The notes below the pieces were generated by a model, which was not told the DNA's origin, did not search any database, and saw only the letters and a program-made list of their open reading frames with translations. Of a stretch of DNA of 64,000 nt, positions 1-64,000 are shown one piece after another (position 1 is the stretch's first letter; every line of letters starts with the position of its first letter). A program made the position numbers and the translations under genes. This DNA comes from Cordylochernes scorpioides (lineage: Eukaryota > Arthropoda > Arachnida > Pseudoscorpiones > Chernetidae), in NCBI GenBank assembly GCA_030710605.1, contig CP092870.1, positions 56,257,532-56,321,531 on the forward strand. Direction: 5' to 3'.

Positions 1-235
1 ATGTATAGTGGGCTACCTAAACAGAAGTTTTTACGTTGGGATATAGTAGAATCAATGGATGGAATGGCTATCTAAGCTAATAATGCTTGAACGCCTGAGT
101 ATAATTACATATGCATATTTTTAGAGGTCTTTCTCATATAGAAACTTCTAAATTCGCAAACTTTTTTGTCCGTTCACTAAAGTATCGTTTGACCTTTCAG
201 ATCTCTCGTTTCATTATCCCTGAGTATGTTATATA
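1..235. other. AT-rich sequence, nothing recognised
   Basis: No repeat, RNA or coding signature is visible here. A short open frame starting at 111 runs into the neighbouring MITE and is accidental. Confidence 0.5.
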
Positions 236-970
236 CACTCAAGGACAAAATATAAGAAAGTTTCTTAAAGTCGCCGGTTGTCTATTATTATTATTTTTTT
301 TTTCAAAGGAGACAGATACAATTTTTCACAATTGGTTTTCTCGTCTGTGTTCAATAAAGGTCACTGTGTCAGAGTTATTGTCTGAATCCCGATATACATG
401 CTAAAAGGTACAACTTCCTTAAGTTTTGTCCATGAGTGTATCTTTCAGAGTTATTATCTGAATCCCGATATACATGCTAAAAGGTACAACTTCCTTAAGT
501 TTTGTCCATGAGTGTATCTTTCAGAGTTATTGTCTGAATCCCGATATACATGCTAAAAGGTACAACTTCCTTAAGTTTTGTCCATGAGTGTATCTTTCAG
601 AGTTATAGTCTGAATCCCGATATACATGCTAAAAGGTACAACTTCCTTAAGTTTTGTCCATAAATGTATATTTCAGAGTTATTGTCTGAATCCCGATATA
701 CATGCTAAAAGGTACAACTTCCTTAAGTTTTGTCCATGAGTGTATCTTTCAGAGTTATTGTCTGAATCCCGATATACATACTAAAAGGTAGAACTTCCTT
801 AAGTTTTGTCCATGAGTGTATCTTTCAGAGTTATTGTCTGAATTCCTATATACATGCTAAAAGGTACAACTTCCTTAAGTTTTGTCCATGAGTGTATCTT
901 TCAGAGTTATTGTCTGAATTCCTATATACATGCTAAAAGGTACAACTTCCTTAAGTTTTGTCCATGAGTG
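236..970 (+). mobile_element. MITE-1, Tc1/mariner-type, with about 8 internal 76-bp tandem units
   Basis: The outer ends are inverted (CACTCAAGGACAAAA on the left, TTTTGTCCATGAGTG on the right) and are flanked by TA on both sides, as expected for Tc1/mariner target duplication. The left part holds a T-rich segment and AATAAAGGTCACTG. The rest is about eight copies of a 76-bp unit (starts at 443, 519 and 595 give the period), each ending with the right terminal repeat. Copies differ by a few substitutions. No transposase is encoded, so it is non-autonomous. Confidence 0.8.
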
Positions 971-1407
971 TAGCTGAGAATCTCAATGAAAGACTACATA
1001 GAAGTTGTCTTCAGTCAAGAGGTCAATTGTTCCAAACTTGCCAAGCGCCATTCCTTAAGGAAAGGGGGAGGGTAGGGCCATTCACGAGCATAGCCTTGAA
1101 TATTACATTCTTGTAAATTAGAATGAACAATTCGAACATAAAAAAAGTTCTACCTATACAAAAGAAGCATTATATTAAATTCTAAACTATTATAGACGCG
1201 CGCGTGTATGATTCTTTCAAAAATAAAAAAAAAATTTACTGCTTTTAAATTATTTTAGCAAGGACATGACAATTTTAGAGCCTTTGAGTAAATTATTTTC
1301 CTCGAATACACACAATACAATTTGATTTCATTTAACTATATTTGCATATCAACCCTTTGTACATATTTCAATTGTGTTGATATTTTTTTCTCTTTTCATC
1401 TAACTAA
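971..1407. other. AT-rich spacer
   Basis: Mostly AT-rich. Around 1170-1240 it resembles the sequence inside the mariner-type element at 6521-6783 (a stretch with 'aaactattatagacg' then 'tatgattctt'), so part is a degraded dispersed repeat. Confidence 0.4.
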
Positions 1408-1562
1408 CTTGGTGGACGAGTAGGTAACACCCTCGATTCCCGACAGCCATGAACCGGAATTGAATCCCGCGTTAACATTTTGTTTAATATGTGAATAAAC
1501 CTTTACATATTATTCATTGTTGCAATTATCATAAACTAAGTATCTCTTTTTGAGCGGTACCC
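1408..1562 (+). mobile_element. tRNA-derived SINE-like repeat (SINE3)
   Basis: A match to a Pol III A box (TGGACGAGTAGG fits TGGNNNAGTNGG) is followed about 35 bases later by a degenerate B box and a GGAATTGAATCCC T-arm-like hairpin. The whole ~150 bp reappears in opposite orientation at 43203-43352, ending in the same 'gagcggtacc' segment. I infer a tRNA-derived SINE; the tRNA species cannot be assigned. Confidence 0.55.
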
Positions 1563-1944
1563 AATGAAGTGATTTTGAAACTAATTAACTTGCATACTAA
1601 TTCTTGTATATATTTCAAATAACTTTCTTTCAATGTTTTGTTTATCTTTAAAGTGCAAGTGTCCTTAGGAAGGGACATAGCGCTCCAAGTCGAAATAAAA
1701 TAGAAAACTCCAGGAAAGAATGTGCATGGTTAAAGAAGTATGACTATATATATGCAACTATTCTATAGATGTGCAAATAGATGGATGTGGTAGGTACAAT
1801 GGTCGAAGAGGCGGCGGTGGGCGCCCGGGGCAGGCTGCCGCTAAGGTCAACGGCCCACCTGCGCTAATCCCCGTCGGACATTGACCACAGCGGGTAGTCA
1901 GCCATTGTCCCTGGGACTCTATGGTCGCTCCACGGACATCGCAA
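1563..1944. other. Spacer with a GC-rich islet at 1790-1935
   Basis: The left part is AT-rich. Bases 1790-1935 are markedly GC-rich (for example 'ggcggcggtgggcgcccggg') but lack a convincing reading frame or RNA motif. It could be an old exon or a repeat fragment. Confidence 0.35.
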
Positions 1945-2925
1945 GTTTAACATCCACATAGACATCTTGTTTATGAGAAGTTGAAAGTTTGGGTTGTTGA
2001 AAGTGTCTTTATTAGTCTACTTTCTATCCGCAAGTTTCAAGTTTACCAGCCAATCCAGCCGTGATGAGAGCATCCTGAATGTAAGAGGTTAATTCTTAGA
2101 GTGTTGAAAATGTCTTAACTGGTCCACACACTATGAACACCCTCGCCAGACATAGTGTAGACAGAAAGTTTCAAATTTAACATCCACAAAGACTCCTGAT
2201 TGTGATAAGTTGATAGTTTAGGTTGTTGAAAATGTTTTCAATAGTCCAGTTTCTATCGTCAAGTTTCAAGTTTACAAACCATACAGACATCCTCTGATTG
2301 TGAGAAGTTGAAAGTGTCTTTAATTGTCTAGTTTACATGCGCAAGTTTAGCATCCACATAGACATCCTGAATTAAAGAGGTTGAAATTTTGAAAATTCAA
2401 AATAATTTTATTGACACGCTTAGTTAATTGATACAAAAATTAACGAGAATTTACAATTTAGTGAATAAATATTTAAAAAAAAACTATTCTCAGGAAGGGA
2501 GGCTCCTCCATCTTGTTCTCCTCCAGACAAGAACAGGATCAATTTGAACCGCTCTCAGTTCAATGTTGAGATGATACTTATAGAGATACGTCTTTGCAGA
2601 AGTTTTGTGAGAAGCCTTGTGAAAAGTTGATAGTTTAGGTTGTTTAAAGTGTCTTTATTAGTTCAGTTTCTATCCTCAAGTTTCAAATTTACCAGCCATC
2701 CTGCCGCAATGAGAGCATTCTGAATGTAAGAGGTTGAATCTTCAGGTTGTGGGAAATGTCCTAACTGGTCCACACACACATTATGGATACCCTCGCCAGA
2801 CATAGTGTAGACAGAAAGTTTCAAATTTAACATCCACATAGACATCCTGATTGTGTAAAGTTGAAAGTTCATTAGGTTGTTGCAAGTGTCTTTAATAGTC
2901 CAGTTACTATCATCAAGTTTCCTGG
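1945..2925. repeat. Irregular ~110-bp tandem/dispersed repeat field
   Basis: Phrases such as 'catccacatagacatcctga', 'gttgttgaaagtgtctttat' and 'aagtttcaaatttaacatcc' recur in changing order about every 100-120 bases, with another piece at 3200-3300. Copies are diverged and partly truncated. An apparent 96-residue minus-strand frame (2663-2953) lies across them and is not a gene. Confidence 0.6.
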
Positions 2926-3180
2926 CCATCCTGGCATCTGCAAAGACCTTCATCTATAAGTACTTCCTCGGTGTGGAAGTGAGGAGTGTTCAAGAAGACC
3001 TTGTCTGGAGGAGGACTCTCTCAAGGTGGGGAAACCCCCCTTGCTGAAAAAATGTGTACATATACAACTGTATATATCTACCCCTACATGTTATCTATCC
3101 TTTATTTATCCATTTATTATATATTACCCTTTATATGTTATCATAATTTTTTCTGTAACACGATCATATAGAAGAATCAA
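2926..3180 (+). pseudogene. Dispersed repeat E, with remnant of a conserved reading frame
   Basis: This is homologous to 60996-61230. On the plus strand from about 2926 it reads LAILASAKTFIYKYFLGVEV and then DLVWRRTLS. The 61-kb copy reads LAILTSAKTHIYRYFLGVEL and DLVWRRTLS in the same register; the main difference is a 6-bp in-frame insertion. Both are followed by a similar AT-rich tail with 'ttgtacaca' and 'ccctttattta'. The family is not recognised; it is probably the end of an ORF of a mobile element. Confidence 0.5.
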
Positions 3181-3711
3181 TAAAATTGTTTACTACTCTA
3201 ATCTATCCGTAAGTTTAAAGTTTACCAGCCAATCCAGCCGTAATGGAAGAATCCTGAATTTAAAAATGTTGAACCTTTAGGCTGTTGGAAATTCCTTTAC
3301 TGGTCTACAAATATAAAATATGATTGTTGACCGAAACTAAACTATTTTAGATTGCATCACTGATGCTCTAAGTGTTCAATATTGTTGCATCAATGCGCCC
3401 TACATTTATTCAAATATTCTATGATATTTAATATTTATTTAAAACAGATTATTTAGATTATCATCATCCCTTTTTATAGTTTCATTCCTTTTGTAATATT
3501 TTATTGTACATATATCTTGATTGGTTATTGGAGCGAGAGAGGAGGGAGAGGAAGACTGCGGATCACGACCTACGAGGAAGACGACGAATAAATAAACATA
3601 ATAACTTTAAAAGGTAATTTATTTTTATTTACTTTTCTGTATTTGCTTTGAGTATGGAAACCCGCTCGGGAAACTGAAGAAAGGAAGAAACCAAGGTTGA
3701 CTGCAAAGCTG
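3181..3711. other. Repeat fragment then unassigned AT-rich DNA
   Basis: Bases 3200-3300 are another copy of the ~110-bp field ('aagtttaccagccaatccag'). Beyond that nothing is recognised up to the 159-bp satellite. Confidence 0.4.
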
Positions 3712-5142
3712 CAACTTGGTGCAACAATATAGAAATCCTGACATTTCAGTGACTTGCTGTCACTTTCCTCTGGGGGATGGTTACTTTGAATCCTATTTTC
3801 CTTATTCTAAAAGATTCAAACTTCAATCATTCCCCTTAGTAGAGTATACAGCCAATCACTGAAACATGGGCAACTTGGTGCAACAATATAGAAATCCCGA
3901 CATTTCAGTGACTTGCTGTCACTTTCCTCTGGGGAATGGTTACTTTGAATCCTATTTTCCATATTCTAAAAGATTCAAACTTCAATCATTCCCCTTAGTA
4001 GAGTATACAGCCAATCACTGAAACATGGGCAACTTGGTGCAACAATATAGAAATCCCGACATTTCAGTGACTTGCTGTCACTTTCCTCTGGGGAATGGTT
4101 ACTTTGAATCCTATTTTCCATATTCTAAAAGATTCAAACTTCAATCATTCCCCTTAGTAGAGTATACAGCCAATCACTGAAACATGGGCAACTTGGTGCA
4201 ACAATATAGAAATCCCGACATTTCAGTGACTTGCTGTCACTTTCCTCTGGGGAATGGTTACTTTGAATCCTATTTTCCATATTCTAAAAGATTCAAACTT
4301 CAATCATTCCCCTTAGTAGAGTATACAGCCAATCACTGAAACATGGGCAACTTGGTGCAACAATATAGAAATCCCGACATTTCAGTGACTTGCTGTAACT
4401 CTCCTCAAGGGAATGGTTACTTTGAATCCTATTTTCCATATTCTAAAAGATTCAAACTTCAATCATTCCCCTTAGTAGAGTATACAGCCAATCACTGAAA
4501 CATGGGCAACTTGGTGCAACAATATAGAAATCCCGACATTTCAGTGACTTGCTGTAACTCTCCTCAAGGGAATGGTTACTTTGAATCCTATTTTCCATAT
4601 TCTAAAAGATTCAAACTTCAATCATTCCCCTTAGTAGAGTATACAGCCAATCACTGAAACATGGGCAACTTGGTGCAACAATATAGAAATCCCGACATTT
4701 CAGTGACTTGCTGTAACTCTCCTCAAGGGAATGGTTACTTTGAATCCTATTTTCCATATTCTAAAAGATTCAAACTTCAATCATTCCCCTTAGTAGAGTA
4801 TACAGCCAATCACTGAAACATGGGCAACTTGGTGCAACAATATAGAAATCCCGACATTTCAGTGACTTGCTGTAACTCTCCTCAAGGGAATGGTTACTTT
4901 GAATCCTATTTTCCATATTCTAAAAGATTCAAACTTCAAACATTCCCCTTTGTAGAGTATACAGTCAATCACTGAAACATGGGCAACTTGGTGCAACAAT
5001 ATAGAAATCCCGACATTTCAGTGAATTGCTGTCACTCTCCTCAAGGGAATGGTTACTTTGAATCCTATTTTCCATATTCTAAAAGATTAAAACTTCAATC
5101 ATTCCCCTTAGTAGAGTATACAGCCAATCACTGAAACATGGG
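3712..5142. repeat. 159-bp satellite, 9 copies
   Basis: Unit starts ('caacttggtgcaacaatata') fall at 3712, 3871, 4030, 4189, 4348 and so on, an exact 159-bp period. Later units share a block change (CTTTCCTCTGGGG to CTCTCCTCAAGGG), showing stepwise spread of variants. Each unit contains inverted repeats: AGTGAC/GTCACT, TTTCAGTGA/TCACTGAAA, and GGGGAATG/CATTCCCC with TTTGAATC/GATTCAAA. A single-stranded unit could therefore fold almost end to end. Confidence 0.9.
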
Positions 5143-5352
5143 AAATTAAATTTAAAAAATGGCTAACGTAACCATATATTTTCCGAACATATTAGGAAAA
5201 ATGGCATTTCCTGATCATGCAAATAAAGTTGCTGATGGCTTGCCCCAACTTTTGCGCCTTTTTTTCTTAATTTATCCACCTAATCCAAGTACAAATTCAC
5301 TTTTTGTACTATTTTTCACATATTATACATATGTACATTAATCAAAAAATAT

Positions 5353-5612
5353 GTCCAGGGTAGCCTAGTGGACATGGCATCTGCCCGGTAAGCAAAACAC
5401 TGTGGGTTCGTTTCCCATCCCTGGACACTTTTATTTTTCCGTTTATCATTACACTTCACAATTCATCCTTTCATACTTCATCTCTAAGGTTAGAAATAAT
5501 CGTTATTTCTCCTTAAAATAAATTTCGACTTTTCGTTCAAAAGAAACACATACGGGATAATTTTCAAATGTGTCGTTCTACAATCATAAGCCGCATTATA
5601 TTGTATTATAAA
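5353..5612 (+). mobile_element. tRNA-derived SINE (SINE1), head plus body
   Basis: The 74-bp head (5353-5426) can fold as a tRNA: acceptor GTCCAGG pairs with CCTGGAC, the A box is TAGCCTAGTGG, and the T arm/B box is GGGTTCGTTTCCC. The anticodon stem is mismatched and the base before the GGT anticodon position is C instead of T, so a working tRNA-Thr is unlikely. A ~185-bp body follows ('atcgttatttctccttaaa' and so on). Head and body recur together at 52099-52340, and the body recurs at 55625-55735. Confidence 0.75.
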
Positions 5613-6327
5613 TCTCTCTATATATATTAAAATTTATTCATATTTGTATATAACCTTATATGGACGTTATAATAAAGTAGTTTCAATATATCCTCAAGAC
5701 AAATAGATAAATAATACATGACAAGCGGCTGACCTTACCAGCCAAGTATGGAAGCGATTTAACGATTATGGATAAAGAAGAAAGTAATAAAGAACATCCT
5801 TATGAATGAAGAAAAAGGTCAATATTACGTGATATCCCTTTATAATTGTGTGTAGGCAGCTACTTTCTGTGTAGGATTTGACCTATTCTGAAATTTTAGC
5901 GGCCAAATCTTCCAAAATACTATCACGATAATGAAAATGACGAGTCGTTTGGTTAGAATAGAATCATTTATTAGATATGAGCTTAAATATAGGTAAATAG
6001 TTTGGTAGATACAAAGAAGAATAGATGAACTAAGTTAAATTGATAAAAATAATTATTAATTAAGGAAGTGACTTCAAATATTCAAGCGGTTAACGATCGG
6101 CTGCTACCAAAGATGGCGGCTAATGTTTACAAACTTCCCGCCTAAAGTGCGCGCCATCTATCGGGGCTTAGGTGCATAACACTTGTCGAAAGAGATATAT
6201 GCCGATGTATTATTTATATTTAGAGGCTATATGCATTTTTGGTTATGATAATACCTATATTTGAGTATATTATAGATGAATCATATATCTTAGTTGTTAC
6301 AATAGATCTTCAATGAAATTTCAAATA
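5613..6327. other. AT-rich spacer with AGATGGCG motifs
   Basis: No gene is seen. It includes AAAGATGGCGGC (6109-6120, a match to the YY1 consensus) and GCGCCATCT (6151-6159), one of several AGATGGCGC motifs in the window. Confidence 0.4.
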
Positions 6328-6404
6328 CAAGGTTGCCCCAAAAGTTCGTAAACATATTATGATTTATATTTTGCAAGTGTTTACGAACTTTTGGGACAAC
6401 CTTG
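6328..6404. mobile_element. 77-bp mariner-type mini-MITE
   Basis: Almost entirely terminal inverted repeat: CAAGGTTG-CCCCAAAAGTTCG at the left is matched by its complement at the right, separated by a short AT spacer. TA flanks both ends (6326-6327 and 6405-6406). Larger relatives with the same ends lie at 6521, 14053, 40362 and 53737. Confidence 0.85.
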
Positions 6405-6520
6405 TAATTCTGAAACTTGGCCCACCTACTGATTGGCCACCCTTGATAGAAAAACATCAGAGATTAAATCATTCTTCTATAAGAATTCTGTTATAATTTT
6501 ACCAAGGTTACCAATATTAA

Positions 6521-6783
6521 CAAGATTGTCCTAAAAGTTCGTAAACACTTGCAAAATATAAATCATAATATTATGATACATTAGCGCGCCATCTGTTATT
6601 AAAATTCGAAACTATTATAGACGTATATGATTCTTTTAAAAATTGAAGAATATCGACTGCCTTTGAATTTTTACATTGCAGTAAGGGCAGTAGATATTGT
6701 TTAATTTTTAAAAGAATCATACGCGTCTATATTAATTTCGAATTTTCAAAAATCAAATGTTTACGAACTTTTGGGACAACCTT
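6521..6783. mobile_element. Mariner-type MITE with internal foldback
   Basis: The ends CAAGATTGTCCTAAAAGTTC and its right-hand complement match the mini-MITE at 6328. Internally, 'gaaactattatagacg' and its complement around 6720-6745 form a second inverted repeat about a centre containing 'cagtaagggcag'. This looks like one element inside another. No transposase is present. Confidence 0.7.
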
Positions 6784-6842
6784 ATATTACAGGAAGATTA
6801 CGGTTGAGATTTGTTCTTACAATTAAAATAAATCTTTTTTAC

Positions 6843-7140
6843 ACTGGCCGAAAAATCTTTAATTTAAATTGAATTTAATTTAAGAACTATGAATGCCGGC
6901 CAGGCAGCTTCTATCTCTACGGTAGTGAGATCTGTGGGGTGTTACGATACAAAAGGAAGTCCAAGATGGCGGATCGGGGCGGAAGAACCAGACGACGAAC
7001 CTGACCTTGGCCATTCTGTGCCAGAAGATACTTCCTGCAGCACGCTAATGGAGATCATCCACGTGTGTCGACGTTCTTCCTTCACACTTTCCTCTATCTC
7101 CCACCACCATTCACATACCGCACAGTATGCCCGACCTTGA
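6843..7140 (+). mobile_element. PLE-type terminal fragment and GC-richer sequence
   Basis: 'actggccgaa' followed by AT-rich sequence and 'gaatgccggccaggcagcct'-like DNA is a pattern shared with 44440-44480 (+), 50205-50270 (-) and 58705-58760 (+). The GC-richer remainder contains AAGATGGCGG (6963-6972) and a short open frame from 6889 that I do not recognise. Confidence 0.4.
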
Positions 7141-7235
7141 GTGATGTAAACAGCAATCATTTCTCTGCAATCACTAATGTGATGGAACAAGTGATGCTAC
7201 AAGTGAACGCTGACATGTTAACAACTGCTTCCTGT

Positions 7236-8586
7236 TAGAGAACGCTTCGTGTTTTTGCGTATCATCCTTGCGCAGAGGCCATGCTAATCTTCTCTGTATC
7301 CTTCCTATTGTAGTAGTTGTACCGCCGAACTGGTATCACAGGGGCCATGCTAATCTTCTCTGTATCCTTCCTATTGTAGTAGTTGTACCGCCGAACTGGT
7401 ATCACAGGGGCCATGCTAATCTTCTCTGTTTCCTTCCTATTGTAGTGATTGTACCGCCGAACTGGTATCACAGGAGCCATGCTAATATTCTCTGTATCCT
7501 TCCTATTGTAGTAGTTTGCCCGCCGAACTGGTATCACAGGGGCCATGCTAATATTCTCTGTATCCTTCCTATTGTAGTAGTTTGCCCGCCGAACTGGTAT
7601 CACAGGGGCCATGCTAATATTCTCTGTATCCTTCCTATTGTAGTAGTTGTACCGCCGAACAGGTATCACAGGGGCAATGCTAATCTTCTCTGTATCCTTC
7701 CTATTGTAGTAGTTGTACCGCCGAACTGGTATCACAGGGGCCATGCTAATCTTCTCTGTATCCTTCCTGTTGTAGTAGTTGTACCGTCGAACAGGTATCA
7801 CAGGGGCCATGCTAATATTCTCTGTATCCTTCCTATTGTAGTAGTTGTACCGCCGAACTGGTATCACAGGGGCCATGCTAATCTTCTCTGTATCCTTCCT
7901 GTTGTAGTAGTTGTACCGCCGAACTGGTATCACAGGAGCCATGCTAATATTCTCTGTATCCTTCCTGTTGTAGTAGTTGTACCGCCGAACTGGTATCACA
8001 GGGGCCATGCTAATCTTCTCTGTATCCATCCTATTGTAGTAGTTGTACCGCCGAACAGGTATCACAGGGGCCATGCTAATCTTCTCTGTATCCTTCCTAT
8101 TGTAGTAGTTGTACCGCAGAACTGGTATCACAGGGGCCATGCTAATCTTCTCTGTATACTTCCTATTGTAGTAGTTGTACCGCAGAACTGGTATCACAGG
8201 GGCCATGCTAATCTTCTCTGTATACTTCCTATTGTAGTAGTTGTACCGCAGAACTGGTATCACAGGGGCCATGCTAATCTTCTCTGTATACTTCCTATTG
8301 TAGTAGTTGTACCGCAGAACTGGTATCACAGGGGCCATGCTAATCTTCTCTGTATCCTTCCTATTGTAGTGATTGTACCGCCGAACTGGTATCACAGGGA
8401 CCATGCTAATCTTCTCTGTATACTTCCTATTGTAGTAGTTGTACCGCAGAACTGGTATCACAGGGGCCATGCTAATCTTCTCTGTATCCTTCCTATTGTA
8501 GTGATTGTACCGCCGAACTGGTATCACAGGGACCATGCTAATCTTCTCTGTATCCTTCCAATGTTAATATAGGTGCTGCCGAAAAA
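7236..8586 (-). repeat. U6 snRNA-derived satellite: U6 pseudogene expanded by ~20 internal 66-bp units
   Basis: Read on the minus strand, the outer parts are U6 snRNA. The 5' end (near 8586) has TTCGGCAGCACC, and the 3' end (7236-7290) has CTGCGCAAGGATGA and CACGAAGCGTTC. Between them the 5' half of U6, including GATACAGAGAAGATTAGCAT with the ACAGAGA box, is repeated with a 66-bp period (22 codons). Each unit is joined by a non-U6 linker, TGTGATACCAG. Internal units lack the U4-pairing and internal stem-loop region. Frames of 424 (minus) and 434 (plus) codons are open only because 66 is divisible by 3. The same chimeric unit recurs at 48965-49790. A complete U6 promoter was not identified. 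Confidence 0.85.
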
Positions 8587-8930
8587 GTCTTTATTATCAG
8601 TGAAATACTCAAGAAGTTTAGAGAGAGAGTTCGAATAATCTGAAAAAAAATTCTGTCATTTAAAGTTCCCTGTATAAAAAAATAGGACAGTTGTATCGGG
8701 GAATTCTGATTGAGATCTATTGAACAATCGGAATAAATATTGCCACATGGAAAATTAGGAAAGACAAACTTTAGGTTGACACGGCAATTCATTTAAGGCA
8801 AGAATGATAAACATGAATGATAAACAAAATATATGCAATGAGGAAATTTAAAAGTAGAAAAATATAAACATAAAAATGATACTATGTTAATAAAATAATA
8901 AATACTTCGCTACAATATTTACTAATCGTT
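8587..8930 (-). mobile_element. Repeat family C copy (minus orientation)
   Basis: From about 8705, the complement of sequences at 28280-28500 and 36080-36270: 'gccacatggaaaattaggaa', 'ataaacataaaaatgatac' and 'aataaatacttcgctaca'. At 46140-46450 the same family forms a foldback. It is probably a non-autonomous element with ends near TGTAGCGAAGTATTTATT. Confidence 0.6.
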
Positions 8931-8959
8931 GATTTTTTATTTATTTTATGATTGGACAA

Positions 8960-9060
8960 ATACCAATTCACGATTAATCAAGAAAAGATAACCACGTACA
9001 CATTCCAGGCTGTTGGCCCTCATCAGCCTAGTACAAACTGTACCTCAACGACCAAAAAAA
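8960..9060 (-). ncRNA. Degenerate hammerhead-ribozyme-like PLE end
   Basis: On the minus strand CUGAUGA (9020-9026) is followed by GGGC, loop CAACA and GCCU, as in the better copy at 24391-24430. The GAAAC side is altered (GGAAU), so cleavage activity is doubtful. The flanks ('tcttttcttgattaatcg' on minus) match the 10.1-kb and 24.4-kb copies. Confidence 0.5.
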
Positions 9061-9726
9061 ATCAGGTCAATTCTGGAATAATTAAAATATCAAGGTTGGT
9101 TGATATTTATTCCGATAGATGACGCAAGCCATCAGTAAAACTTTTAGTTACACGATCAGGGGAGATGTCTTTCTTTTAATTTATCAACCTGATTTCAGTA
9201 TAATTTCACTTTTGTACTATTTATTTGTTTTCTCTTTTCTGAGCGAGGATTCAGTTTCTTCTCCTGTTTCTCATTTCTTTTTAGATTCATTTCTAACAGG
9301 AGTCTGTATAAGACGGAATGTCTTAATAAAGGCTTGTGTATGTGTACTACATCTACCTTTTGTACATAGATTTCTTTCCTTTTCTTCTTTTTCTCTTTTC
9401 TAAGCGAGAATTCAGTTTCTTCCTCTGCTTCTCATATATTTTTAGATTCATTTCTAACAGCAGAATCGTCTGTATGAGACAGAATGTCTTAATAAAGGCT
9501 TGTGTGTGTAGTAACGTTTATAAATGAAAGAAACTCTTCTCATTGTCTTTTGATTTTTATTCTTTTAACAAGTAGGAAGATTATTTTCTTAATTTGACCA
9601 TATATATTGATAGGTCAGCATTGTCTATGCACACAAATATGCTTTGGATTTTTCCTAAAGAATTGTTCAAAAGAAAACTTTCTTTGTGATGAACTCATTG
9701 TTGACTTTGTATTTGAAGCAGAAGAA
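9061..9726 (+). mobile_element. LINE 3'-end copies and left arm of a large inverted repeat
   Basis: Two LINE-type 3' tails end in AAGACGGAATGTCTT plus AATAAAGG (about 9310-9340) and GAGACAGAATGTCTT plus AATAAAGG (about 9475-9505). Bases 9232-9726 reappear as complement at 10617-10965, making a diverged inverted duplication about 0.9 kb apart. Short frames here are not conserved genes. Confidence 0.65.
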
Positions 9727-10084
9727 TATGGTGATAAGATGATAAGAATGGAAATATCCAATTTGAGATGGGAAACATGTGGGCGATGACCGGCTAGCCT
9801 TGGTTAGTTGAGTCAGGACCGCCCACGGCCTTCCTGGCAACTTTCTACCTCGCCTCTCTTACTCCACTACTTTGGATGGAAATTTATTTTCTTATCTAAC
9901 GGTCTATAAACAATGAGAAATAAATAGCACAAATGTGATATTGTACTGGGATATAGTTCATAAATTAAGAAAAATACATCTCCTTATCGTGCAACTGAAA
10001 GTTTCTGATGGCTTGCGCTATTTATCGGAATAAATATCACCTATTCATTGATTTTTTTATTATTCCAGAATATTGGCTAAATAC
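9727..10084. other. Spacer in the inverted duplication
   Basis: Contains a repeat (9960-10050: 'aactgaaagtttctgatggc', 'atcggaataaat') that recurs at 10240-10340 and, reversed, at 9105-9165. No coding signal is seen. Confidence 0.4.
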
Positions 10085-10180
10085 CCATTATTGATCAATC
10101 AAGAAAAGCTAACCACATACGCTTTTCAGGCTGTTGGACCTCGTCAGCATAGTGCAAGCTGTACCTCAACGACCAAAAAA
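10085..10180 (-). ncRNA. Hammerhead-ribozyme-like PLE end, core nearly intact
   Basis: On the minus strand: CUGACGA (10141-10147), GGUC, loop CAACA, GCCU, then GAAA. Stem II has one mismatch. Flanks match 8960-9060 and 24360-24480. It is probably derived from a Penelope-like retroelement terminal repeat. The activity-determining residues CUGANGA and GAA are present, but stem III is irregular. Confidence 0.5.
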
Positions 10181-10616
10181 AACTTGTCATTCAGGCATCC
10201 TGAAAATCATCAAACGGTAGTTAAGACCAGAATTGCGTGAAACCGCGACACATGATGCATAAATTATGAAAAAAGGCATCTCCTTATCGTTCAACTGAAA
10301 GTTGCTGATGGCTTGCGCCATCTATCGGAATAAATAGTCTCTAAATAGTCTATTCATTCAAGGAAAAGATAAATGATAGAAGGTTAATCATTTATCACGC
10401 TATACCCTGCTGTCAGAAACGGTCAAAAGTAAACACAGTGCAATAGATTTATACAAATTTTGTGAGAAGGCGAGAAGGATAAAAGGTATTATATTTAAGA
10501 ATACTATTGTAAAAGGCTTCAAATCCCAAAAGTTTGAGTTAATTCAAGAAATTTATCCTCGATGTTTTTATTTTCTCAAATGATCTAATGTAAAGGATTA
10601 TAATCTTTTTAGAACG
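10181..10616. other. Dispersed repeat piece and AT-rich DNA
   Basis: 10240-10340 repeats 9960-10050 and carries GCGCCATCT (10315-10323). The remainder is unassigned. Confidence 0.4.
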
Positions 10617-11140
10617 TAAGTTCTTCTGCTTCAAATACAAATCCAACCATGAGTTCATCACAAAGAAAGTTTTCTTTCAAACAATTCTTTAGGAGTAATC
10701 CAAAGGATATTCTCGGGCAGAGACAATGTTCGACCTGTCAATATATATGGTCAAATTAAGAAGATAGTAATCCCCCTATTCGTTAAAAGAATAAAAATCA
10801 AAAGACAATGAGAAGAGTTTCTTTCATTTATAAACGTTAGTACACACACACAAGCCTTTATTAAGACATTCCGTCTTATACAGACGATTCTGCTGTTCGA
10901 AATGAATCTAAACAGAAATGAGAAGCAGGAGAAGAAATTGAATCCTCGCTCAGAAAAGAGAAAAAGAAGAAAAGAAAAAAGTTTGAAAGAGATTTTGAAT
11001 AGAAAAAGAAAACGAGGAAAGAATATCTATGTACAAAAGTTAAGATTATATACATCGTTTTTCGTGCATGGAACACAGTGGAGAAGTAGACTATTGAGTA
11101 AATGGTTGCAACTTGTGAAGAAGAAAATATTTTCACTATA
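10617..11140 (-). mobile_element. LINE 3'-end copy, right arm of the inverted duplication
   Basis: Complement of 9232-9726 up to about 10965. The minus strand shows AAGACGGAATGTCTTAATAA followed by AGGCTTGTGTGTG at 10850-10885, a hairpin joined to a polyadenylation-type signal. The purine-rich lysine/arginine frame at 10902-11141 is a by-product of the repeat. Confidence 0.65.
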
Positions 11141-11149
11141 AACGTTTGT

Positions 11150-11490
11150 ACAACTCCGCCTTTGCCGGTCCCAAGCCCGGATGAAAAAGGAGGAGGGGGA
11201 GCAGTAACAAGTTCACTAAAAAACCTGGGCTCAACTGGCCCGGCTGATAGTACCCTGTAAGGGCTTCTGATCCAGGGATACAGGATGAGCAGCGTTTGAA
11301 CTCCATGTTAGGAGCGGCTGCACATGGCGTCTGTTCCTCATGTCAGAGGCGATCATTTCTTTTGGAGCTAAGTCGGCCTGCCACTGAGTAGTGCTCCCAG
11401 TCTTAATGACAAAGGTAGACGCATTCTACTTCACCCAATCATGATGGTTGTCAAATCTCTGTGGAGATAAGAAAGAAGAAGAAGACTTTA
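11150..11490 (+). mobile_element. LINE 3'-region repeat B
   Basis: The 'cccggatgaaaaaggaggag' to 'ctcccagtcttaatgac' block is repeated in reverse at 13395-13690 and partly at 12760-12895 and 36645-36745. It ends in an (aag)-rich tail. Its position near LINE tails suggests a LINE 3' region; I see no intact protein. Confidence 0.55.
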
Positions 11491-12064
11491 GTAGTAGACT
11501 TACAGTAAGGTCTGTAGAGATATTATATTGATGATATATATAAAAAGAAAGACATTGCCAGAAATAATTGTTACAATTTTTATCTCGATAGATGGAATTT
11601 AAATTTATAAATGTAAAATGGATTTTTAACTAAAGCTTTTTATCGGTTTATTACAAAAACGTTCACAATCGGCTGAGAATCCATCCTTAAAAAAAAAGAA
11701 GAAGAAGAAGAAGTGTTATCGTTTTAGTCAAGCAAGATAAAAAAAAATGTTTTTTTTTTTTTATTTCGCAGTAAAGATGAGACTTATGTAAGAGGTTAAC
11801 AAGAGAAGGTTCGAAAAACGAAATTGAAAGAAAAGAAAAAAAGCAGAAGAAGTATTAGGTCAGTGGGCAGGGAAGGTAATAAAGGACCAAAGTTCCAGGA
11901 TCCGCCTTGGGATAAAAAATTATGGGTGCACTTTGTCTTCCTAGCTTCTTAGGATGATCGTTTGGAGCGGTTCGTGGAATGGCCTTGCAGAATTTGATCG
12001 TCTGTAATAATTCTGGGCGGTTTTGGAAGTCGGTCATTCTGGGTAATGTTGCCTCCTTTCTTTA
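11491..12064. other. AT-rich DNA with (aag)n and poly-T runs
   Basis: Low-complexity tracts around 11690-11770. Bases 11855-12037 are less biased but unrecognised. No gene is supported. Confidence 0.4.
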
Positions 12065-12758
12065 TTTACAACAGCAAAAATATTTTATTGAGGACATTCG
12101 TCCCATACAGGATTCTCCCAGGTAGGTAAATAGAAGTAAACATAACACTTATCTACAACAAACAACAACAAAAAACCTTTATTAAGGACACTTATTCCAT
12201 ACAGGATTCTCCCATATGGGTAAACAGTTATCTACAACAAAAAGCATTTATTAAGGACACTCGTCCCATACAGGATTCTCCCAGATACAGAAGTAAACAT
12301 AACAGTATCTATAACAAAAAGCCTTTATTAAAGACATTCGTCCCATACAGGATTCTCCCAGATGGGTAAATACAAGTAAACATAACAGTTATCTACAACA
12401 AAAAGCCTTTATCAAGGACACTCGCCCCATACATGATTCTCCCAGATACAGAAGTAAACATAGCAGTTATCTACAACAAAAATACTTTATCAAGGACACT
12501 CGTCCCATACAGGATTCTCCCAGATACAGAAGTAAACATAGCAGTTATCTACAACAAAAAGCCTTTATCAAGGACACTCGTCCCATACAGGATTCTCCCA
12601 GATACAGAAGTAAACATAGCAGTTATCTACAACAAAAAGCCTTTATCAAGGACACTCGTCCCATACAGGATTCTCCCAGATACAGAAGTAAACATAACAG
12701 TTATCTACAACAAAAAGCCTTTATCAAGGACACTCGTCCCATACAGGATTCTCCCAGA
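12065..12758 (-). repeat. LINE-tail satellite, 78-bp unit in its regular part
   Basis: On the minus strand each unit reads CTGTATGGGACGAGTGTCCT then AATAAAGG (GATAAAGG in later units) and a (GTT)-rich tail. That is the 3' end of the LINE-type repeat with its GGAC/GTCC hairpin. The first units are irregular; from about 12440 the period is 78 bp. The 149-codon plus frame (12433-12882) arises because 78 is divisible by 3. Confidence 0.8.
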
Positions 12759-13010
12759 TGGGTCACTGAGTAGTGCTCCCAGTCTTAATGACAGAGGCAT
12801 TCTACTTCACCCAGTCATAATGGTTGCCAAAAGACCATCAAAAATCTTAAGCTCTACAGGCGTGATACCCCAATATGAATAAATAGAGACAAGAAAGAAG
12901 AAGATAAGAAATGATACGGTAGATTAAACTGGCGAAATCGCTGGGAGAATTTACCACTGATGAGCCAGGCCTCCCAATTATTTTTATAATCGCACTTAAG
13001 GAAAGTATGG
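12759..13010 (+). mobile_element. Fragments of LINE repeat B and of dispersed repeat A
   Basis: 12760-12895 matches the 3' part of repeat B ('gagtagtgctcccagtctta'). 12920-13000 matches repeat A of 27780-28250 in complement ('accactgatgagccaggcct'). Confidence 0.5.
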
Positions 13011-13394
13011 GGAGATATATTTTAATTTGACAATATAAAAATCGGCGCTTTTAATAGTTTCATTTTTTGACGATAGATGGCGTGATATTTTTCTTTTTAT
13101 ATTCAATTTATTCGAAATTGAATCATCGCGGTCTGTCCCCCAGAACAAAGTGATGTTGACAAAAATAAACACATCGAGGGAGTCCCCACAAGAGAAAGTG
13201 GGACGATGGTCAAGGGTCAAAGTTGTTTCCAATCCCTGGAACAAATCTCACAGAATTGAAAGTGGTTTTCCTCATTGACCTTCTTTGAAGTTAGAACAAC
13301 CTCAATCCTCCCAGTGTTTACAAACATTTTTTGATTGGATTCCTAGAGAGACTATTGGAGCTAAAGATAGATAGGTGAAAAATTCCTCTCTTCT
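13011..13394. other. No feature recognised
   Basis: Ordinary sequence with an AGATGGCGT motif at 13075-13083. The minus frame 12996-13244 has no recognisable motif. Confidence 0.4.
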
Positions 13395-13690
13395 TCTTTC
13401 TTATCTCCACACTGGGTGAATGCCTTTGTCATTAAGACTGGGAGCACTACTCAGTGGCAGGCCGATTTAGCTCCAAAAGAAATGGCCGCCTCTGACATGA
13501 GGAAGAGACGCCGTGTGCAGCCGCTCCTAACATGGAGTACAAACGCTGCTCATCCTGTATCCCTGGATTAGGAGCCTTTACAGGGTACTATCAGCCGGGC
13601 CAGTTGAACCCAGGTTTTTTAGCGAGCTTGTTACTGCTCCCCCTCCTCCTTTTTCATCCGGGCTTGGGATCGGCAAAGGCGGAGTTCCAA
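13395..13690 (-). mobile_element. LINE repeat B, reverse copy
   Basis: Complement of 11156-11485, including 'actgggagcactactcagtg' and 'ctttttcatccgggcttggg'. It lies about 2 kb from its partner in opposite orientation. Confidence 0.6.
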
Positions 13691-14052
13691 AATTCCTATA
13701 ACAAGTCTATATGGAAGTTTTGTCTGTAGGATATTAATCTAAAAAGACAAAGGACACCTCTCACATCAAATTAAACGTCAAAACTAGACGCCATCTATTA
13801 TTTTTAGATTTAAACACAATTCGTCAAATATGGCTTCACTTTTACTTTCAGGATCTCTTCATTCTGATACTGCCAGTTCCTAACGAGATCATGAAATGGA
13901 AAAAGTAAGAAGAAAGCGTTGGAATTGGAAAAACAGAATTTTTATCTTTACTTTTAAACCAAAAGAACTTTTACAGTTCCATCTATTTTTATCTTTCTAC
14001 AGAAATTATAAGAATAAAAAAAGCACATCCTGACCGCTCACATGATTATTTT
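13691..14052. other. No feature recognised
   Basis: AT-rich; contains ACGCCATCT at 13788-13796. No coding or RNA signal. Confidence 0.4.
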
Positions 14053-14322
14053 ATATGGTCGTCTCAAAAGTTCGTGTTTTTCTTAAAATGTTGTTTTTCT
14101 TATTACTTGGCGAATTATTACGGCGAATACATAATACAATTCTTTATACATAATACAAAGACATTATACATAACGGCAAATAATATTATTACTTGGCGAA
14201 TACATAATAATACATAATACAATTACTTTATACATAATACAAAGACATTATACATAACGGTAGAAAATATTGGTATTTCAACTTTTTTTGCAAGTGTTTA
14301 CGAACTCTTGGGATAACCTTGT
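14053..14322. mobile_element. Mariner-type MITE with expanded AT-rich core
   Basis: Ends 'ggtcgtctcaaaagttcgtg' and 'cgaactcttgggataacctt' are the degenerate termini of the 6328 family. The core repeats 'tacataatacaaagacatta' and 'ttacttggcgaatac', as in the copies at 40362 and 53737. Confidence 0.7.
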
Positions 14323-14324
14323 GG

Positions 14325-14560
14325 ATGAAAAAGCGTCATCTAGTGAAACAACGTTGATTTAGGCTTGTTCCATGATATTTGGCCAACCCATTTTATTGAT
14401 AAATCAAGAAAAGCTACCCACGCACATTTCGGGTTGATATATTTGTAAGCACAAAAGTCAAGCCGCTTTCTATATGTGTAGACATGTGGTGCACTTACAG
14501 TAAAAGCAGTCGCTAACTAACCACTCTGATTACCATGGCCTGTTTTACTCATCATTTTTT
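14325..14560. mobile_element. Truncated PLE end followed by SINE2 body
   Basis: 14395-14435 on the minus strand keeps CCCGAAAUGUGCGUGGG and the conserved 'gcttttcttgatttatca' of the hammerhead-bearing ends. It is interrupted by the 3' body of SINE2 ('gtagacatgtggtgcactta', 14440-14560), which matches 39815-39930. Confidence 0.55.
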
Positions 14561-15559
14561 CATTTGCAGATACTCCGTGGTAAATCCATGTATAATAAAT
14601 TAAATTTCCTCCAATTTACCCAGACTAATCTGTTTATCAGCTTAATTTTCTTAGTTAAGTTTTACTCTGTATAAATTTCATTATTACCATTATAAATGTA
14701 ATAGATTTTACTATTTATTATTTTTTCATTATCACAGAGACTCCGCTGTAAATTATTGAATAATTGGCACTGAAAGTATTGAAACTTGTTCTCTCCAAGC
14801 TTTCACTTGTTAACGCAAATTCTGGCTAAAATTAAAATATCAAACCAGACGATACATCTATACAAATGCGCGTTCTATTAGCAAATTCTTCAACGATATC
14901 TTGAAAAATACACGAAGAACCTGAAAAGAATTATATTTCAATTATAAAATATACGAAAAAATAGTAATAAGACAATTTTATGAGTTTATTAAACCTCAAA
15001 AAAGAAAAAAAAAAAGCAATTTCCTTGTAAACTTCACACCTAAAATATAGCCACATTCACTTCAAAAGCGTGTCAAGTCACCAAAGTGTAAGTGATATAA
15101 ATTAAGTCAATCCTTCCTCATGAGTATGCATCCCAACTTCAAAATTTCCCTAAAACATGAAAAACCGTTCAGCCATTTGCATGTTACGGATCCCAAACCT
15201 GTTCACCAAAGAGGATTATACAAGAGATAAGCAGTCAGGAAGTGGCCTTAAATCAAATGGACGGGCCCTTTTCCTGAACACGTCCCTGTAGAGATAACCA
15301 AACCATGCTTCCTTCCATTCTGAATCGCTTTAAACTTCGATATCTTTAATCAAGACTGGGGCTTCTTTTGGCTGAAAAAAGATAAAGCTGTAATGGCTTT
15401 TAACGATTTTATTTTGTACAAATGCTATGTTTCTCTACTAGTACGTTATATATTACAGTCGTCTTTCTATTCGTAGACAAATAACCAAACGAGGCTTATT
15501 CGAATTATCCAAGCTCTACTGTATTTGGATTCATTTTTTCTTTTTCTTTTCTGTATGAC
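14561..15559. other. Repeat fragment then unassigned AT-rich DNA
   Basis: 14570-14760 resembles 42390-42640 ('gatactccgtggtaaatcca', 'cccagactaatctg'), which there precedes a LINE tail. 14800-15559 shows nothing recognisable. Confidence 0.45.
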
Positions 15560-15814
15560 GAATCATTACAAGTGGGAATACCTTAATAAAGCCTTTGTTG
15601 TATTTAAGTATCAAATTCAACCTAATCGGTACATTTGTACTGTACATTGATGAGTACAAGAACAAGAACAGAAGACACTACGAGAGGTTTTCCACCGTCG
15701 TGTGCGGGACAAGTGATGTCACCACCATTCCTTCTAGGGCGGAAAGATGTCAAGGCCGCCATGGCATTGTGGAAATCCCCGATCAGCAGCAGACCGTAGG
15801 CGGACAGGCTCGAC
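15560..15814 (+). mobile_element. LINE-type 3' tail and adjacent unassigned DNA
   Basis: 'ccttaataaagcctttgttg' at about 15579-15598 is the shared tail motif; its hairpin is weak in this copy. The short overlapping frames at 15595-15843 have no recognised domain. Confidence 0.45.
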
Positions 15815-18440
15815 AACAATGTGGATGTTGGGCAAGAAAGTGAAATCTGATTGGAATCTTCTTCTCAGATTGAATGTATCAACATTGATGTTGAAGATAC
15901 TCTTAGATGCCACTGGGATTGTCTGAATGGTAATAGAAACAAGTCTAGAAGGGCTAATTGCTATTTGGACAAGAAAGTGAAACTGGTTGGCATCTTGTGT
16001 TAGATCTTCTTTCAGATAGAATGTATCAACATTGATGTTGAAGATGTATTCTCTTAGATGCCACCAAGATTGCCTGGATGGTCTAGTAACAGGTCTAGAA
16101 AAGCTAATTGGCTGTTGGGCAAGAAAGTGATATCTGATTGGAATCTTATGTTGGATCTTCTTCTCTGATAGAATGTATCAACATTGATGTTGAAGATACT
16201 CTTAGATGCTACCGGAATTGTCTGGGTGGTAATAAAAGTTGGTCTAGAGGGTTTATTTAGCTATTTGGTCAAGAAAGTGAAATCTGTTTGGGATCTTATG
16301 TTTCTATCGAACAGAATGAATCAATATTAGTGTTGACGATGTATTGTTTTAGATATCACTGGGATTGTATGGATGGTAATAGAAGTAGATATATAAAATC
16401 TAATTGGCTATTTGGGCAAGAAAGTGAAACTGGTTGAGATCTTGTGTTGAATCTTTTTTTCAGATAGAATGGATCAACATTGATGTTGAAGATACTCTTA
16501 GATGCCACCGGGATTGTCTGGATGGTATTAGAAACAGTTATAGATGGGCTAATTGGCTATTTGGGTAAGAAAGTGAAATCTTTTGGCATTTTATGCGTTA
16601 GATCTTCTTTCAGATAGAATGTATCAACATTGATGTTGAAGATACAATTTATTCTCTTAAATGGGATTGTCTGGATGGTAATAGAAGCTAGTCTAGAAGG
16701 GCTAATTGGCTATTTGGGCAAGAAAGTGAAATCTGATTGGAATCTTGTGTGTTGGATCTTCTTTCAGATAGAATGGATCAACAGTGATGTTGAGGGTGTA
16801 ATGCTACCGGGTATTCTCTTAGATGCCAGCAGAATTGTCTGGATGGTAATAGAAACAGGTCTAGGGGTTCAAATTGGCCGTTGAGCAAGAAAGTGAAATC
16901 TGATTGGAATGTATAAACATTGATGTTAAAGATGTAATGCCACCGGGTATTCTCTTAGATGCTACCGGGATTGTCTGGATGGTAATAGAGGCTGGTCTAG
17001 AAAACCTGATTGGCTGTTAAGCAAGAAAGTGAAACTGGTTGAGATATTGTGTTGGATCTTCCATCAGATAGAATGGATCAACATTGATGTTGAAGATACA
17101 GTGTATTCTCTTAGATGGGATTTATGGATGGTAATAGAATCTAGTCTAGAAAAGCTAATTGGCTGTTGAGAAAGAAAGGGAAATCTGATTGGAATCTTGT
17201 GTGTTGGGTCTCTCCCTGATAGAATGTATCAATATTGATGTTGAAGATCTAATACCACCGGGTATTCTCTTAGATGCCAGCAGAATTGTCTGGATGGTAA
17301 TAGAAACAGGTCTAGAAAAGCTAATTGGTTGTTTAGGGAAGAAATTGAAACTGGTTGAGATATTGTGTGTTAGATCTTCTTCTCTGATAGAATGTATCAA
17401 CATTGATGTTGAAGATACTCTTAGATGCTACCGGAATTGTCTTGATGGGCCAATTGACTATTTGGGCAAGAAAGTGAAACTGGTTGAGCTTTTGTGTTGG
17501 ATCTTTTTTTCGGATAGAATGTATCAACATTGATGTTGAATATGTATTCTTATAGATATCACCGGGATTGATGGTAATAGAAATTGGTCTATAAAAGCTG
17601 ATTGGCTATTTGAGTAAGAAATTGAAATCTGATTGGAATCTTGTGTGTTGAGCTTCTCTCTGATAGAAATGATCAACATTGATGTTGAAGATGTAATGCT
17701 ACCGGCTATTCTCTTAGATGCCACCGGATTTGTCTGGATGGTAATAGAAGTAGGTCTATAAAAGCTAATTGGCTGTTGAGCAAGAAAGTGAAACTGGTTG
17801 AGTTCTTGAGTGTTGGATCTTCTCTCAGATAGAATGTATCAACATTGATGTTGAAGGTGTAATGCCACCGGAATTGTCTGAATAGTAATAGAATGGGCTA
17901 ATTGGCTATTTGGGCAAGAAAGTGAAAACTGGTTGGATTCTTGTGTGTTGGATCTTCTTTCAGATAGAATGTATCAACATTGATGTTGAAGATACTCTTA
18001 GATGCTACCGGAATTGTCTGGATGGTAATAGAAGTAGGTCTAGAAGGGCTAATTGGCTATTTGGGGAAGAAAGTGAAACTGGTTGGGCTCTTATGTTGGA
18101 TCCTCTCTCAGATGAACGGATGTTGAAGATAATATGCATTATTTTAGATGCCACTGGGATTGTCTGGAAATAATAGAAACTGGTCTAGATGGGCTAATTA
18201 TCTATTTGGGTAAGAACGTAAAATATGTTGGAATCTTATGTTGGTTCTTCTTTCAACGTTAATGTTGAAGGTGTTTTCTCTTAGATGCCACCGGGATTGT
18301 ATAATTGGTAATAGAAGTTGGTCTAGATTTGGGCAAGGAAGTGAAACTGGTTGAGATCTTGTTTTGGATCTTCTCTTTGATAGAATGGATCAACATTGAA
18401 AATGAAGATGTAATGCCACCGGGAATGTCTGGATGGTAAT
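15815..18440. repeat. Degenerate ~147-bp satellite, about 17 copies
   Basis: Recurring phrases in fixed order: 'gatagaatgtatcaacattg', 'atgttgaagatactcttaga', 'gggattgtctggatggtaat', 'gctaattggctatttgggca', 'agaaagtgaaactggttg'. Many units are truncated or carry small indels, so the array is older or more recombined than the others. CAACAT/ATGTTG forms a short inverted repeat in each unit. Small frames in it are not genes. Confidence 0.85.
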
Positions 18441-18606
18441 AGGTGAAATAGCTAAGGCATTATTTTTATCATTTCAGTTAGGAACAATAGGAAGTTGTTC
18501 TATTTGTAAAAAAAAACATTATAAAAAGTTTCAATTAACGAATGTAGATAGCGCGCTAGTGTGTGTTTCTTATAGAATAAAAATGTCAAAATCCGCGCCT
18601 AAGGCA

Positions 18607-19965
18607 TTATAAGGGGAAACCTACGGACCTGACACCTAGGATAGCTAGATGACCCACGGACCTGACACCTTGGATAGCTAGATGACCCACGGACCTGACA
18701 CCTAGGATAGCTAGATGACCCACGGACCTAACACCTAGGATAGCTAGATGACCCACGGACCTGACACTTAGGATAGCTAGATGACCCAGGGACCTGACAC
18801 TTAGGATAGCTAGATGACCCAGGGACCTGACACCTAGGATAGCTAGATGGCCCACGGACCTGACACCTAGGATAGCTAGATGACCCAGGGACCTGACACT
18901 TAGGATAGCTAGATGACCCAGGGACCTGACACCTAGGATAGCTAGATGACCCACGGACCTAACACCTAGGATAGCTAGATGACCCACGGACCTGACACCT
19001 AGGATAGCTAGATGACCCAGGGACCTGACACTTAGGATAGCTAGATGACCCAGGGACCTGACACCTAGGATAGCTAGATGACCCACGGACCTAACACCTA
19101 GAATAGCTAGATGACCCACGGACCTGACACCTAGGATAGCTAGATGACCCACGGACCTGACACCTAGGATAGCTAGATGACCCAGGGACCTGACACTTAG
19201 GATAGCTAGATGACCCACGGACCTAACACCTAGGATAGCTAGATGACCCACGGACCTGACACCTAGGATAGCTAGATGACCCACGGACCTGACACCTAGG
19301 ATAGCTAGATGACCCACGGACCTGACACCTAGGATAGCTAGATGACCCACGTTACTGACACTTAGGATAGCTAGATGACCCAGGGACCTGACACCTAGGA
19401 TAGCTAGATGACCCACGGACCTGACACCTAGGATAGCTAGATGACCCACGGACCTGACACCTAGGATAGCTAGATGACCCAGGGACCTGACACCTAGGAT
19501 AGCTAGATGACCCACGGACCTAACACCTAGGATAGCTAGATGACCCACGTAACTGACACTTAGGATAGCTAGATGACCCACGGACCTGACACCTAGGATA
19601 GCTAGATGACCCACGGACCTGACACCTAGGATAGCTAGATGACCCACGGACCTGACACCTAGGATAGCTAGATGACCCACGTTACTGACACTTAGGATAG
19701 CTAGATGACCCACGGACCTGACACTTAGGATAGCTAGATGGCCCACGGACCTGACACCTAGGATAGCTAGATGACCCACGGACCTGACACCTAGGATAGC
19801 TAGATGACCCACGGACCTGACACCTAGGATAGCTAGATGACCCACGGACCTGACACTTAGGATAGCTAGATGGCCCACAGACCTGACAACTAAGATAGCT
19901 AGATGACCCACGGAGCTGACAACTAGGATAGCTAGATGACCCAAGGACCTGACACCCAGGAAAGC
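18607..19965. repeat. 33-bp minisatellite, about 40 copies
   Basis: The unit is built on 'ggatagctagatgacccacg' plus 'gacctgacacct', with a 33-bp period. Variants (CCACGG/CCAGGG, ACCTAGG/ACTTAGG) are interspersed in higher-order patterns. The minus frame 18607-20013 (468 codons of an 11-residue GVRSVGHLAIL repeat) stays open because 33 is divisible by 3. The common variants change residues (G/S, V/L), giving no sign of coding constraint. Confidence 0.9.
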
Positions 19966-20300
19966 TAGCCGATCTATAGACCAAACATGAAGCCAACGGG
20001 ACTCAATCAACATTCCAAGGACCCACCCAGTTTTTCCGACGCCATTAACAGCAAAAGAAAGTGATTTTTTGGGGTCTGAAGGCGTGCCTGGCCATTTGCT
20101 CCGCGATGCTTCTATCTAATGGCGACGTCTTGGGGAACTTTTTACACGCCTTTAGCTGTGATCGTTTTTTGGAAACGGATAATATACTGGCGTGACGGAT
20201 CTGAAGGAATTCTTGCACCCAAACACCTGGAATTATAGGGCTGGCAGAAGTATTATATTTAGCAAAGTCATGTTCTCACAGTATTCAGACGATAGATGAT
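19966..20300. other. Less AT-rich single-copy-looking segment
   Basis: No match to other parts of the window and no convincing open frame. It could be an old exon or element fragment. Confidence 0.3.
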
Positions 20301-20805
20301 CGCCTCATTAGAGACCGTTACTGAAAATACAAATTATATTCATGAAACATTGTTGATGAATTCTAAAAACATGTATGAAATACGATTTTTTACAGAAATT
20401 TTAGATAGTTTTTTGTAACACTCTTTATATTTATTTATGTAGAATATTTCATTATTTTTTTTGTATTTTTTGTATTTTCTTCATAGTTAGGCAGTCGTGT
20501 AACACTGTAATTTCTTTCTTCATTAATTTTGCATAAGATCATTTTTTAAAATTTATATACTATGGTTACCTTTGTTTTAATTAAATTAAATATTAAAACA
20601 CAAAGTAATGTAACTATCCTTTATTACTAAATAGTAAAAGTTACAAGTTTCTTTATGAATTTAAGAAGTTTTAATCGCAGTAAGGATGGTAGAAGTTTAT
20701 TTTGTGTATAAAAGAAACATTCGTGATCAAATGATTGTATTTTCTATATACAGATGGTACGTTATTGCTTTGTGTTAATTTAAGAATTTTTGGGAAAAGT
20801 TACTA
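20301..20805. other. AT-rich DNA
   Basis: 20670-20740 ('gcagtaaggatggtagaagt' and 'aacattcgtg') is a piece of dispersed repeat A. Otherwise unassigned. Confidence 0.4.
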
Positions 20806-23800
20806 CAGTAGAACTACCTCCCTGTAAAGGACAACACCTAATTGCAGAGCTAAAATGTCCTTTAGGGAGAGGTGTCCTCTTACCGGAGAGTTGCTAAATA
20901 GTAAAAATGGTAATTTTGCAAATGAAAACTGTCTTTTGTAGAGAGGTGTCCTCTTACCGGAGAGTTCCTAAATAGTAAAAATGGTAATTTTGCAAATGTG
21001 AAAACTGTCCTTTGTATAGAGATGTCCTTTTACCGGAGAGTTGCTAAATAGTAAAAATGGTAATTTAGCAAATGAAAACTGTCCTTTTGTATAGAGATGT
21101 CCTCTTACCGGGGAGTTACTAAATAGTAAAAATGGTAATTTTGCAAATGAAAACTGTCCTTTGTATAGAGATGTCCTCTTACAGGAGAGTTGCTAAATAG
21201 TAAAAATGGTAATTTTGTAAATGAAGACTGTCCTTTGTATAGAGATGTCCTCTTACAGGAGAGTTGCTAAATAGTAAAAATGGTAATTTTGCAAATGAAA
21301 ACTGTCCTTTGTATAGAGATGTCCTCTTACAGGAGAGTTGCTAAATAGTAAAAATGGTAATTTTGTAAATGAAGACTGTCCTTTGTAGAGAGATGTCCTT
21401 TTACCGGAGAGTTGCTAAATAGTAAAAATGGTAATTTTGCAAATGAAAACTGTCCTTTGTATAGAGATGTCCTCTTACCGGAGAGTTGCTAAATAGTAAA
21501 AATGGTAATTTTGCAAATGAAAACTGTCCTTTTGTATAGAGATGTCCTCTTACCGGGGAGTTACTAAATAGTAAAAATGGTAATTTTGCAAATGAAAACT
21601 GTCCTTTGTATAGAGATGTCCTCTTACCGGGGAGTTGCTAAATAGTAAAAATGGTGATTTTGTAAATGAAGACTGTCCTTTGTAGAGAGATGTCCTTTTA
21701 CCGGAAAGTTGCTAAATAGTAAAAATGGTAATTTTGCAAATGAAAACTGTCCTTTTGTATAGAGATGTCCTCTTACCGGGGAGTTACTAAATAGTAAAAA
21801 TGGTAATTTTGCAAATGAAAACTGTCCTTTGTATAGAGATGTCCTCTTACCGGGGAGTTGCTAAATAGTAAAAATGGTAATTTTGCAAATGAAAACTGTC
21901 CTTTGTATAGAGATGTCCTCTTACCGGGGAGTTACTAAATAGTAAAAATGGTAATTTTGCAAATGAAAACTGTCCTTTGTATAGAGATGTCCTCTTACCA
22001 GAGAGTTATTAAATAGGTAAAATGGCAATTTTGTAAATGAAAACTGTCCTTTGTAGAGAGGTGTCCTCTTACCAGAGAGTTGCTAAATAGTAAAAATGGT
22101 AATTTTGCAAATGAAAACTGTCCTTTGTAAAGAGATGTCCTCTTACCGGAAAGTTGCTAAATAGTAAAAATGGTACTTTTGCAAATGAAAACTGTCCTTT
22201 GTAAAGAGATGTCCTTTTACCGGAAAGTTGCTAAATAGGTAAAATGGCAATTTTGTAAATGAAAACTGTTCTTTGTAGAGAAGTGTCCTCTTACCGGAGA
22301 GTTATTAAATAGGTAAAATGGCAATTTTGTAAATGAAAACTGTCCTTTGTAGAGAGATGTCCTTTTACCGGAAAGTTGCTAAATAGTAAAAATGGTAATT
22401 TAGCAAATGAAAACTGTCCTTTGTATAGAGATGTCCTCTTACCGGAGAGTTGCTAAATAGTAAAAATGGTAATTTTGCAAATGAAAACTGTCCTTTGTAT
22501 AGAGATGTCCTCTTACCGGAGAGTTATTAAATAGGTAAAATGGCAATTTTGCAAATGAAAACTGTCCTTTGTATAGAGATGTCCTCTTACAGGAGAGTTG
22601 CTAAATAGTAAAAATGGTAATTTTGCAAATGAAAACTGTCCTTTGTATAGAGATGTCCTCTTACCGGAGAGTTGCTAAATAGTAAAAATGGCAATTTTGC
22701 AAATGAAAACTGTCCTTTGTATAGAGATGTCCTCTTACCGGAGAGTTGCTAAATAGTAAAAATGGTAATTTTGCAAATGAAAACTGTCCTTTGTATAGAG
22801 ATGTCCTCTTACAGGAGAGTTGCTAAATAGTAAAAATGGTAATTTTGCAAGTGAAAACTGTCCTTTGTATAGAGATGTCCTTTTACCGGAAAGTTGCTAA
22901 ATAGTAAAAATGGTAATTTTGCAAATGAAAACTGTCCTTTGTATAGAGATGTCCTCTTACAGGAGAGTTGCTAAATAGTAAAAATGGTAATTTTGCAAAT
23001 GAAAACTGTCCTTTGTATAGAGATGTCCTCTTACCCGAGAGTTGCTAAATAGTAAAAATGGTAATTTTGCAAATGAAGACTGTCCTTTGTAGAGAGATGT
23101 CCTTTTACCGGAAAGTTGCTAAATAGTAAAAATGGTAATTTAGCAAATGAAAACTGTCCTTTGTATAGAGATGTCCTTTTAGCGGAGAGTTGCTAAATAG
23201 TAAAAATGGTAATTTAGCAAATGAAAACTGTCCTTTGTATAGAGATGTCCTTTTACCGGAGAGTTGCTAAATAGTAAAAATGGTAATTTAGCAAATGAAA
23301 ACTGTCCTTTGTATAGAGATGTCCTTTTACCGGAGAGTTGCTAAATAGTAAAAATGGTAATTTAGCAAATGAAAACTGTCCTTTGTATAGAGATGTCCTC
23401 TTACCGGAGAGTTGCTAAATAGTAAAAATGGTAATTTAGCAAATGAAAACTGTCCTTTGTATAGAGATGTCCTTTTACCGGAGAGTTGCTAAATAGTAAA
23501 AATGGTAATTTAGCAAATGAAAACTGTCCTTTGTATAGAGATGTCCTCTTACCGGAGAGTTGCTAAATAGTAAAAATGGTAATTTTGCAAATGAAAACTG
23601 TCCTTTGTAGAGAGATGTCCTCTTACCGGAGAGTTTCAAAATAGTAAAAATGGTAATTTTGCAAATGAAAACTGTCCTTTGTATAGAGATGTCCTTTTAG
23701 CGGAGAGTTGCTAAATAGTAAAAATGGTAATTTAGCAAATGAAAACTGTCCTTTGTATAGAGATGTCCTTTTAGCGGAGAGTTGCTAAATAGTAAAAATG

Positions 23801-24099
23801 GTAATTTTGCAAATGAAAACTGTCCTTTGTAGAGAGATGTCCTCTTACCGGAGAGTTGCTAAATAGTAAAAAAGGTAATTTTTCAAATGAAAACTGTCCT
23901 TTGTAGAGAGGTGTCCTCTTACCGGAGAGTTGCTAAATAGTAAAAAAGGTAATTTTGCAAATGAAAACTGTCCTTTGTAGAGAGATGTCCTCTTACCGGA
24001 GAGTTGCTAAATAGTAAAAAAGGTAATTTTGCAAATGAAAACTGTCCTTTGTAGAGAGGTGTCCTCTAGCGGGGTGTCCAATAAAAGGAGGTTTTACTG
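20806..24099. mobile_element. pogo/Tigger-type MITE inflated by ~43 tandem 74-bp units
   Basis: The termini are inverted (CAGTAGAACTACCTCC at 20806, GGAGGTTTTACTG ending at 24099) and flanked by TA at both sides. CAGTARAACC is typical of pogo/Tigger ends. From about 20850 to 24065 the interior is a 74-bp tandem repeat (tgtcctttgtatagagatgt ... accggagagttgctaaatag). Its unit resembles the subterminal sequence at both ends. Variants TTTGCAAATG/TTAGCAAATG and ACCGG/ACAGG cluster in blocks. No transposase is present. Confidence 0.8.
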
Positions 24100-24384
24100 T
24101 ATATACAAATTATGTTGGTTTTTAATATGGGAAAAAGCAAATAAAATTTACATAGTGTATATATACGCAATACACACAATAGTCCCATAATAGATCACAG
24201 TACTTATCAATGGAAAATTTCAAAATGAACTAAGATTAAAAATAATTAAGGCATATCCTGACCAGGAGCACATATTCTTTTTAGATGGTAGAGCGCCATC
24301 TAGTGGAACAGAAATCAACTAAATGTTGATTTAGCCCGTTCCCTAATATTTGACCAACCCAATTTATTGATAAATCAAGAAAAG
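24100..24384. other. AT-rich DNA leading into a PLE end
   Basis: 24289-24380 carries GCGCCATCTAGTGG (24293-24306) and 'attgataaatcaagaaaagc', the conserved downstream flank of the hammerhead copies. The same arrangement is partly seen at 14330-14400 and 39117-39180. Confidence 0.5.
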
Positions 24385-24480
24385 CCATCCTCGAACGCGT
24401 TTCGCGCTGTTGGCGCTCTTCAGCGTTGAGCAGGCTGTACCACTGCGACCAAAACTCTTTTTGGTCTCAGAGGCTTCTTT
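24385..24480 (-). ncRNA. Hammerhead ribozyme candidate in a Penelope-like element end
   Basis: On the minus strand all core elements occur in order: CUGAAGA (24417-24423), stem II GCGC with loop CAACA and GCGC (24404-24416), then GAA (24401-24403) and ACGCGU (24395-24400), with U as the cleavage-site base and C1.1/G1.2 pairing with G2.1/C2.2. Farther out, AGCC can pair with GGCU after an internal loop to complete stem I. ACGCGU is self-complementary, which suits the short-stem-III hammerheads known from Penelope-like elements, proposed to act as dimers. Three degenerate relatives lie at 8960, 10085 and 14395. Sequence fit is direct; activity is inferred. Confidence 0.65.
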
Positions 24481-24885
24481 AGAAACCAAGAAATGGGTAT
24501 TTAAGGCCAAACTTGCGTAAATACGTCTAAAACACGAAAAATCAATAGAATTAAAAAACGAATATTATTTTTAAAGGAACTAAGCTTAGTTATTGTTTTG
24601 ATAATAAAGCGGTGGTAAAGACTTGTGGCTATTCAAGACTATAACAGAAATTCTAGTTTTGGTAACCGATTTTAGAAGTTAACAGTCGGTATTGAGGCGA
24701 GGTGTCGCTATTTAAGACATTTTAAAGAAGAGGACTTGATATTTTTGAAAGTGGTTGCCAATTTGGAGTGGTTATAGGAGAGTCTTTATACTGTATAATA
24801 TTATAAAGTTATACGATAAAAAAAATAAAAAAGTTAAAATTGGTTTGTAATAAACTCTATTGAAACTTCAATTTTTTATTAATGC
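24481..24885. other. No feature recognised
   Basis: AT-rich sequence between the PLE end and the MITE-1 copy. No frame or repeat is recognised. Confidence 0.4.
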
Positions 24886-25990
24886 ATACTCATGGACAAA
24901 ACTTAAGAAGTAGAGACTTTGATATCGATTGTCGACTATTTTTTGAAGGAGACGAGGCTGTTCACACTTGTTATCTCGTGTATCTTCAATAAAGGTCAAT
25001 GTAATATCTTTCAGAGTTATTGCCTCAATCCCGATATACATGCTAAAAGGTACAACTTCCTTAAGTTTTGTCCATGAGTGTATCTTTCAGAGTTATTGTC
25101 TGAATCCTGATATACATTCTAAAAGGTACAACTTCCTTAAGTTTTGTCCATGAGTGTATATTTCAGAGTTATTGTCAGAATCCCGATATACATGCTAAAA
25201 GGTACAACTTCCTTAAGTTTTGTCTATGAGTGTATCTTTCAGAATTATTAGCTGAATCTCGATATACATGCTAAAAGGTACAACTTCCTTAAGTTTTGTC
25301 CATGAGTTTATCTTTCAGAGTTATTATTTGAATCCCGATATACATGCTAAAAGGTACAACTTCCTTAAGTTTTGTCCATGAGTTTATCTTTCAGAGTTAT
25401 TATTTGAATCCCGATATACATGCTAAAAGGTACAACTTCCTTAAGTTTTGTCCATGAGTTTATCTTTCAGAGTTATTATTTGAATCCCGATATACATGCT
25501 AAAAGGTACAACTTCCTTAAGTTTTGTCCATGAGTTTATCTTTCAGAGTTATTATTTGAATCCCGATATACATGCTAAAAGGTACAACTTCCTTAAGTTT
25601 TGTCCATGAGTTTATCTTTCAGAGTTATTATTTGAATCCCGATATACATGCTAAAAGGTACAACTTCCTTAAGTTTTGTCCATGAGTTTATCTTTCAGAG
25701 TTATTATTTGAATCCCGATATACATGCTAAAAGGTACAACTTCCTTAAGTTTTGTCCATGAGTTTATCTTTCAGAGTTATTATTTGAATCCCGATATACA
25801 TGCTAAAAGGTACAACTTCCTTAAGTTTTGTCCATGAGTTTATCTTTCAGAGTTATTATTTGAATCCCGATATACATGCTAAAAGGTACAACTTCCTTAA
25901 GTTTTGTCCATGAGTTTATCTTTCAGAGTTATTATCCGAATCCCGATATACATGCTAAAAGGTAGCTTCCTTACGTTTTGTCTATGAGTG
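24886..25990 (+). mobile_element. MITE-1 copy with about 13 internal 76-bp units
   Basis: The left end ACTCATGGACAAAACTTAAG pairs with the right-end TGTCTATGAGTG, followed by TA. Units in the middle (25300-25900) are nearly identical ('gtttatctttcagagttatt'), pointing to recent expansion, while the outer units differ. Same family as 236-970. Confidence 0.8.
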
Positions 25991-27039
25991 TAAATGGTTA
26001 ATTATTCTAAATATTCTTTAGCTAATTATCATGTTGAAAGATTTGGAACAAGTAGGTACTGTAACACATGTCTAAACTTACTGTTCCTGGTCAGTAGCTG
26101 TGCTGTTCCTCCTTGGAACATAGCCTGGACACACAACCAGTTGTTCTTAGCACATGGTACATTCTTCTAACTTTTTCATATACATGCAAACAGATCAATA
26201 ATGGAAGACGTTGCTTAGCTAATAAATATATCCAAAGAACAAAAAATTATTGCTATTGTGGCGAAGAAATAATTTATATTTTATTATTTTATTTAATTTT
26301 TCAATGAAAATATTTAAAACAGATTTATTACTTTATATTTGTAAAATCATCATTTAGTTGCCTAGCTTGTTCAATATTCTCTAGCTGTAGATAGTTTTGT
26401 TGATAATTGTCGACTAGTCGTACTGACGTCATCAATAAATACATCTTAAGATATTCCAAGACTCGAATTCTACGCTACAATATTAATAAGAATAAGGGAT
26501 TTTTCCATAGGTTTAAGATGGATGAATCTTTTTGCTGAGTACAGAGAAAATGAAGAATGAGTTTGATTTATATCCATACTAGATTTTTATTTTCAGGCTT
26601 TTTTAGAACTCTATTTTAAGGTTATATACACACAAAAAGTTTTTAAATTCATTTTTTGTAAAAAATTAAGGATATATAAAAAGTTTACGCTGATGCTTCG
26701 GCTGTTATGCGTCATATAGGCAGAACAAAAGAAAAAAGGAAGAATTGAAGATAGCAAAAGGGGAATAAAAAAAGAATAAAAGGCAGAACTATGATAAAAT
26801 TTGATCAAACGAATTAAAGGTAAAGACAAACAGAAGTTAATTTTTTGAAATAAATAAAAAATAGAAAATAATGCAGAGTATTAGAGAAATAAAATGAGTA
26901 AAAGAAAATATTTTTATTTTTGAGGTGAATATTCTGAATGTATTAATAAATATTTGAAATGTTTAACAGCAAGATTTAACAACGTAACCAAGCTTATAAA
27001 TCGGCTTTGACACGTCATACACATGAAAATGTTGTTAAA
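25991..27039. other. AT-rich DNA with dispersed repeat G
   Basis: 26310-26485 is the complement of 52690-52850 ('gttgataattgtcgactagt' and a TGACGTCA palindrome in both). The rest, including short frames at 26113 and 26611, is unassigned. Confidence 0.45.
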
Positions 27040-27480
27040 ATATCTTATAGGGTAAATATGTGAATTAGCATTGATATCTTTTAAATAATCGTTATTTACT
27101 GATTCAATAAGACTGAGGAAAAGTTAGGCCATAAAAGCATACAAAATATTTTTTTTTTTTAAAACGCCCATTTCAATTCATATTTTAAACTTTTATTATG
27201 TATTTTGCAAGAATTGAAATATCTTCATAGGCTAAATATGTGAATTAGCATTGATATCTTTTGAAAAGCATCGTTATTTACTGATTCTATAAGGCTAAGG
27301 AAAAAGTTAGGCCATAAAAGCATACAAAATATTTATAAAAATACGCTAATAAAAACGCTTTTAAAAATCATCGTTATTTACTGATTCAATAGGGCTGAAG
27401 AAAAGTTAGGCCAAAAAAGCATACAAAATATTTTTAAAAACGCCCATTTCAATTCGTATTTTGAACTTGTATTATGTATT
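27040..27480. repeat. Three tandem copies of an AT-rich repeat
   Basis: 'aatcgttatttactgattca' or a close variant followed by 'aaaagttaggccataaaagc' and 'atacaaaatattt' occurs near 27090, 27270 and 27370, with 'gaattagcattgatatcttt' before the first two. Spacing is unequal because the third copy is shortened. Confidence 0.65.
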
Positions 27481-28250
27481 TGCAAGAATCTTTTGGCTAA
27501 GAAAAGGAAGCAGTTGTCAGAGCAGATATCTTGGTCTGCGGTCAAAATAGGGAATCGAACTTCCTCAAGGACAGTTCAAGATAAGTATTTAAATATAGAG
27601 AACTGGAACACATTTACCGCGTGGAACAGAATTAGTTCGTCTGATATAAATTACATTTAACCAACATGTGGGACATTTTATGTGTCGAGGAAAAAGATGT
27701 GACATAAATTGACTGTCATTATATTGTCCTAGTAGTTGACAATCTTTCCTATCAGTGGTACCCTTCAAAGTTGAATAGATTCTTGGTACATTTAATGGTC
27801 AAAATAGCAAACTTTCATACGTTTTTTAAACGAATGTTTCTTTTATATATAAAACAAACTTCTACTGTCCTTACTGTGATGAAAAATATTGGGAGGGCTT
27901 GGTTCATCAGTGGTGAACCCTCCCAGCGGTTTCGACAATTTAATCTACCAGACAGATTCTTAGAGCTCTAATACTATATTGGATCATTCTGTTTTTAAAT
28001 GCTGTACTGAAAGGTGGAATCTCAGAAATGGTATTTAAGAAAACTATGGATATAAGCTTTTAGGACAGTTTAATCTACCAAACCGCTTTTTAGAGCTCTA
28101 ATGCTGTATTGGAACATTCTGCTTATATATGCTACACTGAATGGTGGAATCTTAGAAATGGTATTCAAGAAAACTATGGACATAAGCTTTTAGGACAGTA
28201 GAATTGCATATAAATATTTGCATCGAGCAATGCTCTTCCGCAAACATTCA
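27481..28250 (+). repeat. Dispersed repeat A, partly duplicated
   Basis: From about 27830: 'cttctactgtccttactgtg', 'ttcatcagtggtgaaccctc', 'cgacaatttaatctaccaga', 'ggtggaatctcagaaatggt'. The 3' part is repeated in tandem at 28060-28200. Complementary copies lie at 31655-31890 and 40615-40910, with fragments at 12920, 20670 and 30920. The 66-codon frame at 27771 is part of the repeat. Family unknown. Confidence 0.6.
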
Positions 28251-28279
28251 AGAAAACTATGAACATAAGCTTTCAAGAC

Positions 28280-28500
28280 AGTAGAATTAAATTGTAGCAA
28301 AGTATTTATTATTTTATTAACAGGATATCATTTTTATGTTTATATTTGTTACTCTGTAAACTTCCCTCATTGCTTATCTTTTGTTTATCATTCATAGTTT
28401 GTTCTTGTCTTAAATAAATTGCTGTGTCAATCTGAAGTTTGTCTTTCCTAATTTTCCATGTGGTAATATACAAAAATTTGCATCGAGCAATTCTCTTCCG
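28280..28500 (+). mobile_element. Repeat family C copy
   Basis: 'tagcaaagtatttattattt', 'cttccctcattgcttatctt' and 'tttcctaattttccatgtgg', matching 36080-36270 directly and 8705-8930 in complement. Confidence 0.65.
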
Positions 28501-29490
28501 CAAATAATAAGGAAAATGCCAGTTAGGCTTAATTAATATAAAGCAATAACGCGCAATCTATATATAGGAAATGAAAACAAGATACGAATGAATGCCTTTA
28601 ATGAATGTTCTTATTGGCAAATTCTAGGATTTTCTTATCATCATATTCTGTTCCCGTCTCTAATATTAGAATTTTTTTCCCAACAAGGAAGAAGACAGAG
28701 AAGAATGGCTTCTGTTGAAATCTCTGATGACTTGCAACTCGGAAGTAACCTAGATATTGGAAAGGCAAAAACATCTTCCGCAACCTACAATCATGGTAGT
28801 ATCTGACGGCAAAAACGGTAATGAATGCTACCGCTCCTGTGATCAATGGACAGCCGTTGGGACAAAAACGTCTCCAAGGCCAGTCGTGATGATCCAAGGA
28901 CGTTATGCAATGTCCGACAGTCTATCTTTGGCTGCTGGGAGATGGCTTTGTGAAGAATTCACCTGCCGCTTCTTTGATGCTACTTGAGACTGCGTCACGT
29001 AACTTGCCTTTCTTTTTTCCTTGATGTCACGTAACTTTTGACTTGAAGGTCGTTTTTGATCTTTTTTTAGGGAATTCCGTCATTGTCATGTAATGTGTGT
29101 GACGTGCTTGTATATATATATTGTTTTTATCCTATTGTATAGTTCTACAAGGTCATGGAGACTGAATTCATAGATTAATTTACAATGATGGTTGATTTTT
29201 GTTCCACTCTGCAATCTAAAACGATAATAAAAGCTGTCAGGATATGTTTGATTTGTTTTTATTATATAGTATATAAACGAAAATAAGAGAAAATGATTGA
29301 AAATATAAAATATCACAAAAAAATGACCTTTTTTTATTGTATTTCTGAAAGCCTCAGAAATTTACTTTTAGAGGATTGAAAGGTTTTGTTAAATCAGAGT
29401 TGTAGATGAAAACTTCTATTGAAGTCTTTAATCGAGGGAAGAAGCCAAACTTTCTTCTTTTGACAATGGCTACCGTATTACCAGTACCTA
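28501..29490. other. Unassigned segment with short open frames
   Basis: Plus frames at 28588-28806 and 28757-28987 overlap in different phases and show no recognised domain. This segment does not repeat in the window and could hold a degraded gene, but I cannot support one. Confidence 0.3.
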
Positions 29491-30205
29491 TTCTTCGGAG
29501 TCGATTGCGACCTAGGGATTCTTCGGAGACGATTGCGACCTAGGGATTCTTCGGAGACGATTGCGACCTAGCGACTCTTCGGATTTGATTGCGACTTAGG
29601 GATTCTTCGTAGTTGATTGCGACTTAGGGATTCTTCGTAGTTGATTGCGACTTAGGGATTCTTCGGGATTGATTGCGACTTAGGGATTCTTCGGAGTCGA
29701 TTGTGACCTAGTGATTCTTCGGAGTCGATTGTGACCTAGTGATTCTTCGGAGTCGATTGCGACCTTGGGATTCTTCGGAGTCTATTGCGTGATAGGGATT
29801 ATTCGGGATTGATTGCGACCTAGGGATCCTTTGTAGTTGATTGTGACTTAGGGATTCTTCGGAGTTGATTGCGACCTAGGGATTCTTCGTAGTTGATTGC
29901 GACCTAGGGATTCTTCGTAGTTGATTGCGACCTAGGGATTCTTCGTCGTTGATTGCGACCTAGGGATTCTTCGTAGTTGATTGCGACCTAAGGATTCTTG
30001 GGAGTTGATTGCGACTTAGGGATTCTTCGTAGTTGATTGCGACCTAGGGATTCTTGTGGGTTGATTGCGACTTAGGGATTCTTCGGAGTTGATTGCGACC
30101 TAGGGATTTTTCGGGGCTCATTGCGACTTAGGGATTCTTCGTAGTGTTGATTGCGACCTAGGAATTCTTCGTAGTTAATTGCGACTTTGGAATTCTTCGC
30201 TCTAT
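29491..30205. repeat. 28-bp minisatellite, about 25 copies
   Basis: Unit 'gattcttcggagttgattgc' plus 'gacctagg', period 28 bp (for example cttcgg at 29521 and 29549). Common variants are GGAGTC, GTAGTT and GGGATT in the middle. There are no spacers, so it is not CRISPR. Confidence 0.9.
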
Positions 30206-31654
30206 ATTCTCGTTTGAATGATAACCAAATCCTCCACTAAAGTTAGATCTAAGGTTGTCTATATTACTCTTCTCTTGAGTGTAATCTTTAGGAAACCTAA
30301 TTAAGGCACATCGGTATGTCTAATAAGTACAAGATGTCATTTACCCGGCCCAGTTGCGAGTATTGTAAACAAGGGGTTGGCATTTGAGTTTGACAAGCGA
30401 CCTCTTTCTTGACATCCTCGCACTTGACCCACGTGTCACTCAATATCGGCGGAGAGCAAAAGCCGATGCTGCCTACAAAGAATCAATCCACCAACTTAAT
30501 CTTTAGAGATCTTCTCTTTCTGTCAACGGATTCGTAACCAAGTGTTAGAGATTTAAAATCATTTTCAAAGCATAGGTTCTTATGCGTTTTTGCAGGTATA
30601 TATATTATGAGGCAATAACACGCAATCTACAGAGGGTGTTCCATTTTTTAAAGAACGATTTTAGTGCTTTATTGAAAATAATTTATTAATATTTGTACTT
30701 TTTTTTTTTTTGCTTTCTATGTGTAAGCCTTGACGTTTAGCAACAGCCCTGCGTCGATGTTTTCAGGAAATAAGACTTCGTCTTAGAATATTTTGATCAA
30801 GACCATCCCAACAGTCCTTAACAACTTTCCAGAGACTCGTAAGCGCCTTTCGTTTTCTAGATCTGTATATATAAAAATGTAACTATATTGAACGCGAATT
30901 TTACTTTTCAGATTTTTTTTTTTTTTGCTGTCCTTACTGCGATGAAAAGGCGATTATTCCAACCCTTCATTGTCGCATTTATAAGCAGAATCGTCCATAT
31001 ACATGCTGTGTATGTGATAGCCGAGGGTCTCTCGCTGTGGTAACCGAGAGGGGCAAACCTGTAGTAACCGAGAGGGACAGTCAGGGTGTGTAGAGTTTTC
31101 CAGTACATCTAGCACCTTGGAAGACCTTTAACAGTTCTCACAGAGTACAGGCAGTCGTGGTCGAGGCAGAGTGGAAAGCTTGAGAATGTCCACACACAAA
31201 AAAAAACGAAGAGACACAGTTGTACTAGGAAAGTTCCATGAACATATAAAAGTCGAGCTAGGAGCAAGATGAAGATTTGAAAAGAATCTTACTGGTCTAC
31301 ATGGTCGATGAGGTGGACCTTGGACACAACCGACGAGGGCTTCCACAGATGGTGAAGTGACTGTTTATATCCACGAATTGACAGCTTTATATATCTTTGC
31401 CGAGAGGAAGCGAGAGTACGCCGAGAGTACAAAGTACATTACATATGATGATGTAATGACACATGTCAATCATGTATATAATTATTTACAGAAGTGTTTA
31501 TTATACAACATGAAAATCTTGTTATGTTATGGGGTTGTTGGTTTAAATTACCATATGTTTGTATCTCTCTCAGAGAGAGAGGGAGAGTTCACGCTGGAAT
31601 ATCATTACATACTACACAATAATATAAACACATCTCTTAATACAAAGCAATAAG
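30206..31654. other. Mostly single-copy-looking DNA, no gene recognised
   Basis: A fragment of repeat A lies at 30925-30985 ('ctgtccttactgcgatgaaa'). 'gtaaccgagaggg' occurs twice near 31040-31080. Short frames at 30908, 31128 and 31357 have no recognised motif. Confidence 0.35.
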
Positions 31655-31890
31655 TGCTAAAAGCTTATGTCCATAGTTTGCCTGAATACCATTTCTAAGA
31701 TTCCACCCTTCAGTGTAGCATATAAAAGCAGAGTGATCCAATACAGTATTAGAACTTTAAAAAGCGGTCTGGTGGATAAATTGGCGACACCGCTGTGAGG
31801 GTTCACCACTCTGATGAACCAAGCCATCCGAATATTTTTTCATCGCATTAAAGATAGTAGAAGTTTATTTTGATTGGAAAATAAACATTC
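31655..31890 (-). repeat. Dispersed repeat A, complement copy
   Basis: 'aaaagcttatgtccatagtt', 'aagattccacccttcagtgt' and 'gagggttcaccactctgatg' are the reverse complement of 27830-28200. Confidence 0.6.
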
Positions 31891-31899
31891 GTGCTTTAT

Positions 31900-32680
31900 G
31901 GCTTTATTAGATTTCAAAGCCCGACAACAAGAAACCTACGCCGCTCAAATTCAAACACAAGAAACCTGCGCCGCTCAAGATCTCAAAGCCCAACAAGAAA
32001 CCTACATCACTAAAGGTCTTAAAACCCGACAAGAAACCTACATCACTCAAGATCTTAAAGCCCAACAAGAAACCTACACCACTCAAGATCTCAAAGCTCG
32101 ATAACTGGAAGCCAAAGACACTCAAGATATCAAAGCCCAACAAGAAGCCTACAACACTCAAGATCTTAAAGCCCAACAGGAAACCTACGACGTTCCAAAT
32201 CTCAAATCCCGACAAATGGAAGCCAATGACACTCAAAATCTCAAAGCCCGACAACAAGAAACTTACGCCGCTCAAGATCTCAAAGCCCGACAAGAAACCT
32301 ACACCGCTGAAGACCTTAAAGCTCGACAAATGGAAGCCAACGACACTCAAGATCTAAAAGTCCGACAACAAGAAACCTACGCCGCTCAAGATCTCAAAGC
32401 CCGACAAGAAACCTAACACCGCTCAAGACCTTAAAGCTCGACAAATGGAAGCCAACGACACTCAAGATCTAAAAGTCCGACAACAAGAAACCTACGCCGC
32501 TCAAGATCTCAAAGCTCAACAAGAAACCTACGACGTTCCAAATCTCAAATCCCGACAAATGGAAGCCAACGATACTCAAGATCTAAAAGTCCGACAACAA
32601 GAAACCTACGCCGCTCAAAGCCCGACCGACCGACCGACGCCATCTACAATCCTATATTCCAACCAGACGACGACATCAGG
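31900..32680 (+). repeat. ~36-39-bp minisatellite with a Q/E-rich frame, broken
   Basis: The unit 'caagatctcaaagcccgaca' plus 'agaaacctac' is repeated about 20 times. Translated on plus it gives DLKARQQETYAAQ-like repeats that would form a helix. The frame is broken by an in-frame stop at about 32101-32103 and by shifts near 32414. I regard it as a minisatellite; a decayed coiled-coil gene is possible. Confidence 0.75.
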
Positions 32681-33344
32681 AAACCAACGAAGTAAATAAT
32701 ACTTCGTCCACAGGAAGTTCCGTAAAAAGTAATAAGGAAGGAAGCAGCTAGAAGCGGGTTTGAACCCCGCCATTCTGTATTCTCCTCACTGTACGACCTT
32801 CGGATTAATGCCTTTTTTATGAGGAGCTCATCTTGACGTCTAATTTACGGCCTCTGTGACGTTCACCCTCCCACCCAGCAATGAAGGTGGGGTTACTTGA
32901 CGGCAAATCGTGCAGAAGGATAATACTGGGACGATTGCAGGAACTTGAATACAATCCCTAGGGACATATCGGTTTACTTCCTTCTTTTGCCATTGACTTT
33001 GTTCTATTCATGTCTCCAATTATCTACTTGAAGGCTGCTATTTTGATTCCTGCCAAGGTCTGTGATGATATTGATGTTAGAACATTATTTAGAAGTTTAA
33101 ATGATCTTATGCTTGCAAATTTTAAGCTTGTATGAAAGAACATTTGGTCATTAGCTTGCTGCTTAAAAAAAAGAAACGGATTGTTAATTTTTATAGTTAG
33201 TTTATAAGATATTGAACTGTATTGATTTTTATTATCTGATGATATAATTCATTTTGTGTACGTATTAATCTCGAATAATTCTTTTCAAGTTATAGACACA
33301 TTGTTATAAATTTGTCTATGATTTTTTAAAGATTTTTTTTTTTA
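32681..33344. other. Unassigned; possible tRNA-like remnant
   Basis: 'gcgggtttgaaccccgc' near 32755 resembles a T arm/B box without the rest of a tRNA. No other feature is seen. Confidence 0.35.
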
Positions 33345-33968
33345 AATTGCACTCGTAAACTCATGTCGCCGTCGTCTATATATATATGTTTTTTTAAGAA
33401 GATAGAGGCGAGTTTGTTCACACTTTGTTATCTCGTGTGTCTTCAATAAAGGTCACTGTAATATCTTTCACAGTTATTGTCTGAATCCCGATATACATGC
33501 TAAAAGGTACAACTTCCTTAAGTTTTGTCCATGAGTGTATACACACTTGGTTATCTCGTGTGTCTTCAATAAAGGTCACTGTAATATCTTTCAGAGTTAT
33601 TGTCTGAATCCCGATATACATGCTACTTCCTTAAGTTTTGTCCATGAGTGTATACACACTTGGTTATCTCGTGTGTCTTCAATAAAGGTCGCTGTAATAT
33701 CTTTCAGAGTTATTGTCTGAATCCCGATATACATGGTAAAAGGTACAACTTCCTTAAGTTTTGTCCATGAGTGTATATTGGTTATCTCGTGTGTCTTCAA
33801 TAAAGGTCACTGTAATATCTTTCAGAGTTATTCTCTGAATCCCGATATGCATGCTTAAAAGGTACAACTTCATTAAGTTTTGTCTATGAGTGTATCTTTC
33901 AGAGTTATTGTCTCAATACCGATATGCATGCTAAAAGGTAAAACTTCCTTATGTTTCATCTATGAGTG
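33345..33968 (+). mobile_element. MITE-1 copy with longer (~118-bp) internal units
   Basis: Internal units include 'ggttatctcgtgtgtcttca' as well as the 76-bp segment, so the duplicated register differs from the 236 and 24886 copies. The right end is 'catctatgagtg' plus TA. The left end is degraded. Confidence 0.65.
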
Positions 33969-35275
33969 TATTTTCTTCTTGTTATAGATACATTATGCTA
34001 AACTTGTCTATGCATTTTTAAAGAAAGTTTTTTTTTCTCGATTCTCCAAGGTCTGTAGCAAAATCATTAACAGGAAGGAAGAAAACATTGTCCTGTTGAT
34101 TTTCGCTATTGAATTATGAACGAATGATCGCTGAGGCTGAGATATCTTTTCGAGAAAATATATAAGAAAGATTAAGTAAATGAAAAAAAAGGCAAAATAT
34201 AAAGTGGTCGAGACCACAGTTCAAATTGTCAAGGCACTGTTCATTACTCCACAAGTCTGCATCAATTTTTATCACACTTCAAACCAGCATATCGTTTCTT
34301 ATAGGGAAAGAAGTTTATAAGAATAAGGAGAATTACTCAAGAAATTTCTTATTCAAAAATGTAATGTGCCAATGTAAAGTGGTCAGCCATAGTTGAATCT
34401 GTCAAAGAACCGCTTTTTATTACATTTACATCAATTTTTATCACATTCCAAACAAGCATATCGTTTATTGTAGGAAGAAGTTTATAAGAGAATAGAGAGG
34501 GGAAAAATTCTCCAAGAAATTTCAAATTCAAAAATGTAATGTTCTAATGTGAAGTGGTAAGCGATAGTTGAAACTGCCATAGTATCGATTTTTACTTCAT
34601 TCGCATCAATTTTTATCTCGCTTTGAAGTAGCACATCGTTTATTGTAGGAAGAAGCTTATAAGAATAAGAAATTTTCAAGAAATTTCTTATTCAAAATTG
34701 AGATATGCCAATGTGAAGTGGTCGGCGAGATTTGAAACAAACTATCACTTTTAATCCACAAATTTACATCAATTTTTATCTCACTTCATACCAGAATATC
34801 GATTATTATAGGTAGAAGTTTGTAAGAATAAGAAGAATTCTTCAAGAAATTTCTTATTCAAAAATGAAATGTGCCAATGTGGTCACCGTTGAAACAGCGT
34901 AGTTGAAACTGCCATAGAATTGATTTTCACTTCATTCGCATCAATTTTTATCTAACTTCAAACTATCCATTCTTGTAGATAGAAGTTTTCTAAGCAAGCC
35001 GCAGTTCCCAGCATAGCTCTTTCTACCTGTTCAAGGACATCTAAAAAGAAGGAACGTGAAGAATCTTCCATCATCTTCAGCAGACGAACAACCATTAATC
35101 CGTTGCTGTCTGGGCTGAGGCATCCATGCTGATGGCTTCCTTTTGATCTCTCCACTATATCATAAATCAGCCGTCGGACAAAATGTCTTCCTATTCAACA
35201 TCAAATCTACGTGTCTATTTTCTAAACAGCATCACGTAAACTTTCTTTCATATTTGTCTGGTAGTTGAGCTAAGA
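33969..35275. repeat. ~160-bp repeat, five diverged copies (34196-34985), with flanking DNA
   Basis: 'aagaaatttcttattcaaaa', 'tgccaatgtgaagtggtc' and 'catcaatttttatctcactt' recur at about 34200, 34350, 34520, 34690 and 34860. Copies differ by 10-20 percent by eye. Flanks on both sides are unassigned. Confidence 0.65.
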
Positions 35276-35637
35276 CAAGGGGTCAGCAAACTTTTGAGTC
35301 GGAAGAGCCAAAAATATCAATTTACAAAATCTTTTAAGATTTAATTTACAAAGTTTTTTAAGAGCCGCAACATTTTTCTCTCCAACAATAAATTCGCTAA
35401 AAGTTCTAATTATGTAAATATTTACCTGTATATAAATATTTTCTTTCAGTTTCTTGAAAAGTTGCTGTCGAAGGACGTCAAAGTCCGAAAGCTTGCCGAA
35501 TTTACAGCATTAATAAAAGAAACGCATCGCCGTTAACTTTTATTCCTTCTTCAAATAGTACTAACATAAATAATATTTACATATGGAACTATATAAAGAG
35601 CTTCACATCCAAAGAGCCGCAGTTTGCCGAACCCTGG
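35276..35637. mobile_element. hAT-type MITE
   Basis: The ends CAAGGGGTCAGCAAAC and GTTTGCCGAACCCTGG are hAT-type (CAGGGGTCGGCAAAC). The inside has 'gagtcggaagagccaaaaat' and 'catccaaagagccgcagttt', as in copies at 46559, 51690 and 59007. This copy is longer, with an extra internal segment. Confidence 0.8.
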
Positions 35638-36079
35638 ACTAAGCTATAGTTAACAACCCGGATTTGAAACCCTCAAATTTCCCCAGAAAAATTAAAAGAG
35701 CCACTTATAATAGAGTACCAAATACACCTATCCCCCGATTTACACGGTAGATACGTTCCTGAGAAAAACGTGTGAATCGAAAATTAAAAATTTTCAAGTC
35801 AAAACCGTGTAAATCGAAAAGCTTGCAGAAAATACATAATTTTGCTATTTAACAGTTGTGATTTTTTTCAATATTTTTAGGTGTACACAGAAATAAAAAT
35901 AAAAGGCATTGACATTGACTTGAAATAATGAAATAAATACAAATAAATATACCTAGTATATTATAGATTGAAGATATTAGCACGATTTCATGGTTAATAT
36001 TATGCTGAAGATCTGTATGAATTTGTTTATACCAGAGAACTGTCACAGATTTAACCATTTTTGTAAATATATTTATGAA
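35638..36079. other. AT-rich DNA with a short inverted motif
   Basis: 'ccccgatttacacggta' (about 35735) and 'aaccgtgtaaatcgaaaa' (about 35803) are roughly inverted copies and may be the ends of another degraded MITE. Nothing else is seen. Confidence 0.35.
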
Positions 36080-36644
36080 TATTGTAACAAAGTATTTATT
36101 ATTTTTTTAACAGAGTATCAGTTTTGATGTTTATATTTTACTACTCTGTAAACTTCCCTCATTGCTTATCTTTTGTTTATCATTCATAGTTTGTTCTTGC
36201 ATTAAATAAAATTTCTGTGTCATCCTGAAATTTGCCTTTCCTAATTTTCCACATAGCAATATCTTTCTAACTTGTAAGGTTCAGGTTCCTAATATATCTT
36301 ATTGTTTCTCTTTTATTATTATTATTAATTATTTTTTCTTCTATAATGATTTTATAACTGTTTCTGTTTAAAAATGTAAATCGACGCATTAATCTCTAAC
36401 CAGCATTTCGCGTTTTGTGTATTGAAATAAAATAATATTAAAAATGGCTAATATTAAAATATTAATATATATATGTATGCAACGCTATATCACGATATAA
36501 AGTTTTAACCTTGTAAATATGTGAATACATTGTTAATGTGAAAGACCTATACATATTATCTATCAAGTAGTAAAATATTATAGAGTATATTTAAATACAT
36601 ATTTGACAAAATTGGAACTTTAATTCTTTAAATTTGCTGGTCCC
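36080..36644 (+). mobile_element. Repeat family C copy and AT-rich DNA
   Basis: 36080-36270 matches 28280-28500. The rest, up to 36640, is AT-rich and unassigned. Confidence 0.5.
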
Positions 36645-36960
36645 AAGCCTGGATGAAAAAGGAGGATGGGGAGCAGTAACAAGCTCGCTAAAAAACCTGG
36701 GTTCAGCTGGCCCGGCTGATAGTACCCTGTCAGGGCGAGGCCAGTTCTGACTCAAGGCATTGTTGGATTCAAAGCCTTCTCTCTCACTTTTATACTGACC
36801 AGATAGTTTATACACAGTGACCTTTATTGAAGACACACGAGATAACCAAGTGTGTATACACTCATGGACAAAACTTAAGGACGTTGCACCTTTTAGCATG
36901 TATATCGTGATTCAGTCAATAAATCTGAAATATATTACAGTGACCTGTATTGAAGACATG
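36645..36960. mobile_element. LINE repeat B fragment, then MITE-1 (minus) piece
   Basis: 36645-36728 is repeat B. 36729-36960 ('cagggcgaggccagttctga' through MITE-1 complement sequence) is duplicated at 37992-38214, on the other side of the foldback at 36961. Confidence 0.6.
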
Positions 36961-37971
36961 TATGACTCATTTGCTCTTGGCCCTAAAACTTCAATACTGA
37001 TCAGTTCATTTCAAAATAACACTTTTATTTTTATATAAAAGGGCGTACATGGATCTGTAAAGAAAAAAATACAATTTTTTCAAATTTTCTCAAAATATTT
37101 CGAGAGATTGCTTTTTATTGCAAATTATTGCACAGACTTAAACAATTATTGTTGCAAATGGAAATGTTTTTTATTGATCCATATAGCTAAAACATAAGAA
37201 ATAGAGAAAGAGAGTGGAGGGGGTTTTGAGTGGAACACATAACTGTTTTTATGCAATAGCTATAGTTATCCAGAAATTATTTTAAAAATAAAAAATAAAA
37301 TTAAGATTAAAAAGTTTCTTTTAATTTTGGTTCTGCAAGCTTTCAAGCAAATATATACTGCTCTTCAACGGGCCAATACTCTATGTATAATCTTTAAATG
37401 ATATTTATACAAATTTTTCAATTATTTTTGTATAAAGATCATTTAGAGACTGTACATAAAGTATTTTCCCGTTGAAGAGCAGTATATTTGCTCAAAAGCT
37501 TGCAAAACCAAAATTTAAAGAAACTTTTACTCGATTTTTATTTTCATTTTTCTAATGCACATTACTGTTGTAATATATATGTGCGTGTGTATAAATATTG
37601 ATTAATTAATATTTTTTTTATGTCACAGAATAATATTAAACTTCGACAACAAAATAATATCATCATCATTTCCTTTTCTGTTTACATTTTATATAGATCA
37701 TAATAAAGATTGTTCGTCTGTTATTTTTCTATTTCTTATGTTTTAGCTATATGGATCAATAAAAAACATTTCCATTTGCAACAATAATTGTTTAAGTCTG
37801 TGCAATAATTTGCAATAAAAAGCAATCTCTCGAAATATTTTGAGAAAATTTGAAAAAATTGTATTTTTTCTTTACAGATCCATGTACGCCCTTTTATATA
37901 AAAATAAAAGTGTTATTTTGAAATGAACTGATCAGTATTGAAGTTTTAGGGCCAAGAGCAAATGAGTCATA
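36961..37971. mobile_element. 1-kb foldback element with ~240-bp inverted arms
   Basis: TATGACTCATTTGCTCTTGG at the left is exactly complemented at the right end. The arms (36961-37206 and 37735-37971) are close to perfect complements. In the interior a second inverted repeat (37330-37380 versus 37465-37515) carries GCTTTCAAGC and GAAGAGC motifs shared with the PLE-type foldback at 38432. A cruciform or long hairpin RNA is possible. No coding frame is present. Confidence 0.75.
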
Positions 37972-37991
37972 CGCCTTGTCAGTTCTTAGCT

Positions 37992-38431
37992 GTCAGGGCG
38001 AGGCCAGTTCTGACTCAAGGCATTGTTGGATTCAAAGCCTTCACTTTTATACTGACCAGATAGTTTATACACAGTGACCTTTATTGAAGACACACGAGAT
38101 AACCAAGTGTGTATACACTCATGGACAAAACTTAAGGACGTTGCACCTTTTAGCATGTATATCGGGATTCAGTCAATAAATCTGAAATATATTACAGTGA
38201 CCTGTATTGAAGACATACGAGATAACCAAGTGTGTATACACTCATGGACAAAACTTAAGGACGTTGTACCTTTTAGCATTTATATCGGGATTCAGTCAAT
38301 AAATCTGAAATATACACTCATGGACAAAACTTAAGGAAGTTGTACCTTTTACATGTATATCGGGATTGAGACAATAACTCTGAAAGATATTACAGTGACC
38401 TTTATTGAAGACACGCGAGATAACCAAGTGT
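37992..38431 (-). mobile_element. MITE-1 copy (minus), interrupted
   Basis: Two to three internal units in complement ('acactcatggacaaaactta', 'acagtgacctttattgaaga'). It is split by the foldback at 38432-38974 and resumes at 38975-39043, where 'catgactgta' marks its other end. Confidence 0.7.
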
Positions 38432-38974
38432 TTTAAAATTATGAATATTTTCTCACAATGAGTATATTTTTATTTAAAAAACGCTAGCTTTCAAGCGTAG
38501 ATCGCTCTTCAACGGGCTTACTATAATATCGACTTTATCCCACCAGAAATATTTACAAAAACAAACGCGCGCAGCGTGGATATTTATAACTGATAAATGA
38601 TTTTATAACTGAAAATTTTAAATTGGTTTGTAATTTAACTATTTTATGGAATATGTCTATTTTCATTTTTAGGGCATCCAGAACCTATAAAATTGATCTA
38701 TTGATTTCTTCTGAGATATCTAAGGTATTGTGATGGTAAATCTATTTTTCTTCTTATGTTGTTGTATTCATTGGAAACGAGAGATTCTAAGAGTAACCGT
38801 TGAAATTTGTTCTTAATGTTTTTGTAAATATTTCTGGTGGGATAGAGTCGATATTATAGTAAGCCCGTTGAAGAGCGATTAACGCTTGAAAGCTAGCGTT
38901 TTTAAATAAAAAAAAGATACTCATTGTGAGAATATATTTGTAATTTTAAAACTTTTTTCACAATTTTATCATGA
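38432..38974. mobile_element. PLE-type foldback inserted in MITE-1, 12-bp target duplication
   Basis: It is flanked by ATAACCAAGTGT at 38420-38431 and again at 38975-38986. The arms (about 38462-38580 and 38820-38937) are inverted and contain GCTAGC-TTTCAAGCG and GCTCTTCAACGGGC. Read from the right arm, GUUGAAGAGCG-AUUA-CGC-UUGAAAGC followed by AAATAAA has the layout of a PLE terminal hammerhead. Variable-length target duplications fit PLE insertion and exclude a TA- or 8-bp-type DNA transposon. Confidence 0.65.
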
Positions 38975-39205
38975 ATAACCAAGTGTGAACCTCCTCCTAT
39001 AAAAAGAGACTTTCTACTTCTTTAAGTTTTTCTCATGACTGTATAATAAATAAATTGTTATATTTTATATTAAAAATAAAGAAGGTATATCCTGACCACG
39101 AATACATAAGATTTTTAGATGGCATAGCTCCATCTAATGGAACAGAAATCAATAAATTTTCTTTTTGATTTATCAAGAAATACCTTTAGATACTAACTGT
39201 TAGAT
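38975..39205 (-). mobile_element. End of MITE-1, then PLE flank remnant
   Basis: 38975-39043 completes the interrupted MITE-1. 39100-39190 ('ccatctaatggaacagaaat', 'gatttatcaagaaa') matches the downstream flank of the hammerhead copy at 24.3 kb. Confidence 0.5.
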
Positions 39206-39442
39206 TATAAAGGAATGACAATACATCCAGATGGCACAAGAACCTATAGGACATGCAACAACTGTCCTGGTGTGGAACTAACACCTACCCACATATTCTC
39301 ATGTCCAGCAATGGCCGCAGCCTTGCAGAAAATTGACATAAACCCAGAGCAGCAGATTTACACACCCAAGATAGTGGACATTGCGACTGCTGTGATAGAG
39401 ATGTATGGAGACATCTGAGGCTCTTCATTGGACACAACAGCA
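39206..39442 (+). pseudogene. 5'-truncated LINE insertion, C-terminal end of the RNase H-type ORF2
   Basis: A 237-bp insert flanked by perfect 14-bp repeats ACTAACTGTTAGAT (39192-39205 and 39443-39456). Its frame (to stop at 39418) encodes a C-terminal segment with CNNC and THIFSCPA, a CX2C-HX4C zinc-finger-like region found after RNase H in I/R1/Jockey-group LINEs. It ends ...MYGDI. A short 3' sequence ending in CAACAGCA follows the stop. This is an ordinary dead-on-arrival LINE copy; the intact finger suggests it is young relative to the 47.4-kb copy. I recall similar C-termini in spider LINEs; not verified. Confidence 0.8.
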
Positions 39443-39456
39443 ACTAACTGTTAGAT

Positions 39457-39654
39457 ACTAACTAAATTTAGTTGGTAGTTAACGGCGTTTCAATATTGTT
39501 TATTGTTGTACTCCTGCAGAAGGGTGGTAATACCTGAAAACTTGAGATTGTAATAAAAATCAAAAGAAACACATCTCCAGAAATCTGTTTATTAATTCAT
39601 ATATAGAAGATTCGCATCTATTACATTGATATGTATATATTTCATACTTATTAC
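39457..39654. other. No feature recognised
   Basis: AT-rich DNA between the LINE insertion and SINE2. Confidence 0.4.
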
Positions 39655-39960
39655 AGGGGGTTGGTAGAAGGATGGTCTAAACCGTTGGTTTTCGACCGCT
39701 ACGACCCGAGTTCGATTCCTGCATTGGGCACTTTTTTTTTTTAAATGCTCCAATGGCCCCCGATTCTTTCAAAAGTCCAACCCCACCAGCGAGTGCAAGT
39801 AACCAAACGGGATTTGGCACATTTGTAAGTGCAAAGTCGAACTGCTTTTCACATGTGTAGACATGTGGTGCATTTACAGTAAAAGCAGTCGCCTACTTCT
39901 ACCCACCATTATTATCATGGCCTGTATCATGTGTACCAAATATAAGTAAAAAAAATACTT
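39655..39960 (+). mobile_element. tRNA-derived SINE (SINE2)
   Basis: The head has GGATGGTCTAAACCG (A-box region) and GAGTTCGATTCCTGC (B box GTTCGATTCC), then a T run. The body follows with 'gtgcaagtaaccaaacggga' and 'gtagacatgtggtgcattta', ending near 'atcatggcctgt'. The body alone recurs at 14440-14560. Confidence 0.65.
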
Positions 39961-40361
39961 ATTACAATACCTTTGAAATGACTCAAAACTTGATAGAATA
40001 ATAAGTAGGAAATTCTTCATATCCTTATAAAACAAAAAATAAAAGTCACGATAATCTTGTAAAAAAAAAACTCAATTTTATATAAGGAAAAAAACATAGC
40101 TAGAAGAGTTGGACAATGGGCAATTCCAAATGGGAATTTCAGCCAAATAAAGAAGTCTTAGAAGATTGATAGGCCCCAGGTGGAGCAGGTGTATTTAGCA
40201 CCTGCCATCCACAGACCGTTTGGACGTTTTGCCAACATTATATTTAAGAAAATAAAACATTCAAGCAGTAAAAGACAGTAAACATTTGATTTAGGCGTGC
40301 AAAAGATACTTTCGTGTTTTCATTTTCTTATATATAGATGAGGCTTTTTGTCTTATAATTA
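39961..40361. other. No feature recognised
   Basis: AT-rich; around 40140-40230 is slightly GC-richer but without a frame. Confidence 0.4.
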
Positions 40362-40595
40362 CAAGGTTGCCCTAAGATTTCGTAAACACTTGAAAAAATT
40401 GAAATACCAATATTATTCGCTGTTATGTATAATGTCTTTGTATTATGTATTATTATGTATTCGCCGTAATAATATTATTCGTCGTTATGTATAATGTATT
40501 TGTATTATGTATAAAGTAATTGTATTATTATGTATTCGCCGTAATAATATTATTCGTCAAGTAATAAGAAAACACGAACTTTAGGGACAACCTTA
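40362..40595. mobile_element. Mariner-type MITE
   Basis: Starts CAAGGTTGCCCTAAGATTTC after TA and ends 'actttagggacaacctta'. The internal 'gtctttgtattatgtat' and 'tattcgccgtaataatatta' units are repeated, as in 53737-54085. Confidence 0.75.
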
Positions 40596-40915
40596 TAATT
40601 TATGCTTAACTGGCTTTGTTCTTATTGTTTGCTGAAGAGCAATGCTCGATGCAAATATTTATATGTAATTCTACTGTCCTAAAAGCTTATGTCCATAGTT
40701 TACTTAAATACCATTTCTAAGATTCCACTCTTCAATGTAACACATATAAGCAGAATGATCCAATACAGTATTAGAGCTCTAAGAAGCGATCTGGTATATT
40801 AAACTGACAAAACCGCTGGGAGGATTCACCACTAATGAGCTAAGCTCTTACAATATTTTCATTGCAGTAAGGACAATTAAATGTTTTATTTTCTTATATA
40901 TAGATGGCGCGCATT
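40596..40915 (-). repeat. Dispersed repeat A, complement copy
   Basis: 'aaaagcttatgtccatagtt' at 40681, 'ttcaccactaatgagctaag', 'attgcagtaaggacaattaa'. AGATGGCGC lies at 40902-40910 just beyond it. Confidence 0.6.
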
Positions 40916-42369
40916 GTCCTATAATTAACATCATATTTGTTCAATACCTATATCTATTTAAAATGATTCTTAAATTTATGCTAAAAGCTTATGTTCTCTT
41001 TATCATTTTTCTTATATTTTGAAAAATATAGCAATCCCTATTCAAATCTTTAGGTAATAAAAAAGGCATATATTGATTTGAATAAAAAGATTCATTTATT
41101 AAAATAATGAAAGGATCAGGTTCCTAATATATCTTATTGTTTCTCTTTTCTCCGGAAAGATCCAGGATTGCAGGTACATTGACCATCCTTAATACAATAG
41201 CTGAGACATCAACGTAACAAAATGTCTTAAATCTCTGAATCTTATCAAACAAGCGATTCCTATATAGAAAAAACGGCTGTATTTCGACAGCTCTTTGCCC
41301 TACACCAGCCATAGTAGAACCAACCATCTCTCTGCATGGGCCAACGAAGGCCACCTCCCCGCTTTCGTCAGCCAAGGCCGGCAACAAACAATGCCTTTGC
41401 GACCTCCTTACGACACATCCAGACAAAGAACAAATGATCCTGAGCCACATGATTGGATCTCATTATGGACCATTCAGGTGCCGCGGTAAAGTGAATTAAC
41501 TGATGCATGCCCTGATTCTGCATGCCTTGATTACGTCTCCCTCTAACATCGTTTTTTTTATGCTTCTTTCATTGACATACCACGAAACACTTTGTATCAA
41601 AAATTCGTGACCAAAAAAGACAAAATCTAGTTTGGTATGAGGTAATAAGATAAAAGATACAAACTGAAATAAATTCTTTCTTTTTTTTTATGAATGTTTA
41701 TAAAGAAAACGTTATAGAATTATCAAAATATATCGCAATTATAGTCAACCAAACGATCTAAGATTAAAATATCAAACGATTCAATACAATTTAAAGTAAT
41801 AAGTTCTTTATTTAATTATTTTTGACTAACTTTCAGGTCAAGTAGCCTTCAACAGCCTGTATAATAACAGACGATTCTATAAAATATTGATTTAATTATA
41901 CATATTTGTGAAAATAAATTAATTTTGATTTTAAAGAAAGGTTTCTTATTAAGTTCAGTCGTTTGGTAAAGAATTGAAAATATTTATTATTAAGTAGTTT
42001 ATTTTGAACTCTTGTGAGTAAATTACACATTAAAATATTTCACCATAAATATAGAATTTGTTAAAAATTAATTATATATTATTATCAATGATAAAAATAA
42101 AGACAATTATTTGCAAATAATGCTCTTAAGAACTAACTAAAGATAAAATATTAATTGTATTTTTTAAAAAGGAGTCTAAAAATAATGGTCAAAATGTTTA
42201 TATTAATAATGAATAAAATAAAATATATATTTTAAAAAATTATATAATTTATATGTATATTGTGCCGAACTATTTACATATGTGAGATTTATTTCTATTA
42301 CCATTGCATATATATTGAATTGAATAAATTCCAGTGTTTTTTTTTTTTTTTTCACTTTTTTTAAAATTT
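40916..42369. other. AT-rich DNA with a less biased 41.1-41.5-kb island
   Basis: 41124-41450 minus (108 codons) and 41295-41489 plus are short open frames in GC-richer sequence, but neither shows a motif I recognise. 41530-42369 is strongly AT-rich. Confidence 0.3.
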
Positions 42370-42781
42370 TGTTTCTTTTTTTTTTCTTTCCCTAGATTCA
42401 CCCTTACAAATCTGTTTATGAGCTCAACATTTTCTTAATTAGGTTTTCTTGTACATAAATTTCATTATCAATATTGATTGTGCTTAGCTTTTACTTTTTT
42501 TTTAATCTTCATTTGCCGATACTCCGTGGTAAATCCATGTATAATAAATTTCTTTTTCTCCAATATACCCAGACTAATCTATTTATTATCTTGATTGTCT
42601 TTATATACTTTTTCCTGTAGATAAATTTCATATTACCATTAAGGTACTATTACTGTTATTCCTGTATGTATCCTACCTTTCTGCTTGGAGAATCTGTATA
42701 AGAATAAAAGGTCTTAATAAAGCTTTTTGTTGTTGTATATTGGCTTGAATATACGCTCTCTCTTTTTCTCTCTAGCTAAAC
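42370..42781 (+). mobile_element. LINE-type 3' region and tail
   Basis: 'gatactccgtggtaaatcca' and 'cccagactaatct' match 14570-14640. The tail near 42697-42735 has AAGAATAAAAGGTCTT followed by AATAAAGC and a (TTG)-rich end. 47105-47160 (complement) shows the same tail. Confidence 0.6.
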
Positions 42782-42826
42782 CCATGGCGCTGCGCAATGA
42801 TGACACGCAAAATCGTGAAGAATTTG
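42782..42826 (+). pseudogene. 45-bp fragment of the 3' half of U6 snRNA
   Basis: CATGGCGCTGCGCAATGATG followed by ACACGCAAAATCGTGAAG corresponds to the U6 region just after the ACAGAGA segment through the internal stem-loop, with a few changes. AGCTAAAC occurs immediately on both sides (42774-42781, 42827-42834) and could be an 8-bp target duplication. It is the U6 part missing from the internal units of the two U6 arrays. Confidence 0.7.
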
Positions 42827-43202
42827 AGCTAAACAGAATTGAAGAAACTAATTGCTTTAAAAGGTATTGAATGGTTGATATTTTGATCTTGTATTGCTTA
42901 ATAAAATTAATGTTGTATATATATTTAAAGTTTAATATTGAATGTTCCCACAGAGTATATGTGTAAGATCACAGGTAAATAGGCGCTAACTGTAAGAAGA
43001 TAACTTTCTCTTTGTTTACTATGTTATAAGTTATATATTTTTCTCTCTCTTGTAAGTCAATAATGTTTGATTAATCTTCTTGGAATCAGTATTTTTAGAA
43101 AGTTTAAGCAAAGTAAACAAATTTATACAATTCTTTTGCTCTACTAACGACTTTTGATATACATTGTATAAAAGCAGAAACCGGTTCAAAATCACTTTAT
43201 TA
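42827..43202. other. No feature recognised
   Basis: AT-rich, without a repeat or frame that I can support. Confidence 0.4.
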
Positions 43203-43352
43203 GGTACCGCTCAAAAAGAGCAACCTAGTTTATGATAATTGAAACAGTGAATAATATGTGAAAGTTATTCACATATTAAACAAAATTTTAACACGGGATT
43301 CAATCCCGGTTCATGGCTGTCGGGAATCAAGGGTGTTACCTACTCGTCCCCA
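43203..43352 (-). mobile_element. SINE3 copy (minus)
   Basis: Complement of 1408-1562: 'gggattcaatcccggttcat', 'gctgtcgggaatcaagggtg', 'gttacctactcgtcc'. Its T-arm-like hairpin GGGATTcaATCCC is better preserved here. Confidence 0.55.
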
Positions 43353-43974
43353 TTGTATAAAAGCAGAAAGATTTTTAAAATGTCTTTGGCATATTTCAAA
43401 CAATACGAAGGTTGTATGGATTGCAAAGTGTTTTTACCTATTCTTATTTGAGAAATGAATATATGATTTCGGATTAGGTGTTTTACCTTGTCCCCGGCTT
43501 TTTTCCCGACCGCATATCCAAAGTGTATGCTCTCCTTTATTATAAATTTCTATTAAATTTATGAATTCAATTGCCATCTATCGATAAAATTTGTAACAAA
43601 TAAATTCACTGGCAATGTGTTTCTTTTCAATAATATAATCAAATATTATCTCTACAGACCTTACTGTAATGATATTATTGAAAAGAAACGCATTATCAGT
43701 AAACTTAATTGTTACAAATTTCATAGATGTCTATATTAAATATTTTTGTTGATATTCCTTTATAAGTCGTTATAAACATATTATACAAGGAAAACAAATT
43801 AATAATAATTAAAAAAGAGAAACAATAAGATATATTAGGAACCTAATCCTTCCAGGTTAGAAATATAATCATTTATATATTTACAAAAATAGTTAAATCT
43901 GTGATAATTATCTCTCTAGTATTTACAAATTCATATAAATCTACAACATTATTTACTTTTTCTATGAAAAATAG
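43353..43974. other. AT-rich DNA with a small foldback (about 43588-43725)
   Basis: 'aaatttgtaacaaataaatt' and 'tttcttttcaataatat' are complemented by 'attattgaaaagaaacgcat' and 'aattgttacaaattt', giving arms of about 50 bp around a short centre containing 'agaccttactgtaatg'. Probably a MITE. Confidence 0.5.
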
Positions 43975-44170
43975 TCACTCCGGCCAGTTATAGTTTTTTA
44001 TTTTCTCAACGTTTAGACAAAAATCCTTTGTCTTCGTCAGGAGATGTAAATAAAGCATTTGGCAAGGCGTTAAAAATTGTTCTGAAGTTGCAAGGGCGTT
44101 CTCAGGTGATTTTTCGAATTTAGTACAACATCTAAAACACGAGTCAAAAACAAATATTAAACTCTTCAAA
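43975..44170 (-). mobile_element. PLE-1 terminal repeat with degenerate hammerhead core
   Basis: On minus: CUGACGA, then an AGACAAA...UUUGUCU stem II and AAAC, with the G of GAAAC replaced by U. It is followed by an AATAAAA-containing stretch and CTGGCCGGAGT. Same family as 50205-50345 and 58565-58760. Confidence 0.55.
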
Positions 44171-44925
44171 GACTATGATCTTGGAAATATAAATAAATTA
44201 TATATAATAATAAAATTATAAACAAATAAATAAATAAAGTAATATAATGATAATCATCACAAAGATTACATATTATTTTATAAATTTCTAACTATTATAT
44301 ACAATTAACTACTTTTTAAATTAAAAAATGAAGCTTATTGTTGCGGAAAATCTTCAAATGTATTTATAGTTCTTGTCCTCATTTCTCGTGATACCCATTC
44401 CTTTAAAAAGAGGGATTTATATCATATATATATTCATAGAAATATAAATGCCGGCCAAGCAACCTCTATCTTCAACATTGTTTACTGTCTGTTGTCTAGC
44501 GATCAAGAAGAGTGGGTGTTCCAGCGGTAGGTTGAAAGAAAGAGTATCACGAGAGAATCTGTCAGTACAAGCAGTGAAGGTGTGTTTGAAGAAGACCAAC
44601 GTTCCGAGAAGAGAAAGTTGGGTGTTTCAACACCCCACACCCCCAGGATGCAGGTTGCGTGACCTAGCTTCGTAGGAAATCTTTTCAAAGACTCGCCCCC
44701 CAAACCCCGCCCTTTTGGATCTCCAGTTACTTGTTCAGTGAAGGAAGACTCTCGGCCTATTCGGACTTTTTTTTTTTCACATATGAATCTATTATTGAAA
44801 AGCGATCTCTTATTTCGACTTAGAGCACTATATCCCCCTAAGGACACTTGCACTTTAAAGGTAAACTAAACATAAATCTCAACCTACAATTCCAAAATAT
44901 GGTAACAAAGTATTTATTAATTTTA
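44171..44925. other. AT-rich DNA, PLE flank piece and unassigned GC-richer DNA
   Basis: 44440-44480 ('aatgccggccaagcaacctc') matches the PLE-1 flank of 6885 and 50230. 44480-44760 has short frames on both strands with no recognised domain. Confidence 0.35.
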
Positions 44926-45130
44926 CTAGACGAATGGCCCGGGCAATGCCCGGGTTTTACCCGAGTGCGAATATATTCGAAAAACGTTTTAATTCAAATA
45001 CTATTCGTTACAATTATAAATTGGCGCCATGGATGTCACTCTTGTGAAACGTCCCGTTCCAAACTGTGTGTTTTTAAAATGTTTTAACTATATATAATAT
45101 AACGGTATAATAACGGTATAAAGAAATAAT
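44926..45130 (-). mobile_element. Probable Helitron 3' terminus
   Basis: On the minus strand a perfect GC-rich hairpin (CCCGGGCA-TTGCCCGGG) lies about 10 bases before CTAG (44926-44929), followed by T. Hairpin plus CTRR next to T is the diagnostic Helitron 3' end. It interrupts a repeat family C end ('aacaaagtatttattaa'). The 5' TC end and any Rep/helicase are not visible, so a non-autonomous or truncated copy is inferred. Confidence 0.55.
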
Positions 45131-45205
45131 GAGCCTATAGCCTAGTGGTCATGGCATCTGCCCGGTAAGCGGAAGGTCGTGGGTTCGATTCCCATCCCTT
45201 GACCT
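45131..45205 (+). mobile_element. tRNA-like sequence related to the SINE1 head
   Basis: A box ATAGCCTAGTGGTC and B box GGGTTCGATTCCC are present. The anticodon stem TCTGC/GCGGA is better paired than in the SINE1 copies, but the acceptor stem is poorly paired. No SINE1 body follows; the 73-bp satellite begins 20-30 bp downstream. Confidence 0.55.
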
Positions 45206-45227
45206 TGTATACATCTTGCTTCCTAGG

Positions 45228-46003
45228 GTTGCCTAGAGTGGCCGCTATAGACAGGGTGGTCTGTATAGACAGGTGGATGTATCACACAGCTGATAACAGG
45301 GTTGTCTAGAGTGGTCGCTATAGACAGGGTGGTCTGTATAGACAGGTGTATGTATCACACTGCTGATAACAGGGTTGCCTAAAGTGACCGCTATAGACAG
45401 GGTGGTCTGTATAGACAGGTGGATGTAGCACACTGCTGATAACAGGGGTGTCTAGAGTGGCCGCTATAGACAGGGTGGTCTGTATAGACAGGTTGATGTA
45501 ACACACTGCTGATAACAGGGTTGTCTAGAATGGCCGCTATAGACAGGTGTATGTATCACACAGCTGATAACAGGGTTATCTAGAATGGCCGCTATATACA
45601 GGGTGGTCTGTATAGACAGGTGAATGTAACACACTGCTGATAACAGGGTTGTTTAGAGTGGTCGCTATAGACAGGGTGGTCTGTATAGACAGGTGTATGT
45701 ATCACACTGCTGATAACAGGGTTGCCTAAAGTGACCACTATAGACAGGGTGGTCTGTATAGACAGGTGAATGTAACACACTGATGATAACAGGGTTGCCT
45801 AAAGTGACCGCTATAGACAGGGTGGTCTGTATAGACAGGTGGATGTAGCACACTGCTGATAACAGGGGTGTCTAGAGTGGCCGCTATAGACAGGGTGGTC
45901 TGTATAGACAGGTGGATGTAACACACTGCTGATAACAGGGTTGTCTAGAATGGCCGCTATAGACAGGTGTATGTATCACACAGCTGATAACAGGGTTGTC
46001 TAG
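45228..46003. repeat. 73-bp satellite, about 10.5 copies
   Basis: The unit contains 'accgctatagacagggtggt', 'ctgtatagacaggtg' and 'cacactgctgataacaggg', period 73 bp. Two units are shortened where the doubled 'tatagacagg' has recombined. A block of three units is itself duplicated (about 45300-45540 and 45660-45970), indicating higher-order amplification. Confidence 0.9.
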
Positions 46004-46139
46004 AGGGGGGGCAGGGAGGCCACGTGTTCGCCGGCAGCCAATGGGCGCGCATTCTATCCGTGAACTTCAGACAGTGAGCTTCAGACAGTGAACTTCAGAC
46101 AGTGAACTTCAGACAGACAGAATAAGGCAATTATATAAG
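46004..46139. repeat. GC-rich junction and 14-bp mini-array
   Basis: After a G run and 'gccaatgggcgcgc', the unit 'tgaacttcagacag' is repeated four times (46060-46120). Confidence 0.6.
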
Positions 46140-46450
46140 TAGATTATTTTTATTAACAGGGTGGTCATTTTTATGTTTATATTTTGCTACTCTGTAAATT
46201 TCCCTCGTGGCTTATCTTTTGTTTACCATTCATAGTTTGTCCTTGCCTGAAATAAATTGTTGTCTCCTCCTGAAAAAAAAATATTTTTTTTGTGAAGACA
46301 GCAATTTATTTAAGGCCAGAACAAACTATGAAGGATAAACAAAAGATAAGAATGAGGGAAGTTTACAGAGTAGCAAATTATAAACATAAAAATGATACTC
46401 TGTTAATACTAGTGTAAAATAATAAATGCTTGTAAAATAATAAATACTTC
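46140..46450. mobile_element. Repeat family C foldback
   Basis: 'gtggtcatttttatgtttat' and 'taccattcatagtttgtcct' are complemented by 'ataaacataaaaatgatac' and 'aacaaactatgaaggataaa'. Arms are about 130 bp around an A/T-rich centre. Single-arm relatives lie at 8705, 28280 and 36080. Confidence 0.7.
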
Positions 46451-46558
46451 GCTACATATATTATTATTGACTGTATTGACTCATCTATTGTGAACTCTAC
46501 TCATCCCCAGCAGACACCATCAAAAATCTCAAACTTTACAAGCTTGATACTCTAATAT

Positions 46559-46763
46559 TGGGGTCGGCAAACTTTTGAGTCGGAAGAGTCAAAAATTAAA
46601 ATTTACAAAATTTCAAAGTTTTTTAAAGAGCCACACATTTTTTCTTACCAACAATAAATAGTACTCACATAAATAATATTTACGTATGGAACTATATAAA
46701 GAGCCGCAGCTTCACATCCAAAGAGCCGCATGTGGCTCACGAGCCGCAGTTTTCCGACCCCTG
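46559..46763. mobile_element. hAT-type MITE
   Basis: Ends GGGGTCGGCAAACTTTTGAG and TTTTCCGACCCCTG, with the internal repeated 'gagccgca' motif. About 205 bp, nearly identical in layout to 59007-59212. Confidence 0.85.
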
Positions 46764-47104
46764 AACTAGACAATTATTTAAAGAAATCAATACTATAATA
46801 TTTATGTGGTTTATTTAACTGTTGTCATGTAAAAATATTTATATAAATAAAGGAAAACAAACACAAAAATGACATGGCAATTTTGATCAAGACAATTACC
46901 ATCTTTGTCAAAATATATTGAAATTCTAAGTCAAACGAGCGGTCGAAAAAACATAAAATATTAACGATTTTCATGAATAGTATAGAATGAAAACTTTTGT
47001 ATGTATTGATAAGATGTCAATAAAAATCTATTAATTGTCTAAAACCTTTTTGGAATTACACAAGCAAAAATCTGCCAAAAGTCAATAAATAAATATATTT
47101 ATCT
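46764..47104. other. No feature recognised
   Basis: AT-rich; no frame or repeat assigned. Confidence 0.4.
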
Positions 47105-47342
47105 AACCAACAACAACAAAAGGCTTTATTAAGACCTTTTAGTCTTATACAGATTCTCCAAGTACAGAAATGTAGGGTACATACAGGAATAACAGTAATA
47201 TTACCAGTAATCAACAACAACAAAAAGCTTTATTAGGACCTTTTAGTCTTGTACAGATTTTCCAAACAGAAATGTAGGATACATGTAGGAAAAACAGCAA
47301 TAGTACCTTAATGGTAATATACATTTATCTAACCATCCCTGC
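47105..47342 (-). mobile_element. Two LINE-type 3' tails (minus)
   Basis: Complement of AAGACTAAAAGGTCTTAATA AAG tails at about 47117-47155 and 47226-47265, about 110 bp apart with similar upstream sequence ('cagaaatgtagg'). Hence a tandem duplication of a tail, head-to-head with the LINE body at 47343. Confidence 0.65.
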
Positions 47343-47913
47343 ATCAAGCAGAAGGAATTGTAATATACAGTGACTCTAGATCCGTAATAGAAGCGATTCA
47401 GAAGAGCAATACTAAAATCACGCAGAAAATACATACACTCGTTACTAAACCAACTGGAACCATTGGAGAAGAACTGCATTCTACAATGGATTCCTGCCCA
47501 TGTTGGGATCGGGGGTAATGAGATGGCAGATGAATTGGCAAAGGAAACCAGAAAGTTGAGTCAAAGGAAAGAACAAATGTCAGTATTTGACGCTGATGCT
47601 TTGGCAAAATACAACGAAAGATAAGGAAAGATAAAATATGCGAAATAAACTCTCTGAGAGAATAACTACAAAAACTATAACAAAACTCAGAACGAAACAC
47701 TATGAAGGAATGACAATACATCCAGATGGCACAAGAACCTATAGTACATGCAACAATGGTCCCGGTGTGGAACTAACACCTATCCACATATTCTCATATC
47801 CAGCATTGGCCGCAGCCTTGCAGAAAATTGACATGAATCCAGAACAGCAGCTTTACCCACCCAAGATAGAGGAGATCGTGACTGCTGTGATAGAGATGTA
47901 TGGAGACATCTGA
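47343..47913 (+). pseudogene. LINE ORF2 remnant: RNase H domain and C-terminal finger, frameshifted
   Basis: YSDSRSVIEAIQ begins at about 47366 and WIPAHVGIGGNEMADELA at about 47487. These are RNase H motifs, including the catalytic D of the SDS segment and the HVG...GNE.AD block. They lie in different phases, and a further shift precedes the last open part (47638-47913), which ends MYGDI-stop. The finger present at 39.3 kb has lost cysteines here (CNNG for CNNC, SYPA for SCPA). Upstream reverse transcriptase is absent. It is a dead I/R1-group-like LINE. Confidence 0.8.
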
Positions 47914-48265
47914 GGCTCTTCATTGGACACAACAACAACAACAGAAAATTGACATGGACCCAGAACAGCAGCTTTACACACCCAAGATAGAGAACGACTG
48001 CTGTAATAGAGATGCATGGAGACATCTGAGGTTCTTCATTGGACACGACAACAACAGAAAATTGACCCAGAACAGCAGCGTTACCCACCCAAGAACATTA
48101 TGACTGCTGTGATAGAGATGCATGGAGACATCTGAGGTTCTTCATTGGACACGACAACAACAGAAAATTGACCCAGAACAGCAGCTTTACACACCCAAGA
48201 AAATTACGACTGCTGTGATAGAGATGTATGGAGACATCTGAGGATCTTCATTGGACACGACAACA
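47914..48265 (+). repeat. Tandemly re-copied LINE 3' end (three extra copies)
   Basis: The last ~110 bp of the LINE ('cagaaaattgacat', 'cagaacagcagctttac', 'gatagagatgtatggagaca', 'ctgaggctcttcattggaca', (caa)n) is repeated at about 47940, 48053 and 48165 after the original. Copies include the stop codon and the (CAA) tail, so each is a complete 3' terminus. Confidence 0.75.
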
Positions 48266-48964
48266 ACATTCAGTATATCTTTCCTAACTTTATGTCAAAC
48301 AAATAACGGCTGTCAATAAAATTATTTGCAAACAATCTTACAGTGATTATAGGTGAGAGTATATGTAGATAGGGAAGGAAGGGTAGATGGTAACTACAAC
48401 GTGACCTCAGCAGGCAGCGTGTGACGGCGGCGTCTACCGATAGACAATGGTCGGTGGGGTGAACGACCTTGGCCCCATAATGAGCTCTACTCCCCCGGAA
48501 GCAATTCCCTTACTTTTCATTACCAACGGCCGGCTTTCAGGAAGTAAGAAACAATGCTTCTAGACGGACGAATGGACAAACCAGTTTTATCCCCAAAGAA
48601 ACTAATCCGAAGAAATAAACCTGTTCCTTTCCTCAAATTCGAATATCTGAGACTTTACTTCCCGGATAGACATGCTATAAGAAATTCTATACAGATTGCT
48701 TTATATGTCAAACGAAATTTGCTTTTATGCCTTCACCATACGACTAAAATTATAATAACGAATAGATTCAAAAAGGATAAGTTTCTTTATTTGAAAAATC
48801 AATTCGAGCTTTCGGGCGCAAGCTGCCCTTCTACAGGAATAATAGATACAACTAAAATGTTCTTTTTGTGACACAAAACTTTGCCGTTTGATAACAAAAA
48901 AAGAAGAAAAAAAAAGGTTTTGAGACTTAGTTGAAAACTGTGAAATATATATAACAGCTATCAC
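48266..48964. other. Unassigned DNA with a PLE-type end near 48790-48850 (minus)
   Basis: On minus, CCTGTAGAAGGGC, a short loop, GCCCGAAAGC and then AAATAAAG form the PLE terminal hairpin layout, with U in place of A at core position 6. 48395-48545 is GC-richer. The plus frame 48554-48871 (105 codons) has no recognised domain and runs through the PLE end. Confidence 0.4.
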
Positions 48965-49790
48965 GCTTATTCGGCGGTACAACTACTACAATAGGAAGGA
49001 TACAGCGAAGATTAGCATGGACCCTGTGATACCAGTTCGGCGGTACAACTACTACAATAGGAAGGATACAGAGAAGATTAGTATGGCCCCTGTGATATCA
49101 GTTCGGCGGTACAACTACTACAATAGGAAGGATACAGAGAAGATTAGCATGGACCCTGTGATACCAGTTCGGCGGTACAACTACTACAATAGGAAGGATA
49201 CAGAGAAGATTAGCATGGCCCCTATGATACCAGTTCGGCGGTACAACTACTACAATAGGAAGGATACAGAGAAGATTAGCATGGCTCCTGTGATACCAGT
49301 TCGGCGGTACAACTACTACAATAGGAAGGATACAGAGATGATTAGCATGGCCCCTGTGATATCAGTTCGGCGGTACAACTACTACAATAGGAAGGATACA
49401 GAGAAGATTAGCATGGCCCCCGTGATACCAGTTCGGCGGTACAACTACTACAATAGGAAGGATACAGAGAAGATTAGCATGGCCCCTATGATACCAGTTC
49501 GGCGGTACAACTACTACAATAGGAAGGATACAGAGAAGATTAGCATGGCCCCTGTAATACCAGTTCGGCGGTACAACTACTACAATAGGAACGACACAGA
49601 GAAGATTAGCATGGCCCCTGTGATACCAGTTCGGCGGTACAACTACTACAATAGGAAGAATACAGAGAAGATTAGCATGGCCCCTGTGATACCAGTTCGG
49701 CGGTACAACTACTGCAATAGGAAGGATACAGAGAAGATTAGCATGGCCCCTGCGCAAGGATGAAACGCAAAGTTGTGCAGCGTTCCATAT
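48965..49790 (+). repeat. U6 snRNA-derived satellite, plus strand, about 12 units of 66 bp
   Basis: Begins TTCGGCGGTAC (U6 5' region). Each unit ends in ATACAGAGAAGATTAGCATG then GCCCCTGTGATACCAG and re-enters TTCGGCGG. The last unit (49740-49790) continues into genuine U6 3' sequence: CTGCGCAAGGATGA, ACGCAAAGTTGTG, AGCGTTCCATAT. The linker and unit are the same as in the minus-strand array at 7236-8586. A TATA-like 'aaatatatataa' lies at 48943-48954, closer to the expected start than in normal U6 promoters. The 248-codon frame is a by-product. Confidence 0.85.
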
Positions 49791-50204
49791 ACAACGGCTA
49801 TCTTGCCTTGTGAAAAAAAAAAAAGAAGCATTTTAGGCGAAATTGCCTTACACCTATGCATATGAAATACCACCCATTGCAATTAGGTTTATGGATATAA
49901 AAACATCTTTATTGAAAAATATGGTTAAATGTAGATGAGGAAAAATAAATAGATTATAATAAAATCATCTATTAAGTATTTACAACCTCAATTGAAAAGT
50001 GAAAGATTTGACCAACAAAGGCTTATGAAAGATGATATTTTATTCAAGCAATAGGTGCAAAAGCAATCAGACTTGCATTCCTACAGACCATCATTCGCAA
50101 TTATCTATAAAATTGCGCAGAGTACAGCGAAAGTTAGAGAAAATTCTTCCATGCCAGAGCAAGGTCTCCAGAAATTGACAGAAAATGCTTATAATTTCCA
50201 TATT
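49791..50204. other. No feature recognised
   Basis: AT-rich DNA after the U6 array, with an A run near 49815. The frame at 50055-50258 has no recognised motif. Confidence 0.4.
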
Positions 50205-50345
50205 TTTCGTTATGATAGAGGTTGCTTGTGGCGGGAATTCATATTTCCTAAAATTTAAGTTACTTCGGTCAGAAAATCTTTTTATTATATTGACGTTTTG
50301 ACAAAAATATTTTGTTATCGTCAGGAGCGAACAGAAATTAAAACA
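50205..50345 (-). mobile_element. PLE-1 terminal repeat with degenerate hammerhead core
   Basis: On minus: CUGACGA, stem II built of AACAAAA and UUUUUGU, then CAAAACGUC (the G of GAAAC is lost), an AATAAAAAG stretch, CTGACCGAAG and a flank 'gaattcccgccacaagcaac' like those at 6885 and 44450. Confidence 0.55.
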
Positions 50346-50680
50346 TTTGGTAAGGTGTTAAAAAGTATTCTAAGGTTGGAAGGGCTTTCTCACGCGATAT
50401 ATTCTTAACGCTAATTTGTAAACTGAGTTATATTGTATAAAATGAAGGTTATATTTTCCATTTAAATAAACGCTAAAACGAAGTGTAATCTATTGACGAT
50501 ATCCACAAACTATCTGACTTTTGAGTTGGCGACAAAGCCACAATATCTACCTTTATACACCAATATCCTCCCGACAAAATTTCATCTATGAGGAATGTTG
50601 ATTAAATAGATTACTTTAGTAGAGATTTTGCTACATTCAGAACAGCATACTTCATCGGAGAAGCATTAAATCAAATATAT
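50346..50680. other. No feature recognised
   Basis: AT-rich; the first ~100 bp may continue the PLE copy ('catttggtaaggtgttaaaa' resembles 44060-44080). Confidence 0.4.
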
Positions 50681-51085
50681 AAACTCATAGGCAAAACTTA
50701 AGTAAGTTGTACCTTTTCGCATGTATATTGGGATTCAGAAAATAATTCTGAAAGATATTACAGTGATCTTTATTGAAGACACAAGATAACTAAGTGTGTA
50801 TACACTCATGGACAAAACTTAAGGAATTTGTACCTTTTAGCCATGTATATCGGGATTCAGACAATAACTCTGAAAGATATTTGATAAACAATAACCTTTA
50901 TTGAAGACACACGAGATAACCCAGTGTGTAACACTCATGGACATAAGGAAGTTGTACCTTTTAGCAAGTCTATTGGGATTCAGAAAATAACTCTGAAAGA
51001 TATTACAGTGACCTTTATTGAAAACATACGAGATAACCAAGTATGAACAAAATTTCCTCTGTCTTCAAAGTTTTGTTAATGAGTG
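50681..51085 (-). mobile_element. MITE-1 copy (minus), about 3 internal units
   Basis: Starts 'actcataggcaaaactta' and ends 'gttttgttaatgagtg' followed by TA. Units differ by short deletions (one lacks part of 'acaaaacttaagg'). Confidence 0.7.
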
Positions 51086-51403
51086 TATATTCTGTCATAC
51101 AATTTCTGTCAAAAGGAAGATCAATAATAGACAAATGTGGCCTTACTTCGTCCCCAATTATCGCTGCTGGGGAGGGGCCGAATCCCCCTCAGCTTTACTT
51201 ATCGAAGGAAGAGGGATCTTCGTGGTGAGGAAATAATGACAGGGCTGAGAGATGTTCCCCGAACTGCCATCTTCTTATCATCATTTAGCGCCTTTCGTGA
51301 AGGTAATCTTAGTGAGATTACGCCTGTGAACTTAATAAGATGTTCGCTTTTTAAGAATGTACGAGCTTTCTCATCTCTTGTCTATCAAATTATATTGACA
51401 AAC
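51086..51403. other. Unassigned DNA with overlapping short frames
   Basis: Plus frames at 51018-51236 and 51137-51421 overlap in different phases; no domain is recognised. Confidence 0.3.
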
Positions 51404-51415
51404 ATTTGCAGTTTT

Positions 51416-51563
51416 CAATAAAATAATACCATGTATCAATATTGAGTAAAATTAATCAGGCCTCCAGGGAGAGGCGTTTCGCTGTGGAGGGACGCCCGAA
51501 AGCTAGAGAATAAAAATGTTTTGAAAAGACACTTTTCCCTGGAGGCCTGATTAATTTTACTCA
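51416..51563. mobile_element. PLE-type foldback with perfect 12-bp target duplication
   Basis: 148 bp flanked by ATTTGCAGTTTT at 51404-51415 and 51564-51575. Inverted arms GAGTAAAATTAATCAGGCCT and its complement surround a centre with GACGCCCGAAAGCT and then GAATAAAAATGTTTTG. A longer relative is at 56048-56313. Confidence 0.7.
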
Positions 51564-51689
51564 ATTTGCAGTTTTATCTTATAAGTTTCTAACGGGAAGA
51601 ATTTTGTTTTCGTTTGTTAAGTGAACCAATCTCTCAAGCCTTCTAATTGGATGAATATGGTCATGTTTGTATATAAGAGAAAGCTAAGG

Positions 51690-51884
51690 CAGGGGTCGGC
51701 AAACTATGCCACATGCGGCTCTTTTGATGTGAAGCTCTTTATATATAGTTCCATACGTAAATATGATTTATACGAGTATTATTTATTTCTGGCAAGAAAA
51801 AAATGTTGTGGCTCTTTAAAAACTTTGAAATTTTGTAAATTGTAATTTTTGACTCTTATGACTGAAAAGTTTGCCGACATCTGG
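51690..51884. mobile_element. hAT-type MITE, opposite orientation
   Basis: Starts CAGGGGTCGGCAAACTATGC and ends AGTTTGCCGACATCTG; the body is the complement of 46559-46763. Confidence 0.85.
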
Positions 51885-52098
51885 GTCTAGTGTAAAGTTG
51901 TAGTCACGACGGGTTGTAGATCTGAACCAGTTGACCAGGAATGCTGGCAGAGAGTCTTGCCAACGATGATGGATTAAGCTAAGCCAGTCCATGTAGCAAG
52001 AATGTCTGCATTATGTGCCTAAGAAAAGCTGAGAAGTAGAAGCTGCATTATATTGTATTATAAATTACTTTATATAATATTTACGAACGGAAAAATAT
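51885..52098. other. Unassigned DNA before SINE1
   Basis: 'gcattatattgtattataaa' at about 52046 is the same sequence that ends the SINE1 copy at 5.6 kb, so SINE1 may have entered an older copy. Confidence 0.4.
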
Positions 52099-52340
52099 GT
52101 CCAGGGTAGCTTAGTGGACATGGCATCTGCCCGGTAAGTGGAACACTATGGGTTCGATTCCCATCCCTGGACATTTTATTTTTCTGTTTATCATTATTAC
52201 TCTTCACAATTCATCCTATCATACTTCATCCTTAAGGTTAGAAATAATCGTTATTTCTCCTTAAAATAAATTTCGATTTTTCGTTCAAAAGAAACATTTG
52301 CGGTATAATTGTCGAATTTCGTTCTACAAGAATAAGAAGT
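52099..52340 (+). mobile_element. tRNA-derived SINE (SINE1), second copy
   Basis: Head 52099-52172 has acceptor GTCCAGG/CCTGGAC, A box TAGCTTAGTGG and B box GGGTTCGATTCCC, closer to consensus than the 5.4-kb copy. The body matches to 'cgttctaca'. Confidence 0.75.
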
Positions 52341-52852
52341 GATCCACTTTCTTTGTTTCATCCAAGCATTGAGGACAAATTGGATCCATTTCAGGATGCC
52401 AGAGATCAAAATCATTCCGAACATACCAGTATGGTCGTTTTATAATATGCTACCTATCAACTCATATAATTCATTTTGGCTGAAAATTTTACTTCTCGAC
52501 ATATTTTGCAATTTGACCATTGATAATTTCAGCATGAAGGCATACTTTGATTTGTTAATAAGAATTACACTCATGGACAAAACTTAAGAAAGTGAAAATT
52601 CTTTAATGTCGCATGATTGTCTGCTTTTTTTAAGGAGACAGAGGCAATTTTTTTCTTTACAGATCCAGGTACACCCTTTTTATATTGTAGCATAGAAAAT
52701 TAGTCTTGGAATATCTCAAGATGTAAAAGTATTTATTGATGACGTCAGTACGGCTAGTCGACAATTATCAACCATCTACAGCTAGAGAATCTTGAACAAG
52801 CAAGTAAAGAAATATTTTGATGATGATTTCACAAATACAGAGTAATATATTA
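52341..52852. mobile_element. Unassigned DNA, MITE-1 stub and repeat G (minus)
   Basis: 52567-52640 is the left end of MITE-1 ('actcatggacaaaacttaag'). 52650-52685 resembles the arm of the 36961 foldback ('ttctttacagatcca'). 52690-52850 is the complement of 26310-26485. Confidence 0.5.
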
Positions 52853-53095
52853 GATAGTAAAAATACATATATTGGATTGAATAAAATATTTATTTGCCAA
52901 TATTTCGGCTGGATGAACGCCAACCTTTATAGAGGCATTACATTTTTGTATACACAAACTCAGCGCCGCAAAGCGTTATAATTATAATTTGTTTATACAA
53001 AAATGCAATGCCTCGATAAAGGTTGGCGTTCAGCTAGCCGAAATATTGGCAAATAAATCTTTTATTCAATCCAATATATGTATTTTTACTATCTA
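52853..53095. mobile_element. PLE-type foldback with near-perfect ~100-bp arms
   Basis: 'agatagtaaaaatacatata' is complemented at the far end. Read on plus, the right arm has GGTTGGC, GTTCA, GCTAGCCGAAATATTGGC and AAATAAATC, the widespread PLE end pattern with a GAAA segment after a GGC/GCC stem. The left arm carries the same sequence inverted with a few substitutions. Confidence 0.65.
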
Positions 53096-53736
53096 ATGAT
53101 TCAAGTATGGATTGTTCTATTCTACATAAACAGACTAATATATATTTATATAATCTGTTGAATATTTTTATTGAATAATTAAATTAAATAACAAAATATA
53201 ATTAATTTTTTCGCCACAATATATAAACATATGTAAATATGAAAGCCAACTTACCCATAGGAGTAGTGTTAGGGCTTTCATCCACCGGCCCATATTATCT
53301 GAAAAACAGACGAATCCTTTTAGCATACCTCATTTCCAAAGAATCAAAATGCTAATACATAAGAATATTAATACGATTTCCTATCAGTAGAAAATAAATA
53401 ATATTCACAAACCACTTAGCCTTTATGGCATACTTGGTATAAAATTTTGATGGAAAATAAGATAGGATAAATACGTGATGCATTCATCAATAAATATAAT
53501 CGATAAAAACCCTGCCATACACATTCTTGTCAAATTTCTTTCATGAAAACATTAATATATCTTTTGATATTAAAGATTTGTTTTAAAAGCAGACGATAAA
53601 TTGAAGGCTTATCATATGTAGCAATTGATTTAAACGGCACGAACTTTATTAGTTATCTTGTAGTATTCTTAAATGTATTTAGCTTCTATCTAAGGTATTG
53701 CTTCGTCATTTTCGGGTTCGTCTGCATATTTAAGTA
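53096..53736. other. No feature recognised
   Basis: AT-rich DNA. 53130-53200 partly resembles the flank of repeat G at 26290. No coding signal. Confidence 0.4.
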
Positions 53737-54085
53737 CAAGATTATCCCAAAAGTTCGTAAACACTTGAAAAAAATTTAAATTCAAATATTATTCACCATA
53801 TTATTATTCGCCATTATATATAATGTCTTTGTATTATGTATAAAGTAATTGTATTATGTATTATTATTATTATTATGTATTCGCCGTTATATATAATGTC
53901 TTTGTATTATGTTTAAAGTAATTGTATTATGTATCATTATGTATATTCGACGTTATGTATAATGTCTTTGTATTATGTATAAAGTTATTTTATTATTATG
54001 TATGTATTCGCCGTAATAATATTATTCGTCAAGTAATAAGAAAAGCAAAGTTTTAAGAAAAGCACGAATATTTGGGACAACCTTA
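53737..54085. mobile_element. Mariner-type MITE with repeated core
   Basis: After TA it starts CAAGATTATCCCAAAAGTTC and ends 'atatttgggacaacctta'. 'ataatgtctttgtattatgt' occurs at least three times inside, making this the largest of the five copies. Confidence 0.75.
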
Positions 54086-54717
54086 ATCTCTTCGCTTCGA
54101 TATGATGTGAGTCTATGAAACTTCCATTACTGTCTATAGAAAGTCTCTTTGTCGGTAGGAGAGCCTACTAGGATGACCAATATGCATATTTGGATTTTAT
54201 CAGTAAGGAATCAAGGGTTTCTTTTCTTATTTCTTATATTTTTCAAGCTTTCGGGCCAACATTCCCTTCAATTCTGAAGTACAACTTCAGCCGACATTAT
54301 AGTAATATTCATAACAAACAGCAAAGGTTAGTTATAGAATCAATAATTTCTAAGCAAAACAATAGTATAAACCGGAGTATATGCCTACCAGAAATGTACA
54401 AGACAATAGACACAATTAAAATCCATAATTAACCCATAGTTATGTTATATAATAGGAATGAAGCTGTCGGTTTTACATATAGGTTAAAAACTAAACATTT
54501 AATTGGTTCAGAAAATAACTAAATATATAAAGTTAACAGCAATATAATTATATTATATATACGATTTTAAAAATATGTGTAAAATAGATTTTAGTACTTA
54601 TATATCTAAATATCTAAACATGTATATAAATTCAGCGTAAAGTTGTACATCATGATCTCTGTGTTGAAGGGCATGTTGGCACGGAAGCTTGAGAAATAAA
54701 AGAATTTTTTTTTTTTC
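54086..54717. other. PLE-type end (minus, about 54225-54290) in AT-rich DNA
   Basis: On minus, TTGAAGGGAATGTTGGCCCG followed by AAAGCTTG has the GGG...CCC-GAAAGC layout of the other PLE ends. The surrounding frame (54190-54432) is not recognised. Confidence 0.45.
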
Positions 54718-55590
54718 GCACACAAAAGCCTTTATTAAGACACACAGGTCTTACAGAGGATTCTCCTTGGGGTTACAAAACGGAGAAACCTATGAAAGTG
54801 GGAAATAAAAAATGGAGAAAGATTATATACATTTGGTAAATATATACAGATTATAAGAAAGAATAAAAAATAAGAAGAATAAAAAAAATCAAAAAAAGAA
54901 AAAATTTTTTTTGGAAATATGGATGGGAGAAGTGGAGAGCGAAAAGAGGAAAGAAAACAGGTATTTACATATGGAACAAGACAATTTAATAAAAGAATTA
55001 ATAAAATAAACAAAGTCCTTGATTTATTACTGATTAAATCAAAGTGTAAAAGCAGGGATCTTTTATTATAATACGCATATGAAAATGTTTAATATATTTT
55101 TTGTATAACAAAGTTTTGAAAGAATGGTATTCAGGTATCTAAAAGAGTCACATCTTTCTTTAAAAATGAGTTAAAACAATGCATTTTGTGTTTTTTCTAC
55201 AGTACAGAATGTAATGGTGGTTTATAATGAATGTACCATATCACCACTTCTGACAAATTCAGTCAAAAGTCAACATGTATTAATAGTTTTAGGTTTTGGT
55301 CGTTAATACAGAGGAGGCTTCGATTTCATGACATCCTACAGACCCCTGTAGTGAATGGGGAGAAAACTAGCCAAGAGTGTTAAGGTACAATTTGGATTAG
55401 AGACAAGGTAACAAGATTACATACAAATTAATAAATTGTGTTTAGATTACATTGTATTAAAACATGTGTATTTGGTTTGATACCTTTGTGTTTCTAAGAC
55501 TTGAGGTAAACTTTGGTCCTACGTTTTCCCCAAGATTTTACATTGGCATGAAGGGAAAGGTGTTAATGGGAATAAACACAGTAAGATATG
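54718..55590 (-). mobile_element. LINE-type 3' tail (minus) followed by unassigned DNA
   Basis: Complement of CTGTAAGACCTGTGTGTCTT followed by AATAAAGGC at 54725-54757. 55020-55590 is AT-rich and unassigned. Confidence 0.5.
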
Positions 55591-55800
55591 TAGAACGACT
55601 TTGACAAATTTTACTGCAAATGTTTCTTTCAAACGAAAAATAGTAATTTTATTTTAAGAAGAAATAACGATTATTTCTATCCTTAGGGATGAAGTATGAA
55701 AGGATGAATTGTGAAGAGTAATGAAAAATTTGTCAAAATCGTTCTACAATCATAAGCCGCTTTATATTGTATTATAAATTAACAGTAAGATATCTTTCTA
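55591..55800 (-). mobile_element. Rearranged SINE1 body
   Basis: 55640-55735 is the complement of the SINE1 body ('aagaaataacgattatttct', 'gatgaattgtgaagagtaat'). 55739-55780 is in plus orientation ('cgttctacaatcataagccg'), so the copy is internally inverted. Confidence 0.6.
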
Positions 55801-56047
55801 TCTTTTGTGAATACTGAAGTAATTAAACATTCAAAAGGAAGGAGTATAACTCATCAGTGGTAAATATTTAAATTTTATTCATTGGAGTGAAAGTTGTGTA
55901 GAAATAGTTTATAATTAACCCTTTCACCACCGTCCACATGACTGCAGATAATTACGAGCCTTTCTTCAGGTGCCTCCAACACGCCAGCGTATGGATGTTA
56001 TGAAATCGGCTTAGTTGACAATAAATGTTCAAAAACATTAATTTATT
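55801..56047 (+). repeat. Dispersed repeat E, 5' part
   Basis: 'ctcatcagtggtaaatattt', 'attaaccctttcaccaccgt' and 'ccaacacgccagcgtat' match 60800-60957. The TTAACCCTTT junction could be a piggyBac-type edge, but no matching partner end was found. Confidence 0.5.
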
Positions 56048-56313
56048 GAGTAAAATATATCAGGCCTCTAGGGAAAAGTATCTTTTCAAAACATTTCTAT
56101 TCTATAGCTTTCGGGCACGGACGCCCGGAGAAAACTTGGCATAATAATCCGCCAATAGAAAACAATTATTATACCAGGTTTTCTCCTGTAGAAGGGCGTA
56201 CGTGCCCAAAAGCTAAAGAATAAAAATGTTTTGAAAATATACTTTTCCCTGGAGGCCTGATATATTTTACTCTATATTGATACAGGGATTATTTTATTGA
56301 ATAATATATTTCT
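56048..56313. mobile_element. PLE-type foldback, longer relative of 51416
   Basis: GAGTAAAATATATCAGGCCT at left is complemented at 56252-56272. The centre contains GCTTTCGGGCACGGACGCCC and, in the other arm, CTGTAGAAGGGCGTACGTGC then CCAAAAGCT. Extra sequence after 56272 matches the start of the 51416 copy in complement. Confidence 0.65.
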
Positions 56314-56774
56314 TTAATTTCTATCGGTGATGGCGTCTAATGATAAGAATAATGTTGATAAAATTTCGGATTGAAGAACAATTTAGATTTAAGACAGGTT
56401 TAAGGTTAACGTAGCTAGGTCTTAAATAGTAAATGGAATGTATGTGTGTATTTGTTGAAGTAAAAAGGATGAAGCAAAGTTATTAATGGAAATACAATCC
56501 TCAGAACTATTATTGATTTGTGAATTTAGCGAACTCCAAATGAAGATGTAAAATTGTAAGAAATATAAGAAAACAATAATAAAATACATAAAATTTTCGA
56601 TTATGTAGCTATATATGGATTAGAAGCTCAAATCATGAAACAATAGTAAATTCTACAAGACCGCAGTCACCGTAAGGAGGAGATAATAGAATCGCCGAAT
56701 TTCGTGGTCCATTTGGATGAGGAAAGTGAAGACTAGAACGCGGCTGATTCCACACTGGTCTTTTCTGTGATACG
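56314..56774. other. No feature recognised
   Basis: AT-rich then mixed sequence leading into the LINE-tail satellite. Confidence 0.4.
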
Positions 56775-58430
56775 TTAACCTATGCACGGTGGATTCTGTG
56801 GCCACTGGACATATGTCGGACCGGGAGGCTGTTGATAGGTTCTGTGCTGCCTGGAATATAGGAGCTCCATCTATGTTTCCTTTCTTTCTGTGGTGAATCT
56901 GTATAAGACCGGTGGTCTTAATTAAGCTGTATGTGTGTGTATTCTGTTATAACGTCGGACCAGGAGGCTGTTGTTGGGTTCTGTGCTGCCTGGAGTATAG
57001 GAGCTCTATCTATGCTTCCTTCCAGCGGTGAATCTGTATAAGACTGGTGGTCTTAATAAAGCTGTATGTGTGTGTATTCTGTTATAACGTCGGACCTGGA
57101 GGCTGTTGATGGGTTCTGTGCTGCCTGGAATATAGGAGCTCCATCTATGTTTCCTTTCTTTCTGTGGTGAATCTGTATAAGACCGGTGGTCTTAATTAAG
57201 CTGTATGTGTGTGTATTGTTATAACGTCGGACCAGGAGGCTGTTGTTGGGTTCTGTGCTGCCTGGAGTATAGAAGCTCCATCTATGTTTCCTTTCTTTCT
57301 GTGGTGAATCTGTATAAGACCGGTGGTCCTAATAAAGCTGTATGTGTGTGTATTCTGTTATAACGTCGGACCAGGAGGCTGTTGTTGGGTTCTGTGCTGC
57401 CTGGAGTATAGGAGCTCTATCTATGCTTCGTTCCTGTGGTGAATCTGTATAAGACCGGTGGTCTTAATAAAGCTGTATGTGTGTATTCTGTTATAACGTC
57501 GGACCAGGAGGCTGTTGTTGGGTTCTGTGCTGCCTGGAGTATAGGAGCTCTATCAATGCTTCCTTCCAGCGGTGAATCAGTATAAGACTGGTGGTCTTAA
57601 TAAAGCTGTATGTGTGTGTATTCTGTTATAACGTCGGACCTGGAGGCTGTTGTTGGGTTCTGTGCTGCCTGGAGTATAGGAGCTCCATCTATGCTTCGTT
57701 CCTGTGGTGAATCTGTATAAGACTGGTGGTCTTAATAAAGCTGTATGTGTGTGTATTCTGTTATAACGTCGGACCTGGAGGCTGTTGTTGGGTTTTGTGC
57801 TGCCTGGAGTATAGGAGCTCCATCTATGCTTCCTTCCTGTGGTGAATCTGTATAAGACTGGTGGTCTCAATAAAGCTGTATGTGTGCATTCTGTTATAAC
57901 GTCGGACCTGGAGGTTGTTGGGTTCTGTGCTGCTTGATTATAGGAGCTCCATCTATGCTTCGTTCCTGTGGTGAATCTGTATAAGACCGGTGGTCTTAAT
58001 AAAGCTGTATGTGTGTATTCTGTTATAACGTCGGACCAGGAGGCTGTTGTTGGGTTCTGTGCTGTCTGGAGTATAGGAGCTCCATCTATGCTTCGTTCCT
58101 GTGGTGAATCTGTATAAGACCGGTGGTCTTAATAAAGCTGTATGTGTGTGTATTCTGTTATAACGTCGGACCTGGAGGCTGTTGTTGGGTTCTGTGCTGC
58201 CTGGAGTATAGGAGCTCCATCTATGCTTCCTTTCTTTCTGTGGTGAATCTGTATAAGACTGGTGGTCTTAATAAAGCTGTATGTGTGTCTGTGTATTCTG
58301 TTATAACGTCGGACCTGGAGGCTGTTGTTGGGTTCTGTGCTGTCTGGAGTATAGGAGCTCCGTCTATGCTTCCTTCCTGTGGTGAATCTGTATAATACCG
58401 GTGGTCTTAATAAAGCTGTATGTGTGTGAA
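56775..58430 (+). repeat. LINE-tail satellite, ~135-bp unit, about 12 copies
   Basis: Each unit runs from 'ataacgtcggacctggaggc' through 'gagtataggagctccatcta' to CTGTATAAGACTGGTGGTCT TAATAAAGCTG and a (TG)-rich tail. Unit length varies between about 130 and 145 bp with the TG run and a TTTCTTTC insertion. The AAGACC/GGTCTT hairpin directly before AATAAAG is the same terminal motif as in single LINE tails elsewhere. Short frames on either strand follow the repeat and are not genes. Confidence 0.85.
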
Positions 58431-58564
58431 CACAATAGACAAATATATAAAGGCAAAGAATAGAATAATCAATAAAAATGACTATTTTAGAACAAATGGT
58501 GACTAGCATTATATTCACAACTGGCCTCAAATCTATTTTAACTTCACACTTAGTACACAAAAAA
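58431..58564. other. No feature recognised
   Basis: Short AT-rich spacer. Confidence 0.4.
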
Positions 58565-58760
58565 TAGAAACTTCGGCCAGTTAAAGTTTTATATAAAAAA
58601 AATTGTAACGCCTTGCCAAATGCTTTGTTTTTATTTCTCCTGATGAAGACAAAAGATTTTTGTTGAAACGCTGAGAAAATAAAACTTAAACTGGCCGAAG
58701 TGTCTATTTTTTAAAATAAATATGAATTCCTGGCACGCAAACTCTATTTTCAATATTCAT
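58565..58760 (+). mobile_element. PLE-1 foldback with hammerhead-like core
   Basis: 'acttcggccagttaaagttt' at left is complemented at right ('aaacttaaactggccgaagt'). Inside the right half, CTGATGA (58640-58646), a stem II of ACAAAA/TTTTGT and GAAAC (58665-58669) are in hammerhead order. All conserved core bases of that side are kept in this copy; the stem closing pair is imperfect. Related ends at 43975 and 50205 have lost the G of GAAAC. Confidence 0.6.
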
Positions 58761-59006
58761 ATTTAGTATAGAAAGTAGGTGATTAGAAACGCTAAACTAC
58801 AAATAACTAACAAATATTGAATAACGGGCTAAAAAGAATAATTATAATTGATAATACTCTGTTCTAGAGAGGTCTAAGACTCTTATTTCCTAATGTTTAG
58901 GAAAAATGACAATGTTACTGTAGATAGTAAGAAGTTCTGGAGATAGATTCTGTTGAATTTTGGCTGTTCACGCCAAATGGGGATCGGTCGAAAGATTTCT
59001 CTAGGT
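58761..59006. other. No feature recognised
   Basis: AT-rich spacer between the PLE and hAT elements. Confidence 0.4.
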
Positions 59007-59212
59007 CAGGGATTGGTAAAGTTTTGAGTCGGAAGAGTCAAAAATTGCAATTTACAAATTTTCGAAGTTTTTGAAGAGCCACACAAAATTTTTCTTGCCA
59101 ACAATAAATACTATTCGCATAAATAATATTTACGTATGGAACTATATAAAGAGCCGCAGCTTCACATCCAAAGAGCCGCATGTGGCTCACGAGCCGCAGT
59201 TTGCCGACCTAG
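59007..59212. mobile_element. hAT-type MITE
   Basis: Ends CAGGGATTGGTAAAG (diverged) and GCAGTTTGCCGACCT. The internal sequence is nearly identical to 46559-46763. Confidence 0.8.
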
Positions 59213-59339
59213 GCAGGATGTACCCAAGTGAAAGCTACCGCGGGACAAGTTATGACACCTGTTAATGAATACACTGGACAAGTTCGGGGCGGCCCTGCTA
59301 TGTAAATAGGTACTGGCAATTAATACAGGGCGGGCAGGA

Positions 59340-60180
59340 CAATGGGAGCTCCTCTAATGGGAGATTTAATTGGAGGGTCAACGGCCCCTTGCTTCTTTAC
59401 TGGCTGCGTCGTTTCTGGCATTGCTGGTTATATTACTGGCGGTGTCGTTTCTGGATTTGCTGACTGCGTCGTTTCTGGAATTGCTGGTTTCTTTACTGAC
59501 TGCCTCGTTTCTGGCATTGCTGGCTTCTTTACTGACTGCGTCGTTTCTGGTATTGCTGGCTATATTACTGGCTGTGTCATTTCTGGCATTGCTGACTTCT
59601 TTACTGGCTGCGTCGTTTCTAGCATTACAGGCTGTGTCGTTTCTGGAATTGCTGACTTCTTTACTGACTGCGTCGTTTCTAGCATTACTGGCTGTGTCGT
59701 TTCTGGCATTAGTGGCTATATTACTGGCTGTGTCGTTTCTGGCATTGCTGGTTATATTACTGGCTGTGTCGTTTCTGGCATTGCTGGTTACATTACTGGC
59801 TGCGTCGTTTCTGGCATTGCTGGCTTCTTTACTGGCTGCGTCGTTTCTGGCATTGCTGACTTCTTTACTGGCTGCGTCGTTTCTAGCATTGCTGGGTATA
59901 TTACTGGCTGCGTCGTTTCTAGCATTGCTAGCTACATTACTGACTGCGTCGTTTCTGGCATTGCTAGCTACATTATTGGCTGTGTCGTTTCTGGAATTGC
60001 TAGCTACATTACTGGCTGTGTCGTTTCTGGCATTGCTAGCTACATTACTGGCTGTGTCGTTTCTGGAATTGCTGGCTTCTTTATTGACTGAGTCGTTTCT
60101 GGAATTGCAGACTGCGTCGTTTCTGGTATTGCTGGCTACTTCAGTCATCTGCCTTTCTTGCATTTATGGCTTCTGCAGCT
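59340..60180. repeat. 36-bp minisatellite, about 20 copies, open in three frames
   Basis: Unit 'ggctgcgtcgtttctggcat' plus 'tgctggctacattact', period 36 bp with several shortened units. Frames of 249 and 270 codons (plus) and 261 codons (minus) are simultaneously open. Plus frame 1 gives GCVVSGIAGYIT repeats, minus gives NARNDAASNVAS. Simultaneous openness argues for lack of stops in the unit, not for coding. Confidence 0.85.
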
Positions 60181-60547
60181 AGCACCTTTACTGGCATTGA
60201 CGACTACTACATCTAGATCCATAAATGATTTTGCTGGATACTACAGATAACTGCGTTTTGGCATTGCAGACTGTTCCACCAAACAGCTTTACTATAATCG
60301 ATGAGTGACTGAGCATTTCTGTGAATTCGTTAATAGCATCGCAGACAGTACAAGAGGCTTTCAAAATTATTTTTGAATTTTAATAGAAGACCTTTCATAT
60401 AATCAGAAACAAATTTAATTTTCATAGATAGAAATAGGTAAGAGCTATCATAAGCGGACTTATGTATCAGACTGTTGTATATAGAACGGCAAGTGTGGTC
60501 GTACATTTATTTACAGTAGTACCTGCATATTTTTACTCTTTTTTAAC
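60181..60547. other. No feature recognised
   Basis: Degenerate continuation of the array for about 150 bp ('ctggcattgacgactac'), then AT-rich DNA. Confidence 0.4.
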
Positions 60548-60738
60548 TTAAGGAAGTTGTACCTTTTAACATGTATATCTGGATTCAGACAATAACTCTG
60601 AAAGATATTACAGTGATCTTTATTGAAGACACACGAGATAACCAAGTGTGAAAAAAATTGCCTCCGTCTCCTTAAAAGATACGAGAGACGACCGGTGACA
60701 TAAAAATATCAAACTTCCTTATGTTTTATCCATGAGTG
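60548..60738 (-). mobile_element. MITE-1, single-unit (unexpanded) copy
   Basis: From 'aacttaaggaagttgtacct' through one internal unit and 'caagtgtgaaaaaaattgcc' to 'atgttttatccatgagtg' followed by TA. It shows the ancestral layout without tandem expansion. The outermost left end is eroded. Confidence 0.7.
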
Positions 60739-60789
60739 TAATAAATATATATTTCTACACACAGACCCCTGTAGTGAAGAGGAGAATAC

Positions 60790-61230
60790 TGCAGTGATTA
60801 AAAGAAGGGGTATGACTCATCAGTGGTGACTATTTAAATTTTATTCATTGCAGTAAAAGGTATGTAGTAATAGTTTGTAATTAACTCTTTCGCTGATACC
60901 ATACGTCTAGGTAACTATGAAGCCTTAACTTAGGTACATCCAACACGCCAGCGTATAATCTAAAGTACAAGGGGTGTGTTAAGTGCTGGGTCTTCGGGCA
61001 TGGCCTAGACGATGACGCCCTGGCCATCCTGACGTCTGCCAAGACACACATCTATAGGTACTTCCTCGGTGTGGAACTGAGGAGTGAAGACCTTGTCTGG
61101 AGGAGGACTCTCTCAAGCTGAGGAAACCTTCCTTACTGAAGAAATTTGTACACATACACAACTATATATATTCACCTACATTTTATATACCCTTTATTTA
61201 CAATTTTATTATATATATTTTTTCCACCTT
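60790..61230 (+). pseudogene. Dispersed repeat E with remnant reading frame
   Basis: The frame in phase from about 60960 reads CVKCWVFGHGLDDDALAI and continues to DLVWRRTLSS before a stop (about 61116). It is homologous in frame to 2926-3030. CX2C near its start is noted, but no known domain is recognised. The tail is AT-rich and shared with the 3-kb copy. Probably the C-terminus of a mobile-element protein. Confidence 0.5.
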
Positions 61231-62030
61231 TGTAACAAGTGATTAGAACAGGCCTGGCCAACCCGCGGTTCGCCATTTAACTTTATATTTCTTTTATAAC
61301 TTTCATTTCTTGTCTGTATATTCAAAAACAGAAAACATATTGAAATAATTATATATTTTTTAAATTTAAAATATGTCCCACAATTTTTAAAATACATATT
61401 TGATTCCATAAAAAGGAAGAAAAAAGTTAGGAATAATGGTAATTAATAGAGAAATATTTTTTTTAATTTTTAAATTGTTATTAATTTTTTTATTTGAAAA
61501 AAGCAGCCGAAAAATAATAAATAAAAACATTAAGCATCAAGGAAGTATTAAGTATTTTTTAAAATACATTTTAAAGTTAAAATTTTGATATAGTTAAAGT
61601 TTTTAGACCTTGTTTATGATCCCGTGGCGTCATTTAGGTTGGCCAGGGGTGGATTAGAAGAATCAATATAATTGTTTAAATTGTCTAAGATCCTAAATGA
61701 ATTCTTCTAGAAAAATCTTCATAATTAAAGATAGAGATGACTCTTTTTTTTGGTACATGATTATCAACCTCCCACAACATTATATTGTAATCTTGCCTGA
61801 AAATCGTCCCTTGCTACTTCGCCAGCTCAAACACCTGTTTGGTAAATTTGACCGATTTCAAAATTCCTTTTGTAGGATGTTACCAAATCGAAGCCGCACC
61901 TGTAATGAATAGGGTCAAAGCACGAAGCCATCAGGTTGGCCTTTTTGTCTGAATTTTGCCAAAACTGGAAATTTGTAAAAAGTAATCTTGAAGTATATAT
62001 AAACCATTGTCACTCGTGTCATGGAGGTCT
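61231..62030. other. AT-rich, unassigned
   Basis: The frame 61697-61912 (71 codons) begins after AT-rich sequence and shows no recognisable domain. Nothing else is seen. Confidence 0.35.
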
Positions 62031-64000
62031 TGCCAGAAAGCTTTTACGATCGTTTTCATTATATAAAGGAAGCTCTTCTCCCTGACTTGTATTTCTTTTA
62101 TAGCTAATATGTGTTTCTTCTATAGCACGCGATCTAAGTTATTCTTCGTAGATTGCGAAATGCGTGGTGTCGAGGGAGAACCGCTGGCGATTCTCCACCA
62201 AACTCTGCAGCGTTGGCAGAGGCGCCATGTTCTTTGTACATAGTATGATGCATATATATATAATTATATATTTTTTTAAATAGTGAAGACTGTGCACTTT
62301 GCATGTATTAATAAGATGTCAATAAAATTATTTCAATTGTCTATAGCTAATAGGGAGATTATAGTTGTCTTAATATAGTACCCGTAGAAAGGCGTCTTGC
62401 CTGAAAACTTGTACGATCGTTCTCTTATATAAAGAAGCTCTTCTCCCTGACTTGTGTTTCTTCTTCTATAGCTAATAGGGAGATTATAGTTGTCTTAATA
62501 TAGTACCCGTAGAAGGACGTCTTGCCTGAAAACTTGTACCATCGTTCTCTTATATAAAGTAGCTCTTCTCCCTGACTTGTGTTTCTTCTTCTATAGCTAA
62601 TAGGGAGATTATAGTTGTCTTGATATAGTACCCGTAGAAAGACGTATTGCCTGAAAACTTGTACCATCGTTCTCTTATATAAAGTAGCTCTTCTCCCTGA
62701 CTTGTGTTTCTCCTTCTATAGCTAATAGGGAGATTATAGTTGTCTTAATATAGTACCCGTAGAAGGACGTCTTGCCTGAAAACTTGTACCATCGTTCTCT
62801 TATATAAAGTAGCTCTTCTCCCCGACGTGTGTTTCCCCTTCTATAGCTAATAGGGAGATTATAGTTGTCTTGATATAGTACCCGTAGAAAGACGTCTTGC
62901 CTGAAAACTTGTACCATCGTTCTCTTATATAAAGAAGCTCTTTTCCCTGACTTGTGTTTCTTCTTCTATAGCTAATAGGGAGATTATAGCTGTCTTAATA
63001 TAGTACCCGTAGAAAGACGTCTTGCCTGAAAACTTGTACCATCGTTCTCTTATATAAAGAAGATCTTCTCCATGACTTGTGTTTCTTCTTCTATAGCTAA
63101 TAGGGAGATTATAGCTGTCTTAATATAGTACCCGTAGAAGGACGTCTTGCCTGAAAACTTGTACCATCGTTCTCTTATATAAAGTATATCTTCTCCCCGA
63201 CTTGTGTTTCTTCTTCTATAGCTAATAGGGAGATTATAGTTGTCTTGATATAGTACCCGTAGAAAGACGTCTTGCCTGAAAACTTGTACCATCGTTCTCT
63301 TATATAAAGTAGCTCTTCTCCCTGACTTGTGTTTCTCCTTCTATAGCTAATAGGGAGATTATAGTTGTCTTGATATAGTACCCGTAGAAAGACGTCTTGC
63401 CTGAAAACTTGTACCATCGTCTTCTTATATAAAGTATATCTTCTCCCCGACTTGTGTTTCTTCTTCTATAGCTAATAGGGAGATTATAGCTGTCTTAATA
63501 TAGTACCCGTAGAAAGACGTCTTGCCTGAAAACTTGTACCATCGTTCTCTTATATAAAGTAGCTCTTCTCCCTGACTTGTGTTTCTTCTTTTATAGCTAA
63601 TAGGGAGATTATAGTTGTCTTGATATAGTACCCGTAGAAAGACGTCTTGCCTGAAAACTTGTACCATCGTTCTCTTATATAAAGAATCTCTTCTCCCTGA
63701 CTTGTGTTTCTCCTTCTATAGCTAATAGGGAGATTATAGTTGTCTTGATATAGTACCCGTAGAAAGACGTCTTGCCTGAAAACTTGTACCATCGTTCTCT
63801 TATATAAAGAATCTCTTCTCCCTGACTTGTGTTTCTCCTTCTATAGCTAATAGGGAGATTATAGTTGTCTTGATATAGTACCCGTAGAAAGACGTCTTGC
63901 CTGAAAACTTGTACCATCGTCTTCTTATATAAAGTAGCTCTTCTCCCTGACTTGTGTTTCTTCTTCTATAGCTAATAGGGAGATTATAGCTGTCTTAATA
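62031..64000. repeat. 125-bp satellite related to a PLE end, continuing past the window
   Basis: Units start at 62341, 62466 and so on ('ctatagctaatagggagatt'), an exact 125-bp period for 13 or more units. A diverged part unit lies at 62031-62110. Each unit holds CCGTAGAAGGACGTCTTGCC then TGAAAACTTG and TATATAAAG. This parallels the PLE end at 48.8 kb (CTGTAGAAGGGC...GCCCGAAAGC...AAATAAAG). Two-variant alternation (AAAGTAGCTC/AAAGAAGCTC, TTGATATAG/TTAATATAG) suggests higher-order units. The repeated 80-codon minus frames are by-products. Confidence 0.85.

Follow-up and report, generated by a model that had tools for sequence, protein, structure and literature searches.

How does a spliceosomal RNA become the repeat unit of a tandem array? 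This question is raised by a locus in the window, the whole stretch of 64,000 nucleotides analysed here (C8:56257532-56321531, from a genome of 2.62 Gb in 24 contigs), where the initial annotation had described U6 snRNA as internally amplified into a satellite. We located 20 anchors on the minus strand at 8589-7231 (locus 1), and 19 of 19 spacings between them were exactly 66 bp, in agreement with the roughly 20 copies of the U6 5' half reported earlier. The units are arranged head to tail, each consisting of U6 nt 12-68 and a 9-nt linker, TGATACCAG. TRF placed the array at 7273-8559 with a period of 66, 19.5 copies and 95% matches. In ungapped comparison, the 20 units matched U6 nt 12-68 at 47-52 of 57 positions. 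Chance is excluded by the genome-wide junction matches, for which the reversed control gave 0. At the gathering threshold of cmscan, 15 of the 18 internal units matched the U6 5' half with 45.4-50.2 bits; the first unit is absent from these rows, and its score comes from a separate cmscan. Locus 1 reads as follows:

8525..8589, minus strand: first unit, U6-like in type, with a diverged U6 5' end (TTCGGCAGCACCTATATTAACATTGG) ahead of the linker (48.2 bits in cmscan against U6 model 1-65)

7337..8524, minus strand: 18 internal units of 66 bp, U6 nt 12-68 with T24A, A25C, A31C and T35A (plus C40G in the locus consensus), joined by TGATACCAG (spacings, consensus against U6, cmscan)

7231..7336, minus strand: last unit, a derived U6 5' half continuing into the U6 3' half (cmscan 81.1 bits, E 5.2e-19, U6 model 1-105)

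Locus 1 is not like a continuous U6 of about 105 nt, the 5' half occurring 20 times ahead of the 3' half. The array had been described as bracketed by authentic U6 ends, which is correct for the U6 3' half, recognisable by BLAST to about nt 101, but not for the 5' end, which is a diverged U6 start. The linker had been taken as absent from U6; this holds for the 9-nt TGATACCAG, but the CCCCTG part is U6 sequence. In addition, TTCGGCGGTACA, proposed as the diagnostic junction, is not diagnostic because it is native U6 5' sequence in the present genome, and TTCGGCGG, a piece of the same proposed junction, is the native U6 5' end of the species. By eye, the start of locus 1 had suggested a U5 chimera, but cmscan up to E 10 gave this no support. 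No origin of TGATACCAG was found; a likeness to pieces of U1, U4 and U6 was considered and dropped.

The window holds a sister array, whose consensus unit does not differ from the one at locus 1:

48964..49790, plus strand: locus 2, a 12-unit array that retains the U6 3' half and some of the U6 leader (CGCTTA) (cmscan, consensus comparison, array parsing)

48947..48962, plus strand: candidate target-site duplication, 5' copy ATATATAACAGCTATC, 14 of 16 positions identical to the 3' copy

49787..49802, plus strand: candidate duplication, 3' copy ATATACAACGGCTATC, overlapping the end of the U6 tail (pairing with the 5' copy)

Compared with native U6, the consensus unit of both loci carries five changes in 57 positions, namely T24A, A25C, A31C, T35A and C40G. 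BLAST of the immediate flanks of both loci (8561-12000, 5201-7280, 46501-48960 and 49741-52500) revealed no shared neighbouring sequence except a 31-bp piece of U6 tail, and the remaining flank-to-flank matches were repeats that also occur elsewhere in the window. The duplication score of locus 2, whose duplication coordinates were counted off the printed sequence, was reached by 18 of 2000 shuffles and 3 of 552 cross-pairs. No convincing target-site duplication was detected at locus 1, where the flanking direct repeats fell below the 99th percentile of the 552 cross-pairs.

We searched the whole genome for the junction CTGTGATACCAGTTCGGCGGTACAA with up to 2 mismatches. The results showed 9,255 + 10,167 = 19,422 matches, amounting to about 1.28 Mb at 66 bp each, versus 0 for the reversed control. 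The proposed amplification of U6 into a satellite was thereby borne out, as a genome-wide family and not a single locus. The repeats are satellite-like, with a constant 66-bp length, head-to-tail order and homogenisation within the locus, and the arrays read comprised 2 to 74 units over 158 to 4,913 bp on many contigs. Linker-plus-unit starts (up to 1 mismatch) were of the derived type in 13,728 cases versus 120 of the exact-U6 type, 39 of the latter being exact. Strict array starts with the U6 leader numbered 168 genome-wide; among the 100 of them listed, typing by hand gave 48 fully derived first units, 18 fully U6-like and 34 otherwise. The changes T24A, A25C, A31C and T35A dominated in the 349 exact-length units out of 368 from 16 arrays, with C40G in 122 of the 349. 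A pattern for the array 3' end, with up to 3 mismatches, gave 2,008 matches, a figure that is unusable as an array count because plain U6 copies differ from the pattern by only 2; its 54 exact matches alone are clear array ends.

U6 promoters are external. By a strict pattern, 29 U6 copies had TATATAAG upstream, and in 28 of them the spacing to the U6 start was 22 nt. Those looked at were 12 monomers (7 read over their full length, and 5 whose masked middles have a length fitting one copy, one of them in L034), a truncated copy (L078) and L079. Native U6 starts with GTACACGCTTGTTCGGCGG or GTACTCGCTTGTTCGG, and the native genes read contained neither repeated 5' halves nor the linker. A search for a TATA element lying 22-30 nt upstream of an intact leader and linker returned 21 rows at 18 distinct places, none of which had TATATAAG at 22 nt; this pattern requires the exact leader and linker and misses any source with a mutated first linker. 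No U6-type promoter was seen in the flanks of locus 1 or locus 2. Because no promoter-bearing array was found, with 14 of the 29 promoter-type U6 genes looked at, a source RNA for the arrays is hypothetical. The promoter-type copies form clusters at C20:27704602-27902375 (16 of 29, GTACTCGC start) and C6:1616209-10212405 (8 of 29, GTACACGC), and the C20-type and C6-type copies differ between the TATA box and the start.

Insertion marks were assessed in 24 arrays, consisting of the 16 parsed arrays minus the duplicate locus E76 and of nine picked as short, paired or pristine. By local alignment, 23 of the 24 started at U6 nt 1-8. The ends lay in the U6 3' half (nt 82-110) in 19 arrays, with nt 101 as the end point in 7, and inside a unit in the other 5. 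In 11 arrays, locus 2 included, the flanking direct repeats scored above the 99th percentile of 552 cross-pairs, and 0 of 20,000 random re-pairings reached the total observed over the 24. The dispersal of the arrays and the presence of target-site duplications at many of them had gone unnoticed in the initial annotation. The duplications include:

L091: CAACAACCTGTATAC, 15 of 15 positions

L085: TATACGTATGTG, 12 of 12 positions

Array B: CAGGGTGTGTAG, 12 of 12 positions

L092: CACACTTTGTAA, 12 of 12 positions

Array C (74 units): 14 of 15 positions

L088 and L090 also pass the test, yet a duplication there is indistinguishable from repeat because both lie in CT repeats. A convincing duplication was lacking in 13 of the 24 arrays, locus 1 among them, with E71 and L089 as weak candidates.

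Several arrays are close to U6. L090 has five exact U6 units with linkers, L089 has six U6 units with a single change in the last, and L084 is a dimer. L088 consists of one exact U6 unit, four identical derived units and an exact U6 3' half. L091 and L092 are U6-type arrays in which C22T is common to some units, and this change is also found in L001. A U6-like first unit with derived units after it was observed in C, E70, E71, E77, L084 and L088, which range from 2 to 74 units; locus 1 follows the same order if a spurious first segment of its parse is discounted.

U4 and U6 pair in the cell, and the two are fused at one array. In L001 (seven units), an exact U6 start (GTACAAGCTTG) is joined to the 5' part of U4 snRNA (RF00015, 47.5 bits, gathering 46), the sole snRNA fusion among the 13 loci scanned. 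In L035:3052-3391 (C1:170083000-170090000), three full-length U6 copies lie head to tail with T-run joints inside a CT repeat, the third reaching nt 101, the end point of 7 of the 24 arrays as well. Both the U4 fusion and the U6 trimer are consistent with a reverse transcriptase switching between RNAs. Long flanking repeats (score at least 11.5) were found at 6 of 17 plain U6 copies, L011 reaching this score only via the trimer's own T-run joint. Other arrangements of U6 were also noted: L036 holds a U6 pair; L037:3826-4027 (C5:34793000-34800000) has two opposed U6 copies around a GA repeat; the array at C1:1.00 Mb (L038/L039) ends, by eye, in an inverted U6 piece that is twin-priming-like; and in the flanks of L025 (C15:61671899) a U6 copy lies, again by eye, inside the loop formed by an inverted repeat some 40 bp long.

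Private units were amplified 23, 18 and 9 times, each in one locus, indicating local amplification. The arrays at C4:117255232 and C4:117257845 have nearly the same 5' flank, and the first unit is U6-like in one and derived in the other; since they share the flank but not the first-unit type, units evidently turn over in place. The longest identical run of units common to two different arrays was 2 units in 16 arrays, so that no pair in this small sample appears to be a recent direct copy.

We consider it probable that the arrays are a dispersed family of U6-derived non-autonomous retroposons with a tandem-array body, inserted through RNA and later enlarged in place. A SINE would be short, dispersed and non-coding, would have an internal Pol III promoter, and would be inserted in trans by reverse transcription; the arrays are dispersed and non-coding, and duplications were seen in 11 of 24. 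In a single event, U6 would have gained an internal repeat, with TGATACCAG bridging nt 68 and nt 12 of another copy of the 5' half; we infer one origin because the linker is constant. A source locus would then make RNA from the U6 start to the U6 3' half, and LINE-type machinery acting in trans may reverse-transcribe and insert this RNA, starting inside the U6 3' part. Such insertion would leave the 12-16-bp target-site duplications, with CT repeats sometimes serving as targets. Unit number would shift through slippage of the reverse transcriptase and through unequal exchange within the locus, yielding 2 to 74 units and locus-specific variants. This reading is favoured by array ends at the U6 start and in the U6 3' half, by the duplications at 11 arrays, by the pristine short arrays and by the U4 fusion. 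Weighing against it are the 13 arrays that lack a convincing duplication, the selective choice of the nine added loci, and the lack of longer unit runs common to different arrays. More tentatively, it is possible that the reverse transcriptase slips from unit to unit on U6 dimer or oligomer RNA and lays down an array of variable length in one insertion, the trimer and the U4-U6 array chimera being by-products. If true, a spliceosomal RNA would directly seed a genome-wide satellite.

The spread could instead have taken place at the DNA level, which we regard as rather unlikely. Plain U6 pseudogenes would have been retrotransposed first, array circles or gene conversion would have invaded them via the 57-bp U6 homology, and the duplications would be those of the older pseudogene. 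Plain U6 copies with flanking repeats are indeed present in the genome, arrays are homogenised within the locus, and the C4 pair indicates that first units can turn over in place. The stretch nt 41-68 does not differ between the U6-like and the derived units, so that one crossover within it would produce exactly the order found at six loci, with the U6-like unit first and derived units after; integration of a circle predicts this common order as well. The divergence of units and that of the U6 3' half are weakly correlated (rho 0.39, p 0.14, for 16 of the 24 loci; of the others, seven had no ungapped 3'-half match and one had no scored unit), which fits DNA-level spread and does not help the retroposon reading against it. 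However, the most pristine arrays (L085, L087, L091 and L092) combine intact ends with duplications that are perfect or nearly so, unexpected for a late arrival, and the U4 fusion starts exactly at the U6 start of its array, although a U4-U6 monomer invaded later would look alike. Tandem arrays are also prone to mis-assembly, and exact unit numbers may be wrong; but an artefact as the source of the family is practically negligible in probability, given 19,422 junction matches at dispersed sites, units that differ from one another, and arrays of 2-6 units within unique flanks.

It had also been proposed that the arrays yield functional RNAs in which the numerous ACAGAGA boxes would bind splicing or LSm factors, either as decoys or as scaffolds. 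The box (nt 44-50) is intact in 320 of 402 units, and the Pol III-terminating T-run is nearly missing (TTTT in 2 of 402 units), both of which speak for such RNAs. Within arrays, however, the box varied in 2.4 of 19 loci on average and the rest of U6 in 3.2 (p 0.50), indicating no special conservation. Moreover, no U6-type promoter was found ahead of an array by the exact leader and linker pattern, and unit sequence and array length vary from locus to locus. The proposal thus fared badly, and we judge it very improbable. The arrays resemble neutral or selfish repeats more than they do working splicing RNAs; judged from sequence, a selected role, as decoy or otherwise, has no support and no function is indicated.

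That the arrays encode a repeated protein is more improbable still. The unit length of 66 is a multiple of 3, one open frame per strand runs across locus 1 (433 and 452 aa), and at most one stop interrupts the open sense frame in either window array. In that frame, 10 of 27 distinct changes are silent versus about 5.7 expected (5 of 16 at locus 1 and 5 of 11 at locus 2). However, in the third array tested, 5 stops interrupt the open sense frame and 2 of 12 changes are silent, and the excess of silent changes is larger (9 of 16 and 5 of 11) in an antisense frame with 39 and 23 stops. Because the larger excess falls in this stop-filled frame, the silent excess is no evidence of coding. In U6 itself, the frame is interrupted by a TAA stop. 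Coding potential gave weak evidence that favoured the open frame no more than the closed one.

The initial annotation knew of no described amplification of U6 into a satellite, and none was found in the open full-text literature searched, a scope outside which most subscription papers lie. The available portion of Doucet et al. 2015 (PMC4476161) describes mammalian U6 retropseudogenes and chimeras as U6 mobilised in trans, with target-site duplications, frequent 3' truncation and template switching onto other RNAs. The mammalian copies are single U6 sequences, and 'tandem' and 'dimer' are words that the paper does not use; in the present body, 66-bp units are instead arrayed in tandem through a constant linker. 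The arrays resemble U6 retropseudogenes in starting near U6 nt 1 (23 of 24 arrays); duplications were seen in 11 of 24, locus 2 included, but not at locus 1. Unlike retropseudogenes, they are not plain copies of cellular U6, with their repeated 5' halves and a linker absent from the native genes read. U6-LINE chimeras have been described, and an ancient U6-derived primate repeat is cited, in the excerpted text of PMC13174262. The primate repeat is the nearest precedent we met for a U6-derived repeat. The primate repeat of Hasnaoui et al. 2009 is reportedly a U6-LINE composite without a tandem body.

Other mobile repeats share part of the structure. SVA and LAVA are, in the accessible sections of PMC4432496, non-autonomous retrotransposons with a variable tandem array in the body, as here; the tandem part described there is not a cellular snRNA, whereas the entire present element is U6. 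Metazoan retrozymes are built of a small non-coding unit, in dimers up to large multimers, have duplications at the target when present, and are thought to spread through RNA, according to partial text of PMC7229834. In that text they have hammerhead ribozymes and a circular RNA stage, whereas the present arrays have linear U6 ends and matched no ribozyme family. A hammerhead was not found in the window, where an Rfam scan at gathering scores gave only U6 and tRNA. In 13 loci scanned at E up to 0.05, Rfam gave only U6, one U4 and one sub-threshold miRNA, and no ribozyme. SINEU (Kojima 2015) is said to comprise SINEs with snRNA-derived heads of the U1/U2 type and with other bodies and tails. 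SINEU shares snRNA sequence at the start of the retroposon but is not known to include a U6 tandem array. Pacific oyster Helentrons carry many short dispersed satellite-like arrays, as stated in part of PMC7492417. Those arrays ride a DNA element, whereas the present arrays terminate in U6 ends, and no flank is common to the two in the window. In the portion of PMC7754599 consulted, U6 appears merely as a known multigene family.

The family offers a legible case of satellite birth, in which likely intermediates persist as exact-U6 arrays, U6-like-first arrays and dimers. Because the source is the best-known spliceosomal RNA, every change can be read against it. The family would also link retrotransposition in trans to tandem amplification, processes usually treated apart. 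In such a genome, U6 copy counts may be inflated by thousands of U6 fragments.

On the minus strand of L073:86-159, a sub-threshold mir-1263 match (39.7 bits, gathering 95) is probably due to chance. The window (1-64000) is unusually rich in other tandem arrays, with periods such as 28, 33, 36, 73, 74, 76, 125, 135 and 159 bp; after merging, the TRF rows span 22,591 of 64,000 bases (35%), and a 76-bp family occurs at several places. Finally, tRNA-Thr(GGT)-like sequences lie at 5353-5428 and 52099-52173 with related downstream sequence (89% over 249 bp), and this pair is possibly a tRNA-derived SINE.
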